Positions 1-64,000 of a stretch of DNA of 64,000 bases are shown here, in pieces. The notes below the pieces were generated by a model that saw only the letters and a program-made list of their open reading frames with translations, did not search any database and had not been told where the DNA came from. Each line of letters opens with the position of its first letter. Position 1 is the stretch's first letter. The translations under genes were made by a program, and so were the position numbers. This DNA comes from Oscillospiraceae bacterium. GTDB lineage: Bacteria; Bacillota; Clostridia; Oscillospirales; Oscillospiraceae. The stretch covers positions 39,608-103,607 of the forward strand of contig JAFTYM010000013.1 of NCBI GenBank assembly GCA_017461585.1, written 5' to 3'.

Positions 1-1288
1 TAGAGCCTGATGCATGATATGCATTGGCTGCACAGCCGCCTGAGCAGTAAAGCTTTGCCCAGCAGGTCTTGCACTCCTCACGGGAGTATGCGTTACAGCT
101 TCTGAAATCATCGCGGAGAGCGTCATTTGTAACGCCGTTCCATATATCGCCCAGCTTATACTCCTCTTCACCCACAAACTGGTGGCAGGGATAAAGGTCT
201 CCCCAGGGAGTGACAGCCATGTATTCCGTTCCCGAACCACAGCCGGAAATGCGCTTATATACGCATGGACCGTCTGTCAGGTCTATCATGTAGTGATAGA
301 ATGTGAAGCCTCTGCCCTCTTTGCCTCGCTTGATCATTTCCTTGGCTAAGATCTCGTACTGCTCTTTTACGATCTCCAGATCTTCGGGAGTGAGTGCTGC
401 AGGATCATCTGGAGCGCAGACAACAGGCTCCATGCTGAGCTCCTTAAAGCCCAGATCCAGCATGTGGAAAATATCCTTTGTAAAGTCAGGGTTTGCGTGG
501 GTAAATGTGCCGCGCATATAGTAGTTTGCACCGCCGCGAGATTCAACCAGCTTCTGGAACTTGGGCACTATCTTGTCATAGCTGCCCTTTCCTGCGTGGT
601 CAACACGCTTTAAGTCGTGAATTTCTTTTCGTCCGTCAAGGCTTAAAACCACGTTGCTCATCTCGCGGTTTGCAAAGTCGATAACATCGTCGTCTATAAG
701 AACTCCGTTTGTTGTAAGGGTAAAACGGAAATTTTTGTTGTGCTGCTTTTCAACGCTTCTGGCATATTCAACCAGCTGCTTTACAACGTCCCAGTTCATT
801 AAGGGTTCGCCGCCGAAGAAGTCGACCTCAAGATTTCTGCGTGTGCCCGAATTTTCAATAAGGAAATCCAGGGCGCGCTTGCCCACCTCAAAGCTCATAA
901 CTGCGCGCTCTCCGTGGTATTTGCCCTGAGATGCAAAGCAATAGTCGCAGTTTAAGTTGCAGGTGTGGGCAACGTGAAGGCAAAGCGCCTTTATTACATT
1001 ACCGGAGCGTGCCTTGAATGTACCCGCCTTGTCCTCAAATGTGTCGGGAGTGAAGAGCTTGCCCGCCTCTGTAAGGGTGTGGATATCCTCAATGCAAAAG
1101 CGCAGCTCCTCTTCGGTCACGTCTTCTCTGTGACCGTATTTTGCCATCATCTCGGAAACAAGCTCATCCTCTGTTCTATCATGGAACAGCTCTATCATGT
1201 CGTAAGCCACCTCGTCCACAACGTGGATAGAGCCTGAGCAGGTGTCCAGAACGATGTTATATCCGTTTAATTTATACTGGTGTACCAC
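1..1288 (-). CDS. scfB: SCIFF peptide maturase, radical SAM/SPASM (partial, 3' end outside window)
   Basis: Radical SAM enzyme that installs thioether cross-links in the SCIFF ranthipeptide encoded just upstream (family knowledge). The reading frame is open from the GTG at 1288 to the window edge. The N-terminal part (about residues 1-90) has the family opening VHQYKLNGYNIVLD, where a peptide-binding domain is expected. The [4Fe-4S]-SAM motif CNLNCDYC starts near residue 110, and GGEPLMNW follows. The C-terminal SPASM cysteines include CHQF, CKTCW and CSGGC. I chose GTG at 1288 because GGAGG lies 9 nt upstream; the in-frame ATG at 1297 directly abuts that SD. It is co-oriented with scfA across a hairpin. 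Only the extreme C-terminus is missing. Confidence 0.93.
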   Translation of the reverse strand, partial: MVHQYKLNGYNIVLDTCSGSIHVVDEVAYDMIELFHDRTEDELVSEMMAKYGHREDVTEEELRFCIEDIHTLTEAGKLFTPDTFEDKAGTFKARSGNVIKALCLHVAHTCNLNCDYCFASQGKYHGERAVMSFEVGKRALDFLIENSGTRRNLEVDFFGGEPLMNWDVVKQLVEYARSVEKQHNKNFRFTLTTNGVLIDDDVIDFANREMSNVVLSLDGRKEIHDLKRVDHAGKGSYDKIVPKFQKLVESRGGANYYMRGTFTHANPDFTKDIFHMLDLGFKELSMEPVVCAPDDPAALTPEDLEIVKEQYEILAKEMIKRGKEGRGFTFYHYMIDLTDGPCVYKRISGCGSGTEYMAVTPWGDLYPCHQFVGEEEYKLGDIWNGVTNDALRDDFRSCNAYSREECKTCWAKLYCSGGCAANAYHASGS

Positions 1289-1315
1289 TATGGGCATCCT
1301 CCGTTTCATAAACAT

Positions 1316-1346
1316 AAAAATGCCGCCAATTCAGGCGGCATTTTTT
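1316..1346. terminator. Hairpin between scfA and scfB
   Basis: TGCCGCC (1321-1327), a 6-nt loop, and GGCGGCA (1334-1340), flanked by A-run and T-run so that it reads as a terminator on both strands. It lies between peptide and maturase genes, so it probably reduces read-through and lets the peptide be made in excess over the enzyme (inference). Confidence 0.8.
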
Positions 1347-1358
1347 AACATAAGTTAC

Positions 1359-1496
1359 TTATTTCTCGCACTTCTGGTTTGCAACGCCGCAGCTTGTCTT
1401 GCAAGCGGACTGGCAGGATGTCTGGCACTCGCCGCAGCCGCCGTTCTTTGCGCTTTCGCAGAGGTCACGAGTATTGAGAGTCTTAATTCTTTCCAT
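1359..1496 (-). CDS. scfA: SCIFF ranthipeptide precursor (six cysteines in forty-five residues)
   Basis: Exactly 45 residues: MERIKTLNTRDLCESAKNGG, then CGECQTSCQSACKTSCG, then VANQKCEK. The core holds six cysteines (C21, C24, C28, C32, C36, C43) in the usual SCIFF spacing and ends NQKCEK. An extra seventh cysteine (C13) sits in the leader-like half. Members of this family are cross-linked by the adjacent radical SAM maturase and are nearly universal in Clostridia (family knowledge); the biological role is not settled. A GGAG-like site precedes the ATG at 1496 and a strong promoter lies about 60 bp upstream. Confidence 0.95.
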   Translation of the reverse strand: MERIKTLNTRDLCESAKNGGCGECQTSCQSACKTSCGVANQKCEK

Positions 1497-1557
1497 ATTT
1501 CATTCTCCATTCTCTGAGTAGATTACTTTTAAACGGCATAGTCGCCTAGTTTTAATT

Positions 1558-1586
1558 AGAATACCACAGGGGACTTTACAAGTCAA
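1558..1586 (-). promoter_or_regulatory. Sigma-A-type promoter of scfA
   Basis: On the minus strand: -35 TTGACT (1586-1581), 17-nt spacer, -10 TATTCT (1563-1558), about 60 bp upstream of the scfA start. No other gene lies between. Confidence 0.75.
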
Positions 1587-1762
1587 GATATTTGAACTTT
1601 ACAGCAACGTTTTGACGCTCTTCAGCTTTGTGCTTTTTCCACAAAACCAAATGTTCGATTTTATGCAAACATACAAATATAAAAAATTTTGAAAATAAAT
1701 GTCACCTTTTGCCCTTTTCGCGACATATACAAGTAGAAGCAATTTTTTCGGAGGTGCAAATA

Positions 1763-4700
1763 ATGAAACCAAAGCTGTCGTTAAAAACACTATACCGCAG
1801 CCCTGTGAGAACAGTACTGACCTTTATTTTACTCGCCGCTGTGACTTTCGCTCTTTTTGCTCAGGTCATAGAATATTCCGTTGCTGAGCGTGAGATGAAA
1901 AAAGCTGTCGAACAGTATGACGGAGTACTGACGGTGGAGAGCTCTCCGCTCAACAAAGACGCTGCAGAATCACATACTCCTGCATATATGTTTTCAGATG
2001 AGCGTGTCAGCGTCAGTCATTTATCTCCATATTTGCAGGAATACTTTCGTTCTCTGGCTTATGAACATTTGACTGCGGAGCAAATAGACACACTTTCAGC
2101 TCTTCCGTATATCACTCATACCGATACACGTTATATGACCGCCGGCTACTCTGATACATACACAAGAGTTGATGACGGGCGGGAATATTACAACTATACT
2201 CAACAATGTGTTATTGAAGCAACTGTTGAATTCTTACACGCAGGAAGAATCACCGTCGGTGATATAGAGGTCATAGGCGGCGTCCCCATGAACAACTTCA
2301 ATTATTTTCCCAGCGTTTTTGTTGTCATGGAGGATACCAACTCAATGTCAATGATCGTGCAGGAAGGATATCCCCTTGATGAATATCTGGTATATATGCG
2401 CTACGGCATAACGGAACGAATCACCACCATGATAACCGGTGACGCAAAGTACGGATGGAATCTTATCGATACTTTGGAAGTCGGCAAGCGATATCTGTTC
2501 GTCGTACGCTATGACAATTACACCATAAGCTATGATTCCACCCCTCAGTACATACTCACAGACCCCTTTGTCAACCAGTATTGCGAGGCTGTAATTCCAC
2601 TTGAAGGTGAACCTGAGAATTATCTTGAAACCGAAAAGTTTTCCGACATCCGCAGATACATAGACAATATCAACACAAGACTGCACACCTTTGACGTTGT
2701 CTATACAGAAAGCACCGGCAGCATAAGATATTTTGCAGACAAAACCATAGACGTATCCGAAGGCAGAGGTCTCACCAAAGAGGATACCGCAAATAAGGCA
2801 AACGTCTGCGTAATACACTTTGACATGGCTGTTGAACACGGTCTTTCAGTCGGCGATACCATAACCATTAAACTGGGCGACAAGCTGTTTGAGCAGTATA
2901 TAAGCAATGGTGCTATTGCCGTTTCCCCTTATCAGGAGTCCGAAAACCTTACAGAGGTCACATTGGAGATAGTTGGTCTTTTTAAAGACAGCAGAAGTGA
3001 TGATTTAGTAACGAGTGACCCCTCATGGTCATACTCGGCAAACACCATTTTTGTTCCCAAGCATCTGCTGAACGTGCCGGAGGAAGAATTAAAAAACCAC
3101 ACTTTCTCCCCTTCCGAAGTCAGCTTTGTAGTAGAGGACGCATGGAATATCATTGCATTTACAGAAGAAAGTCTTCCGCTGATAAGCAGTATGGGTCTTA
3201 CCGCCGTTGTCTCTGATGGTGGCTGGGCGGATATCATGTCAGGTTACAGAGAGAGCGAGCGGCTGTCCGTTATCAAGATTTTAGTTTTGACCGGCGCTGT
3301 ATTTATATCCACCTGCTTTGTTGCCTTTCTGTACGTTGTAGGCAAAAAGCGCGACTACGCCATCATGAGAGTTTTAGGCACCTCGAAGAAAAAGTCTGGA
3401 AAAGCACTTCTTCTGCCGCTGCTTGTCATAACTGTAATTGCGGTAACAGTCGGCAGCTGTGCTGCGGTTATATACACACAGCACACCATTTCAGCCAGCG
3501 ACTCCATCAAATACCTGTCAGGCATTATGACAGTTGATGTCAGCATACCTGCAGGCATCGTACTCAGCTGCGCTTTGGGTGAAATTGCACTTACATTACT
3601 TCTCGCTCTCTGCCTCATCGGAATAATGGGAAAGAGCTCTCCCCTTGCTCTCATACAGGCTCAGGTACAAAAGCAGAAAAAGAAGTCCCTCAAAAAGAGC
3701 AAAGCCACAGCAGCACCGGAAATTTCCGAACCCGTAATTCTGGGAGAATGGGTGTCTATAGAGCCTGCGAAACATGACGGAAAGAGCAGAAGCGTAAGTT
3801 TTGTACTGCGGTTTGTGAAGCGCCATATAAAAAGGACCGCAGGTAAGGCAGTAATGCTGATTTTGGTAACATTACTGCTGCTCAGCGTAGTCGGACAGCT
3901 CGCTGTTATGGATGCGGCTTATCACACGCTGTACAGCGAGACTCCTGTTATATCCAATTACGCAGGCTCGCTGAATCTAAATTATGTAAGCCAACTCATA
4001 GAGTCAGGCTACGTCAAAGATGTGTATTTTGAAGAGACCTCAGGCATCTCTGTAAACGAACGTATGTTTGCAGCATATATCACAAGCGATGTCGAACGGC
4101 TTACAGGCGGAAGAGCAGAAGTGATCTGGGACGAGGGCAGAAGCGCCGCCGACCTGCAGCAAGTAAACAGCGTTGTGGTGGTTGAGGAATCCGTAATGGA
4201 CATTCTCGGCATCGAGCTTGGCGATACTGTTCTGTTTGCAAAGCCTTATGATGTTGGTAAAATAAAGAATTCATATCTGTCTGAATACATTGAAACACAC
4301 GGCAAACCTAACCTTGACCCAAACAGCGAGGAATATGCACAATGGGAAAACGAGGTTTTGTCTCTGTATTCCGATGAAATAGATGCCGAGCTTGCAGAGA
4401 TTTCCCATGAATTCACCGTCATCGGCTATGCCGTTACCGATGAGAAAGAATATATCGGCTGCGTGTTCACCTCAGGTTGTCTTGAAATAGCAACAGGCTA
4501 CGGCAAACTGGTGATTCTCGACATCATAGAGGCCACACTTATCGACAACTGGAAGATAGATGAATACCGTGAGTTCGGAGAGGCATTGGCTGCGGCAAAC
4601 CTTACAGGTGAGATAGCCTTTCTCATGGACACGTCGAAGCTGGACAATGTTCTGAACAATATCAAGCTCATGGATACGCTGTTTCCCATAATCGTCGCGG

Positions 4701-5017
4701 CAGTTTTGGTCATCGGTGCATTCCTGTGCGGCTTACTCATAGTACAGACCTCAAAGGATATTGCCATTATGCGTATTCTGGGCACATCAAAACGCAGAGT
4801 GCGCATCATAATGATAACCGAACACACATTTTTGTGTCTTATAGGCGTTCTGCTGTCACTTATCATAATGCTTATCCGCAAAGCAGGCGTCGATGTTTTT
4901 CTGCAGATGCTGAATGTATGCGCTATGTACCTTTGCGCCGTTCTTGCATCGTCGGTAATAGCCTCCGCTATGGCTTCACGCAAAAATGTACTTGAGCTTT
5001 TGCAGACAAAAGAATAG
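1763..5017 (+). CDS. Large FtsX-like ABC transporter permease
   Basis: 1084-residue membrane protein of the FtsX/MacB-type permease superfamily. One N-terminal membrane segment (about residues 17-37) is followed by a large extracytoplasmic domain to about residue 495. Then come three helices (about 500-620) with the cytoplasmic motif RDYAIMRVLGTSKKK. A second transmembrane segment near 695-715 and another extracytoplasmic domain follow. The protein ends with three helices (about 972-1068) bearing the duplicate motif KDIAIMRILGTSKRR. This is the two-unit architecture of 1000-residue permeases that export or extract lipids, peptides or lipoproteins with a separate ATPase. No ATPase gene is adjacent, so the partner must be elsewhere. 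Start: ATG 1763 with GGAGG at 1750-1754. Substrate unknown. Confidence 0.85.
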   Translation: MKPKLSLKTLYRSPVRTVLTFILLAAVTFALFAQVIEYSVAEREMKKAVEQYDGVLTVESSPLNKDAAESHTPAYMFSDERVSVSHLSPYLQEYFRSLAYEHLTAEQIDTLSALPYITHTDTRYMTAGYSDTYTRVDDGREYYNYTQQCVIEATVEFLHAGRITVGDIEVIGGVPMNNFNYFPSVFVVMEDTNSMSMIVQEGYPLDEYLVYMRYGITERITTMITGDAKYGWNLIDTLEVGKRYLFVVRYDNYTISYDSTPQYILTDPFVNQYCEAVIPLEGEPENYLETEKFSDIRRYIDNINTRLHTFDVVYTESTGSIRYFADKTIDVSEGRGLTKEDTANKANVCVIHFDMAVEHGLSVGDTITIKLGDKLFEQYISNGAIAVSPYQESENLTEVTLEIVGLFKDSRSDDLVTSDPSWSYSANTIFVPKHLLNVPEEELKNHTFSPSEVSFVVEDAWNIIAFTEESLPLISSMGLTAVVSDGGWADIMSGYRESERLSVIKILVLTGAVFISTCFVAFLYVVGKKRDYAIMRVLGTSKKKSGKALLLPLLVITVIAVTVGSCAAVIYTQHTISASDSIKYLSGIMTVDVSIPAGIVLSCALGEIALTLLLALCLIGIMGKSSPLALIQAQVQKQKKKSLKKSKATAAPEISEPVILGEWVSIEPAKHDGKSRSVSFVLRFVKRHIKRTAGKAVMLILVTLLLLSVVGQLAVMDAAYHTLYSETPVISNYAGSLNLNYVSQLIESGYVKDVYFEETSGISVNERMFAAYITSDVERLTGGRAEVIWDEGRSAADLQQVNSVVVVEESVMDILGIELGDTVLFAKPYDVGKIKNSYLSEYIETHGKPNLDPNSEEYAQWENEVLSLYSDEIDAELAEISHEFTVIGYAVTDEKEYIGCVFTSGCLEIATGYGKLVILDIIEATLIDNWKIDEYREFGEALAAANLTGEIAFLMDTSKLDNVLNNIKLMDTLFPIIVAAVLVIGAFLCGLLIVQTSKDIAIMRILGTSKRRVRIIMITEHTFLCLIGVLLSLIIMLIRKAGVDVFLQMLNVCAMYLCAVLASSVIASAMASRKNVLELLQTKE

Positions 5018-5022
5018 ACAAA

Positions 5023-5050
5023 AATACCGAGTGCGAATGCACTCGGTATT
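5023..5050. terminator. Bidirectional intrinsic terminator
   Basis: Perfect 12-bp stem AATACCGAGTGC/GCACTCGGTATT with loop GAAT, between the convergent permease gene and the small minus-strand gene. Confidence 0.85.
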
Positions 5051-5052
5051 TC

Positions 5053-5274
5053 TTATTCCGTAAAAGTATATTTTTCCATGTTTCCCCTGCCGTCGCCTGT
5101 TACATAGCGGATATCACCGTTTTCACAGGTAGTCTTTTCTATAACGGGGAAATTGCTGTTATGCCGCACATATTCATCGGGGCAACGGATATCTATCTCA
5201 ACAACGCTTTTTTCGGCGCCAATATCTTCTCCACAGGGGCGTTTTTTCTCAACAAAAAGCTCATATTCGGTCAT
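5053..5274 (-). CDS. Small protein, tandem paralogue 1 (unknown function)
   Basis: 73 residues with no signal peptide or membrane segment; not recognised as a named family. It shares about 34 identical positions (hand count) with the 72-residue product of 5323-5541. Shared features are the EYE N-terminus, a PCG motif near residue 13, PDxYV in the middle, PVxEKT, NGD, and VTGxGxGN near the end. It looks like a small beta-rich domain. AAGGAGT precedes the ATG. The 48-bp gap suggests co-transcription with the upstream paralogue and probably the VOC gene. Confidence 0.7.
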   Translation of the reverse strand: MTEYELFVEKKRPCGEDIGAEKSVVEIDIRCPDEYVRHNSNFPVIEKTTCENGDIRYVTGDGRGNMEKYTFTE

Positions 5275-5322
5275 AAAAATACTCCTTATTTCAAATTATG
5301 ACCGTATTATGCCCGTTTCGCC

Positions 5323-5541
5323 TTACGAAAATGTATATCTGACCAGATTTCCCTTGCCGTTGCCCGTGACGATAATAACATCGCCGTTTGCCATTTCGGT
5401 TTTTTCCATTACAGGGTATCTTTTATTCTCTTCAACGTATGCATCGGGACTTTCAGCTTCAATTTCAATGATCTGCTTGTTTGCATATCTCTCGCCGCCA
5501 CAGGGATTGATCTCTTCAATGATTACTTCGTATTCATTCAT
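5323..5541 (-). CDS. Small protein, tandem paralogue 2 (unknown function)
   Basis: 72 residues, similar over its whole length to the neighbour at 5053-5274 (EYE, PCG, PDAYV, PVMEKT, NGD, VTGNGKGN). The pair most likely arose by local duplication. The ATG at 5541 follows AGAGGAAG. It sits 19 bp downstream of the VOC gene stop, in the same orientation, so it is likely in one transcript with it. Function not known. Confidence 0.72.
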   Translation of the reverse strand: MNEYEVIIEEINPCGGERYANKQIIEIEAESPDAYVEENKRYPVMEKTEMANGDVIIVTGNGKGNLVRYTFS

Positions 5542-5560
5542 GAGGCTCTTCCTCTTTCTT

Positions 5561-5917
5561 TTAATTTTTAATTATCTGAACACTAAGACCGTTGGGGTCT
5601 GTTACGAAAAAGCACTCTAAGTGTCCGCCTAAGATCGCAGGCTCTGCTGCGAGGATGCCTGTCTCTCTCGCCTTATTTAAAAGTGCATCGTAATCATCGG
5701 GCGCCACGCCTACGGAGATACAATCGGATACTCTTGAAGGAGAAACCGCTGCGTTGTAGATAAGCTCTATCTGAAAGCCCTTGTCATCTGCGAAAAAAGC
5801 CAGATTCATAGGTCCTGCAGACATCTCGTTTGCAGGCTTAAGTCCCAGATAGTCTCTGTAAAAAGCCTTGGATGCCTCAAAATCCGCTACTTTTATTGTT
5901 ACCCAGTTGATAGTCAT
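5561..5917 (-). CDS. VOC (glyoxalase/bleomycin-resistance fold) family protein
   Basis: 118 residues with the two beta-alpha-beta-beta-beta halves of the vicinal-oxygen-chelate fold. MTINWVTIKVADFEASKAFY opens the first half (FYRDYLGL), and DPNGLSVQI closes the second. Members bind a metal and are diverse (glyoxalase I, dioxygenases, antibiotic-binding proteins), so the reaction cannot be assigned. An E in FQIELIY is a plausible metal ligand. GGAGG lies upstream of ATG 5917. It heads a short minus-strand cluster with the two small paralogues. Confidence 0.85.
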   Translation of the reverse strand: MTINWVTIKVADFEASKAFYRDYLGLKPANEMSAGPMNLAFFADDKGFQIELIYNAAVSPSRVSDCISVGVAPDDYDALLNKARETGILAAEPAILGGHLECFFVTDPNGLSVQIIKN

Positions 5918-5956
5918 TTTACAAACCTCCGTTTGATCTTTGGCTATATGATACTG

Positions 5957-6517
5957 TTAAATCCCGATGGTTTCAAGCTCTTTTTTCAGTGTAAACAGTA
6001 CATAGCACGTCCACATCGTAATAACAAAAGCCGCAATAAGCAGAGCTATCGCCACAGCCTCGATATTATACCAAGGAAGCGGCAGGGCAAGAATCATCAT
6101 GATTACAGTATTTACAGTTCTTAAACGCAATATTTTTCTGCTTCGCGTACTGCCGTATTTTTCCGCTGCATTGGCAAGATTTGTAAGCAGCTGGAAATGA
6201 AAATACATGCTTACAACAGCCATGACATACCCTGCGATATTTAAAACCGTGCCCAGCGTTCCCGTCTCAAAAGACACGCCGAACATCACCGCTGTCCACT
6301 TAATAAGCTCCCACACCGCCATGGCGGTGCCGAGGGGTTTTAAGAGCTCAGCCGACCGCTCTTCCTCACTTAAATCGGGCAGAGCGCGCAGCATAAACAT
6401 ATATCCCAGCCAGTTTGGCAGAATACTTACGGTGTTGATATTTATATCAAGATAGATTAAAACATAACCCCATGCTATGCGCTTTACCGCGCTGCAAAGT
6501 CTTTCCCTATCGCTCAT
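5957..6517 (-). CDS. Integral membrane protein, unknown function
   Basis: 186 residues with about four or five hydrophobic segments: residues 13-45, 68-85, 90-112, 133-152 and 156-178. A basic loop (STRSRKILRLR) lies between the third and fourth. No enzymatic motif is visible. A perfect AAGGAGG precedes the ATG; the first bases of that ribosome site lie at the edge of the MITE-like element at 6528-6803, so the insertion sits directly against its 5' end. Confidence 0.7.
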   Translation of the reverse strand: MSDRERLCSAVKRIAWGYVLIYLDININTVSILPNWLGYMFMLRALPDLSEEERSAELLKPLGTAMAVWELIKWTAVMFGVSFETGTLGTVLNIAGYVMAVVSMYFHFQLLTNLANAAEKYGSTRSRKILRLRTVNTVIMMILALPLPWYNIEAVAIALLIAAFVITMWTCYVLFTLKKELETIGI

Positions 6518-6527
6518 TTTTGCCTCC

Positions 6528-6803
6528 TTAGCCTGAGTAATATAATCCGAACACGCCTGATAGTGTGTCTGATAGGCTCAGGCTTCATTTCATTCATTGA
6601 TGGGCGACAGCCCATCTGCTTCATTCAATTTCGCCTGAATCAATCATCCAACTCTATCAGGTCGAAGATTTTTGGGCTGATAGTTCGTTTTGATGCGAGG
6701 CATCTCTTTGCAGACGGGATTTGTTCCCTTCAAAAAGCGATAACGATGCATCAAGACGAAAAATCACCTCAAAAACGGGTTCTGATTATATTTCTCAGGC
6801 TAA
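6528..6803. mobile_element. MITE-like 276-bp element with terminal inverted repeats
   Basis: The left end TTAGCCTGAGTAATATAATC (6528-6547) matches the reverse complement of 6784-6803 at 19 of 20 bases. Similarity continues inward (C/A GAAC A/C CG) to give about 25 of 28. The interior has smaller dyads such as GATGGGC/GCCCATC (6599-6616) and no credible gene. The right repeat contains the stop codon of the M56 gene, and the left repeat abuts the ribosome site of the membrane-protein gene. No clear target-site duplication and no second copy were found in the window. Alternative: a structured intergenic repeat or RNA. Confidence 0.65.
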
Positions 6804-8723
6804 CAAAAACTCCTCTACAGCCACATCATCCCACACTATCTGCACGGCGTAGGCGTTCGGAAGCTCAACAGGATCTATGCCCACGCTGCCCCAGCCTCCG
6901 CCTCCACCGGTTTTGATAATGCCGTTAAAAGATCCGTCCACCCACTCAGACTGATAGCTGTACTCTCCCGAAACGGCGCCTTTCCCCGCACCAATCTCAG
7001 TAAATTCATACTTATCTTCTGCATCATCAAGGGGCACAACTTCCATACCTACGTAGTTTTCAGGCTCTGCAGCTGTGGTTTTTGTGTTCATGTCGTACAC
7101 GTGGCGGTTCCATATCATAACATAGCTGAACTCTGCGTTGAGTTTGGGTGCTTCGTCAAAATAATCCTGATTCCACCCCGAGGTTCCCGTATTGTATATT
7201 TCATACTCAAGGCTTTGACCCAAAGTTACGCTTCCGTACTCACCCTGTACCTCAAACACATTGACAAGGGGCAGGTCAATATCGTTTACCTCTCGGTCAA
7301 AAATCTGTCTTTCACCTGTTTCCTCAACGACCCAACCGTTATTTTGGTAAACAGTAACAGGAATAAGCACAGTTCCGCTATTATACTCTCCCATCTCCTC
7401 GTCATACTCTCCGTATGTGCTTATGGCTATCACGGCGCTGTAAGTGCCGTCTCCGTTTGAGACCACATTGTACAGCGTATATCCGCTGTCCTTATCCACA
7501 TAGTCAAGCTCCGCCCCCGACTCAACATGATATGCCACCCAGCCGTCCTCACAGCTTTTCAGCATTTCAGCCATCAGCTCATCATGCGCATCTAAAGGCG
7601 ATGCTGCCGCCAGATACACTCCGTTTTCAAGGATAAGTCCCTTGGCATAAGTATCCAGCGCACCGGGGATAGTACCGCAGCGATTTATGCGCACAACAGC
7701 CATGCTGCGGTCCAGCTCATTTTCCCATACAGGCATCAAATCCTGCTGAGACACGGTATAGCTGCTGCCCGACAGGAGTATGCTGGCAGTAAACACAACA
7801 ATACACAGGGAAACAAGCGCCATTCCGCGGGGATACTTTTTAAACCGCACAATAGCTTCAATGCGCCGCGCAATATTTTTGCCGCCGTTGGATATGGACG
7901 TAGTTCCTGCTGCGCGGGCATATCGGTCGTTTGCCATGTCAAGGAGGATAACTCCGTATTCACGGCGCTCCTCGCCCTCAAGGCGCTCCAAAACGCGCTG
8001 ATCGCACAGCGATTCCATGTCGTTTGATATGCGGTCAAAAACATAGTGCATAAATGGATTACACCAATGAAGCGCTCTCAAAATGCTCCACAGCACACTC
8101 TGCAGCGCATCGTGATATTTAACGTGCAGGAGCTCATGGAGAATTATTTTATCATCGGGTACCGTACCCTTCGGCACGGCCAGAATGGGTTTTATGCTTC
8201 CGCACACAAAGGCAGATCCGATTCCCTCAGCTTCAACGATCCTGCACATTTTCAGCCCGTATTTTTCCGCCACGCGGTCTGCTGCTTCCTGCAAAGCTTC
8301 TGAGGGCACATCCCCCTTTTTCAGAATGACTCTGAGGCGGACATACGAAAATGCGTACCAAAGCAAAGATACTATAACTCCGCCGGCATACACAGCAAAA
8401 AACCAGTCTGTGACACTCTTTGGAATTTCAAAAAGCGCCGGCAAAAACCACGCATTTTCAAGGGGCACGAAAGCTGAGGAAAATTCGGAAACCAAATTTT
8501 TCTCGCAAAAGCTTTTCAGCATCTCTATCCACAGAGGCAGCGGCACAAACACGCCCTGTTTTATGCTGATTGGGACAAAGGTGCGCAGCACCAGCGCCGC
8601 CCATACGCCGTATTGCCATCGCGGCGACAGTTTATCCTCTAAAATCCGTTTGATTATGAGAATGAACCCTGCCGAAATCGAAATCGTAAGGGTAAAAATA
8701 AGGAATTGCCAGATATTTCCCAA
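6795..8723 (-). CDS. BlaR1-type M56 family membrane metallopeptidase/sensor
   Basis: 642 residues. N-terminal membrane helices (residues 5-24, about 35-55, about 105-125) frame the M56 zinc-peptidase domain with HELLH near residue 195 and NDMESLCDQRVLERL downstream. Another helix lies at about 300-320 (ALVSLCIVVFTASILLSGS). A long C-terminal extracytoplasmic region of about 320 residues follows; it is not an obvious beta-lactam-binding domain. Such proteins sense an external signal and cleave their partner BlaI-type repressor, here encoded 3 bp upstream. The start is TTG 8723 with GGAGG inside the end of the repressor gene. The last codons and stop lie in the right end of the MITE-like element, so the natural C-terminus may have been altered. 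Confidence 0.85.
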   Translation of the reverse strand: MGNIWQFLIFTLTISISAGFILIIKRILEDKLSPRWQYGVWAALVLRTFVPISIKQGVFVPLPLWIEMLKSFCEKNLVSEFSSAFVPLENAWFLPALFEIPKSVTDWFFAVYAGGVIVSLLWYAFSYVRLRVILKKGDVPSEALQEAADRVAEKYGLKMCRIVEAEGIGSAFVCGSIKPILAVPKGTVPDDKIILHELLHVKYHDALQSVLWSILRALHWCNPFMHYVFDRISNDMESLCDQRVLERLEGEERREYGVILLDMANDRYARAAGTTSISNGGKNIARRIEAIVRFKKYPRGMALVSLCIVVFTASILLSGSSYTVSQQDLMPVWENELDRSMAVVRINRCGTIPGALDTYAKGLILENGVYLAAASPLDAHDELMAEMLKSCEDGWVAYHVESGAELDYVDKDSGYTLYNVVSNGDGTYSAVIAISTYGEYDEEMGEYNSGTVLIPVTVYQNNGWVVEETGERQIFDREVNDIDLPLVNVFEVQGEYGSVTLGQSLEYEIYNTGTSGWNQDYFDEAPKLNAEFSYVMIWNRHVYDMNTKTTAAEPENYVGMEVVPLDDAEDKYEFTEIGAGKGAVSGEYSYQSEWVDGSFNGIIKTGGGGGWGSVGIDPVELPNAYAVQIVWDDVAVEEFLLA

Positions 8724-8726
8724 ATA

Positions 8727-9071
8727 TTACACCTCCATATCATCAAGAAGACCGCGAAGCTTCGCTACTTCCTCCTGCGAAATTTTAGACTCCTTCAAAA
8801 ACGCAGCTATCATATCTCCAGCAGCGCCGCCGTACACTCGCTTTAAAAGCTCATCGCGCTCATTTTTTGCGCAATCCTCACGGGAAACACCTGCGCGGTA
8901 AGGTTTTGTCTCTCCGCGGTCGATTATTACCAGACCCTTTTTCTCCATACGGGTAAGGTATGTGTGTACGGTGTTTTTATTCCATCCGTTAGCCTGTATC
9001 TCTTTTAACGAAAAGCGTTCACCTGACCAAAGTATCTCCAGAACGCTCCACTCGGCATCTGTAAGCTTCAT
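8727..9071 (-). CDS. BlaI/MecI/CopY family transcriptional repressor
   Basis: 114 residues. An N-terminal winged helix (MKLTDAEWSVLEILWSGERF, then NTVHTYLTRMEKKGLV) is typical of BlaI. The C-terminal half is a dimerisation region. It is paired with the M56 sensor-protease immediately downstream. ATG 9071 is chosen over an upstream TTG because GGAGG lies 8 nt before it. Two TACAATTGTA dyads overlap its promoter, so autorepression is expected. The inducer is unknown; the extracellular domain of the partner does not point to beta-lactams. Confidence 0.9.
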   Translation of the reverse strand: MKLTDAEWSVLEILWSGERFSLKEIQANGWNKNTVHTYLTRMEKKGLVIIDRGETKPYRAGVSREDCAKNERDELLKRVYGGAAGDMIAAFLKESKISQEEVAKLRGLLDDMEV

Positions 9072-9083
9072 ATTCAAAACCTC

Positions 9084-9133
9084 CTACAATTGTAGTATGC
9101 ATATATACTACAATTGTAGGATATATTTGTCAA
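9084..9133 (-). promoter_or_regulatory. Promoter with twin BlaI-type operators
   Basis: The -35 TTGACA (9133-9128), 17-nt spacer and -10 TAGTAT (9110-9105) drive the repressor-sensor operon. Two identical 12-bp palindromes CTACAATTGTAG (9084-9095 and 9108-9119), centred 24 bp apart, match the TACAnnTGTA operator core of BlaI/MecI. One covers the spacer and -10; the other covers the region just before the ribosome site. Confidence 0.88.
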
Positions 9134-9138
9134 GAAAA

Positions 9139-9166
9139 ATATAGGGTATCTTTCGACACCCTATAT
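9139..9166 (-). terminator. Terminator of the 9172-10149 lipoprotein gene
   Basis: Stem ATATAGGGT-TC / GA-ACCCTATAT with one mismatch and a 4-nt loop, followed on the minus strand by TTTTTC. Confidence 0.75.
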
Positions 9167-9171
9167 AAAAG

Positions 9172-10149
9172 CTAAGGTAATTCACATATAAAAATTCCTT
9201 CTTCTGTCGTGAGCGTACAGTACAGCTTTCCATTCCATACCTCAAGAAGAACCGAGCCAACAAGGGTAAAGTTGACATCGTCCCAGACCGCTATATCTTC
9301 AACTCTGCCGTCAGGATAAAGTGCCTTAAACTCGATGGATTTGTACGCTCTCACAGCGCAGACAACATATTCTCCGCCGTCTGCCACCGCGTGTGTGCGG
9401 CTTTGTATCTCCGTCATAACAGCATCTTCGTCGCCGTCTAAAGCCCTGACAAACACTCCGCTGCTGTTATCAGATGACATATACGTTTTATCTCCGCTTA
9501 TACACGCATCAACGCTCGTCCTCACCGCAAACGGAGCACTTTTCCATAAAAGGGTATGTGTTTTTGCGTCATAACACGACACGGAAGCATCTGCGTTGTC
9601 TTCAATAATTATATATTCTTCATTTTTATCAATAACGGGACTTCTTCCGATTGCCGTTTGTGTTTCTTCGCCTGTATCAATCAAAAACAGCGTATCTTCC
9701 CATGTTTTGTCATTTATAAGATAAACTCTGTTGTCATAGGAACACTCGACCCAAGAATACTCTCCTTCGAGCTCGTATATGATAACTTCTTCCGTCAAAG
9801 GATCATATTCGCAGAGATCATTTTCCGAAAGATAATAAAACCTCTCATTCTCCCTGTTCCATGCACAAGGTAAGCCTACCCACGGCAGCTTTTGCACATA
9901 CTCCTCGTTATCTTCTTCATCCAAGCGATAAAGGTAGTTGTTAAAATCTCCGTTTTCAAATTTGCATCGAACTGTCCAGAATTCATTTTCTCCGGGGCAC
10001 AGCTTGTGTATATATACAGGTGCGCCTGTGTAACTCTCTTCCGCAAGCTCGTCCGACGGTGTATTTTCGTCATAACTTTCAGCCTTGCCGCATCCAAGTA
10101 AACTCAGAAGCAGTACTGCGGCAGTAAAAATAACAACAATCTTACGCAT
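9172..10149 (-). CDS. Lipoprotein, probable beta-propeller, unknown function
   Basis: 325 residues. Signal peptide with lipobox LLGC (cysteine about residue 20), then an acidic linker. The mature part is rich in short beta-strand repeats (ENERFYYLSEND, YDNRVYLIND, GDKTYMSSDNSSG), suggesting a propeller-like extracellular domain; no enzymatic motif is visible. ATG 10149 follows AAGGAGG by 8 nt; an upstream GTG overlaps the SD and is less likely. It has its own terminator, and a hairpin separates it from the URO-D gene upstream. Confidence 0.75.
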   Translation of the reverse strand: MRKIVVIFTAAVLLLSLLGCGKAESYDENTPSDELAEESYTGAPVYIHKLCPGENEFWTVRCKFENGDFNNYLYRLDEEDNEEYVQKLPWVGLPCAWNRENERFYYLSENDLCEYDPLTEEVIIYELEGEYSWVECSYDNRVYLINDKTWEDTLFLIDTGEETQTAIGRSPVIDKNEEYIIIEDNADASVSCYDAKTHTLLWKSAPFAVRTSVDACISGDKTYMSSDNSSGVFVRALDGDEDAVMTEIQSRTHAVADGGEYVVCAVRAYKSIEFKALYPDGRVEDIAVWDDVNFTLVGSVLLEVWNGKLYCTLTTEEGIFICELP

Positions 10150-10170
10150 ACGCTGCACCTCCTTACAGTT

Positions 10171-10206
10171 AGGACGCTTGAAATATCAAATTGTTCCAAG
10201 CGTCCT
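10171..10206. terminator. Hairpin after the URO-D-like gene
   Basis: 10-bp perfect stem AGGACGCTTG/CAAGCGTCCT with a 16-nt loop, between the URO-D-like gene and the lipoprotein gene. No strong T-run follows on the minus strand, so it could be a weak terminator or a processing site. Confidence 0.5.
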
Positions 10207-10212
10207 TAAAAT

Positions 10213-11286
10213 TTATCTGTTATAAAGTTTATTGTAATAATCGAGACTGTATCCGACCAGCTCGTCCTGTGCGTGCTGCGTATCCTCTCTGTCTTCGCAG
10301 AAAAGCCAACACATTGTTCTGCCCGTCTCACCGTAGCGGTCAACAAAGCCGTGTATACGTGCATTTATCTCCTCTTTTGAAAGTCCTGCGGGGATATCAA
10401 GGGGGAATGTAAATGCCATATCCTTTCCGTATGTGTCATACAGGAAGTCATTGTCATTTACGCCGCGCTGAGGTGTCCAGTGGTCAACGCCCATCTCCAG
10501 CATTGCTGGAACATAGGCCTCGTTCTTGCCGCAGGAGTGGAGCTCGACAAACTTGCCCTGCTCGTGGACAAAGTCAAAATATCTCTTGGTAGCGGGCATG
10601 ATCTGCTCACGGTGCATATCCACAGAGAAAAAGCCTGCGCGCTGTGTTCCCCAGTCGTCGTGATAGCAGATGCCGTCAATCTGACCGTAGTTGTCAAACA
10701 CCTTGCCTGTTACCTCTATCTTGTAGTCCGCCATCTTCTGGAAAAACTCCTCCAGAAGCTCAGGCTCCTCGTAAAAAGCCATCAGGGATTCTTCAAAGGG
10801 GATAAGCTCATGAAGGCGCTCAAAAATACCCTTTACGCTCTCAAAAATATGGGGTCTGTCGGGGTCAAGTCTTGATGCTATTTTCTTACCGTCTGTCTCA
10901 AAGTCAACGCCTGTAATGTCGGGCCACTCCAGCTCCTCTTTCCACTTATCAAACGCGGAAATGGTTCTTGTGCCGGGCTTTGTGATCATGCCGCCTGTGC
11001 TCCATGTACCCGTCCACAGAACGCCCCACCAGTCATAACCCTCAACCTCGGGCACGTTGCACTCTTCGATCGCATCGGGCCATACGGTGTTGTATTCAAA
11101 GCCGTAAACGGGCATCCAATAAGGCTTTTCGCCTTTAACACAGCGGATGTAGTTTTCTCGAACGCTGTAAGGTCTGCCCTCAATTTTGGGCTTTACCTGC
11201 TGCATCAGCCAGGGGAATGTGCCCTCTCTCTGCCACCACTGTGTATAATCACGCGTTCTGGCGCGTTCCATAAATTTTCCTGCCAT
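10213..11286 (-). CDS. Uroporphyrinogen decarboxylase (URO-D) family protein
   Basis: 357 residues with the URO-D/MtaA TIM-barrel pattern: ICYHDDWGTQRAGFFS in the middle, then VELHSCGKN and LEMGVDHWTPQ. The HxCG element is shared with corrinoid- and zinc-dependent methyltransferases rather than true haem-pathway URO-D. A role in methyl transfer or catabolism of a methylated compound is more plausible than haem synthesis, since no haem genes are nearby (inference). ATG 11286 has GAGG 8 nt upstream. It is directly downstream of, and probably co-transcribed with, the FAD oxidoreductase gene (11-bp gap). Confidence 0.8.
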   Translation of the reverse strand: MAGKFMERARTRDYTQWWQREGTFPWLMQQVKPKIEGRPYSVRENYIRCVKGEKPYWMPVYGFEYNTVWPDAIEECNVPEVEGYDWWGVLWTGTWSTGGMITKPGTRTISAFDKWKEELEWPDITGVDFETDGKKIASRLDPDRPHIFESVKGIFERLHELIPFEESLMAFYEEPELLEEFFQKMADYKIEVTGKVFDNYGQIDGICYHDDWGTQRAGFFSVDMHREQIMPATKRYFDFVHEQGKFVELHSCGKNEAYVPAMLEMGVDHWTPQRGVNDNDFLYDTYGKDMAFTFPLDIPAGLSKEEINARIHGFVDRYGETGRTMCWLFCEDREDTQHAQDELVGYSLDYYNKLYNR

Positions 11287-11297
11287 TTTTTGCACCT

Positions 11298-12842
11298 CTA
11301 AAACATCTTAAAGCCTGAAATTGCCGCAAAATCGCCGAAGGGTGAAATACATATCTCGCCCTCAGCCTCGCGGAGCTTTGCCCAATGTCCGCTGCAGGGC
11401 TCGTCAAGGGGAACGCCCTCGTTTTTGATGAGTGCTTTTCTTACGTCCTTGCCGTCAAGGTCGCGGGGACGTACGCCATTTTCAAGAGCCATGTGCACGG
11501 CAACGGCTGCTGCGTGGCCTGTTCCCATGGCGGGACCGATAATTCTCATGGCACCGTTTGCGTGGAACTCGGAAGAGCAGCATCTGCCGACAGTGAGCAG
11601 GTTGTCAACCTTCTTGGGCAGCAGGCTGCGGTAAGGAATTTCGCAGTAATCTCTGGGGTTGGGACGAACCTCCATGCCCTCTGGCTCACCGAAGGGGTGC
11701 ATCTCAGCTATACAGCCGCCCTGAAGTGTAACTGCGCTGCCGTGGGGATTTCTCATGTGATAGTGGCGCTGGAATGTAAGTCTGCTGCTGGTAGGGTGGT
11801 GGCAGTCCAGAACTTCAGGGAATCTGGCGATACCGTCGTCAAATTTTGTGCCGCAGCAGACATCCTCTGCCTTCAGCATATACTCGCCGAATACCCGTCT
11901 TGAGTCACGGACGCCGGGCAGCGAGCCTGTACCGATTATGCGGATATTTTCAAATCCGGGCACACACTCTCTTAAAAATACCATAAACTTCTGCATCATC
12001 TGATGCTGCTCAAGGATCTGACGGCTGATATTTTCAGCGTCTGTGTTCTGGCAGTAATAGCTGTGGAATGCAAATGTAACAAACTCTGAATCCTCAGGAG
12101 GTGTATTTGGAATCATAACCTTAAAGAAGCCTGTGTCGCGGTTTGCCACATGGCGCACCAGCTTGCCCTCTTCTATCCACTTCTCTTCAAGAACATATAC
12201 AAGGTTGAGAGGTCTTTCCACACCTGCATCAAGCTGCTGCTGGCGGAATTCCTGCTCAGCCTTCATATATTTGGGCACGTTAAAGCCTGCCCAGCGTGAG
12301 CCCTGAGTTGTGGACATACTTAAGCCTGCAAAGTCCGCACCTCCCACTTCATAGGGAACACCGCTCATCTCGGCAACATCGCCGTCGCCTGTGGCGTCAA
12401 TGAACATTCTTGCATTGACGGCAATTTTGCCCTGCTTAGTGTGGAAGATGCACTTTTTGATAGTGCTGTCATTTTCCATTTCAACATCTACGCAGACAGC
12501 GTCGTACATAACTCTTGCACCTGCTGCTGTGACCATATTTTCAAGGACAAATTTGCCCCATTCGGGTTCAAAGGAGGGATTTCTGTAGTAGTCAACATCG
12601 CCCGACTGCATAAGCTGACCGACCTCGTCCAGCTTCTGGCAGAACTCAAGGCAGATACCCTCGATATTTCCCGCAACCTGAGGCACATAGCCATTTGTTG
12701 CCAGTCCGCCGAGAGATACACCCTTTTCAAACAGCATAACATGCAGACCCTTACGAGCCGCCGCAATTGCCGCTGCACATCCGCCGACACCACCACCGAT
12801 GATGGCTAAATCACAATAAAATTCTCTTCTGATTGGCTGCAT
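11298..12842 (-). CDS. FAD-dependent oxidoreductase (FAD_oxidored type)
   Basis: 514 residues. The Rossmann dinucleotide motif CDLAIIGGGVGGCAAAIAAA sits at the N-terminus, then FEKGVSLGGLATNG. IDATGDGDVAEMSG near residue 155 is characteristic of this glutathione-reductase-like flavoprotein group. The C-terminal region has LLTVGRCCSSEFHANGAMRI and GTGHAAAVAVHMA, the usual FAD-binding end. Substrate unknown. GGGAGG precedes ATG 12842. It forms a two-gene unit with the URO-D-like gene; homologues of these two families often co-occur in anaerobes, which suggests a shared catabolic route (inference). Confidence 0.85.
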   Translation of the reverse strand: MQPIRREFYCDLAIIGGGVGGCAAAIAAARKGLHVMLFEKGVSLGGLATNGYVPQVAGNIEGICLEFCQKLDEVGQLMQSGDVDYYRNPSFEPEWGKFVLENMVTAAGARVMYDAVCVDVEMENDSTIKKCIFHTKQGKIAVNARMFIDATGDGDVAEMSGVPYEVGGADFAGLSMSTTQGSRWAGFNVPKYMKAEQEFRQQQLDAGVERPLNLVYVLEEKWIEEGKLVRHVANRDTGFFKVMIPNTPPEDSEFVTFAFHSYYCQNTDAENISRQILEQHQMMQKFMVFLRECVPGFENIRIIGTGSLPGVRDSRRVFGEYMLKAEDVCCGTKFDDGIARFPEVLDCHHPTSSRLTFQRHYHMRNPHGSAVTLQGGCIAEMHPFGEPEGMEVRPNPRDYCEIPYRSLLPKKVDNLLTVGRCCSSEFHANGAMRIIGPAMGTGHAAAVAVHMALENGVRPRDLDGKDVRKALIKNEGVPLDEPCSGHWAKLREAEGEICISPFGDFAAISGFKMF

Positions 12843-12865
12843 ACAAAATCCTCCCTGTCTTAAAA

Positions 12866-14587
12866 TTACATTGCGTTTGCTCTAAACTGCAGATTATAGA
12901 GATCGGCATAAGTTCCTCCCAGAGCCATAAGCTCTTCGTGGCTGCCTTGTTCTGCTATCTGTCCTTCGGACACAACAGCGATCTCATCTGCGTTTTTAAT
13001 GGTCGAAAGTCTGTGGGCAACTACAAGTGTTGTTCTTCCCTTGCAAAGCTCGTCCAGCGCCTGCTGGATAAGGATTTCTGTTGTATTGTCAAGAGCAGAT
13101 GTTGCCTCGTCAAGGATGAGAATAGGCGGGTTTTTAAGGAATACCCGGGCGATGCTGAGACGCTGCTTCTGTCCGCCTGAAAGTCTTACACCGCGCTCAC
13201 CTATCTGTGTATCGTATCCGTCGGGAAGTGTCATGATATAGTCGTGGATATTGGCGCGTTTTGCCGCCTCTATTACCTCTTCCTCTGTTGCATCAAGTCT
13301 GCCGTAGAGAATATTGTCTCTCATGCTTGCATTGAAAAGGTAAATATCCTGCTGCACAATGCCGATGTTGCGGCGCAGAGAAGCAAGAGTTATGTTGTTG
13401 ATATTCATTCCGTCGATTAAAATTTCACCCGACGTTACATCGTAAAAATGAGGGATAAGGTGGCACATAGTGGTCTTGCCGCCGCCGGAAGGTCCGACGA
13501 GGGCAAAAGTCTCGCCCTTTGCAACATCTAAGCTTACACCGCTTAATACATCCTTTTCATCATCATAACGGCAGACGACATTTTTAAATTCAATGTGTCC
13601 GTCAAGAGTGTCAACATCTACGGCATCGGGTGCGTCCTTTTCGGGCTCTTCGTCCATAATCTGCACGAAGCGCTCAAAGCCTGTAATACCGTTCTGGAAC
13701 TGCTCCATGAAGTTTATGAGAGTTGTCAGCGGATTTAAAAACAGGTTTATGGACACGATAAATGTAGAATAATCTGCAAAATCTATTTTTCCTGCATACA
13801 TGAAAAGTCCGCCTGCAATAAGGACGATAACATTGAAAACATCTGTGATAAAAGAAGTTGTGGAATGGAAAATGCCCATTGCCTTATATGCGTCTTTTCT
13901 GGCATAAGTGAATTTAAGGTTGTTTACCTCAAACTTTTCCTGCTCTTTTTCTGCATTTGTAAACGCCTTTGTGACGCGGATGCCTGAAATGCTGCTCTCA
14001 ACGCTGGCGTTTATCGCAGCTGTGTGCTCTCGGCTTCTTGTAAAGGCATCTCTCATTTTGCCGCGCAGCTTTAAGGTGATGTACAGCATGATAGGCAGAG
14101 TGATAAACAGCAAAAGTGTGAGCCAAATATTTATGGTTGCGAGATATATGAATGCGATTATGATGGACACACCGCAGATTATGACGTTTTCGGGACCGTG
14201 GTGCGCCAGCTCGCTTATCTCCATAAGATCGCTCGTCATACGCGTCATAAGTCTGCCGGTCTCGTTATTGTCAAAAAACTTATAGGGCAGCTTTTCAAGA
14301 TGGCTGAACATATCGCGGCGCATCTGTGCCTGCATTTTTATACCCATCATGTGTCCCTCATACTGGACGTAGTAGCGAAGGAGCATACGGATAACGTACA
14401 GCGCAAGTAGGACAACACCGCAGATTATGATAAGGCGGTAATTCTTGTTGGGGATAAAATCGTTCAGCATATTTCTTGTTACCATAGGGTAAACGATACC
14501 GATAAGGGCAACAAAAAAAGATGCCAGCATGTCAAGGGTGAACACCTTGATATGGGGCTTGTAGTAACTTATAAATCGTTTTAGCAT
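12866..14587 (-). CDS. ABC exporter half-transporter (permease fused to ATPase)
   Basis: 573 residues, a standard type IV (MsbA/BmrA-like) half exporter. An N-terminal six-helix membrane domain covers about residues 15-300 and a C-terminal ATPase about 335-570. Walker A is GPSGGGKT, the signature is RLSGGQKQRLSIARV, and Walker B is ILILDEATSALD, followed by AHRLSTIKNAD. It probably works as a homodimer exporting lipids, drugs or peptides; substrate not deducible. AGGAG precedes ATG 14587. A MATE pump lies upstream but a terminator separates them. Confidence 0.92.
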   Translation of the reverse strand: MLKRFISYYKPHIKVFTLDMLASFFVALIGIVYPMVTRNMLNDFIPNKNYRLIIICGVVLLALYVIRMLLRYYVQYEGHMMGIKMQAQMRRDMFSHLEKLPYKFFDNNETGRLMTRMTSDLMEISELAHHGPENVIICGVSIIIAFIYLATINIWLTLLLFITLPIMLYITLKLRGKMRDAFTRSREHTAAINASVESSISGIRVTKAFTNAEKEQEKFEVNNLKFTYARKDAYKAMGIFHSTTSFITDVFNVIVLIAGGLFMYAGKIDFADYSTFIVSINLFLNPLTTLINFMEQFQNGITGFERFVQIMDEEPEKDAPDAVDVDTLDGHIEFKNVVCRYDDEKDVLSGVSLDVAKGETFALVGPSGGGKTTMCHLIPHFYDVTSGEILIDGMNINNITLASLRRNIGIVQQDIYLFNASMRDNILYGRLDATEEEVIEAAKRANIHDYIMTLPDGYDTQIGERGVRLSGGQKQRLSIARVFLKNPPILILDEATSALDNTTEILIQQALDELCKGRTTLVVAHRLSTIKNADEIAVVSEGQIAEQGSHEELMALGGTYADLYNLQFRANAM

Positions 14588-14653
14588 AGGGGTCTCTCCT
14601 GTTGATCTTTTATTTTACTAAAGAATACCACTTTTATCCGAAAAATGAAATAA

Positions 14654-14686
14654 AAAAGTGTCTTTTGCTTTACAAAAGACACTTTT
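14654..14686 (-). terminator. Terminator of the MATE gene
   Basis: 14-bp perfect stem AAAAGTGTCTTTTG/CAAAAGACACTTTT with a 5-nt loop; the minus strand continues into TTTTTTATTT. Confidence 0.85.
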
Positions 14687-14693
14687 AAACATT

Positions 14694-16043
14694 CTATAAT
14701 GCTTTCTGCTTTTTCCTAAGTATGAAATACAGTATCATCTGCGCTATCCAGGTGACTATCCAAGAGATAACGTATGCCACATAAAGGCCCTCAAGGGTGT
14801 GGAATTTGGGCAGCTGGAATATTGTATATATCCACGCAAGTCTGACGCCGCAAACGCCCAAAACCGTAATGAGCATAGGAGCAACAGACGAACCCATGCC
14901 GCGGATAACTCCCGTGGAGGTGTCCATAAGACCGCACAGGAAATACGGAACACTTATATAGAGCAGACGCACAACGCCAAGCTCTATAGCCTCTGCAGAG
15001 TCTGTGATGTAAATTCCCAGCAAGGGACGCGCAAAGACATAGGTAAGAACGCCCAAAACAAGACCCAAAACCGCAGTACAGCCAAGACTTATCCACATTA
15101 TCTTCGCAACTCTGTCATACTTCTTTGCGCCCATATTCTGACCGGAGAAATTAAGCGCAGTCTGATGGAACGCATTCATGGCAATGTATGTAAAGCCCTC
15201 AAGGTTTGATGCCGCAGCACTTCCTGACATAGCAGCAGCTCCAAAGGAGTTGATGGATGACTGGATGATAACATTTGAAATCGCAAACAGGGAACCCTGA
15301 AGTCCCGCAGGAAGACCGATGCGGATCATCTTCACAAGGGGTTTTTGGCTTATGCGCATCTTGCGAAGCTCAAGTCTGCAGCTGTCGGTTCTTCTCATAA
15401 GTGCTATGACAACGAGAACTGCCGCCAGCGTCTGAGACAGGGATGTGGCAAGGGCAACACCTGCAACGTCCATATCAAAAGATACGACGAAGAAAACATT
15501 AAGAACCACGTTGAGAACACCTGATATTGTGAGATAGATCAGCGGTCCCTTTGTGTCACCTGCAGCACGCAGTATGGCAGAGCCGAAGTTATACACCATG
15601 CTGGAGATCATTCCTGCAAAATAAATTTTCATATATACCGCAGAAAGACCTATAACATCTTCCGGTGTCTTCATCAGCTCGAGGAAAAATTCTGCACAGG
15701 CTATACCTATAACAGTAAGTACAGCACCGCATATAACAGCAGCAGGCATAGCTGTGTGCACAGTGTCTCGCAGTTCTTCGTCATGACCTGCACCGATAGC
15801 ATGAGCCGATGCAACACCTGCGCCTACGGAAAGTCCGATAAACAGGTTTGTTATAAGATTTATAATAGAACCTGTCGCGCCTACAGCAGCAACGGAAATA
15901 CTTCCGCAAAATCTGCCTACCACCACAAGGTCTGCGGCGTTGAACAGAAGCTGCAGCACACCTGTAAGAATTATGGGCACGGTATAGGCTACCATCTTTT
16001 TAAAAAGCGGCCCATGACACATATCCATAGCTGAGCTTTTCAT
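14694..16043 (-). CDS. MATE family efflux transporter
   Basis: 449 residues, 12 predicted membrane helices in two six-helix halves. The opening (GPLFKKMVAYTVPIILTGVL, FNAADLVVVGRF) and the half-2 pattern (IRIGLPAGLQGSLFAISNVI, NMGAKKYDRVAKI) are typical of the MATE fold. It exports cationic compounds in exchange for Na+ or H+ (family knowledge). Substrate unknown. The ribosome site before ATG 16043 is weak (AAGGCG). Flanked by terminators, so monocistronic. Confidence 0.9.
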   Translation of the reverse strand: MKSSAMDMCHGPLFKKMVAYTVPIILTGVLQLLFNAADLVVVGRFCGSISVAAVGATGSIINLITNLFIGLSVGAGVASAHAIGAGHDEELRDTVHTAMPAAVICGAVLTVIGIACAEFFLELMKTPEDVIGLSAVYMKIYFAGMISSMVYNFGSAILRAAGDTKGPLIYLTISGVLNVVLNVFFVVSFDMDVAGVALATSLSQTLAAVLVVIALMRRTDSCRLELRKMRISQKPLVKMIRIGLPAGLQGSLFAISNVIIQSSINSFGAAAMSGSAAASNLEGFTYIAMNAFHQTALNFSGQNMGAKKYDRVAKIMWISLGCTAVLGLVLGVLTYVFARPLLGIYITDSAEAIELGVVRLLYISVPYFLCGLMDTSTGVIRGMGSSVAPMLITVLGVCGVRLAWIYTIFQLPKFHTLEGLYVAYVISWIVTWIAQMILYFILRKKQKAL

Positions 16044-16079
16044 TTAAAATACGCCTTCTTTCAAATTTTGGCTAAAAAA

Positions 16080-16105
16080 CCTCTTCGGGGGGATCCCCAA
16101 AGAGG
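16080..16105 (-). terminator. Terminator of purC
   Basis: CCTCTT/AAGAGG outer stem plus GGGG/CCCC inner stem with one mismatch; followed by TTTTTT on the minus strand. Confidence 0.85.
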
Positions 16106-16121
16106 CTTTTATTAAAATTTC

Positions 16122-16805
16122 TTACTTACCCAGAATAATCTTTGTGAGCTCCATAGGATCTACGATGGAACCATCCTTGTAAACTCTCATGTTGCCGCTG
16201 GCGATCTCGTCGATGAGGATAACTTCATCGTTGTTGTAGCCAAACTCGAACTTGATATCGTACAGGTCGAGACCCTTCTGTGCCAGTTCGTCTGCAACAA
16301 GCTTTGTAATAGTGAGAGTCTGAGCCTTCATGTCGTTGAACATCTCCTGGCTCATGATGCCGAGAGCTGCAAGGCCTTCGGATGTTACAAGGGGATCGCC
16401 CTTCTCGTCATCTTTGAGTGTAGCCTCAACATAGCCGCCCTCTAAGGGTGTACCGTCTGCAATGTATGCACCGTAGCGGCGGATGAAGCTGCCTGTTGCC
16501 TTAAGGCGGCAGATTACTTCAAGGCCCTTGCCGAATACCTTTGCAGGCAGAACTTCCATTGTGGCATCCTCAAGATTTGCGCTGACATAGTGAGTTTTGA
16601 TGCCTGCTTCCTTCAGAAGCTCGAAGAAGAGGATAGATGTCTCAAGGTTGGCACGGCCGATACCCTCGATTGTGAGACCGACAGTATTTTCACCGGGATC
16701 GAAAACGCCGTCTTTACCGGTGCAATCGTCCTTGAACTTCAGCATTACATTGCCGTTGTCAAGCTCGTAAACGTCTTTTGTCTTACCTTCATAAACTTTT
16801 TTCAT
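16122..16805 (-). CDS. purC: Phosphoribosylaminoimidazole-succinocarboxamide synthase
   Basis: 227 residues, the usual bacterial length. It ligates aspartate to CAIR using ATP in purine synthesis. [14 protein letters not shown] opens the ATP-binding lobe; [16 protein letters not shown] and [20 protein letters not shown] are the family's substrate and metal motifs. ATG 16805 is taken because GGAGG lies 9 nt upstream. It stands alone here, away from other pur genes, with its own terminator. Confidence 0.95.
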
Positions 16806-16972
16806 TATGTTTTTCCTCCATATCAGCACAAATATACCCGAATCGGGCTCTTGTTACAAAAATCATCTCGGACGGCTAATTTTATCACACATTTTTTTAA
16901 AATAAAATAGCGTATCTTACGTTTTGATAACCTTCTGAAAAAAATTTTTGTGCGTTTTCTATAAAGTGCACA

Positions 16973-17719
16973 CTACACCGCAAAAAACGGCTCACATTCT
17001 ATCTTTTCAAGCTGCTCTTTCAGCGTCGGATAAACCGTATAATCTATAGGCATGGAGATGTCCGCCTGACCTATGGCATCAAACAGCTCCTTGAACATGC
17101 TCTGTGCATCGCCGTCCACATCGGCAACAAATATATAGCTCATCTCAACACCGTTTTTCAGCTTTGCAAAATAAGCCTTTTTAACGTCTGTTCTCTCTTT
17201 GAAAAACGCCGCAGCCTTTGCCTGTATGTTCTGTGCTTCCGCATCGTCGGAAGCAGGAAACAGCTCTAAGCTGCCGCCGTCTGCTGCATATTCGGAAGTG
17301 TTTTCATTCATCATGACCCTGATGGATTCTTCGGGAATGACCACACTTTTCGTAAATGCGTTGAGAAGCATATTGGAAACTTCCGTGCTCTCCATAATAT
17401 ATCTCGCAGATGACTCAAAGGGCAGCGTTGCCCAGGAGAGGCTCTCTGCATATTCTGTGTGTATCTGACTTTCCTCGGAGAACACGGGATAAAACTGGGT
17501 TCCGTCCTCAGACTCCAAAATATAGGGCATTGCGCCGTATTCCGTCTCCATAAGCGGCACCCAGGTCTCGGTTTTCTTGAGAATTGCAAGTACCGTCAGG
17601 AAATTGGTATCGTTATTATCCGCATTATAAACTTCCGCTGCAAATGTCAGAGGATTCTTCTGCGGCACAGCCGCAGCCTCCTCCTTGTTTTTCTTCTTAA
17701 ACATATCAAAAAGACCCAT
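16973..17719 (-). CDS. SseB-like family protein
   Basis: 248 residues. A short basic N-terminus (GLFDMFKKKNKEEA) is followed by a domain resembling the SseB N-terminal domain (VPLMETEYGAMPYILESEDG, QFYPVFSEESQ, SLSWATLPF). The C-terminal half (residues about 140-235) resembles the SseB C-terminal domain (AKLKNGVEMSYIFVADVDGD). Function unclear; many Firmicutes carry this soluble protein. AGGAGG precedes ATG 17719. A 167-bp AT-rich gap to purC upstream holds no gene. Confidence 0.75.
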   Translation of the reverse strand: MGLFDMFKKKNKEEAAAVPQKNPLTFAAEVYNADNNDTNFLTVLAILKKTETWVPLMETEYGAMPYILESEDGTQFYPVFSEESQIHTEYAESLSWATLPFESSARYIMESTEVSNMLLNAFTKSVVIPEESIRVMMNENTSEYAADGGSLELFPASDDAEAQNIQAKAAAFFKERTDVKKAYFAKLKNGVEMSYIFVADVDGDAQSMFKELFDAIGQADISMPIDYTVYPTLKEQLEKIECEPFFAV

Positions 17720-17792
17720 AAATTTGTCCTCCTTTTTCTATATATTATATCAATTCCCCGCCCGTTGCAACTTGCTGATGATGTTGCACAGA

Positions 17793-18629
17793 CTAAATAT
17801 TCAGCAGCACAAGGGCTGCGAGGATAATGCCCAGAGCTGCCCATTGCCGCTTGCCCAATTTTTCCTTAAACGCAAGAACACCAACAAGCGTTACCACCAG
17901 TATCGTTGCAACGCTGAAAGTGGGATATGCGATAACAGCGTCCACACTCTCTAAAGACTTCAGCAGAAACTTTGCGGAAAAGAAATTCGGGATGCCGATA
18001 AGCGCACCGTAAATCAGCTCATTTTTACCGATTTTCTGCTTTTTATATACCATCAGGCACAGGCAGAGAATAAAGGCTGTAGCAAAGGTGTACAGCAAAA
18101 ACTGCTGAGAGAGTGCCGCATTTCCCACTTCCTCAAACACTTTTGACATGGCATCTGCAGTTCCGCCGCAAAGCAAAAGCAGTATAAGTCCAACTTTAAA
18201 GCCCCTGCCGTTTTCGTCCTTTTCGAGGTTTATCATGAGTATTGCAATTATTGCCAGCACAAAACCGATTACCTGTACAGCTTCCGGCATTTCGCCAAAC
18301 AGTAATATCGACAGCACCATAGGCACCAGAAGTCCCAGCTTCATAAAAGTAGACGCAAGTACGACACCGTTGCGCTTTACGTTCAGCTGAAACAGCACAA
18401 AAGACGCAAGATACAGAACTCCGTTTACAGCTCCGAGCCCAAGTGTCTGTCCCAAACCTTCAATTTCGGGGATCATGCTGCCAAAACCCGCAAAGCCTGC
18501 AGCAAGGCACATACATACAAGATAGTTTACAGAGAGCATGGCAATATTGCCCTTTACCTTGTCTGTACTCAGGCGCATCACCAGAGAGACAAGAGCGCTG
18601 CTTATGATAGCAAGAAGCAAATAGATCAC
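17793..18629 (-). CDS. EamA/DMT family transporter
   Basis: 278 residues, about ten membrane helices in two repeats, typical of the drug/metabolite transporter superfamily; the second repeat ends in LGVLAFKEKLGKRQWAALG. Substrate unknown. GTG 18629 is chosen because GGAGG lies 9 nt upstream (GGAGGAAACTGTCC-GTG); the frame extends further but without an SD. It is divergent from the RNA methyltransferase gene. Confidence 0.85.
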   Translation of the reverse strand: MIYLLLAIISSALVSLVMRLSTDKVKGNIAMLSVNYLVCMCLAAGFAGFGSMIPEIEGLGQTLGLGAVNGVLYLASFVLFQLNVKRNGVVLASTFMKLGLLVPMVLSILLFGEMPEAVQVIGFVLAIIAILMINLEKDENGRGFKVGLILLLLCGGTADAMSKVFEEVGNAALSQQFLLYTFATAFILCLCLMVYKKQKIGKNELIYGALIGIPNFFSAKFLLKSLESVDAVIAYPTFSVATILVVTLVGVLAFKEKLGKRQWAALGIILAALVLLNI

Positions 18630-18682
18630 GGACAGTTTCCTCCAAAAGTCGTTTTTTATATAGTACCATGAAAAAAGTAAAA

Positions 18683-18711
18683 TTGACACACTTTTGCGCA
18701 AACACTATAAT
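18683..18711 (+). promoter_or_regulatory. Consensus sigma-A promoter
   Basis: TTGACA (18683-18688), exactly 17 nt, TATAAT (18706-18711): a perfect consensus 29 bp upstream of the TrmH-family start. Confidence 0.92.
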
Positions 18712-18739
18712 GATTACAGTATTTTTTAAGGAGAACACC

Positions 18740-19540
18740 ATGGCAGACATCATAGAGATAAAAGATTTCAGCGCCAAAGAGCTTGATATATACGCACGTC
18801 TCACCGAGGTTCAGCTTTTAAACCGCGAACACCCCGAGGACGGACTTTTTATCGCAGAGAGCCCCAAGGTAATAGAGCGGGCGCTTAACGCAGGATATGA
18901 GCCTGTTTCTTTTCTCATGGAGAAAAAGCACATCGACACACAGGGCAAAGAAATACTGGAGAAATGTGTAAGCACGCCTGTGTACACCGCAGAATTTGAC
19001 GTGCTGACTCAGCTGACAGGCTTTCAGCTTACCCGCGGTATGCTCTGTGCCATGCGAAGAAAACCGCTGCCCGGCCTCTCCGATATATGCAGTAACGCAA
19101 AGCGTATAGCGATTTTGGAAAACGTCATGAACCCAACCAACGTAGGCGCTATTTTCCGCTCTGCCGCAGCCCTCAACATGGACGCAGTTCTCCTGACTTC
19201 AGATTGCTCAAATCCCCTTTACCGCAGAGCAATCAGGGTGAGCATGGGCACGGTTTTCCAGATACCGTGGTCTTTCACGGAAAACCCCAATGAAATAAAA
19301 AAGTACGGCTTTAAAACAGCCGCACTTGCACTGTGTGAAAACACATTGTCAATCAGAGATCCACGTCTTTTAAAAGAGGAAAAGCTGGCACTCATCTTAG
19401 GCGCTGAGGGAGACGGACTTCGGGATACCACCATCGCAGACTGCGACTACACCGTCAAGATACCCATGAGCCACGGAGTTGACTCATTAAACGTCGCCGC
19501 TGCCAGCGCAGTCGCTTTTTTCCAAATCGCAGGAGAATAA
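18740..19540 (+). CDS. TrmH/SpoU family RNA 2'-O-methyltransferase
   Basis: 266 residues. A small N-terminal substrate-binding domain (residues 1-90, LTEVQLLNREHPEDGLFIAE) precedes the SPOUT knot domain with its three motifs: ENVMNPTNVGAIFRSAAAL, LILGAEGDGL and IPMSHGVDSLNVAAASAVA. It methylates a ribose in rRNA or tRNA; the exact site is not predictable. ATG 18740 follows AAGGAG and lies downstream of a perfect promoter. Monocistronic. Confidence 0.93.
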   Translation: MADIIEIKDFSAKELDIYARLTEVQLLNREHPEDGLFIAESPKVIERALNAGYEPVSFLMEKKHIDTQGKEILEKCVSTPVYTAEFDVLTQLTGFQLTRGMLCAMRRKPLPGLSDICSNAKRIAILENVMNPTNVGAIFRSAAALNMDAVLLTSDCSNPLYRRAIRVSMGTVFQIPWSFTENPNEIKKYGFKTAALALCENTLSIRDPRLLKEEKLALILGAEGDGLRDTTIADCDYTVKIPMSHGVDSLNVAAASAVAFFQIAGE

Positions 19541-19544
19541 AAAA

Positions 19545-19570
19545 ACAGGCAGGTCGCAAGACCTGCCTGT
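19545..19570. terminator. Bidirectional intrinsic terminator
   Basis: 11-bp perfect stem ACAGGCAGGTC/GACCTGCCTGT, tetraloop GCAA, between convergent genes. Confidence 0.88.
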
Positions 19571-19584
19571 AAATTTTATGGTTT

Positions 19585-20742
19585 TTATTCCAGACCTACA
19601 AGACCGTAGAGGTTTGTAATATCTGTGCCGTCCCACTCATACTCCATGTATGCCATCATGCCGTTTGTGTAGGTAACAAGGATTGCACCTGCGCAAACCT
19701 GGAAAGTACCCTCGTTAGAAAGGGACTCACCGTTGATTGTGGATGTTACATAGAAGTCAACACCGTCAAAGATGATTTCGTAGTAGATACCGTAAGCATC
19801 TGTGTACTCCCATGTACCCTGAAGGTATGCGGAAACAGCAGCGTTTGTTGCATCATCAACAGAAGCGAACAGGGGATTTACAACTACGGATGTGATATGG
19901 GGGTTAGCGCCCTCGTACCAGTAGAGGAAGCCTTCCATATCAATAATTGTGCCGATTGTAAGAGCTTCGACAGCTTCATAAACATCTGTGCCGTCGCCGC
20001 GGAGATAGCTCTCAACTACAAAGTTATATACAGCACCGCCAACGGAAACGTTGAAGTAAATATCGTCACCTGCTGTGCCGCTGCCGTCCCACTTGTACAG
20101 GTAGGGAACTTCGTTGCCTTCAGCGTCAACAGAGGGCTCTACCTTCATTGTGGAGAAGGATACGAACTCGTTCTGGTGAGCAATAAGCTCATCTGTGCCG
20201 AGAAGGGATGTTACATCAAGGGGCTCTGCAACAAAATTGCCATCGAGAATCTCGAATGTAGCGTCAACGATCTCAACCTCGCCTGCCCACTCAGCCTTGT
20301 AACCTGTTACGCGGATCTTTGTGCCGGGAACCAGCTTGTCGTAGTCTTCCTGAGAGCAGGGCATATCATAGAGGAAATATGCGCCATCTTCTGCCTGTGT
20401 GTAGAAGGAGCCTACGCCGCCAACACCGTCTTTCTCCCACCAGCCCTGCTTGTCCTGAACATAAGTCTCAACAACGACCTTTGCGTCAAGCTCTGCAGCA
20501 ACGAACTCATCGTGAGTCATGACAACAACTTCTTCGGGGATCTCAGCGTCTCCTGCTGTCTCGCCGTCTGCCTCAGCGCCGCCCTCAATGGAGTCGCCTG
20601 CTTCTGCGTCTGTGTTTGTGTCTGCACCTGCATCTGTATTTACGTCTGCATCAGCATCTGTACCTGCGTCCTTATTTCCGCCGCAAGCTACGAGAGCAAA
20701 TACCATAACCAGTGCAAGTAAAAGTGCAATGATTTTTTTCAT
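19585..20742 (-). CDS. Lipoprotein with acidic linker and OB-like domain
   Basis: 385 residues. Signal peptide with lipobox LVACGG, then an Asp/Ala/Thr-rich linker (about residues 22-70), then a globular part. Residues about 95-180 (VVVETYVQDKQGWW to GTKIRVTGYKAEW) look like an OB-fold. The C-terminal 85 residues (LQGTWEYTDAYGIYYEIIFD onward) form a separate lipocalin-like beta domain. No catalytic motif. ATG 20742 (MKKIIALLL) is chosen for its AAAGGAAG site. Probably surface-exposed; function unknown. Confidence 0.78.
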   Translation of the reverse strand: MKKIIALLLALVMVFALVACGGNKDAGTDADADVNTDAGADTNTDAEAGDSIEGGAEADGETAGDAEIPEEVVVMTHDEFVAAELDAKVVVETYVQDKQGWWEKDGVGGVGSFYTQAEDGAYFLYDMPCSQEDYDKLVPGTKIRVTGYKAEWAGEVEIVDATFEILDGNFVAEPLDVTSLLGTDELIAHQNEFVSFSTMKVEPSVDAEGNEVPYLYKWDGSGTAGDDIYFNVSVGGAVYNFVVESYLRGDGTDVYEAVEALTIGTIIDMEGFLYWYEGANPHITSVVVNPLFASVDDATNAAVSAYLQGTWEYTDAYGIYYEIIFDGVDFYVTSTINGESLSNEGTFQVCAGAILVTYTNGMMAYMEYEWDGTDITNLYGLVGLE

Positions 20743-20821
20743 TTTGGTCTTCCTTTCATAAGACATAAGTAATTCCAATTATACAACTAAAAAAACATAA
20801 ATCAATCCATAAATTTACGTT

Positions 20822-22414
20822 TTATTTAGCTTTTTTGGCTTTTTTTACGGTTTCTGCCACAACATAGGCGATTATCAGCACCCACACAGCCACAAGAGCT
20901 GCTATCAGCGTCTTTGAGGCTGCAGGCATTTCACCAAGGTTTGCCTTGCCGCCGCCCGAGGATATCTGATCCAAGTGGTACAGCGAAATCATCTCGGCAA
21001 AGAGATTTTCCATATAGGTATCGTCAATAGTCTCTTTGCGCCGTGTGGACTTTGCCGTATTCTCTATCATCTGCCCTGCAGCATTTCGCAAGGATGCAGA
21101 GCCGTTGAAAACTGCGGTTGTAAATGTGTTTTCCGTGTTGTCAAGAAGGAGCTGAGATGCCTCTATCTTGACGCGGTAATAGAGCTCATTGTCCTCTCCG
21201 CATCTGGACATATAGTCGCGGTACTCTTCGCTTTCCTGCGCCTTGGATGTAACGGGAACATAGCCTTCCGTCTGGGAGTAAGCTATCTGCACATCGTTTG
21301 TCAGCATATACTGGGCAAACAGCCATGAAGCCAGAACTTCCTGCGGATCTTCCTTGTTGAACACACAGATGGATGGCCCCTGAGATATCATAGTGGGATT
21401 TTCGGGGTCGTACTGAGGAATCGTCATTACCTCTATCTCAAAGTCAACCAGTTTGTCCTCTGCAATGTCGATAAGAGGAGCATCGGGTCCCATCCATGTA
21501 GCACCTGCCGTGGAGTCCACCGCGAAGATGCACTGTCCTGCGTTCAAGAAGTTTGCAGGATAGCTGGATATCTTAAATGTGGAGAATGCGCCTGTTGCAG
21601 TATGCTCTGAAATATCGTACAGAATCTCTTTTGTGGTGTCGTTGAACGCCTGAATAACGCCGTTATCCGTAGAAAATCCGGCACCTTGCTGCTTCAGCAT
21701 CTGAATCATCATATTGTCGGTAGATTTGTAAATAAAGGGAATCATTACATTCTGGCCGTTGATGACATAAGTACCGTCTTCATTTTTGGCAGTTGCCGCC
21801 TCGGATACCTCCCAAACAAAGTCCCACGTCAGGGTTTCGGGAAGTGTAAATCCCAGCTCTTCAACGTATGTCTTGTTGATATAGCATGCCTCCGTAGAGC
21901 GCATATATGGCATAGCATAATACTGTCCGTTTACCATGCACTCTTCCAGAAAATCGGGAATTATCTCATCCTTTGCGGGTGCGTCAAACAGCACTTCGCT
22001 GCCGCCTAAACCGTACTTTTCATGGGTGAACAGGTCATCTAAGGGAACGACCGTGTTTTCACCTGTGAGATAGGTTGCGATATGGTCGGGATATGTGATG
22101 CAGACATTGGGTGTTGTTCCCGTTGCGATGTTTGTAATAACATCGTTGTAAATCTTGCCGTAGTCTGTGTAAAGACGTAAGGTTACGGTGATGTTGGGAT
22201 AAATCTCCTGAAAATCTGCAATAGCCTGCTCATATATTCTGGTTTGGGTCACGTTTGTGTCGTTTTTTGCCCAGAATGTTATCTCATACTGCCGGGAGGT
22301 GTCAAACTCCTCGGGAATTTCAAAGCTCACCGTCTCCTTTGAGCCGTGGCAGCCTGTGAGCACAAGGGTGCAAAGCATAACAAGAATAAGTAAAAGTGAT
22401 AAAAGCTTTCTCAT
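20822..22414 (-). CDS. Sugar ABC transporter substrate-binding lipoprotein (family 1)
   Basis: 530 residues. Lipobox LTGCHG at the N-terminus, then a family 1 solute-binding fold (YEITFWAKNDTNVTQTRIYE, FQEIYPNITVTL, ASWLFAQYML). Unusually, the last ~30 residues form a membrane helix with a basic tail (AALVAVWVLIIAYVVAE then KKAKKAK), so it may be anchored at both ends. Its start overlaps the permease stop by ATGA, making it the last gene of the CUT1 operon. Substrate probably a glycoside or glycerol-phosphate-like compound, not resolvable. Confidence 0.88.
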   Translation of the reverse strand: MRKLLSLLLILVMLCTLVLTGCHGSKETVSFEIPEEFDTSRQYEITFWAKNDTNVTQTRIYEQAIADFQEIYPNITVTLRLYTDYGKIYNDVITNIATGTTPNVCITYPDHIATYLTGENTVVPLDDLFTHEKYGLGGSEVLFDAPAKDEIIPDFLEECMVNGQYYAMPYMRSTEACYINKTYVEELGFTLPETLTWDFVWEVSEAATAKNEDGTYVINGQNVMIPFIYKSTDNMMIQMLKQQGAGFSTDNGVIQAFNDTTKEILYDISEHTATGAFSTFKISSYPANFLNAGQCIFAVDSTAGATWMGPDAPLIDIAEDKLVDFEIEVMTIPQYDPENPTMISQGPSICVFNKEDPQEVLASWLFAQYMLTNDVQIAYSQTEGYVPVTSKAQESEEYRDYMSRCGEDNELYYRVKIEASQLLLDNTENTFTTAVFNGSASLRNAAGQMIENTAKSTRRKETIDDTYMENLFAEMISLYHLDQISSGGGKANLGEMPAASKTLIAALVAVWVLIIAYVVAETVKKAKKAK

Positions 22415-23286
22415 CCCTTTGTACCTCCCCTTGAAACGCCCTCCATTATCTTATTGCGGAATATCAGAAACAACACAATAAGAGGAACGGAGATAACCAC
22501 TACCGCCGCCATCATGGCAGGGATATTTTCACGTCCGAAGCCGTTTTCGCGGATGTACTGGATGCCGTTTGAAACGAGATAGTAATTCTCATTGTCGGTG
22601 ATAAGTCGCGGCCAGACGTAAGAGTTCCAGCACTCGATGACCTTGAGAATTGTAATAGTCACGATTGTGGGCTTGCAGATAGGTATCATTACCTTTGTAA
22701 GGTATTTAAAGTCTGACGTTCCGTCCACCTTTGCGGCATAGTAAAGCTCATCAGGAATCTGTGCAAAGTTTTCCTTCAAAAGATAGATATAAAATACCGA
22801 TGTTACCGACGGCAGGATAAGACCCATAAAGCTGTTTCGCATTTCCCAGTTTGTGATCGTCACATAGTTTGTAATAACAACAAGCTCGGAAGGGATCATC
22901 ATAAGAGCGAGAAACAGGGTAAACACAAGGTCGCGTCCTTTAAACTGCAGACGGGAAAAAGCAAACGCCGCAAGAACTGTTACGATAAGCATTATGGCTG
23001 TAGTTGCTGCCGTGAATATTATTGTGTTGAGGAAATAATCTGCCAGAGGCACAGCCGTAAACGCATCTATATAGTTTTGGAATGTGGGCGCAAGGGTGAA
23101 AAATTGGGGTATATATTCAGAGTTATATGCGCTGTAGCTCTTTATTGATGTAAGCACCATCCAGTAGAAGGGGAACAGTACCAGCACAGCCCATATTACG
23201 AGAAATGCGTATACAATAATGTTTCTTATTGTCTTGCGTCTCTTTGCATTTCTCTCGATGGTCTCAAAATCTTTCTGATTACTCAT
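22411..23286 (-). CDS. Carbohydrate ABC transporter permease (MalG/UgpE type)
   Basis: 291 residues, six membrane helices. The cytoplasmic EAA loop is YYAAKVDGTSDFKYLTKVMIP. An N-terminal basic segment precedes the first helix. It forms the membrane channel with the MalF-type partner upstream. GGAGGTGGGAGC precedes ATG 23286; 15 bp separate it from the upstream permease. Confidence 0.92.
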   Translation of the reverse strand: MSNQKDFETIERNAKRRKTIRNIIVYAFLVIWAVLVLFPFYWMVLTSIKSYSAYNSEYIPQFFTLAPTFQNYIDAFTAVPLADYFLNTIIFTAATTAIMLIVTVLAAFAFSRLQFKGRDLVFTLFLALMMIPSELVVITNYVTITNWEMRNSFMGLILPSVTSVFYIYLLKENFAQIPDELYYAAKVDGTSDFKYLTKVMIPICKPTIVTITILKVIECWNSYVWPRLITDNENYYLVSNGIQYIRENGFGRENIPAMMAAVVVISVPLIVLFLIFRNKIMEGVSRGGTKG

Positions 23287-23301
23287 TTTGCTCCCACCTC
23301 C

Positions 23302-24192
23302 TTAATAGTGCACGTGCTTACGGGAAATAAGCAGGTTTATAACGGTTATGGTGAGGACTATTGCAAACAGAATGATAGCCGCAGCTGATGCATAAGAGGG
23401 ATATCCTCCGCCCTCGCCGTAGAGCATATCGTAGATATAACCGACAATGGTGTTCATCTCCGCTGCATTAAGCTCTGTACCGAAGAGTGCGACCGCATCG
23501 CTGTACGCCTTGAACGCTCCGATAAAGCCTGTGATTATGAGGTAAAACAGGGTGGGAGAAATCATGGGCAGAGTGATTTTTGTAAAAATCCTCATGCGGG
23601 ATGTTCCGTCTATTCTTGCAGCGTTGTAATAATCCTGATTTACAGACGCCAGCGCACTTGTAAGAACAAGAATTTTAAAGGGCATAACGACCCAAATCGT
23701 GTAAAGACAGAGAACAAACATCTTTGCCCAGTAAGGTCCGCCGATAAAGTCAACCGAGCTGCCGCCAAAGAAGTTTATTATCAGGTTTACAAGGCCCTCG
23801 GTATAGTCTGTCTGCTTGAATAAAATCATGAAGACAAGGCCTACTGCCAGCGTGTTTGTGACGTAGGGCAGAAAATAAACCGTTTGGAACAGGTTTCTCA
23901 CCTTTTTAATGGAGCTAAGTCCTGCGGAAATGAGCAGAGCCAGCCCCGTAGAAAGGGGAACTGTGATTATAACAAGGATAAATGTATTCTTCAGCGCCTG
24001 CAGGAAATAGGGGTCGCGAAGAACATATGAGTAATTATATGTACCAACTCCGAAAAATGTCTGGGAAGCAGAGTTATACCCCTCTTCAAAAGAGTAGATG
24101 AAAACATCTATCAGAGGGTAAACCATGAAAAATCCCAGAAACACTATGGCAGGCAGCAGATACAGCCAGCCTTTTAAGTTTCTTTTTTCCAT
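23302..24192 (-). CDS. Carbohydrate ABC transporter permease (MalF/UgpA type)
   Basis: 296 residues, six helices, EAA loop YYNAARIDGTSRMRIFTKITLP. Second channel subunit of the CUT1 importer. GGGAGAAG precedes ATG 24192; it lies 11 bp after the ATPase stop. The absence of the large MalF periplasmic loop places it closer to UgpA/LacF-type proteins. Confidence 0.92.
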   Translation of the reverse strand: MEKRNLKGWLYLLPAIVFLGFFMVYPLIDVFIYSFEEGYNSASQTFFGVGTYNYSYVLRDPYFLQALKNTFILVIITVPLSTGLALLISAGLSSIKKVRNLFQTVYFLPYVTNTLAVGLVFMILFKQTDYTEGLVNLIINFFGGSSVDFIGGPYWAKMFVLCLYTIWVVMPFKILVLTSALASVNQDYYNAARIDGTSRMRIFTKITLPMISPTLFYLIITGFIGAFKAYSDAVALFGTELNAAEMNTIVGYIYDMLYGEGGGYPSYASAAAIILFAIVLTITVINLLISRKHVHY

Positions 24193-24203
24193 GATACTTC
24201 TCC

Positions 24204-25295
24204 CTAAAACTCTATGCGCTCTTCTGTTTCCTTATCGAAAACAAACAGCTTGTTGGGCTTGATGTCAAAACGAACTGTCTTTTTGCTTGTGTCAACAACA
24301 TTCTCCGAGCTGATGATAGAGCGGATGCTCTCACCCTCAGATGCTGCATTTTTGGAGATAACGCTTATATCGCGTCCCATTACCTCAACGCCCACAAGGT
24401 CGCAGGTAAATGCGCCGCTCTCCGAGAGCACAAAGCCTTCGGGACGGATTCCCACGTATACATCTCTGTCGGAAACATTTGGAACATCCATGACCGCGTC
24501 TTCACCGATGTACAGCTTGCCGCCTGCAATCTTTCCTGTAAATACGTTGATGGAAGGTGTACCCAAAAACTTTGCAACGAACAGGTTTATGGGCTCATCA
24601 TAAACCTCCTGCGGCTTACCGATCTGATTGATAACGCCGTCTTTCATAACAACGATCATATCGGAGATGCTCATTGCCTCTTCCTGATCGTGGGTTACGA
24701 AAACAGTTGTAATACCCGTCTCACGCTGGATGCGGCGTATCTCCTCTCTTGTCTGCAGACGAAGTCTTGCATCTAGGTTGGATAAAGGCTCGTCCAAAAG
24801 CAGAAGATTGGGCATTTTTACAAGTGCGCGGGCAATCGCCACACGCTGCTGCTGACCGCCGGAGAGTTCGGCAGGCTTTCTGTCCATAAGTCCGTCGATC
24901 TGCACCATTTTTGCCGCCTCAAGTGCCTTTTCCTGCATGGCTGCCTTTGTCAGCTTTTTGTCACCCTTCAGGTTCTGCAGAGGGAACATGATGTTCTGCT
25001 CAACCGTCAGATGCGGGTACAGGGCATAGTTCTGGAATACAAGTCCGATGCCGCGGTTTTCTGCAGGCAGATGAGTTACATCGTCCTCGCCGAAGAATAT
25101 CTTTCCTTCCGTGGGCGTCTGCAGACCGCTTAAAAGATTAAGGGTGGTACTTTTACCGCAGCCTGAGGGCCCCAAAAGTCCCACAAGTGTACCGTCGGGA
25201 ATTTCAAAATTGAAATTGTTCACCGCGATAACATCTTTTTTCTCCTTGCCGCGTCCGGGGAATTTCTTTGTCAGATTCTGTAATACAACTTTCAT
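24204..25295 (-). CDS. Sugar ABC transporter ATP-binding protein (UgpC/MsmX type)
   Basis: 363 residues. Walker A GPSGCGKST, signature ELSGGQQQRVAIARA, Walker B LLLDEPLSNLDA, then a C-terminal regulatory OB domain (about residues 240-363, VGIRPEGFVL). First gene of the operon ATPase-MalF-MalG-SBP; each CUT1 operon usually lacks its own ATPase in Firmicutes, so carrying one suggests a dedicated system. Promoter at 25341-25369. Confidence 0.93.
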   Translation of the reverse strand: MKVVLQNLTKKFPGRGKEKKDVIAVNNFNFEIPDGTLVGLLGPSGCGKSTTLNLLSGLQTPTEGKIFFGEDDVTHLPAENRGIGLVFQNYALYPHLTVEQNIMFPLQNLKGDKKLTKAAMQEKALEAAKMVQIDGLMDRKPAELSGGQQQRVAIARALVKMPNLLLLDEPLSNLDARLRLQTREEIRRIQRETGITTVFVTHDQEEAMSISDMIVVMKDGVINQIGKPQEVYDEPINLFVAKFLGTPSINVFTGKIAGGKLYIGEDAVMDVPNVSDRDVYVGIRPEGFVLSESGAFTCDLVGVEVMGRDISVISKNAASEGESIRSIISSENVVDTSKKTVRFDIKPNKLFVFDKETEERIEF

Positions 25296-25340
25296 ACTGT
25301 CACGTTCCTTTGCTCAGTAGTATAAGTTCTCTGACTTTAT

Positions 25341-25369
25341 ATTATATTATCTTACTCCTTGCATTTCAA
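25341..25369 (-). promoter_or_regulatory. Promoter of the CUT1 sugar transporter operon
   Basis: TTGAAA (25369-25364), 17 nt, TATAAT (25346-25341), 46 bp upstream of the ATPase gene. No clear operator dyad was seen. Confidence 0.8.
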
Positions 25370-25462
25370 GGTAAGCCACGTCGCTTTTACTGTACAAACC
25401 CCAAAAAATGTGTTAAATATAATATAATTGCAATTAGCAAATAAGAAAGTGAGGTTTCTTTT

Positions 25463-26647
25463 ATGTCTTCCAACAAGAGAAACGGTCTTATAACCGCAAT
25501 AATCTGTTTTGCGGTATTCTTTGCCGGTACATACGCACAATATCAGATATCCCCTCTGTCTCTTTCCATTATGGAGCAGCTGGGCATCAACGAGGTGCAG
25601 TATTCTCAGCTCTTCACAGTATGCATGTTCCCCGCCCTGCTTCTCAGCATCGTATCAGGTCTTCTCTGTGACAAATACGGTGTTAAGGCAACGGTGGGCA
25701 TCGCGCTTATTCTCTCAACAGCAGGTATCGTTCTGCGTGTGTTCACAAACAGCTATGCCGCAACGCTGGGCTGTATGCTGGTTTTAGGTCTCGGCTGTGT
25801 ATTTATGACAGCATCCTCTGCAAAGGTCCTGTCTCCCCATTTCTCCCCCAAAGAGCTCTCAAGCATTATGGGTCCTGTCTCCGCAGGTACATCTGTGGCT
25901 ATGTTCGTTGCCATGGCAACTACCGCATGGCTTCCCGGAGTTAAGGCAGCCTACACCGTAGCTGCCGTTTTGGCAGTTCTTGTTCTTGCCGCATGGTATA
26001 TCTGCATTAAAAATCCTGAAAAAGCGCCAAGTGAGCCCACAGAGGGCGTCTCCATGAAAGAGAGCCTTCTCGCCTGTCTCAAGAGCAGAAATGTCTGGCT
26101 CGGCGGTCTTACACTTATGTTCGTCCTCGTTCCTCAGGTCATTATCTCCTCTTTCCTGCCTCAGGCTCTGCAGACAGAAAAGGGTATGTCTGGCACTTTG
26201 GCAGGCTATATCACCTCTGCATATATGCTTGGCTCTATAGCAGGCTCCATGGCAGGTCCCAAGATTTTTGCAACATTTAAGCCCAAGAGAGCTTTCCTCA
26301 CAGCACTGTCTGTCCTCACAGCGATCATCGCCGCTTTTGGCTGGCATATTGCAAATCCTGTAATTTTAATCATCGTTATGGTCATCTGCGGCTTTTCCAT
26401 CAACACATTTATGCCCATCGTATACGCCCTGCCCATCTCCCTTCCTGAGATCGGACCTGTATACGCAGGCACAGCAGGCGGTTTAAGCGCCACAATTCAA
26501 ATGATCGGCGCAACTATTATCCCCTCATATATTCTCGCGCCTATATTCAAAAATAATTTCAAAGGTCTGTTTATCGCAGCAGGCTGCTTTGCTCTTTGTT
26601 CCGTAATAAGCGCAAATCTCCTGCCCCTGTTCGGCAAAAAGAAGTAA
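25463..26647 (+). CDS. MFS transporter
   Basis: 394 residues, 12 helices, with the loop 2-3 motif SGLLCDKYGVKATVG and a central cytoplasmic loop near residue 185. Resembles the nitrate/cyanate-type (NNP/CynX) or oxalate/formate-type antiporters, but the substrate cannot be given. GTGAGG precedes ATG 25463. Divergent from the sugar ABC operon; a TATAAT-like -10 (25418-25423) has no good -35. Confidence 0.85.
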   Translation: MSSNKRNGLITAIICFAVFFAGTYAQYQISPLSLSIMEQLGINEVQYSQLFTVCMFPALLLSIVSGLLCDKYGVKATVGIALILSTAGIVLRVFTNSYAATLGCMLVLGLGCVFMTASSAKVLSPHFSPKELSSIMGPVSAGTSVAMFVAMATTAWLPGVKAAYTVAAVLAVLVLAAWYICIKNPEKAPSEPTEGVSMKESLLACLKSRNVWLGGLTLMFVLVPQVIISSFLPQALQTEKGMSGTLAGYITSAYMLGSIAGSMAGPKIFATFKPKRAFLTALSVLTAIIAAFGWHIANPVILIIVMVICGFSINTFMPIVYALPISLPEIGPVYAGTAGGLSATIQMIGATIIPSYILAPIFKNNFKGLFIAAGCFALCSVISANLLPLFGKKK

Positions 26648-26650
26648 GCA

Positions 26651-26680
26651 AAAAAGCGTGTACTCATGTACACGCTTTTT
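26651..26680 (+). terminator. Terminator of the MFS gene
   Basis: 13-bp perfect stem AAAAAGCGTGTAC/GTACACGCTTTTT, loop TCAT. Confidence 0.88.
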
Positions 26681-26739
26681 CTATACAACATCCCCCCTCA
26701 TCTGCTATAATATAACAAAAATCAATGGAGGTTTAATAT

Positions 26740-27216
26740 ATGTTCAGAGAACTTACAAGAACAAAGACTCCTCTGACAGAAGAAGAGTGCAAAGATCTTT
26801 TAAAAACGGAGCTCCGCGGTGTTCTGTCTGTTATGGGTGACAACGATTATCCGTACGGACTTCCCATAAATTTTTTATACAACGAAGAAACCGGCAAGAT
26901 ATATTTTCACAGCGGCAGAACAGGCTACAAGCTTGAAGCGATTCAGCGAAACAGCAAGGTTTCCTTCTGCGTTTATGATAAAGGTTTCCGCAAAGAAGGC
27001 GACTGGGCTCTGAATATCAAAAGCGTTGTTGCTTTCGGAAAAATCCGCATCATCGACAGCCGTGAAGAAAATGACGATATTATGCGCAAGCTCAGCTATC
27101 GTTTTACTGACGACTCAAAATTCATTGAATTTCTTATTTCAGAGCACGGAGATGAGGTTTTGTGCTTTGAAATGACAATTGAACACATGACCGGTAAAAT
27201 GGTTTATGAAAAATAG
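26740..27216 (+). CDS. Pyridoxamine 5'-phosphate oxidase-like flavin-binding protein
   Basis: 158 residues with the split-barrel pattern of the NimA/PPOX group: ELRGVLSVMGDNDYPYGLPI, IYFHSGRTGYKLEAIQRNSK and VSFCV. Binds FMN (family knowledge); in NimA-type members it reduces nitroimidazoles, but the function of most is unknown. Good SD (GGAGG) before ATG 26740. Only 13 bp from the GH3 gene, so it heads a three-gene operon. Confidence 0.88.
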   Translation: MFRELTRTKTPLTEEECKDLLKTELRGVLSVMGDNDYPYGLPINFLYNEETGKIYFHSGRTGYKLEAIQRNSKVSFCVYDKGFRKEGDWALNIKSVVAFGKIRIIDSREENDDIMRKLSYRFTDDSKFIEFLISEHGDEVLCFEMTIEHMTGKMVYEK

Positions 27217-27229
27217 GAGGACATTCAAA

Positions 27230-29551
27230 ATGGATATAAATAAAATAATCTCCGACATGACTTTAGAGGAAAAAATAGACTTCTGCACAGGTTCCGATTT
27301 TTGGCACACCAAGGTTATGCACGGCGTTCCCGCAATAAAAATGTCCGACGGCCCTCACGGTCTGAGATGCCAGCCCGACGAAGCGGACATGCTGGGTATT
27401 AACGATTCCGTCCCCGCAACATGCTTTCCCCCTGCCGTTACCGCAGGCGCCACATGGAACCGCCGGCTTTATGCTAAAGAAGGCGAAGCTATTGGCAAAG
27501 AAGCTCTTTTTAACGGAGTTTCCGTTGTCTTAGGTCCCGGCTGCAACATAAAACGAGGTCCCTTAGGCGGAAGAAGCTTTGAATATCTCTCCGAAGATCC
27601 CTTTGTAGCAGGTAAAATGGCAGCTGCATTTATACAGGGTCAGCAGTCAACAGGCGCAAAGTCCTGCATCAAGCACTACGCCGTAAACAGTCAGGAATAC
27701 AAGCGTCAGAACGGCGACAGCATGATAGACGACCGCACATATCACGAGATCTACCTCACCCCCTTTGAATACGCAGTAAAAGAGGGCAAAGTCGGCACGG
27801 TTATGTGCTCTTACAACAAAATAAACGGCATCCACGCCAGCGACAACAAGGAGCTTTTAACCGATATTCTCAGAACAGATTGGGGCTTTGAGGGTCTTGT
27901 AATGACAGACTGGGGCGCCATGCACGATAAGCGGGAAGCCTTTAAAGCAGGCTGTGACCTGAGCATGCCCGGCGGCTTTAAATATATGGACGACGCAGTT
28001 CTTGAAGCCGTTAAAAACGGCAGTCTTTCCGAAGAGCACATCGACACCTGTGTAAGGCGAATTTTAGAGCTTGTTGAAAGCAGCGTAACCTCAGGGGACG
28101 AGCCTGATATGGATGCACACCATGCCCTTTCTCTTGAAGTTGCAAAAGAAGGCGCCGTTCTGCTGAAAAATGATGATAATATCCTGCCTCTCAAAAAAGA
28201 GCAGATGGTACTCATCGGCTCAATGGCAAATAGTACCCGCTATCAGGGTGCGGGCAGCAGCCACATCAACCCCACAAAGCTTGTTAATATCACAGACGCT
28301 CTGCCCAACGTAAAATATGTCCCCTGCTGTGATGCAGAAGGCTACGTCACATTTGAAGAGCTTAAAGCCGCTGCGGAAGCTGCAAAGCTTGCGGAAGTTG
28401 CCGTTGTAGTTGCAGGTCTTCCAGACAGCTATGAATCCGAAGGCTTTGACAGAGCACACATGGGTATGCCAAAGGGCTACAACAGAATGGTCGAAACTGT
28501 TGCAGATGCAAACCCGAATACGGTCGTTGTTCTTCTGGGCGGCAGCCCCATGGAGACTCCATGGGCTGACAAGGTTAAGGCCATCCTTTACATGGGTCTT
28601 CCCGGTCAGGCTGCAGGCCAGGCTGTGGCAGAACTGCTCACAGGTGAGGTTTCACCTTCCGGCAAGCTGACGGAGACATGGGCTATTTCCTATGATGACA
28701 TTATCTCCAAGGACACCTTCGGTCAGAAAAACACAGAGTACCGCGAGGGTATTTACATGGGTTACCGCTATTTTGACAAAGCGGGCAAACCTGTGCGTTT
28801 CCCCTTCGGTCATGGTCTTTCCTATACAACATTTGAGTACTCCGACCTCGAGTTAGACGGCAAAACTGTTTCCGTAAAGATCACAAACACAGGTGCATTC
28901 CCCGCTTCCGAGGTCGTCCAGCTTTACATCGCACCTCCCAAAGGCGGAATTCACCGTCCTGTAAAGGAGCTGCGCGGCTTTGAAAAGCTTTTCCTCACCC
29001 CCGGTGAGACAAAGACAGCAAAGTTCACTCTTGACGACCGCAGCTTTGCCGTATGGTGTGGCGGCTGGAAAGTACCTGCAGGTACATACACAATCATGAT
29101 CGGCGCATCCTCTGCGGATATAAGGCTTTGTGCAGATATGGAAATCGAAGGCGAGACCGTTTCAAACGACGCCTCTGCATGGTATGACACTCTCGAGGGT
29201 TCACCCACAAGAGAGGACTGGGAAAGCCTTATGGGCTATGCTGTTCCCATACCCGAAGAGCCTGCACGCGGCACCTTCGGAATGGACAGTACGCCTCTTG
29301 AGATGAGCAAAAAGTCTCTTGTCATGAAGATCTTCTGCAAATTCACCGAAAAGAAGGTCATGGAGATGATGAATATTAAAGACAGATCCGACCCCATGTT
29401 CAAAATGATGTGCACCATGGCTTTAGACGGCCCCATCCGCGCAACTGTCATCTCTGCTGGCGACAAGATGAGCGAAAACATGGCTCGCGGTCTTGTGGAC
29501 ATGGCAAACGGCAAGTATATCTGCGGTCTGAAAAAGCTTCTGAAAAAGTAA
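27230..29551 (+). CDS. Glycoside hydrolase family 3 (beta-glucosidase-like)
   Basis: 773 residues, cytoplasmic (no signal). GH3 N-terminal barrel about residues 20-270 with the nucleophile motif GLVMTDWGAMH (Asp near 226) and KHYAVNSQEYKRQ. GH3 C-terminal domain about 310-530. Fibronectin-III-like domain about 560-640 (VVQLYIAPPK, RPVKELRGFEK). A C-terminal tail of about 110 residues (MSKKSLVMKIFCKF onward) is characteristic of some Clostridia GH3 enzymes. Cleaves beta-glycosides; exact sugar unknown. ATG 27230 with AGGAGG 9 nt upstream. Followed after 10 bp by the kinase-hydrolase fusion. Confidence 0.93.
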   Translation: MDINKIISDMTLEEKIDFCTGSDFWHTKVMHGVPAIKMSDGPHGLRCQPDEADMLGINDSVPATCFPPAVTAGATWNRRLYAKEGEAIGKEALFNGVSVVLGPGCNIKRGPLGGRSFEYLSEDPFVAGKMAAAFIQGQQSTGAKSCIKHYAVNSQEYKRQNGDSMIDDRTYHEIYLTPFEYAVKEGKVGTVMCSYNKINGIHASDNKELLTDILRTDWGFEGLVMTDWGAMHDKREAFKAGCDLSMPGGFKYMDDAVLEAVKNGSLSEEHIDTCVRRILELVESSVTSGDEPDMDAHHALSLEVAKEGAVLLKNDDNILPLKKEQMVLIGSMANSTRYQGAGSSHINPTKLVNITDALPNVKYVPCCDAEGYVTFEELKAAAEAAKLAEVAVVVAGLPDSYESEGFDRAHMGMPKGYNRMVETVADANPNTVVVLLGGSPMETPWADKVKAILYMGLPGQAAGQAVAELLTGEVSPSGKLTETWAISYDDIISKDTFGQKNTEYREGIYMGYRYFDKAGKPVRFPFGHGLSYTTFEYSDLELDGKTVSVKITNTGAFPASEVVQLYIAPPKGGIHRPVKELRGFEKLFLTPGETKTAKFTLDDRSFAVWCGGWKVPAGTYTIMIGASSADIRLCADMEIEGETVSNDASAWYDTLEGSPTREDWESLMGYAVPIPEEPARGTFGMDSTPLEMSKKSLVMKIFCKFTEKKVMEMMNIKDRSDPMFKMMCTMALDGPIRATVISAGDKMSENMARGLVDMANGKYICGLKKLLKK

Positions 29552-29561
29552 GGGTAAAGCT

Positions 29562-31127
29562 ATGAAGATTTTAACTTTCGGCGAAGTTTTGTGGGACGTG
29601 TACCCGGATGAAAAGCACATCGGCGGTGCTGTTATGAATTTCTCCGCCCATGCGTCAAAACTGGGCGCGGAAGTGTATTTCGCCTCTGCCGTCGGACGCG
29701 ACGAAGAGGGCAGGCTTGCCTTAAAGCTCATGAACAGCTGGGGTATAAACACAGATTTTGTGGCTGTTTCCGAAGAGTACGAAACAGGAAAATGCATGGT
29801 CACTTTAAACGAAAACAGCATACCCACATACGACCTTCTGCAAAATGCGGCATATGACCACATACCCTGTCCCGATGTTTCCTGCGATGTTTTAAGCTTC
29901 GGCTCGCTGGCTCTTCGAAACCGCGAAAATATCGCCGTAATTGAAAAGCTTCTCGAAAAAGAATACAGGGAGATTTTTGTGGATATAAATATCCGTCCTC
30001 CTTTTTACTCAGAGGAGACAATCTCCCTGTGCCTTGAAAATGCGACCATTTTAAAAATAAGCGACGAAGAACTGCACTATGTCTGCAGCATCGGGGATTT
30101 AACCCATGCTGCAAAAGACATAATGCAGCGGCACAAAAATATAAAGCTTCTCATCATAACTTTGGGTGAAAAGGGTGCAATGGTGTATGACGGCAAGGAA
30201 TTTTTCCGCAAGGACGGCATAAAAACCGAGGTTTTATCCACCGTCGGCGCAGGAGACAGCTTTTCCGCCGCTTTCCTTGTAAATTTCCTGAAGGGCAAGA
30301 GCATAGACGAGTGTCTTGATGCCGCTGTAAAATTAAGTTCTTTTGTGGTTTCACAACAGGCGGCAGTACCCGATTATGACATGATAGACCACAGCGAATT
30401 TTTAAGAGATACAGACAGCGACGTTGCGGTGCTGATGATACACGGCATCGCAGGAACGCCTGCCCAGTTTCGCAAGATAATCGGCATCATCCCCAAGGAG
30501 TGGACGCTGCACAACATTCTTCTGGACGGTCATGGAAAGGGCGTTTTGGATTTTGGCAGAAGCTCCATGAAAAAGTGGCGCGATCAGGCTTTATCGGAAG
30601 CGGAAAAGCTTATTAACGCTCACAAAAAGGTATTGATAGTCGCCCACTCCATGGGCACGCTGTTTGCAATAAGGGTTGCCATCTCACATCCCAACAAAAC
30701 CTGCGGACTTTTTCTCCTGTCCGTACCAACACGTCCGTGGGTGCGATTTTCCACCATGGTCAAGTCTTTTAAAATAATGCTGGGTAAAACCGGCAAAGAC
30801 ACCGACGCCATGCGAAACGGCACAAGCATCCGCCTTGAGAAACAGCCGCTGAAATATCTGTCATGGGTGCCAAGACTTATAGAGCTTCTTTTTGAAGTAC
30901 GTCGCGTTCGCGCGCTTATTCCGCAGCTTAAAGTAAGCACAAAAACTTTCCAGTCTTACACAGACGAGCTGGTCTCCGCCCGTTCAATAAAAGACCTGGA
31001 AAATCATCCGTATATACAGAACACCGTTCTCTATAACTCGGGGCATTTTGACTATGGCTACGATGACGCGGAACTTCTGCGCACAGAACTTAAAAAGAGC
31101 ATAGAAGAGATAAAGCTCGGATGTTAA
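29562..31127 (+). CDS. PfkB-family sugar kinase fused to an alpha/beta hydrolase
   Basis: 521 residues in one frame. Residues 1 to about 285 are a PfkB/fructokinase-like kinase: GEVLWDVYP, GGAVMNFSAHASKLG, and STVGAGDSFSAAFL with the catalytic Asp near 230. Residues about 290-521 are an esterase/lipase-type hydrolase: MIHGIAGTPAQF (oxyanion region), nucleophile AHSMG (Ser near 362) and GHFDY (His near 494). No SD is visible before an internal start. It directly follows the GH3 gene, so it may phosphorylate the released sugar and remove an acyl group from it or the glycoside (inference). Alternative: an assembly or ancestral frame-fusion of two ORFs. Confidence 0.88.
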   Translation: MKILTFGEVLWDVYPDEKHIGGAVMNFSAHASKLGAEVYFASAVGRDEEGRLALKLMNSWGINTDFVAVSEEYETGKCMVTLNENSIPTYDLLQNAAYDHIPCPDVSCDVLSFGSLALRNRENIAVIEKLLEKEYREIFVDINIRPPFYSEETISLCLENATILKISDEELHYVCSIGDLTHAAKDIMQRHKNIKLLIITLGEKGAMVYDGKEFFRKDGIKTEVLSTVGAGDSFSAAFLVNFLKGKSIDECLDAAVKLSSFVVSQQAAVPDYDMIDHSEFLRDTDSDVAVLMIHGIAGTPAQFRKIIGIIPKEWTLHNILLDGHGKGVLDFGRSSMKKWRDQALSEAEKLINAHKKVLIVAHSMGTLFAIRVAISHPNKTCGLFLLSVPTRPWVRFSTMVKSFKIMLGKTGKDTDAMRNGTSIRLEKQPLKYLSWVPRLIELLFEVRRVRALIPQLKVSTKTFQSYTDELVSARSIKDLENHPYIQNTVLYNSGHFDYGYDDAELLRTELKKSIEEIKLGC

Positions 31128-31140
31128 TCATCCGAGCTTT
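31112..31140 (+). terminator. Terminator overlapping the fusion gene's stop
   Basis: 12-bp stem AAAGCTCGGATG/CATCCGAGCTTT, 5-nt loop; the stop codon TAA lies in the loop region. Confidence 0.8.
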
Positions 31141-31144
31141 TGTT

Positions 31145-31675
31145 TTATTTTCCCATATTCTTCTTAAAGCGATGATAGTGCACCGCAAAGATCGTAAACA
31201 ACACAACGTAAAGAGCGAGAACACCGCCCATAAACGCAGCCACAAGATATCTTCCGCCTGTGAGATGCATTACAAACTGAGGCAGCAGGCAGGCAAAGAA
31301 AATAATAAGCAGCGGCAGAAGTCTGCCCTTGTAAACTCTGTCCATCATGGCAAGACGGGATTCATCGTCGCAGAAAATCTCCTCGTCGCCGTTCATTTCT
31401 TCGGCACTCTTTCGAAAGTAGCTGTACCCTGCATACTCCTGAATATGCTCCCAGCCACAATCTGCAAACATCTGAATGTATTCCGCTTTATCTCTGTCGT
31501 CGTTATAATCCAACTGATATACCACATCTTCAGGCTCACACTTTTCAAAGTGGTACATTCCAAGACCTGTTACCTTTACGAATTTCCAACCCTTCTTGTG
31601 CTGTTCACGCAGGTAATCCTGCTCCTGTACGTGCTGGACAATGGAAAACCAGCGAAATTCCTTTTTAGCTTCCAT
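31145..31675 (-). CDS. DUF2812 domain membrane protein
   Basis: 176 residues. The cytoplasmic domain (residues 1-115) has the DUF2812 pattern: FRWFSIVQHVQEQDYLREQH, KGWKF and YHFEKCEPEDVVYQLDY. Two C-terminal helices are at about 118-135 and 142-162. DUF2812 genes are typically paired with a PadR regulator, as here (family knowledge), and may be the regulated target. ATG 31675 lies 1 bp from the PadR stop. Confidence 0.88.
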   Translation of the reverse strand: MEAKKEFRWFSIVQHVQEQDYLREQHKKGWKFVKVTGLGMYHFEKCEPEDVVYQLDYNDDRDKAEYIQMFADCGWEHIQEYAGYSYFRKSAEEMNGDEEIFCDDESRLAMMDRVYKGRLLPLLIIFFACLLPQFVMHLTGGRYLVAAFMGGVLALYVVLFTIFAVHYHRFKKNMGK

Positions 31676-31676
31676 A

Positions 31677-31991
31677 TCAGTTTTCCTCCTGTATTGTGCG
31701 GTAGAGCCGACGGATGCGCTTTTTTTCAAGCTGAAGTACTTCTGTGCCAAGCTCTGTGATTTCGTAAATTTTGCGTTTATCCTCTTCACGGACGAAGCGG
31801 ATAATGCCGTCCTTTTCCATTTTGGAAAGGGTTCCGTACATCGTTCCCGGGGCAAGACGTATCTCCCCGTCTGTCAGCTTTTCAACACGCTGCACTATGC
31901 CGTAACCGTGGTTTGGCGTCTGCAGGCAGAAGAGAATATAAAACCCCGTTTCCGTCATGGGAACATAAACTTTTCTTGTGTGGGCATCCAT
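31677..31991 (-). CDS. PadR family transcriptional regulator
   Basis: 104 residues, the short PadR class. N-terminal winged helix MTETGFYILFCLQTPNHGYG, then LAPGTMYGTLSKMEKDGII, then a C-terminal dimerisation helix. Autoregulation is likely: two overlapping palindromes sit on its promoter (32041-32071). Translationally adjacent to the DUF2812 gene. GGGAG precedes ATG 31991. Confidence 0.92.
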   Translation of the reverse strand: MDAHTRKVYVPMTETGFYILFCLQTPNHGYGIVQRVEKLTDGEIRLAPGTMYGTLSKMEKDGIIRFVREEDKRKIYEITELGTEVLQLEKKRIRRLYRTIQEEN

Positions 31992-32040
31992 AACATCACT
32001 CCCATATATTTCACCTCGATGTATCGCACTTCGATATATC

Positions 32041-32078
32041 TATACTCGGAGTATATCGCACTGCGATATACTTGTCAA
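32041..32078 (-). promoter_or_regulatory. PadR operon promoter with two operator palindromes
   Basis: Minus-strand -35 TTGACA (32078-32073), 17 nt, -10 TATACT (32055-32050). Palindrome GTATATCGCA-C-TGCGATATAC (32051-32071) fills the spacer and -10; TATACTC-G-GAGTATA (32041-32055) covers the start region. The arrangement fits direct repression by PadR. Confidence 0.85.
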
Positions 32079-32082
32079 GAAA

Positions 32083-32114
32083 AAAATGACGGATATTTTC
32101 ATATCCGTCATTTT
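32083..32114. terminator. Intrinsic terminator
   Basis: 14-bp perfect stem AAAATGACGGATAT/ATATCCGTCATTTT, loop TTTC, ends the FeS reductase gene just upstream of the PadR promoter. Confidence 0.88.
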
Positions 32115-32125
32115 CTATGTAATCT

Positions 32126-33016
32126 TTACTTTTTCTGCATGCTCTTTGTTGCACAGGGCATGCTTGTCTGACATTTTCCGCAGCCGTAACGGGGTGCGTA
32201 CTGTGCACAGTTTTCACGGAGGAACAGGCTGCATTTGCTCTTCTCCTTGCCGTTACCGCTGAGCGCCTGGGCAGGACATGCAGCGAAGCAGGCGCCGCAA
32301 TCTGCACAGTAGTCAAAAACGCCCTCATAATCTTTAGGCGTAGGCTCTGCTTCCCAATCTGTTACGACGCTGATAATTCTGCCGCAGCAGCCGAGCTTTG
32401 AAATGAAGTTTGTGTGTCTGCCGAATGTACCGAGACCTGCAACGTATGCCACATGTCTTTCAGACCAGTTAGATGACCAAACAGGAATGGGTACATCCTG
32501 CATGGGTGCAACACGCATAAGATATCTGGGATCGGTTACGGGAACGACAGCCTTGTAGCCTTCTTCGATGAGCGCCTTTTTCACCAGCTCGCCTGTGGCA
32601 AGCATGTGATTCTGTCCGTCTACTCTTCCAAAAAGCCATTCCCATGAGGGCTGGACCTTGTCCTTGTTGTTGGACTGGATAACTTCAAGTGTGTTGGGCA
32701 GATAAATGGAAATTACGGTTTTTGCCTCGGGCAGCCATTCGGTAGGCAGCATAAAATGCTCACCTACGACCTCGGGGCGCTTGAGGACCTCGTATCCCGG
32801 GTCATCCGCTCTGCCTATGGCAACGACAGGTGCATCGAAAAAGCGCAGACCGATGTACTCGTCAGTAATGTGCTTATTCATTTGCTCCGCTGTCATCTTC
32901 ATGTTTCCGGGGATATTTTGCAGCTCCTCGTCTGACATGGTTACGCGGGAGAGATAGTTTGTGGGTGCTTCTTCCGTAAATTTTGCGGTGATATCCAAAA
33001 TCTTCTGCAGATCCAT
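32126..33016 (-). CDS. 4Fe-4S binding epoxyqueuosine reductase-like protein
   Basis: 296 residues. The body resembles the QueG/reductive-dehalogenase-like fold without an obvious corrinoid motif (residues 60-210, including VAGLGTFGRHTNFISKLG). The C-terminal ferredoxin domain has CADCGACFAACPAQAL plus CSLFLRENC and CGKCQ, giving one or two [4Fe-4S] clusters. True QueG is longer and ends in a HEAT domain, so this is a paralogue of unknown substrate. ATG 33016 follows AGAGGG. Monocistronic. Confidence 0.8.
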   Translation of the reverse strand: MDLQKILDITAKFTEEAPTNYLSRVTMSDEELQNIPGNMKMTAEQMNKHITDEYIGLRFFDAPVVAIGRADDPGYEVLKRPEVVGEHFMLPTEWLPEAKTVISIYLPNTLEVIQSNNKDKVQPSWEWLFGRVDGQNHMLATGELVKKALIEEGYKAVVPVTDPRYLMRVAPMQDVPIPVWSSNWSERHVAYVAGLGTFGRHTNFISKLGCCGRIISVVTDWEAEPTPKDYEGVFDYCADCGACFAACPAQALSGNGKEKSKCSLFLRENCAQYAPRYGCGKCQTSMPCATKSMQKK

Positions 33017-33088
33017 CACAGAACCCTCTTTCATATTAATTTGACACTATTCTATCACTACAAAACCATCATAGCAACCATATATAAC

Positions 33089-33114
33089 AAAACGCAGACT
33101 ATTGTCTGCGTTTT
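33089..33114. terminator. Intrinsic terminator
   Basis: 11-bp perfect stem AAAACGCAGAC/GTCTGCGTTTT, loop TATT, after the DUF4298-type gene. Confidence 0.85.
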
Positions 33115-33122
33115 GTCTGTTG

Positions 33123-33368
33123 TTATATTTTACTGAGCAGGTCATACAGTCCGTCCTGAGATAAAACTCCACGTTTTAAATCTTTTGGCAAGAGTCCTCT
33201 CTCATCTGCCTCGTAATCACTAAGCCACAGGCCGCTGTCGTAATACTCTGTCAGCACCTGTATTTTCTCCGATGCATCCTCGCAGCCTGCGTTGACCTCG
33301 TCAAAAAGGCGCTCCATTTGCTCTATCCGTAGAATTCTCAGGCTTTCGCCCTCCTGCATCGCTCTCAT
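33123..33368 (-). CDS. DUF4298 family small protein
   Basis: 81 residues. Helical N-terminal half (RIEQMERLFDEV) and the family end: EYYDSGLWLSDYEADERG, LPKDLKRGVLSQDGLYDLL. Function unknown. ATG 33368 overlaps the upstream stop as TAATG, so translation is coupled to the 158-residue protein; no SD of its own. Confidence 0.82.
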   Translation of the reverse strand: MRAMQEGESLRILRIEQMERLFDEVNAGCEDASEKIQVLTEYYDSGLWLSDYEADERGLLPKDLKRGVLSQDGLYDLLSKI

Positions 33369-33844
33369 TATTCTGGCACTACGCAGCAAAGATGTGCATA
33401 ATCTTCGCGGTCGTTTGATCCGGAGCCGTTATTGTCACTTGCGTAATATGTGCAGATATCCATATAAGGGTAAGCAGGAGCGCCGTGGCTTCTCGCGAAG
33501 GCTTTGATGCACACACCGATGAGCACACCGTCATCCACGATAAGGCCAATAAGTCCGGGATATTCTTCAATGGCATAGCCGAACTCATAGCTGTTTTCTT
33601 TTGTGATCTCGCCGTAGGCTGTTTTGCTGTAGTACTCATGAGAGACGATGCGGTAATATTTCATCTGCTCCTCAAGGGGCTTACCCTTCAGCTTTTCCAG
33701 AAAGCCTTCGGGCCATGTAAGCTCACGTCTTGCCTCTTCCATGCACTCTTCTTTGGAAAGGTCACGGGTTCTTCTCCAGAATTCGCTGGGCATTCCAAGA
33801 TGTTCAAACATCTCTTCAAAAGTAAAAATCTTATACTCTTTCAT
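33368..33844 (-). CDS. Conserved hypothetical protein
   Basis: 158 residues, soluble; not recognised. N-terminal WRRTRDLSKEECMEEARREL looks helical; the C-terminal half is beta-rich with LIGLIVDDGVLIGVCIKA and ends CTYYASDNNGSGSND-CCVVPE. Coupled by TAATG to the DUF4298 gene, so the two likely act together. Confidence 0.65.
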   Translation of the reverse strand: MKEYKIFTFEEMFEHLGMPSEFWRRTRDLSKEECMEEARRELTWPEGFLEKLKGKPLEEQMKYYRIVSHEYYSKTAYGEITKENSYEFGYAIEEYPGLIGLIVDDGVLIGVCIKAFARSHGAPAYPYMDICTYYASDNNGSGSNDREDYAHLCCVVPE

Positions 33845-33868
33845 TTATCACACGCTCCATGTATTTCA

Positions 33869-34165
33869 TTATATCACATACTCATCAGGTAAAAAATCAA
33901 CCTTATTCATAAGAACGCTGTGCAGCTCTGTCGTCAGCTCTCTTATCCAGTCAACGTGCTGAAAAGATGATAATACATCAAGTACGTCTATGTAAACAAA
34001 CAGCTCCTCGTTGGTGAGAGTACCTTCGTGGTACTTTTCGTTTGTTTTCCTTGCCAGATCCAGCAGTATTCTCTTCTCCGCCGATACGACCCTATCTTCT
34101 TCTCCGCTTTCAATGCGGTAGAGTATGCCGCGCTCGCCGTATAACAGCTCTATAAGTTCGTTCAT
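33869..34165 (-). CDS. Hypothetical protein
   Basis: 98 residues, mostly helical (MNELIELLYGERGILYRIES, VSAEKRILLDLARKTNEKYH), no membrane segment. Not recognised. ATG 34165 has GGGAGAG upstream. It sits 24 bp from the next gene in a run of small minus-strand genes downstream of the SH3-like lipoprotein. Confidence 0.6.
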   Translation of the reverse strand: MNELIELLYGERGILYRIESGEEDRVVSAEKRILLDLARKTNEKYHEGTLTNEELFVYIDVLDVLSSFQHVDWIRELTTELHSVLMNKVDFLPDEYVI

Positions 34166-34196
34166 AACAGTTATCTCTCCCGATATTTTTCTCAGT

Positions 34197-35015
34197 TTAC
34201 TCATCCATAACAAGCGTGCCGTTTCTGCCGCTGATATATACGCGGAAATAGGTCTCCGCACCCTGCTCGGTTGTAAACTCAATAGCGTACTGGCTCATAT
34301 CACCGGGGAATGACAGGTCAGCCACCAGGGGCTTGTCTGGTGTCAGTTTCTCAATATAGAATACAGCATCACCTGCAATAAAGCCATCGTCGGTAAGCTC
34401 CATGGGGTATATCGTCACATACGACAGTTCTTCATACGCACGGATTGCAACCTGCACCGTGTAATCCTGATTTTCCGCCTCATAGTAATGATAGTTTCCG
34501 CTTTCAAGCAGCTTCTCATCTGCAAAGTTTGCGGAGACAGGCCAGTTAAAGCTGCGGATATCGGTCAGATCAACCCAACCGAGGCCTGACTTGAGCTTGC
34601 CCCAAAGGTTGCCCTCATCATCGGTCGCCTCTTCCACAATAGTATAAATACCTGCTTCCTCAACCACACCCACATAATTTGCATCATAGCTGGGACTATC
34701 AAATACGGACTGGTCCGCTCTTACGATCTTCTCGGTATAAGGCAAAGCCGCTTCCTGTTCTGTTTCCTGCTCTTGCTCCTGCTCAACCTGAGTGTCTTCG
34801 TTCGCTTCGGGCTTTGTTTCCTGCTCATCTTCCGATGTATCCGCAGGAGTTTCGTCTGTTACAGGGGTATTTTCTTCGTTTTGCTCGGGGGGATCCTGCT
34901 GAGTGTCCTGAACCGTTGTGTCCTCTGCAGGCGTTTCTTCATCGCTGTTCTTTTTGCATCCCACAAAAGAAAATACAATTACCAGCACAAGTAAAAACGC
35001 TAAAAGTCTTCGCAT
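34197..35015 (-). CDS. Lipoprotein with acidic linker and SH3-like domain
   Basis: 272 residues. Lipobox SFVGCKK, then a strongly acidic Glu/Gln/Thr-rich linker (about residues 22-92). The next part resembles a bacterial SH3 domain (IVRADQSVFDSPSYDANYVG, WGKLKSGLGWVDL). A C-terminal beta domain of about 115 residues follows. Probably cell-surface, possibly wall-associated. TAGGAGG precedes ATG 35015; 15 bp from kptA. Confidence 0.8.
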   Translation of the reverse strand: MRRLLAFLLVLVIVFSFVGCKKNSDEETPAEDTTVQDTQQDPPEQNEENTPVTDETPADTSEDEQETKPEANEDTQVEQEQEQETEQEAALPYTEKIVRADQSVFDSPSYDANYVGVVEEAGIYTIVEEATDDEGNLWGKLKSGLGWVDLTDIRSFNWPVSANFADEKLLESGNYHYYEAENQDYTVQVAIRAYEELSYVTIYPMELTDDGFIAGDAVFYIEKLTPDKPLVADLSFPGDMSQYAIEFTTEQGAETYFRVYISGRNGTLVMDE

Positions 35016-35030
35016 AAAAGATACCTCCTA

Positions 35031-35597
35031 TTATTCTTCAGTTTCTGTAAGCTGTCCGACAATGTATTCGGTCGGCACACTCTCCGTACACCATACATTA
35101 TTTTCCGTTTTTCCGAAAACATAACCGTCGCGGTACATTTTATCCGCATCAATCTTTAATACGACGGGCGTCAGGTGCCATCGCGTTGCTGACTGCCATG
35201 CCTTGTCAGGTTCTGCCTGCATATGTACGGCGTGTCTGCTCATCCTGCTTATGGCACCGCTTTTCATTATTTTATCATATGCCACCGTTGTTGTACCATG
35301 GTACAGAAATTTTGGCGGAGCAAGATATTCCAACTCAGGTACAACCCATGGGATAGAATGTCCCTGACAGGCTTTGATTTTCGTGTGGTCGTCACTAAAC
35401 CGATACCGCCCTTTATCGTCCTGCTTTACTATCTCCTCAAGCTGAGCAAAATCCAGTGTATATTTGCCGCTGTTGTTGATTCCTTTGATAAGCTCTTCCG
35501 CCGAAACCCAGCCGTGCTCGTCCATTTTCAGCCCCGCATCATCAGGATTGTGCCGCAGCAGATAGCTGATGTAAACCGAAACATTTTTCTTTGCCAA
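35031..35597 (-). CDS. kptA: RNA 2'-phosphotransferase (Tpt1/KptA family)
   Basis: 188 residues, the normal length. Transfers a 2'-phosphate from RNA to NAD+. ISYLLRHNP, KACQGHSIPW, FLYHGTT, and RMSRHAVHMQ/ATRWHLTPVVLKI carry the conserved Arg-His-Arg-Arg set. The start is TTG 35597 with GGAGG about 10 nt upstream (ATG is absent). The bacterial role is unclear because bacteria lack the tRNA-splicing substrate; RNA repair or NAD-linked modification are possibilities. Confidence 0.92.
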   Translation of the reverse strand: MAKKNVSVYISYLLRHNPDDAGLKMDEHGWVSAEELIKGINNSGKYTLDFAQLEEIVKQDDKGRYRFSDDHTKIKACQGHSIPWVVPELEYLAPPKFLYHGTTTVAYDKIMKSGAISRMSRHAVHMQAEPDKAWQSATRWHLTPVVLKIDADKMYRDGYVFGKTENNVWCTESVPTEYIVGQLTETEE

Positions 35598-35783
35598 GTC
35601 TATCCCACCTCCTTATATTTATATCATATCATAAAACATACAAAACACAAGAAAAGGCAGGGTGCAATCCCCGCCTTGTGCAACGGTCATTGACCGATTC
35701 ACGTTATTTGTTTCGGTTTTCTGTGAAATCAAGTTGATTTATGATATAATTTAATAAATATCAGCACGCAAAGGGGAAAGCAA

Positions 35784-36506
35784 ATGCGAAAATTTTGGGG
35801 TTTTTACGATAACGGCATATATAAAGTAGGTTGCAACGGACAAACAATGTACTTGTACGACGCCGACGACCGCGAATTGGGCAAGTTTAAAGATATTTCT
35901 TATGCATATTGCGGCGCATTTATCCCCCAAGCCAACATCTTTGTTCTGCGATCAACGGACGGTCGTATTGCGGTTTATGATTGTGATGAAAGAAAATTAC
36001 TACATAAATTCAGGTTTTCTGATGTCGATGGTTCACAGGACGACGGTTTTTGCTTCTCTGTAGACGGAAAATACTTTATAAATATCGAAAAAGTCGGATC
36101 AAGTACACGCACACGTTTATCCATATACGAAACAAAAACCTTTTCTTTAGTAAAACAATTGTTCGACAATGAAACCAACCTGGTATTAAGCAATATCGAG
36201 TATAATATATCTGAAAATCAATATAATGTACTGTTTTTTGTGAGAGATAACAACAGCGTATACAGTCAGGGTTATGTCGGTGAACTGCATTACGATCAAC
36301 TCATAAACATGCAGCCACTTGATTCTAAATCATATGATTTTTTACACAGCTATAAATCTCTTGAAACATCAGGTTTTACAGAAAAGGCAATAGAGTGGTC
36401 GGGGTTGCACTATTCAGGCTATTCAAATGATGAAATCTTAAAATTCAGGGATATGAACATCCGTATGGTGTCTTTTTTACAAATCGCGAAAGATGTAATA
36501 AAGTAA
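35784..36506 (+). CDS. Hypothetical WD40-like beta-propeller protein
   Basis: 240 residues. Repeated blade-like segments (GQTMYLYDADDRELGKF, DGRIAVYDCDERKLLHKF, TRTRLSIYETKTFSLVKQL) suggest a partial propeller; no signal peptide. AT-richer than its neighbours and facing the opposite way, so possibly acquired. AAAGGGGA precedes ATG 35784; a TATAAT lies about 35 bp upstream with a weak -35. It abuts the spoIVB 3'-end copies. Confidence 0.6.
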   Translation: MRKFWGFYDNGIYKVGCNGQTMYLYDADDRELGKFKDISYAYCGAFIPQANIFVLRSTDGRIAVYDCDERKLLHKFRFSDVDGSQDDGFCFSVDGKYFINIEKVGSSTRTRLSIYETKTFSLVKQLFDNETNLVLSNIEYNISENQYNVLFFVRDNNSVYSQGYVGELHYDQLINMQPLDSKSYDFLHSYKSLETSGFTEKAIEWSGLHYSGYSNDEILKFRDMNIRMVSFLQIAKDVIK

Positions 36507-36510
36507 TAAT

Positions 36511-36537
36511 ATGGTAGGCACAAAATGCGCCTACCAT
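36511..36537. terminator. Terminator, also follows spoIVB fragment A
   Basis: 9-bp stem ATGGTAGGC/GCCTACCAT, loop ACAAAATGC. On the minus strand it starts a few bases after the stop of the spoIVB 3'-end copy, as for the other two copies. Confidence 0.75.
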
Positions 36538-36541
36538 TTCT

Positions 36542-36618
36542 TTATCCCGCTGCATCCAACATATTTTCTATGAATATTCCGTATCGGGTTGGTTTACAAG
36601 AACACAGGTTACCGCTCC
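36542..36618 (-). pseudogene. spoIVB 3'-end fragment A (frameshifted)
   Basis: A copy of the last ~25 codons of the full gene at 37499-38488. GGAGCGGTAACCTGTG aligns with the gene's AVTHV codons, CCCGATACGG matches, a 7-base stretch is missing after GATACGG, and GGATGCAGCGGGATAA closes it identically to the real end. It starts within the 3' end of the 36609-36875 gene, which takes its last codons (VER-stop) from it. Its own terminator follows. Confidence 0.88.
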
Positions 36619-36875
36619 ACCGGCAGCCACCCGCAATCATGCAGTTTCTTTGAAATTTCCTGCCGGTCCAGTCTTTCTGCGTTTCCCGGAATCAGTCTTT
36701 CGATTGCCCTGCAAAAACCATCCACATCGCCATTTTCAAGCACAGACGACGGAATCCAGCTATCGATTGGGGAATCATTGTCAAACCGGCTGGCAGGTCG
36801 GTACCGTACATTAAACCCAGTCTTCTCTTTTCTGACATCAAACCCAAATCCACTGCAGAAAATCGTTATACTCAT
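36609..36875 (-). CDS. Small hypothetical protein, cassette ORF 2
   Basis: 88 residues, soluble, not recognised (opens MSITIFCSGFGFDVRKEK; contains WIPSSVLENGDVDGFCRAI). AGGAGG lies 6 nt before ATG 36875. Its last three codons and stop are formed by the start of spoIVB fragment A, so its natural C-terminus may have been lost or replaced. Confidence 0.6.
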   Translation of the reverse strand: MSITIFCSGFGFDVRKEKTGFNVRYRPASRFDNDSPIDSWIPSSVLENGDVDGFCRAIERLIPGNAERLDRQEISKKLHDCGWLPVER

Positions 36876-36953
36876 AGCCAGCCTCCTAAATGTGTTATGC
36901 TTTTTCATAGAATCATTATTTTCATCATATCACAATTTCTTAAAATAACAAGC

Positions 36954-36981
36954 AACATGCGGGAGCAAGCCCCCGCATGTT
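36954..36981 (-). terminator. Terminator after spoIVB fragment B
   Basis: 10-bp stem AACATGCGGG/CCCGCATGTT immediately downstream (minus strand) of the fragment B stop codon. Confidence 0.75.
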
Positions 36982-36984
36982 AAC

Positions 36985-37107
36985 TTATCCCGCTGCTTCC
37001 AGCATTTTATCTATAAATATTCCGTACCCAGTATCTAGGCTGTTAACAAGCACATGCGTCACCGCACCAACCAGTTTTCCGTCCTGAATGATGGGGCTTC
37101 CGGACAC
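36985..37107 (-). pseudogene. spoIVB 3'-end fragment B (40 codons, open)
   Basis: Encodes [20 protein letters not shown], then [20 protein letters not shown] and stop; the real gene has MSGSPII and [18 protein letters not shown]. By hand count 103 of 123 bases match, many differences being synonymous. No upstream part or start exists, so it cannot be functional despite keeping the SGSP catalytic motif. It lies between the cassette ORF at 37135-37404 and a terminator. Confidence 0.93.
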
Positions 37108-37134
37108 GAGTGATGGTCATTAGTGGCAACAAGT

Positions 37135-37404
37135 TTATCGGTTAAGCAAATCCTGCCAGTTATCCTCCGAAATATTCACATATTTTTCGGCTCTGCTGTC
37201 CTCTGATTTTTCCGCAAGCTTCCTGACACTTTCTACGGATATAGCCTTCCCTTTCTGATTCGCCGCATATGCGCAAATTCCGCCACACTGCGTACCTTCA
37301 AACAGCGCATTATAAAAGCATTTCTCGCTTGCGTCAAAAATGACAGCGGCATAATGATAATTGTCCAAAAACTGTGATACAAACAGTTCCTTATAATTTT
37401 CCAT
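37135..37404 (-). CDS. Small hypothetical protein, cassette ORF 1
   Basis: 89 residues, soluble, not recognised (MENYKELFVSQFLDNYHYAA; CYNALFEGTQCGGICAYAAN). GGAGGAG precedes ATG 37404. Lies between the terminator of intact spoIVB and fragment B; it has no similarity to ORF 2. Size and context are like accessory or immunity-type genes but no function can be claimed. Confidence 0.6.
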   Translation of the reverse strand: MENYKELFVSQFLDNYHYAAVIFDASEKCFYNALFEGTQCGGICAYAANQKGKAISVESVRKLAEKSEDSRAEKYVNISEDNWQDLLNR

Positions 37405-37465
37405 TTCTCTCCTCCTGTGTTTTCAATTCTATCTTTCATACATTATATCAGACATATCGAAAAAA

Positions 37466-37489
37466 GGCAGGGGGCAAATGCCCCCTGCC
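37466..37489 (-). terminator. Terminator of spoIVB
   Basis: 10-bp GC stem GGCAGGGGGC/GCCCCCTGCC, loop ATTT, followed by TTTTTTCG on the minus strand. Confidence 0.9.
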
Positions 37490-37498
37490 ATAAATTAT

Positions 37499-38488
37499 TT
37501 ATCCCGCTGCATCCAGCATATTCTCAATAAATATGCCATATCCCGTATCGGGTTGATTCACAAGCACATGGGTCACCGCACCCACCAGCTTTCCGTCCTG
37601 AATGATGGGGCTTCCAGACATTCCCTGCACGATGCCTCCTGTTATCTCCAAAAGCTCTTCGTCGGTAACTTTAAGGACAAAGCAGTGCCCCTCTCTGTTA
37701 TCAAGATCCGTTTTCACTATCTCAACATCAAACTCTCTCGGGCCTTTACCGTCAACGCAGGAGATGATTGTCGCTGCACCTATGTGCACCTCATCTTCCG
37801 CCGCTGTCTCCATAAGCTCTGACGTATCAAGGAGCGATGGGTCCGTAACCGTTCCGAAAATACCGAAAACTGTATTTTCACTTACAAATCCCACAACGGA
37901 CCCGTAGTCAAACTCACCCATAAGCTGCCCCGGTATACCGCAGCGGCCTTCTATGACCTCTGTAACACGGGCATCCGCCGCAACGCCGCCTCCGATGGGC
38001 ATAATCACACCTGTGTCTATATCATTTACTCCGTGACCCAGCGCACCGAAAGTTTTTGTCTCGGGGTCGTAAAACGTCACAGTTCCTATACCGGACAAGC
38101 TGTCACGCATCCAAAGTCCAAGCTCGGCATTTCCGCTTTTGCCCACGCGGGGTGTCACCGTTATTTTCTTTTCTGCGCCGTCACGCACAACAGTAATTTC
38201 TATCGGTTCTGTGCCAAGCTTCACGCTCCCCACATCAATACCGCAGTTTATGGGTGTGTCACCGATCTGCACTATCACATCACCCGCTTTAATTCCCGCA
38301 TCCCTTGCCGCAGATGCGTCCTCATCGGGAAATCCGACTACCAGCACGCCTTTTGTCTCAAGACTTATTCCCACCACATCGCCCACAGGAATAAGACTTC
38401 TGCCTGCTGCCAGCGTCACCTGTGTAAGAGACAGCAGCACCATGCAGACAGCAGCAAATCTTATCAGCGATTTCTTTATTTTTACCAA
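37499..38488 (-). CDS. spoIVB: SpoIVB-type serine peptidase (S55)
   Basis: About 329 residues. N-terminal signal/membrane segment, PDZ domain about residues 45-115 (GVLVVGFPDEDASAARDAGI, GDVIVQIGD), S55 peptidase domain with ALGHG (His) and [20 protein letters not shown] (nucleophile Ser). Cleaves SpoIVFA to trigger pro-sigma-K processing (B. subtilis knowledge). TTG 38488 has GGAGG 10 nt upstream; the GTG at 38497 is only 2 nt from it. In Bacillus it directly precedes spo0A in the same direction; here it points away, with an M14 gene between. Two divergent copies of its 3' end lie downstream. Confidence 0.92.
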   Translation of the reverse strand: MVKIKKSLIRFAAVCMVLLSLTQVTLAAGRSLIPVGDVVGISLETKGVLVVGFPDEDASAARDAGIKAGDVIVQIGDTPINCGIDVGSVKLGTEPIEITVVRDGAEKKITVTPRVGKSGNAELGLWMRDSLSGIGTVTFYDPETKTFGALGHGVNDIDTGVIMPIGGGVAADARVTEVIEGRCGIPGQLMGEFDYGSVVGFVSENTVFGIFGTVTDPSLLDTSELMETAAEDEVHIGAATIISCVDGKGPREFDVEIVKTDLDNREGHCFVLKVTDEELLEITGGIVQGMSGSPIIQDGKLVGAVTHVLVNQPDTGYGIFIENMLDAAG

Positions 38489-38521
38489 ATTCTGCACTTC
38501 CTCCTTTCGTTTCAGCTATTT

Positions 38522-38550
38522 TAATATGTCTTGAATAAAAGGCTATAAAC
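38522..38550 (-). promoter_or_regulatory. Candidate sigma-F/sigma-G promoter of spoIVB
   Basis: GTTTA (38550-38546), 17 nt, CATATTA (38528-38522). CATATTA fits the sigma-G -10 (CATnnTA), and GTTTA fits the sigma-F -35 (GYWTA). Position and gene identity agree with forespore expression; the motif alone is weak. Confidence 0.45.
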
Positions 38551-38650
38551 GAGGAAAAAGTATCTGCAATTTCAGTTTTTCCGTATATTTCAATAACATT
38601 TTATTTAATGCGCGAATACTATGGATTACAACGAAAATCGGAGGGAAAAT

Positions 38651-39934
38651 ATGGCAGATTTTAAAATATTGCGGCTCGGCTCACGAGGTCCTCAGACAGA
38701 GCTTTTGCAGCTCGGTCTTACCCGTGCAGGATTTGACACGAGGGCAGACGGAATTTTCGGAAACAATACGCTTAACAGCCTGACCGCCTTTCAGAGAGCT
38801 CACGATCTGGACGCAGACGGCATCGCAGGTGCTCTCACATGGAACGCGCTTACGCCCTATCTCACAGGTTACACCGTCTACACAGTACGGCGCGGAGATT
38901 CATTATATAAAATAGCATCTCAGCTGGGTACATCGATTTTCGCCCTTAAAACGGCAAATCCAAAGGTGGATATTTACAACCTCACCGTGGGTTCCCGTCT
39001 CATCGTGCCTTTCACATACAACATCGTCCCCACCACTATAAGCTTCACCTCTACGGTTTTAGAGCTTGTGATGACGGGTCTTGCCGCGCGTTATCCCTTT
39101 ATCAGCGTGGGCAGCGCAGGAAGAAGCGTTATGGGCAAGGAGCTTTATTATCTGAAAATCGGCAGCGGAGCCCGTCAGGTTTTCTACAACGCATCACATC
39201 ACGGAAACGAGTGGATAACAACACCCCTGCTTTTAAGCTTTGCAGAGGAATATGCCGCCGCCCTGAGCAGCGGCGGTACGGTTTTCGGCATTTCCGCAGC
39301 AAGACTTTATAATACATCCACCCTGTATATCATGCCCATGGTAAACCCCGACGGAGTTGATCTTGCAACGGGCGAACTGGACAGCGGGCGATTCTTTGAA
39401 AATGCAAAACGCATTTCCGAAAACTACCCGAATATTCCTTTTCCGTCAGGCTGGAAAGCCAACATCGACGGCATCGACCCGAACCTTCAGTATCCTGCAG
39501 GTTGGGATAACGCCAGGGAAATAAAATTTTCTCAAGGCTATGTTTCCCCTGCCCCGCGGGATTATGTGGGCACAGCACCTTTGGAAGCACCCGAAAGCCG
39601 CGCCGTGTATGATTTCACTCTGCAGCATGATTTTGCGCTCACCATTTCATATCACACACAGGGCGAAGTCATATTTTGGCAGTATCTTGATTTTGAACCC
39701 GAAAACGCACTAGAGTACGCACAACAGTTTTCCCGGTTAAGCGGCTATGAGGTTGCTGATGTGCCCTATGAGTCCAGCTTTGCAGGGTACAAAGACTGGT
39801 TTATTTCGGAGTTTTTCCGCCCGGGATACACAATTGAGGCAGGAATTGGAATAAATCCTCTTCCAATCAGCCAATTCGACAAAATCCGAGCCGACAATTT
39901 AGGTATTATTACAACAGCACTGCTGCCTTTGTAA
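38651..39934 (+). CDS. M14 peptidase with peptidoglycan-binding and LysM domains
   Basis: 427 residues. Residues about 5-65 are a PG_binding_1 domain (GSRGPQTELLQLGLTRAGFD, FGNNTLNSLTAFQR). About 72-118 is LysM (YTVRRGDSLYKIASQLG). The rest is a zinc carboxypeptidase M14 domain with HHGNEWITTP (zinc ligands), MVNPDGVDLATG and a late Glu (YTIEAGIG). Resembles gamma-D-glutamyl-meso-diaminopimelate peptidase I, which recycles or lyses spore peptidoglycan. No signal peptide seen, as for mother-cell sporulation forms. GGAGGG precedes ATG 38651. Sits between spoIVB and spo0A. Confidence 0.9.
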   Translation: MADFKILRLGSRGPQTELLQLGLTRAGFDTRADGIFGNNTLNSLTAFQRAHDLDADGIAGALTWNALTPYLTGYTVYTVRRGDSLYKIASQLGTSIFALKTANPKVDIYNLTVGSRLIVPFTYNIVPTTISFTSTVLELVMTGLAARYPFISVGSAGRSVMGKELYYLKIGSGARQVFYNASHHGNEWITTPLLLSFAEEYAAALSSGGTVFGISAARLYNTSTLYIMPMVNPDGVDLATGELDSGRFFENAKRISENYPNIPFPSGWKANIDGIDPNLQYPAGWDNAREIKFSQGYVSPAPRDYVGTAPLEAPESRAVYDFTLQHDFALTISYHTQGEVIFWQYLDFEPENALEYAQQFSRLSGYEVADVPYESSFAGYKDWFISEFFRPGYTIEAGIGINPLPISQFDKIRADNLGIITTALLPL

Positions 39935-40078
39935 TTTATCTCTTTTCCTAAAATTTTATATAATACCATATTTTGTTGTACTATTCAGTTGCACCACACC
40001 ATAGATTGTGATAAATTAAAAAAAGGACGGCGGAAAGATATATATTGCACGATCATTCTGCTACGGAGGACTCTCGAT

Positions 40079-40855
40079 ATGGAAAAACTTATTAAAATCT
40101 ACATTGCCGACGCAGGCGATGAATATCGCGCTGTATTGAAAAATGTGCTGGACGCAGACGGCGGTTTTGTGATAACCGGCAGCACAGGAAACGGAAACGA
40201 AGCAGCCTTGAGGATCAAGGAGACGGCACCCGACGTTGTTATCATGGATGTCATACTGTCAGGCATGGACGGTCTTGGTGTCATGCAGTCTGTGACCGCT
40301 TCCGTAAGTGACAAAAAGCCCCTTTTTATTGTCGTATCATCATTCTTTGACGAGCACACATTAAACGCCGCATCCTCTTTGGGCGCAGTTTACTTTGTGC
40401 AGAAACCTTTTGACGCCGCAATAATCCCCGACCGTATCAGAAGCCTCACAGGCAAGGGCGCTCCTGCAGTTGCTGCTCTGCCCGCTGCAGCGCTTCCCAG
40501 TATTGAGGCTCACGTCACGGACATTATCCACGAAATAGGTGTTCCTGCTCACATCAAGGGCTACAAGTATCTTCGCGAGTCCATTATTATGGCAGTTGAG
40601 GATATGGAGGTCATAAATGCTGTCACAAAAGTCCTCTACCCGGCTGTGGCTAACCGCTTCGGCACAACTCCTTCCCGTGTTGAGCGCGCTATCCGCCATG
40701 CAATCGAGGTGGCTTGGGACAGAGGCGACATTGAAACTCTGCAGAAATATTTCGGCTATACAGTTTCAAACATAAAAGGCAAACCGACCAATTCAGAATT
40801 CATCGCCATGATCGCTGACAGAATTTCTCTCCAGCGCAAACGTGCTGTGAGATAA
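40079..40855 (+). CDS. spo0A: Sporulation master regulator Spo0A
   Basis: 258 residues. Receiver domain 1-120 with phosphoacceptor Asp57 ([13 protein letters not shown]) and Lys in VQKPFD. DNA-binding domain from about 135 with the strongly conserved [32 protein letters not shown] and [12 protein letters not shown]. Where most receivers have two acidic residues (ADDN), this one reads IADAGDE, so one pocket residue is Ala. CGGAGGA precedes ATG 40079. A long hairpin follows. Confidence 0.96.
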
Positions 40856-40866
40856 GTTGCAAAATT

Positions 40867-40943
40867 AAAACACTCCCTTATTAGGCGCGGTGAGATAAGA
40901 AAGCATATGATTTCTTGTCTCACCGCGCCTTTGAGAGTGTTTT
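40867..40943. terminator. Long composite hairpin after spo0A
   Basis: Outer stem AAAACACTC/GAGTGTTTT encloses AGGCGCGGTGAGA(T)AAGAAA / TTTCTT(G)TCTCACCGCGCCT with loop GCATATGA. About 28 paired bases over 77 nt, larger than the other terminators here. Serves both convergent genes. Confidence 0.85.
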
Positions 40944-40948
40944 TTGTT

Positions 40949-42469
40949 TTATTCCGCAAGATATCCGCCTAAGAGATATCCGAAAGTAAGGGCTGTGCCG
41001 TGGCTGTTTCCGGGGATGACCATGGGGTAATCCACGCCGTAGCGGCCTCCTGCGGCGTTGCCTATGGCGAACAGTCCATCGATGCGCTCGCCGTTTTCAT
41101 CAAGCACATTCATGCGGTCATCAACCTTGAGTCCGCCAACTATGGCGAGAACCGCAGGCCCGAATTTAAGGGCATAATAGGGAGGTTTATCAAGACCGAT
41201 AAGCAGCTCAGGTCTCTTGCCGAAGTCCTCATCACATCCGTTTGCCACATTGTCATTATAGCGGCGGACAGTTTCCGCAAAAGTCTCTTTCGAAACACCG
41301 ATTTTTTCCGCCAGTTCTTCAAGGGTTTCTGCACACACAGCCTTACCGGACTCAAGTCCTCGGTTTAGCATATTTTCAAACTCTTCAGGCTTAAACTCCT
41401 GATTCGGTCCGTGGTCAAAATCCCAGAATATACCACCGCCGTAAGGGAAGGTCGCAGGGATTTTCTCACGCCAGCCTGCGTCGATTATGGACCATGCGTA
41501 TGTCATGTTGCGGCTTAAAAGCGCATTGCACTTGCCCTGTATATAATTATCCTCGTTCATAAAGCGGCGTCCCTTGCCGTCTACAAACAGGAAGCAGAAA
41601 TTCGCAAAGAAATGCGCCTGAGGGTGGAGCATCAGCGGAAAAGGTCCGTCTTCAAAAGCTCCGCCTGCCCACAAGCCGAGGCGGTGACCGTCGCCCGTGT
41701 TCTGACCTACGGGGAAATAAATTTTGGGGCACTTATTTGCATTCGGTGCAAGGTCTGCGCACATCTCGTCGTTTCCGCTTATATCGCCCGTTGCGATTAC
41801 AACGCCGCGGTTTGCCAAAACCTCAACATAACCGTCCTCGCCTGAGCCCACAGCGCCCACGACGCGCTCATTTTCCTTTACAAGCTGACAGGCCGGGCAA
41901 TTAAACAGATATTCAACGCCCAGTCTCAGCGACTCCGTGTACATGGCGTAAACAGCGTCGGACGCGCCGGGGCGCATACCCTTTTTCGCCATGGGACCAT
42001 CAAAGAAACGGTGAGAGCCCATATTTTCGCGGTAAGTCTCGCCGCGGTAGATGCACGCCTGCAGCTCAGGCCTTGCGTTATATTCAGGAGCTGTTACGAT
42101 GTCTAAAAGCCAATCCATCGCCTCGCTGCTCTTTTTGAAATAGAGCTGCACAATGTCTTCCCTGCAGCGGTTTCCACAGCGCTTTATCCACTCACGAGCG
42201 AGCGCGTTTATGTCATTTTCATAGCCAAGGGATTTCATATATTTAGAGCCTGCGACGCCTATATTTCCGCCGCGGGCAGACCAGCGCGCACCCTTTTCCA
42301 TAACCATAACGTGAAGTCCCTTCTGCGCTGCGCGGAGAGCACACGTTACGCCGGATATACCTGCACCCAGCACAAGCACATCACAGTTAAGGCGGCTTTT
42401 TATCTCTTCGTCAGATATGGGTGACGGCGCCGTTGACCAATCTCCCCATTTAGGATCAATATTAGACAT
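40949..42469 (-). CDS. FAD-binding fumarate reductase/flavocytochrome-type oxidoreductase
   Basis: 506 residues. FAD-binding Rossmann motif LNCDVLVLGAGISGVTCALR, then MEKGARWSARGGNIGVAG. The C-terminal flavin segment reads GGLKVDDRMNVLDENGERID, FAIGNAAGGRYGVDYP, PGNSHGTALTFG. It lacks an FMN-binding or haem domain, so it would need a separate electron donor; substrate unknown. ATG 42469 follows GGAGG. A weak promoter is at 42503-42530. Convergent with spo0A. Confidence 0.85.
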   Translation of the reverse strand: MSNIDPKWGDWSTAPSPISDEEIKSRLNCDVLVLGAGISGVTCALRAAQKGLHVMVMEKGARWSARGGNIGVAGSKYMKSLGYENDINALAREWIKRCGNRCREDIVQLYFKKSSEAMDWLLDIVTAPEYNARPELQACIYRGETYRENMGSHRFFDGPMAKKGMRPGASDAVYAMYTESLRLGVEYLFNCPACQLVKENERVVGAVGSGEDGYVEVLANRGVVIATGDISGNDEMCADLAPNANKCPKIYFPVGQNTGDGHRLGLWAGGAFEDGPFPLMLHPQAHFFANFCFLFVDGKGRRFMNEDNYIQGKCNALLSRNMTYAWSIIDAGWREKIPATFPYGGGIFWDFDHGPNQEFKPEEFENMLNRGLESGKAVCAETLEELAEKIGVSKETFAETVRRYNDNVANGCDEDFGKRPELLIGLDKPPYYALKFGPAVLAIVGGLKVDDRMNVLDENGERIDGLFAIGNAAGGRYGVDYPMVIPGNSHGTALTFGYLLGGYLAE

Positions 42470-42502
42470 ATTATTCCTCCTCATATACCAGCTTCTAAAA
42501 GA

Positions 42503-42530
42503 ATTGTACCACGAAACAAAAATAGCGCAA
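42503..42530 (-). promoter_or_regulatory. Probable promoter of the FAD oxidoreductase
   Basis: TTGCGC (42530-42525), 16 nt, TACAAT (42508-42503), 34 bp before the start. Confidence 0.5.
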
Positions 42531-42541
42531 GAGTGCTTCAC

Positions 42542-42570
42542 TTTACAAACACCCCTGTTTGAACTATAAT
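42542..42570 (+). promoter_or_regulatory. Promoter of the 42594 gene
   Basis: TTTACA (42542-42547), 17 nt, TATAAT (42565-42570), 24 bp upstream of ATG 42594. Confidence 0.82.
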
Positions 42571-42593
42571 ACAAAAATAATTGAGGTGATTAA

Positions 42594-43247
42594 ATGTCTT
42601 GTATTAACACTCAGAATTTTAAAACATACTGTATTCAAATCATAACTACAACTTCTGTCTACCAAATAGATCTCCGCGCTGATTTGGGCGTACACAGCAT
42701 ATCCGACATCTTAAGCCACTGCGCAAACTGCTATTACGACCAATATCTGCAAGTATTTCAGGAACGTCTGGCTGCATTAAGCATCGACTATACACATCTT
42801 TCCTACAGAGAATATCCGACTGACTTTGACAAAGCCTGGGAGCTCTCTTCCGAGCTTGCATATCCTGCCTGCAACGCGCTGATCCCTTACAATAAAAGTC
42901 TCGGCGATCCCGACGAGCTTTATCTGCTTATGAACATCACAAAAAAGGAGAACGAAGACTCCTCCTGTTCCCATATTTTAAGCCTGAAAGCCGTTAAACA
43001 GGATCTCTCCGTAAAAACCATATTCCAGTCCTCGTATATGTATTACGGCGATGACCGCAACGACAGCAATTTCGATATTTTTGAGATCGCCGTATATCAC
43101 ACAGGCGATGAAACAAGACACGAACTTGTCCACAGCCGCACAATGGCAATGACCCCCTTTAACGACAGGCTGATACTCATTCTCTCAAACATCGACACTC
43201 TTGAAACCGCCCGTCAGGTCACACACCTTTTGGGCTATGACAACTGA
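42594..43247 (+). CDS. Hypothetical protein
   Basis: 217 residues, soluble, not recognised. Opens with SCINTQNFKTYCIQIITTTS and has a beta-rich core (DELYLLMNITKKENE, FDIFEIAVYHTG). No catalytic motif, signal or membrane segment. Own promoter and terminator, so a standalone unit between a flavoprotein and the large GH protein. Ribosome site TTGAGGTG. Confidence 0.65.
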   Translation: MSCINTQNFKTYCIQIITTTSVYQIDLRADLGVHSISDILSHCANCYYDQYLQVFQERLAALSIDYTHLSYREYPTDFDKAWELSSELAYPACNALIPYNKSLGDPDELYLLMNITKKENEDSSCSHILSLKAVKQDLSVKTIFQSSYMYYGDDRNDSNFDIFEIAVYHTGDETRHELVHSRTMAMTPFNDRLILILSNIDTLETARQVTHLLGYDN

Positions 43248-43249
43248 CA

Positions 43250-43281
43250 AAAACACCCTGTGGAAATCCACAGGGTGTTTT
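43250..43281. terminator. Bidirectional intrinsic terminator
   Basis: 14-bp perfect stem AAAACACCCTGTGG/CCACAGGGTGTTTT, loop AAAT, between convergent genes. Confidence 0.9.
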
Positions 43282-43289
43282 CAGTTTGA

Positions 43290-46200
43290 TTACTCTTCGA
43301 TAAACAAATATGTAGTTGTTGAGCTGCTGCTGAGAGTTACACTTCCGTTTGAGTAGCGCAGATAGTTTGAACCTACTTTAAGTCTGCTGTTACTGAAGGA
43401 AATGCTGCTGGAGTTGGATGTGCTGAGACTAAGAGTGTAGCTTGAATTGCCCCACCAGTTCCACCAGCTGTTTGATTTTGATGCGTACAGATAATATGTT
43501 TTGCCGTCGTCCTCATAGCTGAGCTTTTTATTTCTGTAGCTCCATACCATATCGTCAGTAATTTCAGATGTGATGACGCCGTTGGATACCGTTACCTGAA
43601 CTGCTGAAATCTTGTTGTCCTCATGAGTAAGAGCATAGTACTTTCTGCCTGAGTAGAATGTGATGACATATTCATTGCCCGAAGAAATTGATGTTACTCT
43701 TGTATATGTCTTGTTTGCGACCTCTTCGGTATATGTATCGCCGCAGCTTTCGCAGGTGTATACAAGATAATCTCCGTCCTCTGTGCATGTGTAGCTATGA
43801 CCGAAGGCTGCTGTGTTATCTGCTGTGTAGCTGTCACCACAGTTTGCGCAGGTATATGTTGTGAAACCTGCTGTTGTACATGTAGCCTCTGTTATAACAG
43901 CTGTGTAGTCATGACCGAGAGCGTCAACATAAGTATCTACTGTTGTCTCTCCGCAGTTTGTACATGTATGTGTGGTATAGCCTGCATTTTCGCATGTCGC
44001 TTCAGTTACTACAGAGTCGACATTGTGTCCGAGAGCTTCTGTGTAGCTGTCAGTATAGCTGTCATCACAGTTTTCACAGGAGTGGATGGTGTATCCTCCA
44101 TCTGTGCAGGTTGCCTTGCGTGTAATGGCAACGTAAGAATGACCAAGAGCTGCAGTTTCATCTGCCGTGTATGTATCACCGCAGTTTGCACATGTAAATG
44201 CTGTATATCCGTCTTCTGTGCAGGTGGGCGCTGTTACTTCTGCCTTGTAATCGTGACCGAGAGCTGCAGTCTCTGCTGTATAGCTGTCGTCACAGTTTTC
44301 ACATGTATATACTGTGATGCCTGCCTGTGTGCAGGTGGGCGCTGTGCATGCTGCCGTGTAGTTATGGCCTGTTGCTGCGATTATTTCAACCTCTGTGTCG
44401 CCGCAGTTTGCACATGTTTTTTCTGTGCTGCCGGTCTCTGTGCATGTTGCGGGAGTTGTTACTGTCTCGTAAGCATGGCCTGCTGCTGCAACATAGGAGT
44501 CAACCGTCACCTCACCGCAGACAGTACATGTATGTGTTGTGTAACCGTCTGTTTCGCATGACGCTTCAGTTACAACAGACGTATTGCTGTGACCGAACGC
44601 AGAGACGATGCCATCTGTATAGCTGTCGCCGCATGCTGCACAGGTGTGCACAGAGTAACCGTCTGTTTCACATGCAGCCTCAACAACAACTGTCTCGTAG
44701 TCGTGACCGAGAGCTGCAGTTTCGTCATAAACATATCCGTCACCGCAGTATGTGCAGGTGTAGGTTGTGTATCCGCCTTCTGTACAGGTGGGTTCTACGG
44801 TAACTGTGCTGTAATTGTGACCTGTTGCTGCTGTCTCATCAGCAATGTATGTATCGCCGCAAGCTGTGCAGGTATATGTTGTAAAACCGTCCTCTGTACA
44901 TGTGGGTTCTGTGACAGCTGCCATGTAGTTATGACCTGTTGCTGCAATTACCTCAACTGTTTTTTCTCCGCAAGCTGCGCATGCTGTTGTAACGCTGCCG
45001 TCTGCCGTGCAGGTTGCAGGAACTGTTACTGTTTCAAAATCATGCCCTGCAGCTGCCGTCTCATCCGCTGTGTATGTATCGCCGCAGCCTGTGCAGGTAT
45101 ATGTTGTCAAGCCGCCCTCTGTACAGGTAGGCTCTGTGACAACTGCCGTGTAGTTATGACCTGTCGCTGCGATTACTTCAACTGTTGTTTCTCCGCAAAG
45201 CGCGCATGCTGTTGTAACGCTGCCGTCTGCCGTGCAGGTTGCAGGAACCGTAACCGTCTCATATACATGATCACAGGAGTCGTTGTTTACATACTCCAAA
45301 ACCTCAGCGTAGAACATGATGAAGGGACCAACGCCCTTGCCTTCGTTATTGTAGAAGGTGGAGTTGGAGCTGCCGGGAGCACCCTTAAAGCAGATGTCTG
45401 TAAGTGTGGAACCGCTGAGTTTCTCGCTGCAGATACCGTTAAAGGCAAGGATGCCATACTGTGCATAAGATTCATCCAGCCAGCCGTTGTTTACAGCCTT
45501 CATGATTGCATAGCATACGAGTGCGGTACCGCTTGTCTCATAGGGGTTTGTGGAGGACTTGGATGCATTCATGTTGTTCAGCCACATACCGTTGGATGTG
45601 TTCTGGCATGCGATCATGCCGTCTACCAGCTTTACAAGCTGTGCCTGCATAGCAGCAAGGTTGTCGCCGTCCATGCTGTCCATAATATCAACAATAGCTG
45701 CTGCGTACCAACCGATGGAGCGGAGCCAATATGTTCCGGAGTTGGAAGATGCAGAGTCTGCTGCGTGATAGAACAGACCCTTGGAGCTGTTGTACATGTT
45801 GTCACTTACCCACTGCATGCGGTCTACAATAAGGTCAAGCTCATCTGTGTCGCCGATATACTTGGCGTACTCAGCTCTGAAGGGAAGGATCATGTAAAGA
45901 CCGTCAAGCCACAGGTCAGGAGTGGGATCGGTTGCCCATGTGTGACGATAGTTATTACCTGCATTTTTCAGAGAGTACTTGCTTGCAGCGCTGTCAAGGT
46001 CAGCATACAGAGTTGCTGCCATTGTGAGATAGCGCTCGTCACCTGTCATCTCATAAGCATCAAGCAGAAGGCTTGCTGTCTTATAGCAGTCTGCACCGTG
46101 AGTGGAGTTGTATCCTGCGCGCTGCTTGGAAGAGTTGTTGGAGCAGTATGCCCATGTGCCGTCTGCCTTAATGAGAGAAGACATATATTCAATGACATAA

Positions 46201-46535
46201 TCTGCATACTTCTCGTCACCGGTCACTTCGTAAAGATACTCAATGCCCTCGAAAACGACGCCATTGTAGTAGCTCCAGTCGAAAAGATAAGACTTGCTGT
46301 TCTCTCTTTTCTCATTATCCCATGTAAAGTGTGTCTTGAAAGTGGACACAACAGTAGAGGGATCATTGCTAGTATTGTTGACGGTGATACCGTCAATATA
46401 GCTCTGCGCTTCTTTTAGCGAAGCTGTCAGAGTTTCGTCCGCTGCGGCCATTGCGCTTACGGGCATTATGCAAATAACCATAATCACAGCCATTAATGCG
46501 GAACAAAATCGCATTATGTTTTTACCTGTATTCAT
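43290..46535 (-). CDS. Secreted GH88/GH105-like hydrolase with 14 Cys repeats
   Basis: 1081 residues. Signal peptide 1-31 (MAVIMVICIMPVSAMAA). Residues about 35-420 form an alpha6/alpha6 barrel like unsaturated rhamnogalacturonyl/glucuronyl hydrolases, with DLWLDGLYMILPFRAEYA and WLRSIGWYAAAI. Residues about 421-938 are 14 repeats of ~37 residues, each with two Cys pairs around a GH-Y (or F) start. A C-terminal beta domain of ~140 residues follows (ISSGNEYVITFYSGRKYYAL, rich in Ser, Trp). Probably an extracellular polysaccharide-degrading protein held in a stalk; substrate not proven. GGAGG precedes ATG 46535. Confidence 0.85.
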   Translation of the reverse strand: MNTGKNIMRFCSALMAVIMVICIMPVSAMAAADETLTASLKEAQSYIDGITVNNTSNDPSTVVSTFKTHFTWDNEKRENSKSYLFDWSYYNGVVFEGIEYLYEVTGDEKYADYVIEYMSSLIKADGTWAYCSNNSSKQRAGYNSTHGADCYKTASLLLDAYEMTGDERYLTMAATLYADLDSAASKYSLKNAGNNYRHTWATDPTPDLWLDGLYMILPFRAEYAKYIGDTDELDLIVDRMQWVSDNMYNSSKGLFYHAADSASSNSGTYWLRSIGWYAAAIVDIMDSMDGDNLAAMQAQLVKLVDGMIACQNTSNGMWLNNMNASKSSTNPYETSGTALVCYAIMKAVNNGWLDESYAQYGILAFNGICSEKLSGSTLTDICFKGAPGSSNSTFYNNEGKGVGPFIMFYAEVLEYVNNDSCDHVYETVTVPATCTADGSVTTACALCGETTVEVIAATGHNYTAVVTEPTCTEGGLTTYTCTGCGDTYTADETAAAGHDFETVTVPATCTADGSVTTACAACGEKTVEVIAATGHNYMAAVTEPTCTEDGFTTYTCTACGDTYIADETAATGHNYSTVTVEPTCTEGGYTTYTCTYCGDGYVYDETAALGHDYETVVVEAACETDGYSVHTCAACGDSYTDGIVSAFGHSNTSVVTEASCETDGYTTHTCTVCGEVTVDSYVAAAGHAYETVTTPATCTETGSTEKTCANCGDTEVEIIAATGHNYTAACTAPTCTQAGITVYTCENCDDSYTAETAALGHDYKAEVTAPTCTEDGYTAFTCANCGDTYTADETAALGHSYVAITRKATCTDGGYTIHSCENCDDSYTDSYTEALGHNVDSVVTEATCENAGYTTHTCTNCGETTVDTYVDALGHDYTAVITEATCTTAGFTTYTCANCGDSYTADNTAAFGHSYTCTEDGDYLVYTCESCGDTYTEEVANKTYTRVTSISSGNEYVITFYSGRKYYALTHEDNKISAVQVTVSNGVITSEITDDMVWSYRNKKLSYEDDGKTYYLYASKSNSWWNWWGNSSYTLSLSTSNSSSISFSNSRLKVGSNYLRYSNGSVTLSSSSTTTYLFIEE
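43718..45275 (-). repeat. 14-unit Cys-rich tandem repeat array (coding)
   Basis: Units follow GH-Y-x-VTxxTCTxxGxTTYTCxxCGDTYxxDETAA, about 37 residues. Thirteen units are full and the last is shortened. Each carries CxxCG-like pairs that could bind a metal or form disulphides. The units are diverged but repetitive enough to be slippage-prone. Confidence 0.9.
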
Positions 46536-46882
46536 AAATATGAACCTCCGACATTTTACTGTTTTTGATTTGAAAAACGATGTTAGCTTTCAACGGCTTA
46601 AGCAATCTAAGCCACACAACACCCCCGGATGTACGTCACGATTTTTGTTATCAGTGATAACTACACGCAAAATGAATTATATCATGCAAAATTCCATTGT
46701 CAACCATTTCGCGCTCGTCCTTTTTAACAAAGTTATCATCGTTAACTTGTCTATTTTGACAGATAACTTGCACATTCCTGATTGCATCAAACTTTTTGTT
46801 GACATTTTTTCTGTTTCTTACTATAGTATCTCTATCTCTCTAAAGGTTTTATACAATCTATATTGATTGAGGAGGCTGTATC
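46536..46882. promoter_or_regulatory. Divergent control region between GH105-like and TetR genes
   Basis: 347 bp without a gene. Minus-strand promoter TTGACA (46703-46698), 16 nt, TATAAT (46681-46676) for the GH gene. Plus-strand promoter TTGACA (46799-46804), 17 nt, TATAGT (46822-46827) for tetR. Palindrome GTTATCA-G-TGATAAC (46647-46661) lies near the first. Several GATAACT/AAGTTA half-sites at 46735-46765 could be TetR operators. Confidence 0.75.
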
Positions 46883-47455
46883 GTGGCTGGTAAAAATCCT
46901 AATCTTCGCGAAGATCTGATCATCGCCGGTATAAACGAAATCAATAAACACGGTGTTTCCGAATTCTCAGTAAGACGCGTTGCAGACGCCTGCCATGTAT
47001 CCTGCGCAGCTCCGTATCGCCATTTTGAGAGCAAGAAGGCATTCATCGCTGCCATCATCGACTATGTAAACGACCGGTGGGCAGAGCGTCAGGAGGAAAT
47101 TCTCTCCCATTGCGGCTCTTCGTTGAGAGAACAGATAATTGAGATATCTGTAAACTATGTTCGTTTTCTTATGGAGAAGCCTATCTATCGCTCAATACTG
47201 ATGCTCAAAGATAATGAGTTCGACAATCTTTACCACAAGAAACGAACACAGTTCGGCAGCCTTACTCAGTCATTGGAGGCAGAGCTCCAAGCCTCTTCAG
47301 GTCTCCCCGATGACGTTTGGAAGAGAAAGCTCATGGTATGCCGTTCTTTGATTTTCGGCATGGTTTTTCTCATGGATGCCGGTGAGTATGAGTACAACGA
47401 TACAGCAATAGAAAACCTGCGCTTTACCCTGAACCGAGAGTTTGAAGTCCTATAA
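46883..47455 (+). CDS. TetR family transcriptional regulator
   Basis: 190 residues, GTG start with GAGGAGG upstream. N-terminal helix-turn-helix: NKHGVSEFSVRRVADACHVS, APYRHFESKKAFIAAII. The C-terminal ligand/dimer domain is not assignable. Divergent from the GH105-like gene, so probable local target (inference); palindromes lie between them. Confidence 0.88.
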   Translation: MAGKNPNLREDLIIAGINEINKHGVSEFSVRRVADACHVSCAAPYRHFESKKAFIAAIIDYVNDRWAERQEEILSHCGSSLREQIIEISVNYVRFLMEKPIYRSILMLKDNEFDNLYHKKRTQFGSLTQSLEAELQASSGLPDDVWKRKLMVCRSLIFGMVFLMDAGEYEYNDTAIENLRFTLNREFEVL

Positions 47456-47460
47456 TACCT

Positions 47461-47487
47461 GCCCTGTAAGCATTTGGCTTACAGGGC
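47461..47487 (+). terminator. Terminator of tetR
   Basis: 11-bp perfect stem GCCCTGTAAGC/GCTTACAGGGC, loop ATTTG, then TTTTGTTA. Confidence 0.88.
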
Positions 47488-47505
47488 TTTTGTTACCTTT
47501 TGTAT

Positions 47506-47534
47506 TTGACAGTATTCGTCAATATGTGTATGAT
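47506..47534 (+). promoter_or_regulatory. Promoter of the 47590 lipoprotein
   Basis: TTGACA (47506-47511), 17 nt, TATGAT (47529-47534). Confidence 0.82.
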
Positions 47535-47589
47535 ATTAACAGTTTGTGACGCTTTATGCGTCTTATTATTTTCAAAAGGGGACTTTCTA

Positions 47590-48297
47590 ATGAAACGTAT
47601 TATTTCCACGCTTTTACTGCTGGTTCTCTGCTGCACACTCCTCACAGGTTGTTTCTGCAAGCACGAGTGGCAGGATGCGACATGCACAACACCTACCACT
47701 TGTTCTCTCTGCGGCAAGACTGAGGGTGAAGCTCCCGGTCATATGGCAGGCGACATGGTAACAGGTGAGATCGATCTTGCAGCAAAGACATCTACTAGCT
47801 ATCAGAACTGCAAAATCTGCGGCACTTCTCTCCACAGCGAGGTCACAGATCTCACAACCTTCTTAGACGGCGGCAAGTTCATCTTCTCACCCAACCAGTA
47901 CAACGACGCAATGAACACTTACTTTGGTGGTGAGTATATCTTCGAGATTGACACTCTCGATTCCGGCGCTCTCATCTCTATGATCAGCGATGCAAACGGC
48001 GGCGTTACAGGCGCTATCATGTATCTTGCAAACGGTGACAGCCTTACAATTGACGATGCAGATTCTCCTGCATGTGACAGCTTGCTCTCCTACTGGTACA
48101 CAGATGACAATGCTCAGATCATTGATGTTATGACAGGTATCCTCATGGGCTGTGACATCAACCTCAATGAGGAGACAGCTCTCAACACTCTCAGCGCTAT
48201 CATTGATGCTTACGGCAGCAGCTACTCCAGCAACGGACTTTCTTATGAAGTCACACTCAACGACAACGACTTCGTATTCCTCATCTCTGTTGACTAA
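47590..48297 (+). CDS. Lipoprotein with HEWQDATC Cys repeat
   Basis: 235 residues. Lipobox LLTGCFC. It is followed at once by one CKHEWQDATCTTPTTCSLCG unit, then a second CxxC (YQNCKICG), then a beta-rich domain of ~170 residues with no known motif. The HEWQDATC unit is shared with the protein at 60904-61788. AAGGGGA precedes ATG 47590. Own promoter and terminator. Confidence 0.75.
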   Translation: MKRIISTLLLLVLCCTLLTGCFCKHEWQDATCTTPTTCSLCGKTEGEAPGHMAGDMVTGEIDLAAKTSTSYQNCKICGTSLHSEVTDLTTFLDGGKFIFSPNQYNDAMNTYFGGEYIFEIDTLDSGALISMISDANGGVTGAIMYLANGDSLTIDDADSPACDSLLSYWYTDDNAQIIDVMTGILMGCDINLNEETALNTLSAIIDAYGSSYSSNGLSYEVTLNDNDFVFLISVD

Positions 48298-48306
48298 GTT
48301 TTTACT

Positions 48307-48336
48307 AAATCCCTCAACCATCAGGTTGAGGGATTT
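48307..48336 (+). terminator. Terminator of the 47590 lipoprotein
   Basis: 13-bp perfect stem AAATCCCTCAACC/GGTTGAGGGATTT, loop ATCA, then TTCTTTTG. Confidence 0.9.
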
Positions 48337-48410
48337 TTCTTTTGTTTAAACCGATGTTTCGCATAAATACTTCTTTTCTTACGTAATCTTAACTATGAGG
48401 AGGGGATAAA

Positions 48411-49169
48411 ATGAAACTGCCGTTCGGCATGCGAAAGAAAGATTTTTCCGTCATTGTACTGATAATTGCGGTAATTGCCATATTTGCCGTTATCAACCAT
48501 CCTGCTATAGTCGGTGCATCCGCCGTTACAAGGCAGCTGCCCATTTACTGTGTGCAGCGGGATAACAAAGCCGTATCTCTGACTTTTGATGCAGCATGGG
48601 GCAACGAGGACACGCAGCAGCTTATCGATATTTTCGACGAATACGGCATAAAAGCCACCTTTTTTGTGGTTGGCGATTGGGTTGAGAAGTATCCTGAGTC
48701 AGTAAAGGCTCTCCACGACGCAGGACACGAAGTCATGAACCATTCGGACGACCACGCTCATTTTGCCCAGCTTTCGTCCCAGCAGATAATTTCAAACATC
48801 ACCGCATGCAACGAGAAAATAGCTGCAGTTACAGGTGTTACGCCAACGCTCTTCCGCGCACCCTACGGAGAGTATGACGACAACGTGATATCAACTATTA
48901 ATTCCATGGGCATCCACACTATCCAATGGGACGTTGACAGTCTTGACTGGAAAGATCTGTCCGCTGACGAGATATACAGCCGTGTCACCTCAAAGGTTCA
49001 GCCCGGCAGCATTGTTCTGTTTCACAACGCCGCATTGCACACACCCGAAGCTCTGCCTTCAATTATTGAGTATCTGCTGCAAAACGGATATGACATTGTC
49101 CCTGTATCTGAGATAATATTAAATGGAGATTACACAATAGACCATACAGGCAGGCAATGCCCTGCATAA
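48411..49169 (+). CDS. Polysaccharide deacetylase, sporulation PdaA/PdaB-like
   Basis: 252 residues. One N-terminal membrane anchor (residues 11-30), then NodB homology: VSLTFDAAWGNEDTQQLIDI (Asp), MNHSDDHAHF (zinc His), RAPYGEYDDNVI, GSIVLFHNAALHTPEALP. Removes acetyl groups from peptidoglycan sugars; size and motifs match the spore-cortex/PdaB subgroup. GAGGAGG precedes ATG 48411. Confidence 0.9.
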   Translation: MKLPFGMRKKDFSVIVLIIAVIAIFAVINHPAIVGASAVTRQLPIYCVQRDNKAVSLTFDAAWGNEDTQQLIDIFDEYGIKATFFVVGDWVEKYPESVKALHDAGHEVMNHSDDHAHFAQLSSQQIISNITACNEKIAAVTGVTPTLFRAPYGEYDDNVISTINSMGIHTIQWDVDSLDWKDLSADEIYSRVTSKVQPGSIVLFHNAALHTPEALPSIIEYLLQNGYDIVPVSEIILNGDYTIDHTGRQCPA

Positions 49170-49172
49170 CGG

Positions 49173-49203
49173 CAACGCCATTAGTCACACACTAATGGCG
49201 TTG
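49173..49203 (+). terminator. Terminator of the deacetylase
   Basis: 13-bp stem CAACGCCATTAGT/ACTAATGGCGTTG, loop CACAC, then TTATTTTT. Confidence 0.9.
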
Positions 49204-49254
49204 TTATTTTTTATACACTGTGCTACAATGAGAAAAAACCAAGGAGGTCTTAAT

Positions 49255-49776
49255 ATGAACGAGATCCTGAAAGCCATAAAAGAGCGCAGAAGCTGCAAAA
49301 GCTATAAGCCTGACATGGTGCCCGACGAGATAATCGAGCAGATAGTTGAGGCAGGTCTTTTTGCTGCCAGCGGCATGGGACTCCAGTCCCCCATTATTCT
49401 TGCCGTTTCCGACAAGGACACACGCGACAAGCTGTCTGCACTCAACTCCAAATACGACTTTAAGCACCGCCCCGACCCTTTTTACGGTGCACCTGTTGTG
49501 CTGGTCGTTTTAGGCAACAAGAGTGTCCCCACTTACCTCTACGACGGAAGCTTAGTCATCGGCAACATGATGCTGGCTGCCCACTCTCTGGGTATCGGAA
49601 GCTGCTGGATCCACAGAGCCAAAGAGACCTTTGAGGATGAAGAGGGCAAGGCTCTTCTCGAGGAGCTTGGCATAGAAGGCGATTTCGAAGGTATCGCAAA
49701 CTGCGTTATCGGCTACCCCACGGTAGAAAACAATAAGATCCCGCCAAGAAAGGAAGACAGGGTGTATACAAAATGA
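49255..49776 (+). CDS. Nitroreductase family protein
   Basis: 173 residues. FMN-binding nitroreductase fold: IKERRSCKSYKPDMVPDEII, SGMGLQSPIILAV, DGSLVIGNMMLAAHSLGIGS, NCVIGYPTVEN. NAD(P)H-dependent reduction of an unknown substrate. AAGGAGG precedes ATG 49255. It overlaps the GNAT start by 4 bp, so it opens an operon running to pepT. Confidence 0.92.
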   Translation: MNEILKAIKERRSCKSYKPDMVPDEIIEQIVEAGLFAASGMGLQSPIILAVSDKDTRDKLSALNSKYDFKHRPDPFYGAPVVLVVLGNKSVPTYLYDGSLVIGNMMLAAHSLGIGSCWIHRAKETFEDEEGKALLEELGIEGDFEGIANCVIGYPTVENNKIPPRKEDRVYTK

Positions 49777-50264
49777 ACACCGTGACCTTCCGCACAGCAG
49801 AGAGAAAAGACGCAGCGCTGATTTTGGATTTCATACGCGCCCTTGCTGAATATGAGAACATGGCAGATGAGGTCGTGGCAACTGAAGAGCTTCTGGAAGA
49901 GTGGATTTTCGACAAGCAGAAAGCCGAAGTGATCTTCATCTGCGAGAATAATGCCGAGGTCGGCTTTGCGCTGTATTTCCATAACTTCTCAACCTTTTTG
50001 GGCAGAGCAGGCATCTATCTTGAAGACCTGTTTGTAAAGTCCGAATACAGAGGTCGCGGCTACGGCAAGGCACTTTTAAAGCAGCTTGCCAAAATCGCCG
50101 TGGAGCGAGGCTGCGGCAGGCTGGAGTGGTGGTGCCTTGACTGGAACAAGCCCAGCATAGATTTTTATAAATCAATGGGCGCAGCTGCCATGGACGAGTG
50201 GACCACTTACCGATTAACAGGTGATACACTTAAGGAACTCGCAGGAGAATGCTGCGATGGATAA
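49773..50264 (+). CDS. GNAT family N-acetyltransferase
   Basis: 163 residues. Acetyl-CoA site RGRGYGKALLKQLAKIA, preceded by LEDLFVKSEY; resembles the diamine/spermidine acetyltransferase branch (GRLEWWCLDWNKPSIDFYKS). Substrate not certain. Overlaps both neighbours (4 bp with the nitroreductase, 8 bp with the HD gene). Confidence 0.9.
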   Translation: MNTVTFRTAERKDAALILDFIRALAEYENMADEVVATEELLEEWIFDKQKAEVIFICENNAEVGFALYFHNFSTFLGRAGIYLEDLFVKSEYRGRGYGKALLKQLAKIAVERGCGRLEWWCLDWNKPSIDFYKSMGAAAMDEWTTYRLTGDTLKELAGECCDG

Positions 50265-50937
50265 GAAAACATACTTACTGATAGAAAACTACATGCTGTC
50301 GTGTATGACAGACAGCGCCCACGACAAAGATCATATTTACCGCGTTCTGTACACCGCACTTGACATTGCAAAGACGGAAGAAGATGTGGACTATGATGTT
50401 CTTATATGCGCCTGTCTTCTGCATGACATCGGCCGCAAAGAGCAGTTTGAAAACAGCTCCTTGTGCCACGCGGTGGTAGGAGGCGAAAAAGCATACCGCT
50501 TTCTCGCAGAAAACGGCTTTACCGCCGATTTTGCAGCGCACGTAAAAAGCTGTATAACAACACACAGGTTCAGAAAAAGCGCTCCCCCTCTGAGCATCGA
50601 AGCTAAAATCCTTTTTGACGCCGATAAATTGGACGCTGCAGGTGCCATGGGAATTGCCCGTACGCTTATCTACAAGGGTCAGGTCACGGAGCCGCTGTAT
50701 TCTTTGACTTCTGACGGACAGGTTTCAAGCGGAGAAACGGACAAAAAGCCCTCTTTCTTCCACGAATATCATTATAAGCTCAAAAATATCTACAACAGCT
50801 TCTATACTCTTCGCGGTGCAGAGCTGGCAAATGAGCGCCGCATGACCGCAGAAAACTTTTTCAGGGAAATATACAAAGAGGTAAGCTCTGCATACGAAAA
50901 AGGCAGCGCTTACCTTGATGAGATCATAACAGAATAA
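50257..50937 (+). CDS. HD domain metal-dependent phosphohydrolase
   Basis: 226 residues. HD motif: AHDKDHIYRVLYTALDIA (His), CACLLHDIGRKEQF (His-Asp), DADKLDAAGAMGIART (Asp). Related to YedJ/YpgQ-type nucleotide or phosphate hydrolases; substrate unknown. ATG 50257 follows CAGGAG and overlaps the GNAT gene. 13 bp before pepT. Confidence 0.88.
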   Translation: MDKKTYLLIENYMLSCMTDSAHDKDHIYRVLYTALDIAKTEEDVDYDVLICACLLHDIGRKEQFENSSLCHAVVGGEKAYRFLAENGFTADFAAHVKSCITTHRFRKSAPPLSIEAKILFDADKLDAAGAMGIARTLIYKGQVTEPLYSLTSDGQVSSGETDKKPSFFHEYHYKLKNIYNSFYTLRGAELANERRMTAENFFREIYKEVSSAYEKGSAYLDEIITE

Positions 50938-50950
50938 GAGGTATTTACCA

Positions 50951-52153
50951 ATGAACATTAAAGACAGATTTTTAAAGTACGTCTCCTTTGACACAACATC
51001 AGACGAAAATTCCGCCACCGTCCCCACAACCGCAAAGCAGAAGCTCTTAGGTCAGTATCTTGCCGACGAGCTTAAAAACATGGGTCTTGAAGATGCACAC
51101 ATGGATGAATTCGGCTATGTTTACGGCTATCTTCCCGCTTCTTCCGACAGGGCAACCGACGACGCACTCGGCCTTATTGCACACATGGACACAGCTCCCG
51201 CTGTAAGCGGCACAGATATTAAGCCCTCTGTTATTTCCTATGCAGGCGGTGATATCGAGCTTTCGGGCGGTGTATCCATTACAGAGAAAAACTTCCCCTG
51301 CCTTAAAAATTACGTTGGTCAGGATCTCATCGTAACAGACGGCACAACACTCTTAGGTGCTGACGACAAGGCAGGAGTTGCAGAGATTTTCACAGCCTGC
51401 GAATATCTTATAGCCCACCCAGAGATATCTCACCGCGGCATCGCAGTTTGCATCACTCCCGACGAGGAGGTCGGCAGCGGCGCTGACCACTTTGACCTTG
51501 GTAAATTCCGCGCCAAGAAGGCTTACACCGTAGACGGCGGTGAGCTTGGTGAGATCGAATACGAAAACTTTAACGCAGCAGGCGCAAAGATTCGTGTAAA
51601 CGGCGTAAACATCCATCCCGGCTCTGCCAAGAACCAGATGAAAAACGCTGTTTTAATGGCAAATCAGCTTATCTCCATGCTGCCCCCTGCCGAGACTCCT
51701 GCTCACACCGAAGGATATGAGGGTTTTTATCATGTTGGCGACATTTCCGGCAACGAAACTCTTGTCACAATCGGCATGATAATCCGCGATCACGACAAGG
51801 AAAAATTTGAAGCCCGCAAGGCATTTTTGACAAACCTTGTGGCTTACCTCAACACAGTATGGGGCGAGGGTTCATTCGTCCTTGAAATGCGCGACAGCTA
51901 CTACAACATGAAAGAGCAGATTCTTCCTCACATGGAGCTTATTACCAATGCAGAAGCTGCTATGCGCGCAGTCGGAGCTGAACCCAAAATTATCGCCATA
52001 AGAGGCGGCACAGACGGCGCAAGACTCTCTTACATGGGTCTGCCCTGCCCCAACCTGTCCACAGGCGGCGTTAACTTCCACAGCGTACACGAGTTTATTT
52101 CCGTACAGGCTATGGAAAAAATGGTACAGGTTCTCATCGAGCTTGTGAAGTAA
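50951..52153 (+). CDS. pepT: Peptidase T (tripeptide aminopeptidase)
   Basis: 400 residues, normal length. M20 zinc aminopeptidase that cuts tripeptides. LIAHMDTAPA (His/Asp), LLGADDKAGVAEI (bridging Asp), ITPDEEVGSGADHFD (Glu), IRGGTDGARLSYMGLPCPNL and the late VNFHSVHEFISV complete the family set. Last gene of the operon; strong terminator follows. Confidence 0.95.
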   Translation: MNIKDRFLKYVSFDTTSDENSATVPTTAKQKLLGQYLADELKNMGLEDAHMDEFGYVYGYLPASSDRATDDALGLIAHMDTAPAVSGTDIKPSVISYAGGDIELSGGVSITEKNFPCLKNYVGQDLIVTDGTTLLGADDKAGVAEIFTACEYLIAHPEISHRGIAVCITPDEEVGSGADHFDLGKFRAKKAYTVDGGELGEIEYENFNAAGAKIRVNGVNIHPGSAKNQMKNAVLMANQLISMLPPAETPAHTEGYEGFYHVGDISGNETLVTIGMIIRDHDKEKFEARKAFLTNLVAYLNTVWGEGSFVLEMRDSYYNMKEQILPHMELITNAEAAMRAVGAEPKIIAIRGGTDGARLSYMGLPCPNLSTGGVNFHSVHEFISVQAMEKMVQVLIELVK

Positions 52154-52159
52154 CTCAAA

Positions 52160-52194
52160 AAAACAGCTATTCCGAAAAACGGAATAGCTGTTTT
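52160..52194. terminator. Bidirectional intrinsic terminator
   Basis: 15-bp perfect stem AAAACAGCTATTCCG/CGGAATAGCTGTTTT, loop AAAAA, between convergent pepT and the siderophore-binding gene. Confidence 0.92.
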
Positions 52195-52202
52195 CATATT
52201 TC

Positions 52203-53297
52203 TTAGCCAAGAAGGACAGACTCAAGAGCTGTCAGCATATAGTCAAGAGCTGTAATACCACCCTCTGCAGTATACCAAACATTGGGATAATCAAGGATAA
52301 CAAGGTTGCCATTTTTGTAGCAATCTGTAGACATTACAAGTTCATTTTCCATGATATCCTTTGCAAGCTGTGCACCTTCAGTCTGAATAGCTGCGTCACG
52401 GTCCATAACAAAGATGTAGTCGGGGTTCTTTTCAACGATAAACTCGAAGGAAGCCTCGTTGCCATGTGTGTCAGTATCAATATTTGCGTCAACACCGATG
52501 TTTTCAAATCCGATTTCAACACCGATGATGGAGCAGCGTCCGTCATTGCCGGTTACGTTGAATCCACCGGAAGTGCAGATACCCACAATAGCGGTCTTGC
52601 CCTCTGCGATGCCCTGAAGAACGCTGATACGTGCATCGTAGTCAGCTACAAGTGCGTCGATCTTATCCTCCATGCCGAACATGGAAGCCACAATACGTGC
52701 GTTACCTGCTGTCATTTCTACAACACCGCTGTAGTGATCGCTGCTGGGCAGGTAAACAACAGGAGCGATTTGTGTCAGATCACCATAGTAAGAGCTGAGG
52801 CGTCCGCCAATGAAAATAACATCAGGCTCGCACTGCATAATAGCTTCAAGATCAGGTGTCTTGATCGTACCACAGTTTACAATACCGTTTTCATCGCTGG
52901 GGCTGTACTGGAGCAGATACTCAATACTTGTTGTTGCGCAGCCTACGATTCTGCTGCCGAGGCCAAGATTGTCAATGTAGTCAAGGCTGGGCATATCAAG
53001 AATTACGATACGCTGGGGGTCGTAGGGAACTTCCTGCTGAATGACTTCCTTATCACCATTCATAGCGGTGATCATGATAGTTTCAGGCTTCTCTTCTGTA
53101 TTGCCGGCATCTTCAGCGCCTGCGTTTTCGGTACCTGTATCAGAGTCTGTGTTGCCGGTGTTTGTATCGGCTGCAGTATCTCCTGCGCCTACAGTATCAC
53201 CTGCTGTATCGGCATCGGTATCGTTGCCGCTGCCTCCACAGGCAGCAAGGCAGAAGACCATTACAAGAGAGAGAATAAGTGCGAGTATTTTTTTCAT
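52203..53297 (-). CDS. Siderophore ABC transporter substrate-binding lipoprotein (YclQ-like)
   Basis: 364 residues. Lipobox LAACGG. An acidic Asp/Thr/Gly linker (about residues 22-70) precedes a type III binding fold (RIVILDMPSLDYIDNLGLG, IMQCEPDVIFIGGR, NPDYIFVMDRDAAI). Resembles FatB/YclQ proteins that bind catecholate siderophores. GGAGAC precedes ATG 53297. Last gene of the operon permease-permease-ATPase-SBP, the same order as yclNOPQ. Confidence 0.9.
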   Translation of the reverse strand: MKKILALILSLVMVFCLAACGGSGNDTDADTAGDTVGAGDTAADTNTGNTDSDTGTENAGAEDAGNTEEKPETIMITAMNGDKEVIQQEVPYDPQRIVILDMPSLDYIDNLGLGSRIVGCATTSIEYLLQYSPSDENGIVNCGTIKTPDLEAIMQCEPDVIFIGGRLSSYYGDLTQIAPVVYLPSSDHYSGVVEMTAGNARIVASMFGMEDKIDALVADYDARISVLQGIAEGKTAIVGICTSGGFNVTGNDGRCSIIGVEIGFENIGVDANIDTDTHGNEASFEFIVEKNPDYIFVMDRDAAIQTEGAQLAKDIMENELVMSTDCYKNGNLVILDYPNVWYTAEGGITALDYMLTALESVLLG

Positions 53298-53332
53298 TTT
53301 GATGTCTCCTTTTCCATAAAAGTACTGAAAAA

Positions 53333-54085
53333 TTAATAATATATAGTCAGCGGTTTGCCGGCTATTTCCATTATTTCAAAGTCTACCTTGTAGACCTCAG
53401 ACAAGGTCTCCTTTGTAATGACCTCATCTACTGTTCCGAATTTTGCTATTTTTCCGTCAAGAAAAGCGCAAATATAATCAGAATAAAACGCTGCGTAATT
53501 TATCTCATGCAGAACAAGAACAACGGTTTTTCCAAGCTCGTCACACAAACGTCTGACTGTTTTCATCATGTTGGTTGCATGATAAATGTCAAGGTTATTA
53601 GTCGGCTCGTCAAGGAGCAGATATTCTGTGTCCTGAGCTATTGCCATAGCTATATATGCTCTCTGACGTTGTCCACCGGACAATTCATCAATGAATCGGT
53701 CCCGAAACTCCTCCAACTCCATATAAGCTATAGCCTGATCGATAATATCATAGTCCTCTTGGTTCAAGCGGCTTCCCGAATACGGAAATCTGCCGAACGC
53801 TACGAGTTCCTTAACGGTCAGCTTCATTTGAATATTGTTGTGCTGTGTCAAAATGGCAAGACGCTTTGCCAGTTCCTTGCTTTTCCATTTTGAAATGTCT
53901 TTATCTTCAAAATTGATAAGACCCGCATCTTTTGCAATAAGGCGGGAAATCATGCCCATAACAGTAGACTTTCCCGCACCGTTGGGACCGATAAGCGAAG
54001 TTACCTTACCCTTTGGTATCTCAAAGCTGACAGTATCCACAACTGCTTTTCCATCATACTTTTTGGTTAAGTTCTGTACGTTCAT
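53333..54085 (-). CDS. Iron-siderophore ABC transporter ATP-binding protein (YclP-like)
   Basis: 250 residues. Walker A GPNGAGKST, signature DELSGGQRQRAYIAMAIA, Walker B LLLDEPTNNLD, then VVLVLHEINYAAFYSD. Energises the importer. GGGGTGAGAC precedes ATG 54085; adjacent to the upstream permease (4 bp). Confidence 0.94.
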   Translation of the reverse strand: MNVQNLTKKYDGKAVVDTVSFEIPKGKVTSLIGPNGAGKSTVMGMISRLIAKDAGLINFEDKDISKWKSKELAKRLAILTQHNNIQMKLTVKELVAFGRFPYSGSRLNQEDYDIIDQAIAYMELEEFRDRFIDELSGGQRQRAYIAMAIAQDTEYLLLDEPTNNLDIYHATNMMKTVRRLCDELGKTVVLVLHEINYAAFYSDYICAFLDGKIAKFGTVDEVITKETLSEVYKVDFEIMEIAGKPLTIYY

Positions 54086-54089
54086 TGTC

Positions 54090-55067
54090 TCACCCCTTTT
54101 TTTGTCTTAAAAGCAGGAACAGGAAGTATATGCCACCGGAAAGTGTTATAAAGGTACTTACCGGTACTGAATAATTGAATACATGCTCCACCAAAAGCTG
54201 TCCGCCCACAAGGGCTATCATGCCAAACAGCGATGAACCTATAATAAGGTGACTATGTCTGTAAGTTTTCATTATCTGTCTGCCCAAATTTGCGATTATC
54301 AGCCCCAAGAACGATATGGGACCAACCATTGCGGTGGCTATGGCAATGCAGGCTGTAACACCGATAAGCAAACGGCGAATGCATCTGTCGTAATCGACGC
54401 CTAAGTTTATAGCCTGCTCCTTGCCAAGAGTAATAACATCAAGCAGAGCCAGATCCTTTCTGAGCACAAACGCCAAAACTCCCAGAAGTATAACGCACAA
54501 AATGATTATCTCAGCGTTTACCTGATCAAAGCTGGCAACCAGCGTCACTAAAAGGGACTCATACTCATTGGGATCCATTACACGAACCAGAGTAGACTGA
54601 ATAGAACCGAAAAATGATGTCAGAACTGTACCTATAAGAAGGACATACAGGATATTGTAGTTGGTCTTTTTAAAGAAATATCCGTATATGATAGTTGCCA
54701 CCACTATCATCAGCACAAGGTCAACCACAAATGCAGCATTGGCATTTGTAGCCAAAAAGCTGGCCGAGCCAAGGAAGAAATACACTACCGTGTGAAGCAG
54801 CGTATAAAGAGAGTTCATACCCAAAAGGCAGGGTGTGACTATGGTGTTATTAATTATGGATTGAAACACGATAGACGCCGCACCTATTGCAAATGCAGCA
54901 ATAAGCATTGTGCACATTTTCGGAAAACGCAGAGAAAGTGAATACTTCAGAAATTTCGGATTTGTGAAATTTACATTCCAAAGCATATACAATGCAGCTG
55001 CAGCAAGCATAAGTATTGCCAGTATCATCAGCTTTCGCAGATTCTTCTTGTAAGCCGCATTCTTCAC
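54090..55067 (-). CDS. Iron-siderophore ABC permease (FecCD/YclO-like)
   Basis: 325 residues, about nine membrane helices of the BtuC/FecCD family, with LDVITLGKEQAINLGVDYD, GPISFLGLIIANLGRQIM and GGIYFLFLL. GTG 55067 overlaps the upstream permease stop (GTGA). Forms the channel with the YclN-like partner. Confidence 0.92.
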   Translation of the reverse strand: MKNAAYKKNLRKLMILAILMLAAAALYMLWNVNFTNPKFLKYSLSLRFPKMCTMLIAAFAIGAASIVFQSIINNTIVTPCLLGMNSLYTLLHTVVYFFLGSASFLATNANAAFVVDLVLMIVVATIIYGYFFKKTNYNILYVLLIGTVLTSFFGSIQSTLVRVMDPNEYESLLVTLVASFDQVNAEIIILCVILLGVLAFVLRKDLALLDVITLGKEQAINLGVDYDRCIRRLLIGVTACIAIATAMVGPISFLGLIIANLGRQIMKTYRHSHLIIGSSLFGMIALVGGQLLVEHVFNYSVPVSTFITLSGGIYFLFLLLRQKKG

Positions 55068-56080
55068 TGGCAGCCACCTCCTCCATGGGAAGCAAGACGA
55101 ACAGCTTTTCTGCCATGCTTCAGCCTTCTCATAAGCATCATAATATAAAGAACAGAGCCTACAATACCGATGATCAGCGCAATTGGAAGCTCATACGGCG
55201 CGATAATGACTCGTGCCAACATATCACACACCAATACGAATAATGCTCCAAACAGTGCCGTATCGATCAGTGTTCCCCTTATCTTATCTCCCTTGAACAT
55301 TGCTACGATATTGGGAATAATAAGTCCTATGTAAGATATGGAGCCAACAACAACTACAACGCTTGCTGTTATGGCTGCCGCAATGGTAAGACCCATAAAC
55401 AGCACAGCCTTGTAGTTGACACCAAGATTAGAAGAAAAGTCCTTTCCCATGCCTACGATATTGAAGTGGTTGGAAAAAAGGAAAGCTAAAATAAGAAGAG
55501 GAACAACAAGGTAGACAATTTCATATCTTCCCCGCAGAACCATGGAAAAGTGACCTGTCTCCCAGGAGGAAAGCGCCTGAGTCATCTCAAAGTGATAGGA
55601 TATAAAGCTGGTGATTCCGCCGATGACGTTTCCGAACATAATTCCAATCAGCGGCACCATAATGGTATCTTTAAACTTAATACGCTGGATAAACCAAACG
55701 AAAAGCCATGTACCCAAAAGAGCAAACGCAAAAGAAAACAGCGCCCTGCTCCAAATAGTTGAGGAAGGCATAAATGCAAAAGCGATAAGAATTCCCAGCT
55801 TTGCAGCGGAAATCGTCGCGCCTGTTGTCGGTGACACAAACTTGTTCATACACAGCTGCTGCATGATAAGTCCAGCCACGCTCATGCCCATGCCTGTACA
55901 CAGGATAGCTAAAAGTCGAGGCAGACGCGATACTAAAAGCAACCACACTTGCTCTGAATCGCCCTGAAGTATCGACTTCAGGTCAAGGTCAATTACGCCA
56001 ATAAATATAGACCACACCGACAGGACAACAAGCAGTACAGTAAGAATTATTGTAAGTGTATATTTTCTGATAAACGTCAC
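55064..56080 (-). CDS. Iron-siderophore ABC permease (FecCD/YclN-like)
   Basis: 338 residues, FecCD family: LAILCTGMGMSVAGLIMQQL, GSISYIGLIIPNIVAM. First gene of the operon. The most likely start is GTG 56080, but the SD-like AAAGGGG runs directly into it, so initiation may be weak or the start could differ. A TGTTAG-N6-CTAACA operator lies 8 bp upstream of it. Confidence 0.88.
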   Translation of the reverse strand: MTFIRKYTLTIILTVLLVVLSVWSIFIGVIDLDLKSILQGDSEQVWLLLVSRLPRLLAILCTGMGMSVAGLIMQQLCMNKFVSPTTGATISAAKLGILIAFAFMPSSTIWSRALFSFAFALLGTWLFVWFIQRIKFKDTIMVPLIGIMFGNVIGGITSFISYHFEMTQALSSWETGHFSMVLRGRYEIVYLVVPLLILAFLFSNHFNIVGMGKDFSSNLGVNYKAVLFMGLTIAAAITASVVVVVGSISYIGLIIPNIVAMFKGDKIRGTLIDTALFGALFVLVCDMLARVIIAPYELPIALIIGIVGSVLYIMMLMRRLKHGRKAVRLASHGGGGCQ

Positions 56081-56087
56081 CCCTTTT

Positions 56088-56170
56088 TGTTAGTACACCC
56101 TAACAAGACTAGAAAAAGAATTCCTCCTTTGTACAGGAGTTGTTAGGTATTGCTAACATTTGTGATTATA
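56088..56170 (-). promoter_or_regulatory. Promoter with two DtxR-like operators
   Basis: Two 18-bp inverted repeats TGTTAG-N6-CTAACA at 56088-56105 and 56141-56158, centred 53 bp apart. A -10 TATAAT at 56170-56165 (minus) has a weak TTGCAG -35. One operator sits just after the -10, the other next to the start codon. The half-site resembles the DtxR/IdeR-type GTTAG/CTAAC, not a Fur box (inference). Confidence 0.75.
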
Positions 56171-56433
56171 TCACCGTCATCCCTTCCTGCAAATAGTAAT
56201 TTTACACAAAATTAAATCATTCACTACCGAAACATTTCTCTTTTTTGTCTGTACAAATTTATAAACAGGCTGCCTTGTCAAAAGTAGTCCATAAACGACA
56301 AAAGCTCCCATTTACTTTTTCAGTAAATGGGAGTACCATTAAATTACAGCTTATCGCGCCGCGATAAGCAAATATCTTTATCCCACAACCCTTTCATTTG
56401 GCGGACAAGTCTCAAACTTGCCCGCCGTCTTTT
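56171..56433. repeat. Gene-free stretch with three hairpins
   Basis: Between the siderophore operon and the DUF5131 gene. CTCCCATTTACT/AGTAAATGGGAG (56305-56333, loop TTTTC). GCTTATCGC/GCGATAAGC (56349-56369). GGCGG-CAAGT/ACTTG-CCGCC (56400-56426), followed by TTTTTT on the plus strand. The third could end plus-strand transcription, yet no plus gene is near. No coding signal. Confidence 0.75.
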
Positions 56434-57144
56434 TTAGGTGTCAATACCGGCCCGATGCGCCTGACTGTGCTGGTATTTACGCGGGATATTATAAAGCTTT
56501 CCGTCTTTTAAAAGCTTTGCGCCTGTCTGGTGATATGAGAAGTGCACTCCTGCGTCTGCGCAGGCATTGCGGATATCAAGGATCCACTCATACTCACAGA
56601 CACGGGCATTTCTGCCCGACTCTCCTCCTGCGCCCACGACCTCGATCTCAGGTGTCAGATATTTTCTCAAATCCACCCTCTCCAAAAGGGGCTCGCAGGC
56701 TATGCCCTTGTGCTTTATAGGCGCTTTCAGAAGAATGGGCAGGCGGTAGTCTGCCATCGCCTGATTTTCCACCGTGGAATTAATTATGACATTGTCGTAT
56801 CCGTCTCCCCAATCGTCAGGCAGGTTGACATAAAATCTGTCAATGCGCTTTGTGACTATAAAAAACATACAATCCGGGCGGCTTCGTATCATCTTCCACG
56901 CCTCTATGCGCCACTCATCTGCCTCTTCGAGGAAAAAGTCCGATGTAAAACATGTGTAAACCACGCTGCCGGAGGGTATTTTATACTCTCCGGCGCGGTT
57001 TTTCCTTATAGGCAGGTCAAAGCTCTTTGTCTTGTGCACATCTGTCGGGTCAAGGCCTATGCTCTCGTCCCTTCTGTACACATAGCAATTCTTGCAGCCC
57101 GGCGATATTTTTTTACAGCCGTGCCAAAGATTCCAGCCTGCCAT
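56434..57144 (-). CDS. DUF5131 (phage Gp37/Gp68-like) protein
   Basis: 236 residues. The family opening WNLWHGCKKISPGCKNCYVYR carries cysteines like a radical-SAM-type cluster, followed by TCFTSDFFLEEADEWR, FFIVTKRIDRF and GGESGRNARVCEYEWILDIR. Family members occur in phage and host genomes; function unproven. It lies 5 bp after copZ in the same orientation, with only a weak ribosome site. Confidence 0.88.
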   Translation of the reverse strand: MAGWNLWHGCKKISPGCKNCYVYRRDESIGLDPTDVHKTKSFDLPIRKNRAGEYKIPSGSVVYTCFTSDFFLEEADEWRIEAWKMIRSRPDCMFFIVTKRIDRFYVNLPDDWGDGYDNVIINSTVENQAMADYRLPILLKAPIKHKGIACEPLLERVDLRKYLTPEIEVVGAGGESGRNARVCEYEWILDIRNACADAGVHFSYHQTGAKLLKDGKLYNIPRKYQHSQAHRAGIDT

Positions 57145-57149
57145 TTTTC

Positions 57150-57344
57150 TTACATCTGCTCGGCAGAGAAGCCAAGATCCTCAAGCTCACTTACTGCTGT
57201 CTTAACGCAGTTTGCGCAGCCGTCAATTGTAACTGTCTTGTTTTCAAGGGAAACCTCAAATTTGAGCCCTGCCTCATTGAGTGCGTTTGTGATTCTGCCT
57301 ACGCAATGGTTGCAATGCATCTCGGGTACCTTAAGTGTTGTCAT
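57150..57344 (-). CDS. copZ: Heavy-metal-associated (CopZ-like) chaperone
   Basis: 64 residues, one HMA domain with the metal site MHCNHC (usual MxCxxC). Also a second pair CANC in the second half, unusual for a CopZ. Delivers Cu(I) to CopA (family knowledge). GGAGG precedes ATG 57344; third gene of the copA-csoR-copZ operon. Confidence 0.9.
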   Translation of the reverse strand: MTTLKVPEMHCNHCVGRITNALNEAGLKFEVSLENKTVTIDGCANCVKTAVSELEDLGFSAEQM

Positions 57345-57359
57345 TTTATATTCCTCCTG

Positions 57360-57650
57360 TTATTTCATTAATTTCTTTATTGTTTCGACAAGTTCGTCTA
57401 TTTTATCGTCCTCGCCGTTTCTGACTCCGTCTGCCACACAGGTTTTTATGTGGCGGGAAAGAAGCTCTTTCGAAAAGCCGTTAAGAGCAGACTGTGCAGC
57501 AGTCACCTGTGTCAGGATATCCACACAGTAAGCGTCGCTTTCAAGCATATTTCTTATGCCTCTTACCTGTCCTTCTATTCTGGCAAGTCGGTTTGAAAGG
57601 CTTTTCAGCTCCTCTTCGTCTCTTGTCTTTTTTCTGCAGCAATCACTCAT
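57360..57650 (-). CDS. csoR: Copper-sensing repressor CsoR
   Basis: 96 residues, all-helical CsoR/RcnR family. Cu(I) ligands Cys42 (YCVDIL), His67 (RHIKTC) and Cys71 form the C-H-C set of true CsoR. Its ATG overlaps the copA stop (ATGA), and the operon promoter carries a matching operator. Confidence 0.94.
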   Translation of the reverse strand: MSDCCRKKTRDEEELKSLSNRLARIEGQVRGIRNMLESDAYCVDILTQVTAAQSALNGFSKELLSRHIKTCVADGVRNGEDDKIDELVETIKKLMK

Positions 57651-59872
57651 AACTTCTTAGTCCTCAATCTCAAAGCATTACTTACAACAAATACAGAGCT
57701 CAGGGACATTGCAAAACCGCCGATCATGGGGCTTAAGAGAATTCCGAAGGCAGGGAAAAGAACGCCTGCGGCAACGGGAATTCCGATAACATTGTAGAAA
57801 AATGCCCAGAACAGGTTCTGTTTTATTGTGCGGATGGTAAGGCGGCTTAATTTAATGGCCCTGAACACATCAGCAAGGCTGTTTCGCATGAGGACAATAT
57901 CGCCCGATTCGATGGCAACATCGCTGCCTGCTCCGATAGCTGCACCGACGTCTGCCTGTACAAGGGCAGGTGCATCATTGATGCCGTCGCCTACCATCAT
58001 TACCTTATAGCCCTCTTCCTGAAGCTGCTTTACGATATTCGCCTTGTCCTCGGGCATTACCTCTGCATATACTCTGTCAGCACCGATGACACCTGCAACA
58101 TGCTGTGCTGCTGCCTTGTTGTCACCTGTGAGAAGGCATACTGTAAGTCCTGCTTCCTTCATGTTTTTAACCGCTTCTGCGCTGTCATCTTTTATCTTGT
58201 CGGCAACGCCCATAAGACCGATACACTTACCGTCTACCGTGACATAGATAAGTGTGCAGCCCTTTTCCGCAAGCTTGGCTGTGCTTTCCGAGAATGCAGC
58301 CTTGTCTGCTTCCGTAAGGATCTTTGCAGAGCCTGCAGAAACAGTTCTTCCGTCTTCAAGTATACACGAAACACCGATTCCTGCAATACTTTTAAACTCT
58401 AAAACAGGATAAAGCTCCTTTCCTTCCGCTCTTGCCATTACGGCTTTTGCAGCAGGGTGTTCACTCTGACTTTCCGCAGATGCGGCAATTCTCAGAAGCT
58501 CCTCTTCATTTTCGGATATAATATCTGTTACAACGGGCTTGCCCTCTGTTACTGTACCTGTCTTGTCAAGCACGACAGCCGTTACGTTATGGGAAGTTTC
58601 AAGTGACTCACCGCTGCGGATGAGGATTCCGTTTGAAGCACCCAAACCTGTTCCTACCATGATTGCCGTAGGTGTTGCAAGTCCTAATGCACAGGGGCAG
58701 GCTATGACGAGAACTGATGTGAAGATTCGAAGAACAAAGGCAATGTCCTTGCCTGCAATCGCCCAAACGATCGCTGCCACAACGGCAATTCCGATAACGA
58801 TAGGCACGAATACGCCTGCGACCTTGTCTGCAAGGCGGGAAATGGGAGCTTTTTTACCCTGTGCCTCTTCAACGATACGGATGATCCCAGCGAGAGTGCT
58901 GTCCTCGCCTATTCGTGTTACCTCTGCGTAAACAGCACCGGATACGTTGATGCTGCCGCCTGTGATATTGTCACCCTCTGTTTTGTCAACGGGCATGCTC
59001 TCTCCTGTGAGCATGGACTCGTCAACAGAGGCGTGTCCGCTTGTTACTCTGGCATCGGCAGGAACTCTTGCGCCGGGCTTTACCAGAACGATATCTCCCG
59101 GGCGAAGCTCTTCACAGGGAACCTCGACAACTGCATTATCCTTAACCAAAAGCGCAGTTTCGGGCGTCAGCTCCATAAGTGCCTTTATGGCACTCTTTGT
59201 CTTTTTCTTGCTCCGTGCCTCAAAGTATTTACCCAGCATGATGAGGGTAAGAACAGTAGCGGAAGCTTCAAAATACAGGTCATGAACAAAAGCTGCATCA
59301 AAGGAGATAAGATATGTCATAACGATGCTGTAGATAAAGCTGCAGCCTGAGCCTATAGCAACAAGCGAGTCCATGTTGGGGTTTAAATGCACCAGCGCAT
59401 TAAGACCTCTGGCAAAAAATCCGCGACCGAAATAGAGCACGGGCACAGTCAGAATAAGCTGTGTCAGCGCAAAGTTTACGGGGTAAAAATGCGGATCGCA
59501 AAACTTGGGTAAAGGCAGCCCTACCATGTGTCCCATGGAGACATACAGTAATATTACCGTAACGATTGCAGCACCGATAAGGTTGTGCAGTCTGTCTGAA
59601 AGGTCCTTATCGTCTGCGTCAACTTCTTTTTCTTCTGCAGGCTTTTTCTCTTTTGTCTCAACAAAGAGCTTTGCTCCAAAACCGGCTTTTGAAATTTTTG
59701 CAATGATGAGCTCAGGTGTTACCTGCTCCTCATCATACTCAATATCCATTTTCGCTGTTGTGAGGTTAACATCGCTGCGCTCAACACCCGGTATTTTTCG
59801 GGTAACACGCTCAACAGCAGAAGAGCACGCAGCACAGGACATTCCTTCTATCATATATATTTCATGTTTCAT
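57647..59872 (-). CDS. copA: Copper-exporting P1B-type ATPase
   Basis: 741 residues. N-terminal HMA domain (GMSCAACSSAVERVTRKIPG), eight membrane helices, TGESMPVDK, the metal-channel CPCALGLATP, the phosphorylation site DKTGTVTEG (Asp), GDGINDAPALVQAD. Expels Cu(I). AGGAGG precedes ATG 59872; first gene of the operon. Confidence 0.95.
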   Translation of the reverse strand: MKHEIYMIEGMSCAACSSAVERVTRKIPGVERSDVNLTTAKMDIEYDEEQVTPELIIAKISKAGFGAKLFVETKEKKPAEEKEVDADDKDLSDRLHNLIGAAIVTVILLYVSMGHMVGLPLPKFCDPHFYPVNFALTQLILTVPVLYFGRGFFARGLNALVHLNPNMDSLVAIGSGCSFIYSIVMTYLISFDAAFVHDLYFEASATVLTLIMLGKYFEARSKKKTKSAIKALMELTPETALLVKDNAVVEVPCEELRPGDIVLVKPGARVPADARVTSGHASVDESMLTGESMPVDKTEGDNITGGSINVSGAVYAEVTRIGEDSTLAGIIRIVEEAQGKKAPISRLADKVAGVFVPIVIGIAVVAAIVWAIAGKDIAFVLRIFTSVLVIACPCALGLATPTAIMVGTGLGASNGILIRSGESLETSHNVTAVVLDKTGTVTEGKPVVTDIISENEEELLRIAASAESQSEHPAAKAVMARAEGKELYPVLEFKSIAGIGVSCILEDGRTVSAGSAKILTEADKAAFSESTAKLAEKGCTLIYVTVDGKCIGLMGVADKIKDDSAEAVKNMKEAGLTVCLLTGDNKAAAQHVAGVIGADRVYAEVMPEDKANIVKQLQEEGYKVMMVGDGINDAPALVQADVGAAIGAGSDVAIESGDIVLMRNSLADVFRAIKLSRLTIRTIKQNLFWAFFYNVIGIPVAAGVLFPAFGILLSPMIGGFAMSLSSVFVVSNALRLRTKKL

Positions 59873-59897
59873 AACATAACCTCCTGTCTATACCCAG

Positions 59898-59925
59898 AAT
59901 ATACCCCCAGGGGGTATATTGTCAA
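59898..59925 (-). promoter_or_regulatory. cop operon promoter with CsoR operator
   Basis: -35 TTGACA (59925-59920), 16 nt, -10 TATATT (59903-59898). A 23-bp perfect palindrome AATATACCCCC-A-GGGGGTATATT (59898-59920) fills the spacer and -10: the typical GC-core CsoR operator. Confidence 0.93.
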
Positions 59926-60024
59926 TGTAAAATTCAAAAAATGTTCACCCTTGTTTTGAAGTTCGTTATATAATAATATTAGATTAAAGGATTTTACAAA
60001 AATTATTAACAGGAGGTATTTCTT

Positions 60025-60708
60025 ATGGCAAAAAAAGTCCTTGTTATCGAAGACGACGCTCATATAGCTGACCTGCTGCGCTTATACCTTGAAAAAGATG
60101 GTTTTGAAGTATGCATAGCACCTGACGGAGGCAAAGGCATTTCAGAATTTGAGCGATTTTCTCCCGACCTTGTCCTTCTGGACATTATGCTCCCCGTTTT
60201 AGACGGCTGGGGTGTTTGCCGCGAGATCCGCGCAACTTCCAAAACACCTATCATTATGCTGACAGCCAAGGGTGAAACTTTTGACAAGATAAACGGTCTG
60301 GAAATGGGCGCTGACGACTATGTCACAAAGCCCTTTGACATCAAAGAGCTCCTTGCCCGTGTACACGCAGTACTTCGCCGATATGACGATTCTCCCGACG
60401 GCAGCAAAAAGAAGCTGGTCTTTGACAAGCTTGAGATCAACATGGAGTCCTTTGAGCTGGTGGTTGACGGCAAGCGCATTGAAGCTCCCCCCAAGGAGAT
60501 GGAGCTTCTGTTCCACCTTGCCTCATCTCCCAACAGAGTATATACAAGAAATCAACTGCTTGACGAAGTCTGGGGCTTCGACTATTTTGGTGACTCCCGA
60601 ACTGTAGACGTCCACATAAAGCGCCTGCGTGAAAAGCTGGAAAATGTAAGTGATAAATGGTGTCTCAAAACCGTTTGGAGCGTAGGCTATAAGTTTGAGT
60701 TGCTGTAA
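60025..60708 (+). CDS. OmpR/PhoB family response regulator
   Basis: 227 residues. Receiver with Asp53 (LVLLDIMLP) and K in DDYVTKPFD. Winged-helix output with VDVHIKRLREKLE and the end VWSVGYKFELL. AGGAGG precedes ATG 60025. It ends in a terminator; the partner kinase is 1.4 kb away, and the present C-terminus (YKFELL) differs from the leftover YKFELTE before the kinase. Signal unknown. Confidence 0.93.
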   Translation: MAKKVLVIEDDAHIADLLRLYLEKDGFEVCIAPDGGKGISEFERFSPDLVLLDIMLPVLDGWGVCREIRATSKTPIIMLTAKGETFDKINGLEMGADDYVTKPFDIKELLARVHAVLRRYDDSPDGSKKKLVFDKLEINMESFELVVDGKRIEAPPKEMELLFHLASSPNRVYTRNQLLDEVWGFDYFGDSRTVDVHIKRLREKLENVSDKWCLKTVWSVGYKFELL

Positions 60709-60768
60709 GCGTTGCTCCCACAGTCCCCCTTGATGCTATTTTTAATTCTATAAAGATAAAATTACATC

Positions 60769-60810
60769 AACAAGAAACGCACCGTTATTACCGATGCGTT
60801 TCTTGTTTTT
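60769..60810 (+). terminator. Terminator of the response regulator
   Basis: 13-bp stem AACAAGAAACGCA/TGCGTTTCTTGTT, 13-nt loop, then TTT. Confidence 0.85.
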
Positions 60811-60903
60811 GATATGTTCATCATAATAGTTTTCTTTTTCTACAAAATATGGTATATTAAACTTGCCTATGCAACAAATAAAAACTAGAGGAGAGAACGT
60901 GGA

Positions 60904-61788
60904 ATGGCATTAATGAACTGTCCAGAATGTAAGTCACAAGTATCCGATAAAGCAGCAAATTGCCCTCACTGCGGATATCCAATCAATACTAATACCCATG
61001 TTCAATCATTAAGAACAGAAAATATCCAAGGAGAACACATCGCAAAAACATCTCCAACGACTTCCAGGCATCTACCATTTACAATTATAATAATTGTAGG
61101 AGCAATTTTTCTATCCGTGGTAATCTATGCAGTATTTTTTCGGCCGTGTAAACACGAATGGCAGGATGCTACATGCAATGTACCAACGACATGTACCATC
61201 TGCGGAGAAATCAGTGGTGAAAAGCTTACACATTCTTGGGTTGACGCAACTTGTGATACCCCAATGACCTGCACATTTTGCAATATAACCAACGGTGATG
61301 CATTAGGACACAAATGGATTGATGCAACATATGAAACACCTAAAACTTGTTCAATATGTAAAAATACTGAAGGTGATTGCAAAAAAAGGCCTCAAGTAAA
61401 TTCTTCTACTGGAGCAATAGATGCCATTCAGGAATGTTTAAATTTCATCCCAGATTGCAAAATCAGCATCTCTGAAGAGAAAGATAGTAATGGTAGCACA
61501 ACGTATGCAATTAGACATCGAGGTGACTTGGTTGGCGTTATTGGCCTTGATGTAGACGATTTTGATGTTTTAGCGCTTATTGATCCAAAAAAAGACTACG
61601 CCAAACTTGATTTAGAACAAATAGCTATAGCTATGCTACTATCCTCGGATTCTGATATGACATACGAAGATGCAAAAATGTACTTTCAAGAAACAGAAAA
61701 CGGTGGATTACAATGGATGAATAATTGGTCCTCTTTCATTTCTCGCGGTATGGCAGAAGGCATGTATGCATTTGGCATTGGCTACTAA
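60904..61788 (+). CDS. Zinc-ribbon membrane protein with HEWQDATC repeats
   Basis: 294 residues. N-terminal zinc ribbon (CPECKSQVSDKAANCPHCGY), one membrane helix (about 58-80), then three units of the HEW/HSW/HKW-DATC type (CKHEWQDATCNVPTTCTICG, HSWVDATCDTPMTCTFC, HKWIDATYETPKTCSIC), then a ~120-residue domain. AT-richer than its neighbours and located between a regulator and its kinase, suggesting recent acquisition. GAGGAG precedes ATG 60904. Function unknown. Confidence 0.78.
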   Translation: MALMNCPECKSQVSDKAANCPHCGYPINTNTHVQSLRTENIQGEHIAKTSPTTSRHLPFTIIIIVGAIFLSVVIYAVFFRPCKHEWQDATCNVPTTCTICGEISGEKLTHSWVDATCDTPMTCTFCNITNGDALGHKWIDATYETPKTCSICKNTEGDCKKRPQVNSSTGAIDAIQECLNFIPDCKISISEEKDSNGSTTYAIRHRGDLVGVIGLDVDDFDVLALIDPKKDYAKLDLEQIAIAMLLSSDSDMTYEDAKMYFQETENGGLQWMNNWSSFISRGMAEGMYAFGIGY

Positions 61789-62091
61789 ATCGTTATTGCT
61801 CCCCCCAAATATCCGTGTCATCGGATATTTGGGGGAATTTTTCTATGTCTTGCTTTTATAAATAGTTGTTTCTTTCATTTTGTATGTCATAAATGTAAAC
61901 ATTTCTGTGTTCTGTTGAATTATTAAACTACTTTGATTATAATCTTTTTATACTGTGGAAGAGAATCAGCTACCACAACACTTAAGTTTAATGCTTTTTG
62001 TAATGGTAAATAATGTAAAATGAGGTTAAATTATGCTAATGACATATAGTAATGTTCAAAAATTGTGCTATAAATTTGAGCTGACAGAATA
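61789..62091 (+). promoter_or_regulatory. AT-rich gap: terminator, promoter, no gene
   Basis: Terminator CCCCCAAATATCCG/CGGATATTTGGGGG (61802-61835) ends the zinc-ribbon gene. Then a promoter TTGAAT (61915-61920), 17 nt, TATAAT (61938-61943) reads toward the histidine kinase. The last 26 bp are the response-regulator remnant described separately. No further gene. Confidence 0.8.
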
Positions 62092-62092
62092 A
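62067..62092 (+). pseudogene. Remnant of the response regulator 3' end
   Basis: Reads TAT AAA TTT GAG CTG ACA GAA TAA, i.e. YKFELTE-stop; the first 17 bases (62067-62083) match 60686-60702 at 15, both differences being synonymous. The TAA overlaps the kinase ATG (TAATG), the usual coupling of an OmpR-type pair. The kinase has no SD of its own. Confidence 0.82.
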
Positions 62093-63519
62093 TGAAAAAA
62101 TCGCTGTTTTTCAAAAACCTTGCCTCAGTATATGCAATGCTGCTTCTCAGCTTTTTCCTGTTTGGCGGCGTGTTTGCATTTTGGAGCTACAGGTATATTC
62201 TAAACGAAAACCGTGACGAAATGGCAACGCTCGCATCTGATGCATCTCACACTATCAGTACCCTTGCCCAGCGCTACTCCACAGACGATTTCACCATGTC
62301 CATGACGCTGTCCATCCTCTGCGGTCCCACAGATCATCAGATCCTGCTGACAGATGCAAGGGGAACCGTAGTATCATGCTCGGAAGATCCGTATAATTGT
62401 ACCCACTACGGCGCCGAGATTCCGGATGCGCTGATATCACGGCTGACCCAGCCCGAGGACATGTACACGGGCATATCATCTATGGGCAGTCTGTATTCAT
62501 CAGAAAAATACGTAGTATCCGTTCCCGTTAATGGGCAAAACGGAATCGTCGGCTATATTCTTGTGTCTACAGACACTTCGAATATGTCTGAGATGTGGCG
62601 CCGCTCTTCCGGCATGCTGGTTATCGTCGCCATAATCGTTATGGAGGTCGCCCTTGTTATCTCATTCATAACCACAAAACGCACTGTTCGTCCCATAAAC
62701 GAGATGACAAAAACCGTGCGTAAATTTGCAAGAGGTAACTTCTCGTCCCGTGTTGAGGTCACATCGGAAGACGAGATCGGCGAGCTGGCAGATTCCTTTA
62801 ACCTGATGGCGGATTCTTTGGAGAGATCGGAAAACTTACGCCGTGAGTTTATTGCAAATATCTCTCACGAGCTGAAAACTCCTATGACTACCATTTCAGG
62901 CTTTGCAGACGGAATCATGGACGGCACTATCCCTCAGGAAAAAGCGCCCGAATATCTGGCTGTCATCTCCTCTGAGACTCACAGGCTTTCCCGCCTTGTC
63001 CGCAACATGCTGGACGCATCGCAGCTCTCTGCAAAAGAGCCTGCGGAGCTGCGCAAAAACAATTTTGATCTGACAGAGGTCGTTGTTCAGACGCTCCTGA
63101 GTCTCGAGAAAAAGATCACAGACAGAAAGCTGGATGTTGACGCAGAGCTTCCCGAAGAACCCATTGTCACATTAGGAGACCGGGACTCTATTACACAGGT
63201 TGTTTATAACCTCCTTGATAACGCCGCAAAATTCGCAACCGAAGGTTCTGTTATAAAGCTCTCGGTATACAAGCGCTCTGGAAGGGCGTACGTCTCCGTC
63301 GAAAACCGCGGTGAGACCATTCCCGAAAAAGAGCTTCCGCTTATTTTCGACCGCTTCCACAAAACGGATAAATCCAGAAACTTTGACAAAGACGGTGTTG
63401 GACTTGGACTTTATATCGTCAAGACGATTCTGGACAACCACAGAGAGGATATTTTCGTAACAAGCGCAGACGGTGTCACAAAGTTTACATTCACTTTGAC
63501 CATTGCACCGCAGAAATAG
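62092..63519 (+). CDS. Sensor histidine kinase
   Basis: 475 residues. Helix 1 about residues 10-32, an extracytoplasmic domain to about 168, helix 2 about 172-192, HAMP about 195-250, HisKA with NISHELKTPMTT (His), HATPase with VVYNLLDNAAKFATEG and GVGLGLYIVKTIL. Partner of the regulator at 60025, now split from it by a 1.36-kb cassette. Translation start overlaps an RR-like stop; no SD. A cassette-borne promoter may drive it. Confidence 0.94.
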   Translation: MKKSLFFKNLASVYAMLLLSFFLFGGVFAFWSYRYILNENRDEMATLASDASHTISTLAQRYSTDDFTMSMTLSILCGPTDHQILLTDARGTVVSCSEDPYNCTHYGAEIPDALISRLTQPEDMYTGISSMGSLYSSEKYVVSVPVNGQNGIVGYILVSTDTSNMSEMWRRSSGMLVIVAIIVMEVALVISFITTKRTVRPINEMTKTVRKFARGNFSSRVEVTSEDEIGELADSFNLMADSLERSENLRREFIANISHELKTPMTTISGFADGIMDGTIPQEKAPEYLAVISSETHRLSRLVRNMLDASQLSAKEPAELRKNNFDLTEVVVQTLLSLEKKITDRKLDVDAELPEEPIVTLGDRDSITQVVYNLLDNAAKFATEGSVIKLSVYKRSGRAYVSVENRGETIPEKELPLIFDRFHKTDKSRNFDKDGVGLGLYIVKTILDNHREDIFVTSADGVTKFTFTLTIAPQK

Positions 63520-63747
63520 CAATTTACAAATTATTAAAACTCTATTCACACATAATCTTTTGTTCTGAGTTATTATTAAATCACAGTAAAGGACAAGCTA
63601 AGATCTTTCGAATCTGAATTTTCTTCCGTTCAGTTTCCTCCGTCCTTATTAGATCAGCTTATCCTTCGCTGGACAGCAAGAAATTTCCCCCTCTCTCTTT
63701 TAACAGCACAAAGGCTTCGATAAAAATCGAAGCCTTTGTGTCTTTCT

Positions 63748-63835
63748 ATGCAAAAAATCCCCGATACACTTGGCTTAACAGTGATAAGGAACTAACGCAC
63801 TTATCAACTGTTAGCTGACGGTTTCCGGGGTGCAT
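63748..63835 (+). ncRNA. Candidate structured RNA leader
   Basis: Nested pairing ATGC...GCAT, CCCCG...CGGGG, and a near-continuous stem TAACAGT-GATAAG/CTTATC-A-ACTGTTA with loop GAACTAACGCA. It precedes a terminator-like hairpin and a gene, as in an attenuator or riboswitch. It could also be a mobile-element end. Confidence 0.4.
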
Positions 63836-63841
63836 ACGAAC

Positions 63842-63881
63842 AAATCCCGTCTGCTTTCTAACAGGAAGTCAGACGGGATTT
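63842..63881 (+). terminator. Attenuator-like hairpin before the last gene
   Basis: 12-bp stem AAATCCCGTCTG/CAGACGGGATTT around a 16-nt loop, followed by TTCGCTTTAT, 34 bp before the start codon at 63916. Confidence 0.7.
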
Positions 63882-63915
63882 TCGCTTTATATCACGAATT
63901 TATGGAGGACATACC

Positions 63916-64000
63916 ATGAAAGCCTTAATATCTTGTGCTTACAATATGGACAACTGCTGCGTAGAATTGAAATTCACCGATGGCAGTATGGTTGCGATTG
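63916..64000 (+). CDS. DUF6061-like protein (partial, 5' end only)
   Basis: Only 28 codons in the window: MKALISCAYNMDNCCVELKF then TDGSMVAI. GGAGG (63904-63908) precedes ATG 63916. The opening is like DUF6061 proteins, which I associate with accessory or mobile regions of Clostridia; this link is recall, not shown here. Function unknown. Confidence 0.6.
   Translation, partial: MKALISCAYNMDNCCVELKFTDGSMVAI

Follow-up and report, generated by a model that had tools for sequence, protein, structure and literature searches.

Displaced copies of the spoIVB 3' end behind a conserved recombination arm suggest tandem accretion of small cassettes at a sporulation gene in Oscillospiraceae and their relatives

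Behind the intact spoIVB gene of an Oscillospiraceae bacterium, diverged copies of the gene's own 3' end alternate with small accessory genes, and this array probably grew as small non-autonomous cassettes were added in tandem at the TG of codon 293, a junction that we attribute to large serine recombinases (LSRs) of one clade, which occur as triplets. The array lies in the window, the 64,000-nt stretch of DNA analysed here (GCA_017461585.1, JAFTYM010000013.1:39,608-103,607, forward strand; genome 79% complete, 54 contigs), and is internal to a long contig (G000:C47:76149-78095). Each cassette unit would comprise a spoIVB tail, a terminator, one or more accessory genes and an arm of about 24 nt. 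On insertion, the incoming tail would be joined to the 5' part already present, which keeps spoIVB whole, while the tail that it replaces would end up downstream of the arm. The part of spoIVB that lies 3' of codon 293 is accordingly read as the latest-acquired tail, and two insertion events would be visible in the window, the older one decayed.

On the minus strand the order is spoIVB, terminator, 89-aa ORF, tail copy 1, terminator, 88-aa ORF, decayed tail copy 2 and terminator (Table 1), with cassette spacings of 514 and 443 bp. The original prediction had described an intact spoIVB followed by a 40-codon copy of its end about 84% identical to it, a second copy of about 25 codons with a deletion, and open frames of 89 and 88 aa between the copies, all of which were recovered. 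The gene product matches TIGR02860 (4.4e-92, slightly above the cut-off) and Peptidase_S55 (1.7e-75); tail 1 and the spoIVB end share 84% identity without gaps and 86% in a BLAST alignment (E 9e-33), Peptidase_S55 still recognises the 40-aa product of tail 1 at 3.1e-17, and copy 2 is a remnant with its matches split over two frames. Except for a block at 43.8-45.3 kb, no direct repeats in the window are stronger than the tail copies. A terminator-like stem stands behind each of the three stops, at spacings of 9, 2 and 4 nt (3-9 bp as first described); the terminator scan returned 5 terminator-like sites, some overlapping, against 1.9 +/- 1.6 expected.

Table 1. Features of the spoIVB array in the window; cassette labels follow the proposed reading
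Feature	Position	Strand	Basis or size
spoIVB, intact (PDZ + S55 peptidase)	37499-38497	(-)	family models
Codon 293 (ATG, directly before SGSP motif), attB site	37619-37621	(-)	junction mapping across loci
Current tail (B' half), 39 codons + stop; cassette 1 left end	37499-37618	(-)	
Terminator-like stem 1, 9 nt past spoIVB stop	37466-37489	(-)	terminator scan
89-aa ORF, cassette 1 cargo; AGGAGG immediately 5' of ATG	37135-37404	(-)	open frame
Conserved arm (P half of recombination site), TGTTGCCACTAATGACCATCACTC, abutting displaced tail 1	37108-37131	(-)	
Displaced spoIVB tail 1 (GTG + 39 codons + stop)	36985-37107	(-)	BLAST, family model
Cassette 1	about 37105-37618		514 bp
Terminator-like stem 2, 2 nt past tail 1 stop	36953-36982	(-)	terminator scan
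88-aa ORF, cassette 2 cargo	36609-36875	(-)	open frame from ATG at 36875
Displaced tail 2, remnant without arm and core, frameshifted	36542-36618	(-)	matches in two frames
Terminator-like stem 3, 4 nt past tail remnant 2 stop	36511-36537	(-)	terminator scan

Both small frames are open. The 88-aa ORF reads as 99 aa from an upstream start, and its stop sits at the junction with the tail remnant; its structure model (mean pLDDT 82.6) had no clear fold match. The proposed search for homologues of the two ORFs drew a blank, with nothing above the cut-off in family, defence-model and homologue searches. Around the array, spo0A (39989-40855) lies on the opposite side of spoIVB, a KptA/Tpt1-family RNA 2'-phosphotransferase (35031-35597) lies just past the array, and the separate repeat block (43798-45269) is made up of direct repeats that overlap one another (64-86% identity) and probably belongs to a repeat-containing gene.

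Displaced tails recur beyond the window, as the comparison of 3' ends with related genomes revealed. Scanning GTDB genomes with the window SpoIVB gave 80 loci (best 49% identical), and 14 of the 80 carry a second spoIVB tail downstream on the same strand, the copies covering the last 40 codons; 8 of the 66 loci without a second tail had <300 bp of contig remaining. These 14 arrays hold 22 secondary tails. With a query extended beyond the tail, 16 of the 22 have their first residue at 293 or 294, immediately ahead of the SGSP motif (one of the 16 read from two frames), and six are truncated or decayed at the start; no secondary SpoIVB match in the 14 loci fell entirely outside the tail region. 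At the family level, 346 of 400 genomes matched SpoIVB, none above 51% identity among the matches listed, and 40 besides the window genome had at least two matches. Of these 40, 11 have an additional match that begins between residues 290 and 293, one of them (G290) being a split gene, and the remaining extra matches are mostly short PDZ-region matches, contig splits or a class of splits and tail pieces at residues ~308-315. Two of five genomes in the genus had a SpoIVB match, the window's own and one 48% identical. The same tail-arm pattern is present in Pseudoflavonifractor sp. MSJ-30 (L079), whose record is not marked as MAG, and cassettes of about 0.5, 0.9 and 1 kb follow one another in L097.

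Different genera share a similar arm directly 5' of the displaced tails; it reads TGTTGTCC, a TA-rich step that varies, and TGACAATCACTC or a variant of it, and GTG comes next. It abuts 15 of the 22 secondary tails at <=7 mismatches to one of four arm strings, which were drawn from sites directly 5' of displaced tails. The arm pattern has a single match in the 64-kb window at <=3 mismatches (0.01 expected), at 37108-37131, a feature absent from the original prediction. With 1 mismatch allowed it occurs 9 times among 400 family genomes (8 with a site), and with 2 mismatches 9 times among 394 order genomes (9 with a site, in six families); reversed, it gave 0 sites in the same family and order searches. 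The spoIVB core follows 17 of 18 arm sites, at least three of these decayed (L114, L117, L155), the sole exception being a second arm in G064. Of the 17 contigs with such sites, 12 stop no more than about 420 bp from the arm (for G195, measured from its start), which is what a variable or repeated site would lead one to expect. The attP arms P and P' form a dyad centred on TG with 14, 16 and 21 matches of 25 positions, scores reached by 19, 1 and 0 of 2,000 shuffles, and the TG of codon 293 is the putative crossover dinucleotide.

Tails and the sequences beside them vary separately to a large degree. L183 and L184, two contigs of the same element, have 0 mismatches over 6,586 nt through the GTG and then differ at 23 of 71 positions, an exchange of tails at the TG; full decoupling of tail and cassette was demonstrated only for this pair. 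Related right ends were found in 20 pairs across different loci, also in different families beside differing tails. Six pairs are 84-97% alike over 127-350 bp next to tails only 61-77% alike (right end versus tail: L163-L166, 97% versus 77%; L180-L267, 90% versus 75%; L042-L267, 86% versus 67%), and the other 13, L183/L184 aside, are shorter or weaker. Median tail identity is 73% for the 20 pairs against 70% for 892 unselected pairs, 10 of the 20 exceed the upper quartile, and the L163-L166 tails agree at 19 of their first 20 nt. This slight excess beside related right ends suggests that tails are largely, not wholly, independent of the cassette.

The repeated insertion at the spoIVB 3' end originally proposed, with a diverged end each time, fits these data better than local duplication, because the same junction stands behind a conserved arm in other genera, related cassette right ends adjoin differing tails, and triplet-LSR elements share the junction. 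The idea that the tails stem from donor alleles agrees with the recurrent junction and with right ends beside differing tails. Plain tandem duplication of the spoIVB end followed by divergence, or an assembly artefact, would produce copies in tandem on one strand, yet it is highly improbable: several families have the arm in common, the cargo differs, 16 of the 22 secondary tails begin at one junction, and L079 is arranged alike. The recurring arm and junction contradict it.

Recombination of the RecA type, by which cassette circles would enter through tail homology and the fixed junction would be the fossil of a founding LSR event, appears quite unlikely. It could draw on the 84-86% identity of the window tails, which includes an identical run of >20 nt near the core, on the slightly greater likeness of tails beside related right ends, and on the fact that an arm-tail circle would retain its junction. 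L183 and L184, both full elements, nevertheless diverge right after the TG and not inside the tail, and the tails of the related right-end pairs still differ at 21-42% of positions.

The candidate recombinases come from full elements. An IMG/VR scan with the tail alignment gave 4 contigs, of which L182, L183 and L184 carry three tandem LSR genes with Resolvase, Recombinase and zinc-ribbon domains (Pfam); the last LSR gene ends about 80-140 bp before arm and tail in L183 and L182. Searching IMG/VR with the third LSR gave 43 contigs, each with at least 2 tandem LSR frames, and L205 has an LSR triplet, arm and spoIVB tail. Of 345 order genomes, 13 matched the third LSR at E 1e-100, with G681 and G651 standing out (790 and 768 bits; rest <372), and none at that threshold in the window genome, which is 79% complete. 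Triplet, arm and tail stand in a row in three genomes (G290, G651 and G681, the last with its arm ~1 kb past the triplet) and in three IMG/VR element types (L182, L183/L184, L205). These six tail-bearing elements fall into one clade with support 1.0 in a tree of 46 LSR sequences, together with L199-L204; no spoIVB tail was found in the sequence examined for L199-L204 or for the 34 tips outside the clade (mixed triplet positions). Adjacency, junctions and attP symmetry are the grounds on which the junction is attributed to this clade, and the enzymes are candidates on sequence evidence.

Two further observations bear on these elements. Directly after the displaced tail and terminator, L183 carries another LSR (6843-7871; 48% identical to the triplet's second), which suggests a second tandem element, and the first two LSRs of L235 are 99.8% identical to those of L182, the contig ending before the third. 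On another IMG/VR contig (L181:886-1005), an ordinary spoIVB 3' end has no arm, with 10 kb beyond it.

Full triplet elements split the gene. The spoIVB match ends at residue 294 in 3 of 3 genomes with such an element (G290, G651, G681), and past codon 293 the left side holds the arm in reverse in each. Only G290 shows the complete element in one piece: the tail lies ~95 kb along the same contig and strand, behind a triplet (three tandem LSR genes at L258:11215-16169) and an arm at 16217. The split gene and the triplet with its tail are on separate contigs in G651 and G681, and the G681 spoIVB holds an in-frame TGA. Next to the displaced tail in G290 and G651 comes spo0A (TIGR02875, 1.9e-84 and 3.6e-84), a gene usually paired with spoIVB. 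Ten chosen ORFs of the G290 element included a coupling protein (2.3e-48), TrbL (2.2e-6), a TraG P-loop protein (4.7e-10) and ParA. The fixed junction would be the work of an LSR clade whose triplets are carried by large elements, at least some of them conjugative.

A second site was also seen. The spoIVB match ends at residue 313-315 in G046 (L269), G217 (L259/L260) and G287 (L263/L264), and a different kind of LSR lies beside spoIVB in G046 and G217 and beside a separate tail piece in G287. In G367 (L262) such an LSR lies beside an extra tail piece that starts at residue 308, and G065 likewise carries an extra piece of the residue ~308-315 class. The spoIVB 3' end therefore seems to be the target of more than one LSR class. 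In G372 and G349 spoIVB is split at contig ends, which may reflect assembly.

Genes between tail and arm vary from array to array. The cargo includes Septu PtuA and PtuB (L089), SoFic (L039), a type IIG restriction enzyme with PDC-S01 and PDC-S02 proteins (L079), and also barstar, GH32, DUF1275, short-chain dehydrogenase, P-loop kinase-like and BNR-repeat proteins; an Imm44 match was sub-threshold. PADLOC matched 6 of 10 proteins chosen as defence-like or window-derived, a hand-picked set from which no defence-gene rate can be derived, and Pfam matched 8 of 10 array proteins, one of them (L042) located past the last tail. Transfer genes in the arrays were judged by reading the ORFs and scanning selected proteins. 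No LSR ORF was found in the 14 arrays or in the window region, and the 14 arrays also showed no tyrosine recombinase ORF and no LSR remnant of >=50 aa.

Cassettes lacking their own recombinase would move, or would have moved, in trans as circles with a single arm-TG-tail site, into the intact gene. We infer this transfer, like the origin of the arrays from the LSR clade and any present mobility. Several observations weigh against the cassette model: the known full elements interrupt spoIVB and do not restore it, and a reaction of attB with an arm-tail site differs from the canonical attP x attB. To these come the arrays without recombinase ORFs, the window genome without a third-LSR match, the single case (G290) of an element in one piece, the slight likeness of tails beside related right ends, the tail-less L199-L204 and the mid-array gene of L067. 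The splitting of spoIVB by full elements favours decay and repair, after the CIME model, in which triplet elements inserted and lost genes by deletion, a foreign tail repaired spoIVB, and arm-tail sites are scars and cassettes fossils rather than mobile units. We regard this account as possible but doubtful, with the caveat that it shares the LSR junction with the cassette model, so that the odds of the two overlap. Of the 22 tails, six have a truncated or decayed start, several arm sites are decayed too, L067 keeps an attP-like dyad within its array, and L117/L170 starts with an open frame like an LSR C-terminus (63 aa, E 2.3e-5) that ends about 500 bp before the arm, all of which count in its favour. 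It accords less well with the lack of any LSR remnant of >=50 aa in the 14 arrays, with compact cassettes carrying different genes in several arrays, such as those of the window and L097, and with related right ends in different families beside differing tails.

The L067 array itself has a conserved neighbour gene in its middle and two further tails beyond. Its inverted-repeat dyad (arm plus reversed arm; L067:10486-10536) lies ~20 bp past the first displaced tail and has TA instead of TG as central dinucleotide; simple cassette insertion leaves it unaccounted for.

More tentatively, and with lower confidence than for accretion itself, spoIVB might be the docking platform of an integron-like serine-recombinase system, in which often single-gene cassettes are mobilised in trans by triplet-LSR conjugative elements; this reading includes promiscuous cassettes, defence and immunity genes among them, and a uniform arm-TG-tail site. 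SpoIVB is a forespore product, and an element that splits its gene would be lost from the spore or would spoil it, which would select for cassettes carrying the gene's end.

We found no description in the literature of spoIVB as an integration site or mobile-gene hotspot. The analysis defines attB and attP for such a hotspot in little-studied gut relatives of Oscillospiraceae and points to a candidate clade of recombinases. Since some cassettes carry known defence genes, their uncharacterised genes become candidates for defence or immunity. A sporulation checkpoint protease is tied to conjugative elements, which raises the question of how hosts with a split forespore gene form spores, and the LSRs and their sites may serve as integration tools.

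Several known systems share parts of this arrangement. SCC/ECC elements use large serine recombinases and one site in the rlmH 3' region and have variable gene content (PMC6222049). Here the target is spoIVB rather than rlmH, LSR triplets, seen only on full elements, take the place of CcrAB, and the 14 arrays have no ccr-type LSR genes of their own; the cassettes, about 0.4-7 kb and without a recombinase, supply a 39-codon tail, and full elements split the gene. Dehalococcoides ssrA islands likewise combine a serine recombinase with tandem islands and repeated 3' ends of a conserved gene, with a 15-bp motif directly 5' of the repeats and 15 islands without an integration module (PMC3146451). 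Their repeat is 20 bp of an RNA gene, whereas spoIVB arrays repeat a 120-nt coding tail with its terminator, and a CcrB-like integrase with a small partner contrasts with an LSR triplet and smaller cassettes. CIMEs lack integration and transfer genes and stack at one att site (PMC5704250). They are bounded by attL/attR pairs, in contrast to the intact gene and repeated arm-tail sites of the often one-gene spoIVB cassettes; the arrays keep arm-tail (attR-type) sites, and on the left, where a B-P' attL would stand, the gene is intact.

Full elements have their own counterparts. In Streptococcus ICEs, which are conjugative elements, three consecutive LSR genes lie close to one end (PMC4701971), and the G290 element similarly has three tandem LSR genes beside att together with conjugation machinery; the Streptococcus triplet ICEs target mutT, traG and hsdM (PMC4701971) rather than spoIVB, and the two are likened by description, not by sequence. 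Like gin and SPbeta, which intervene in sporulation genes, full triplet elements split a sporulation gene in G290, G651 and G681, while the window spoIVB is intact. The forespore gene spoIVB differs in compartment from the usual targets of such elements. Those targets are almost all mother-cell genes (PMC6957869), and gin has three serine recombinases, girAB and a distant girC, of which only GirC is needed (PMC5595907). As for integrons, the arms are read as double-stranded LSR half-sites, and no IntI-type tyrosine recombinase lies near the arrays, the tyrosine-recombinase profile having matched only L054, a locus without an array, among the loci searched. With precedents in SCC and in the Dehalococcoides ssrA islands, the arrays are best read as SCC- or CIME-like cassettes docked at spoIVB.
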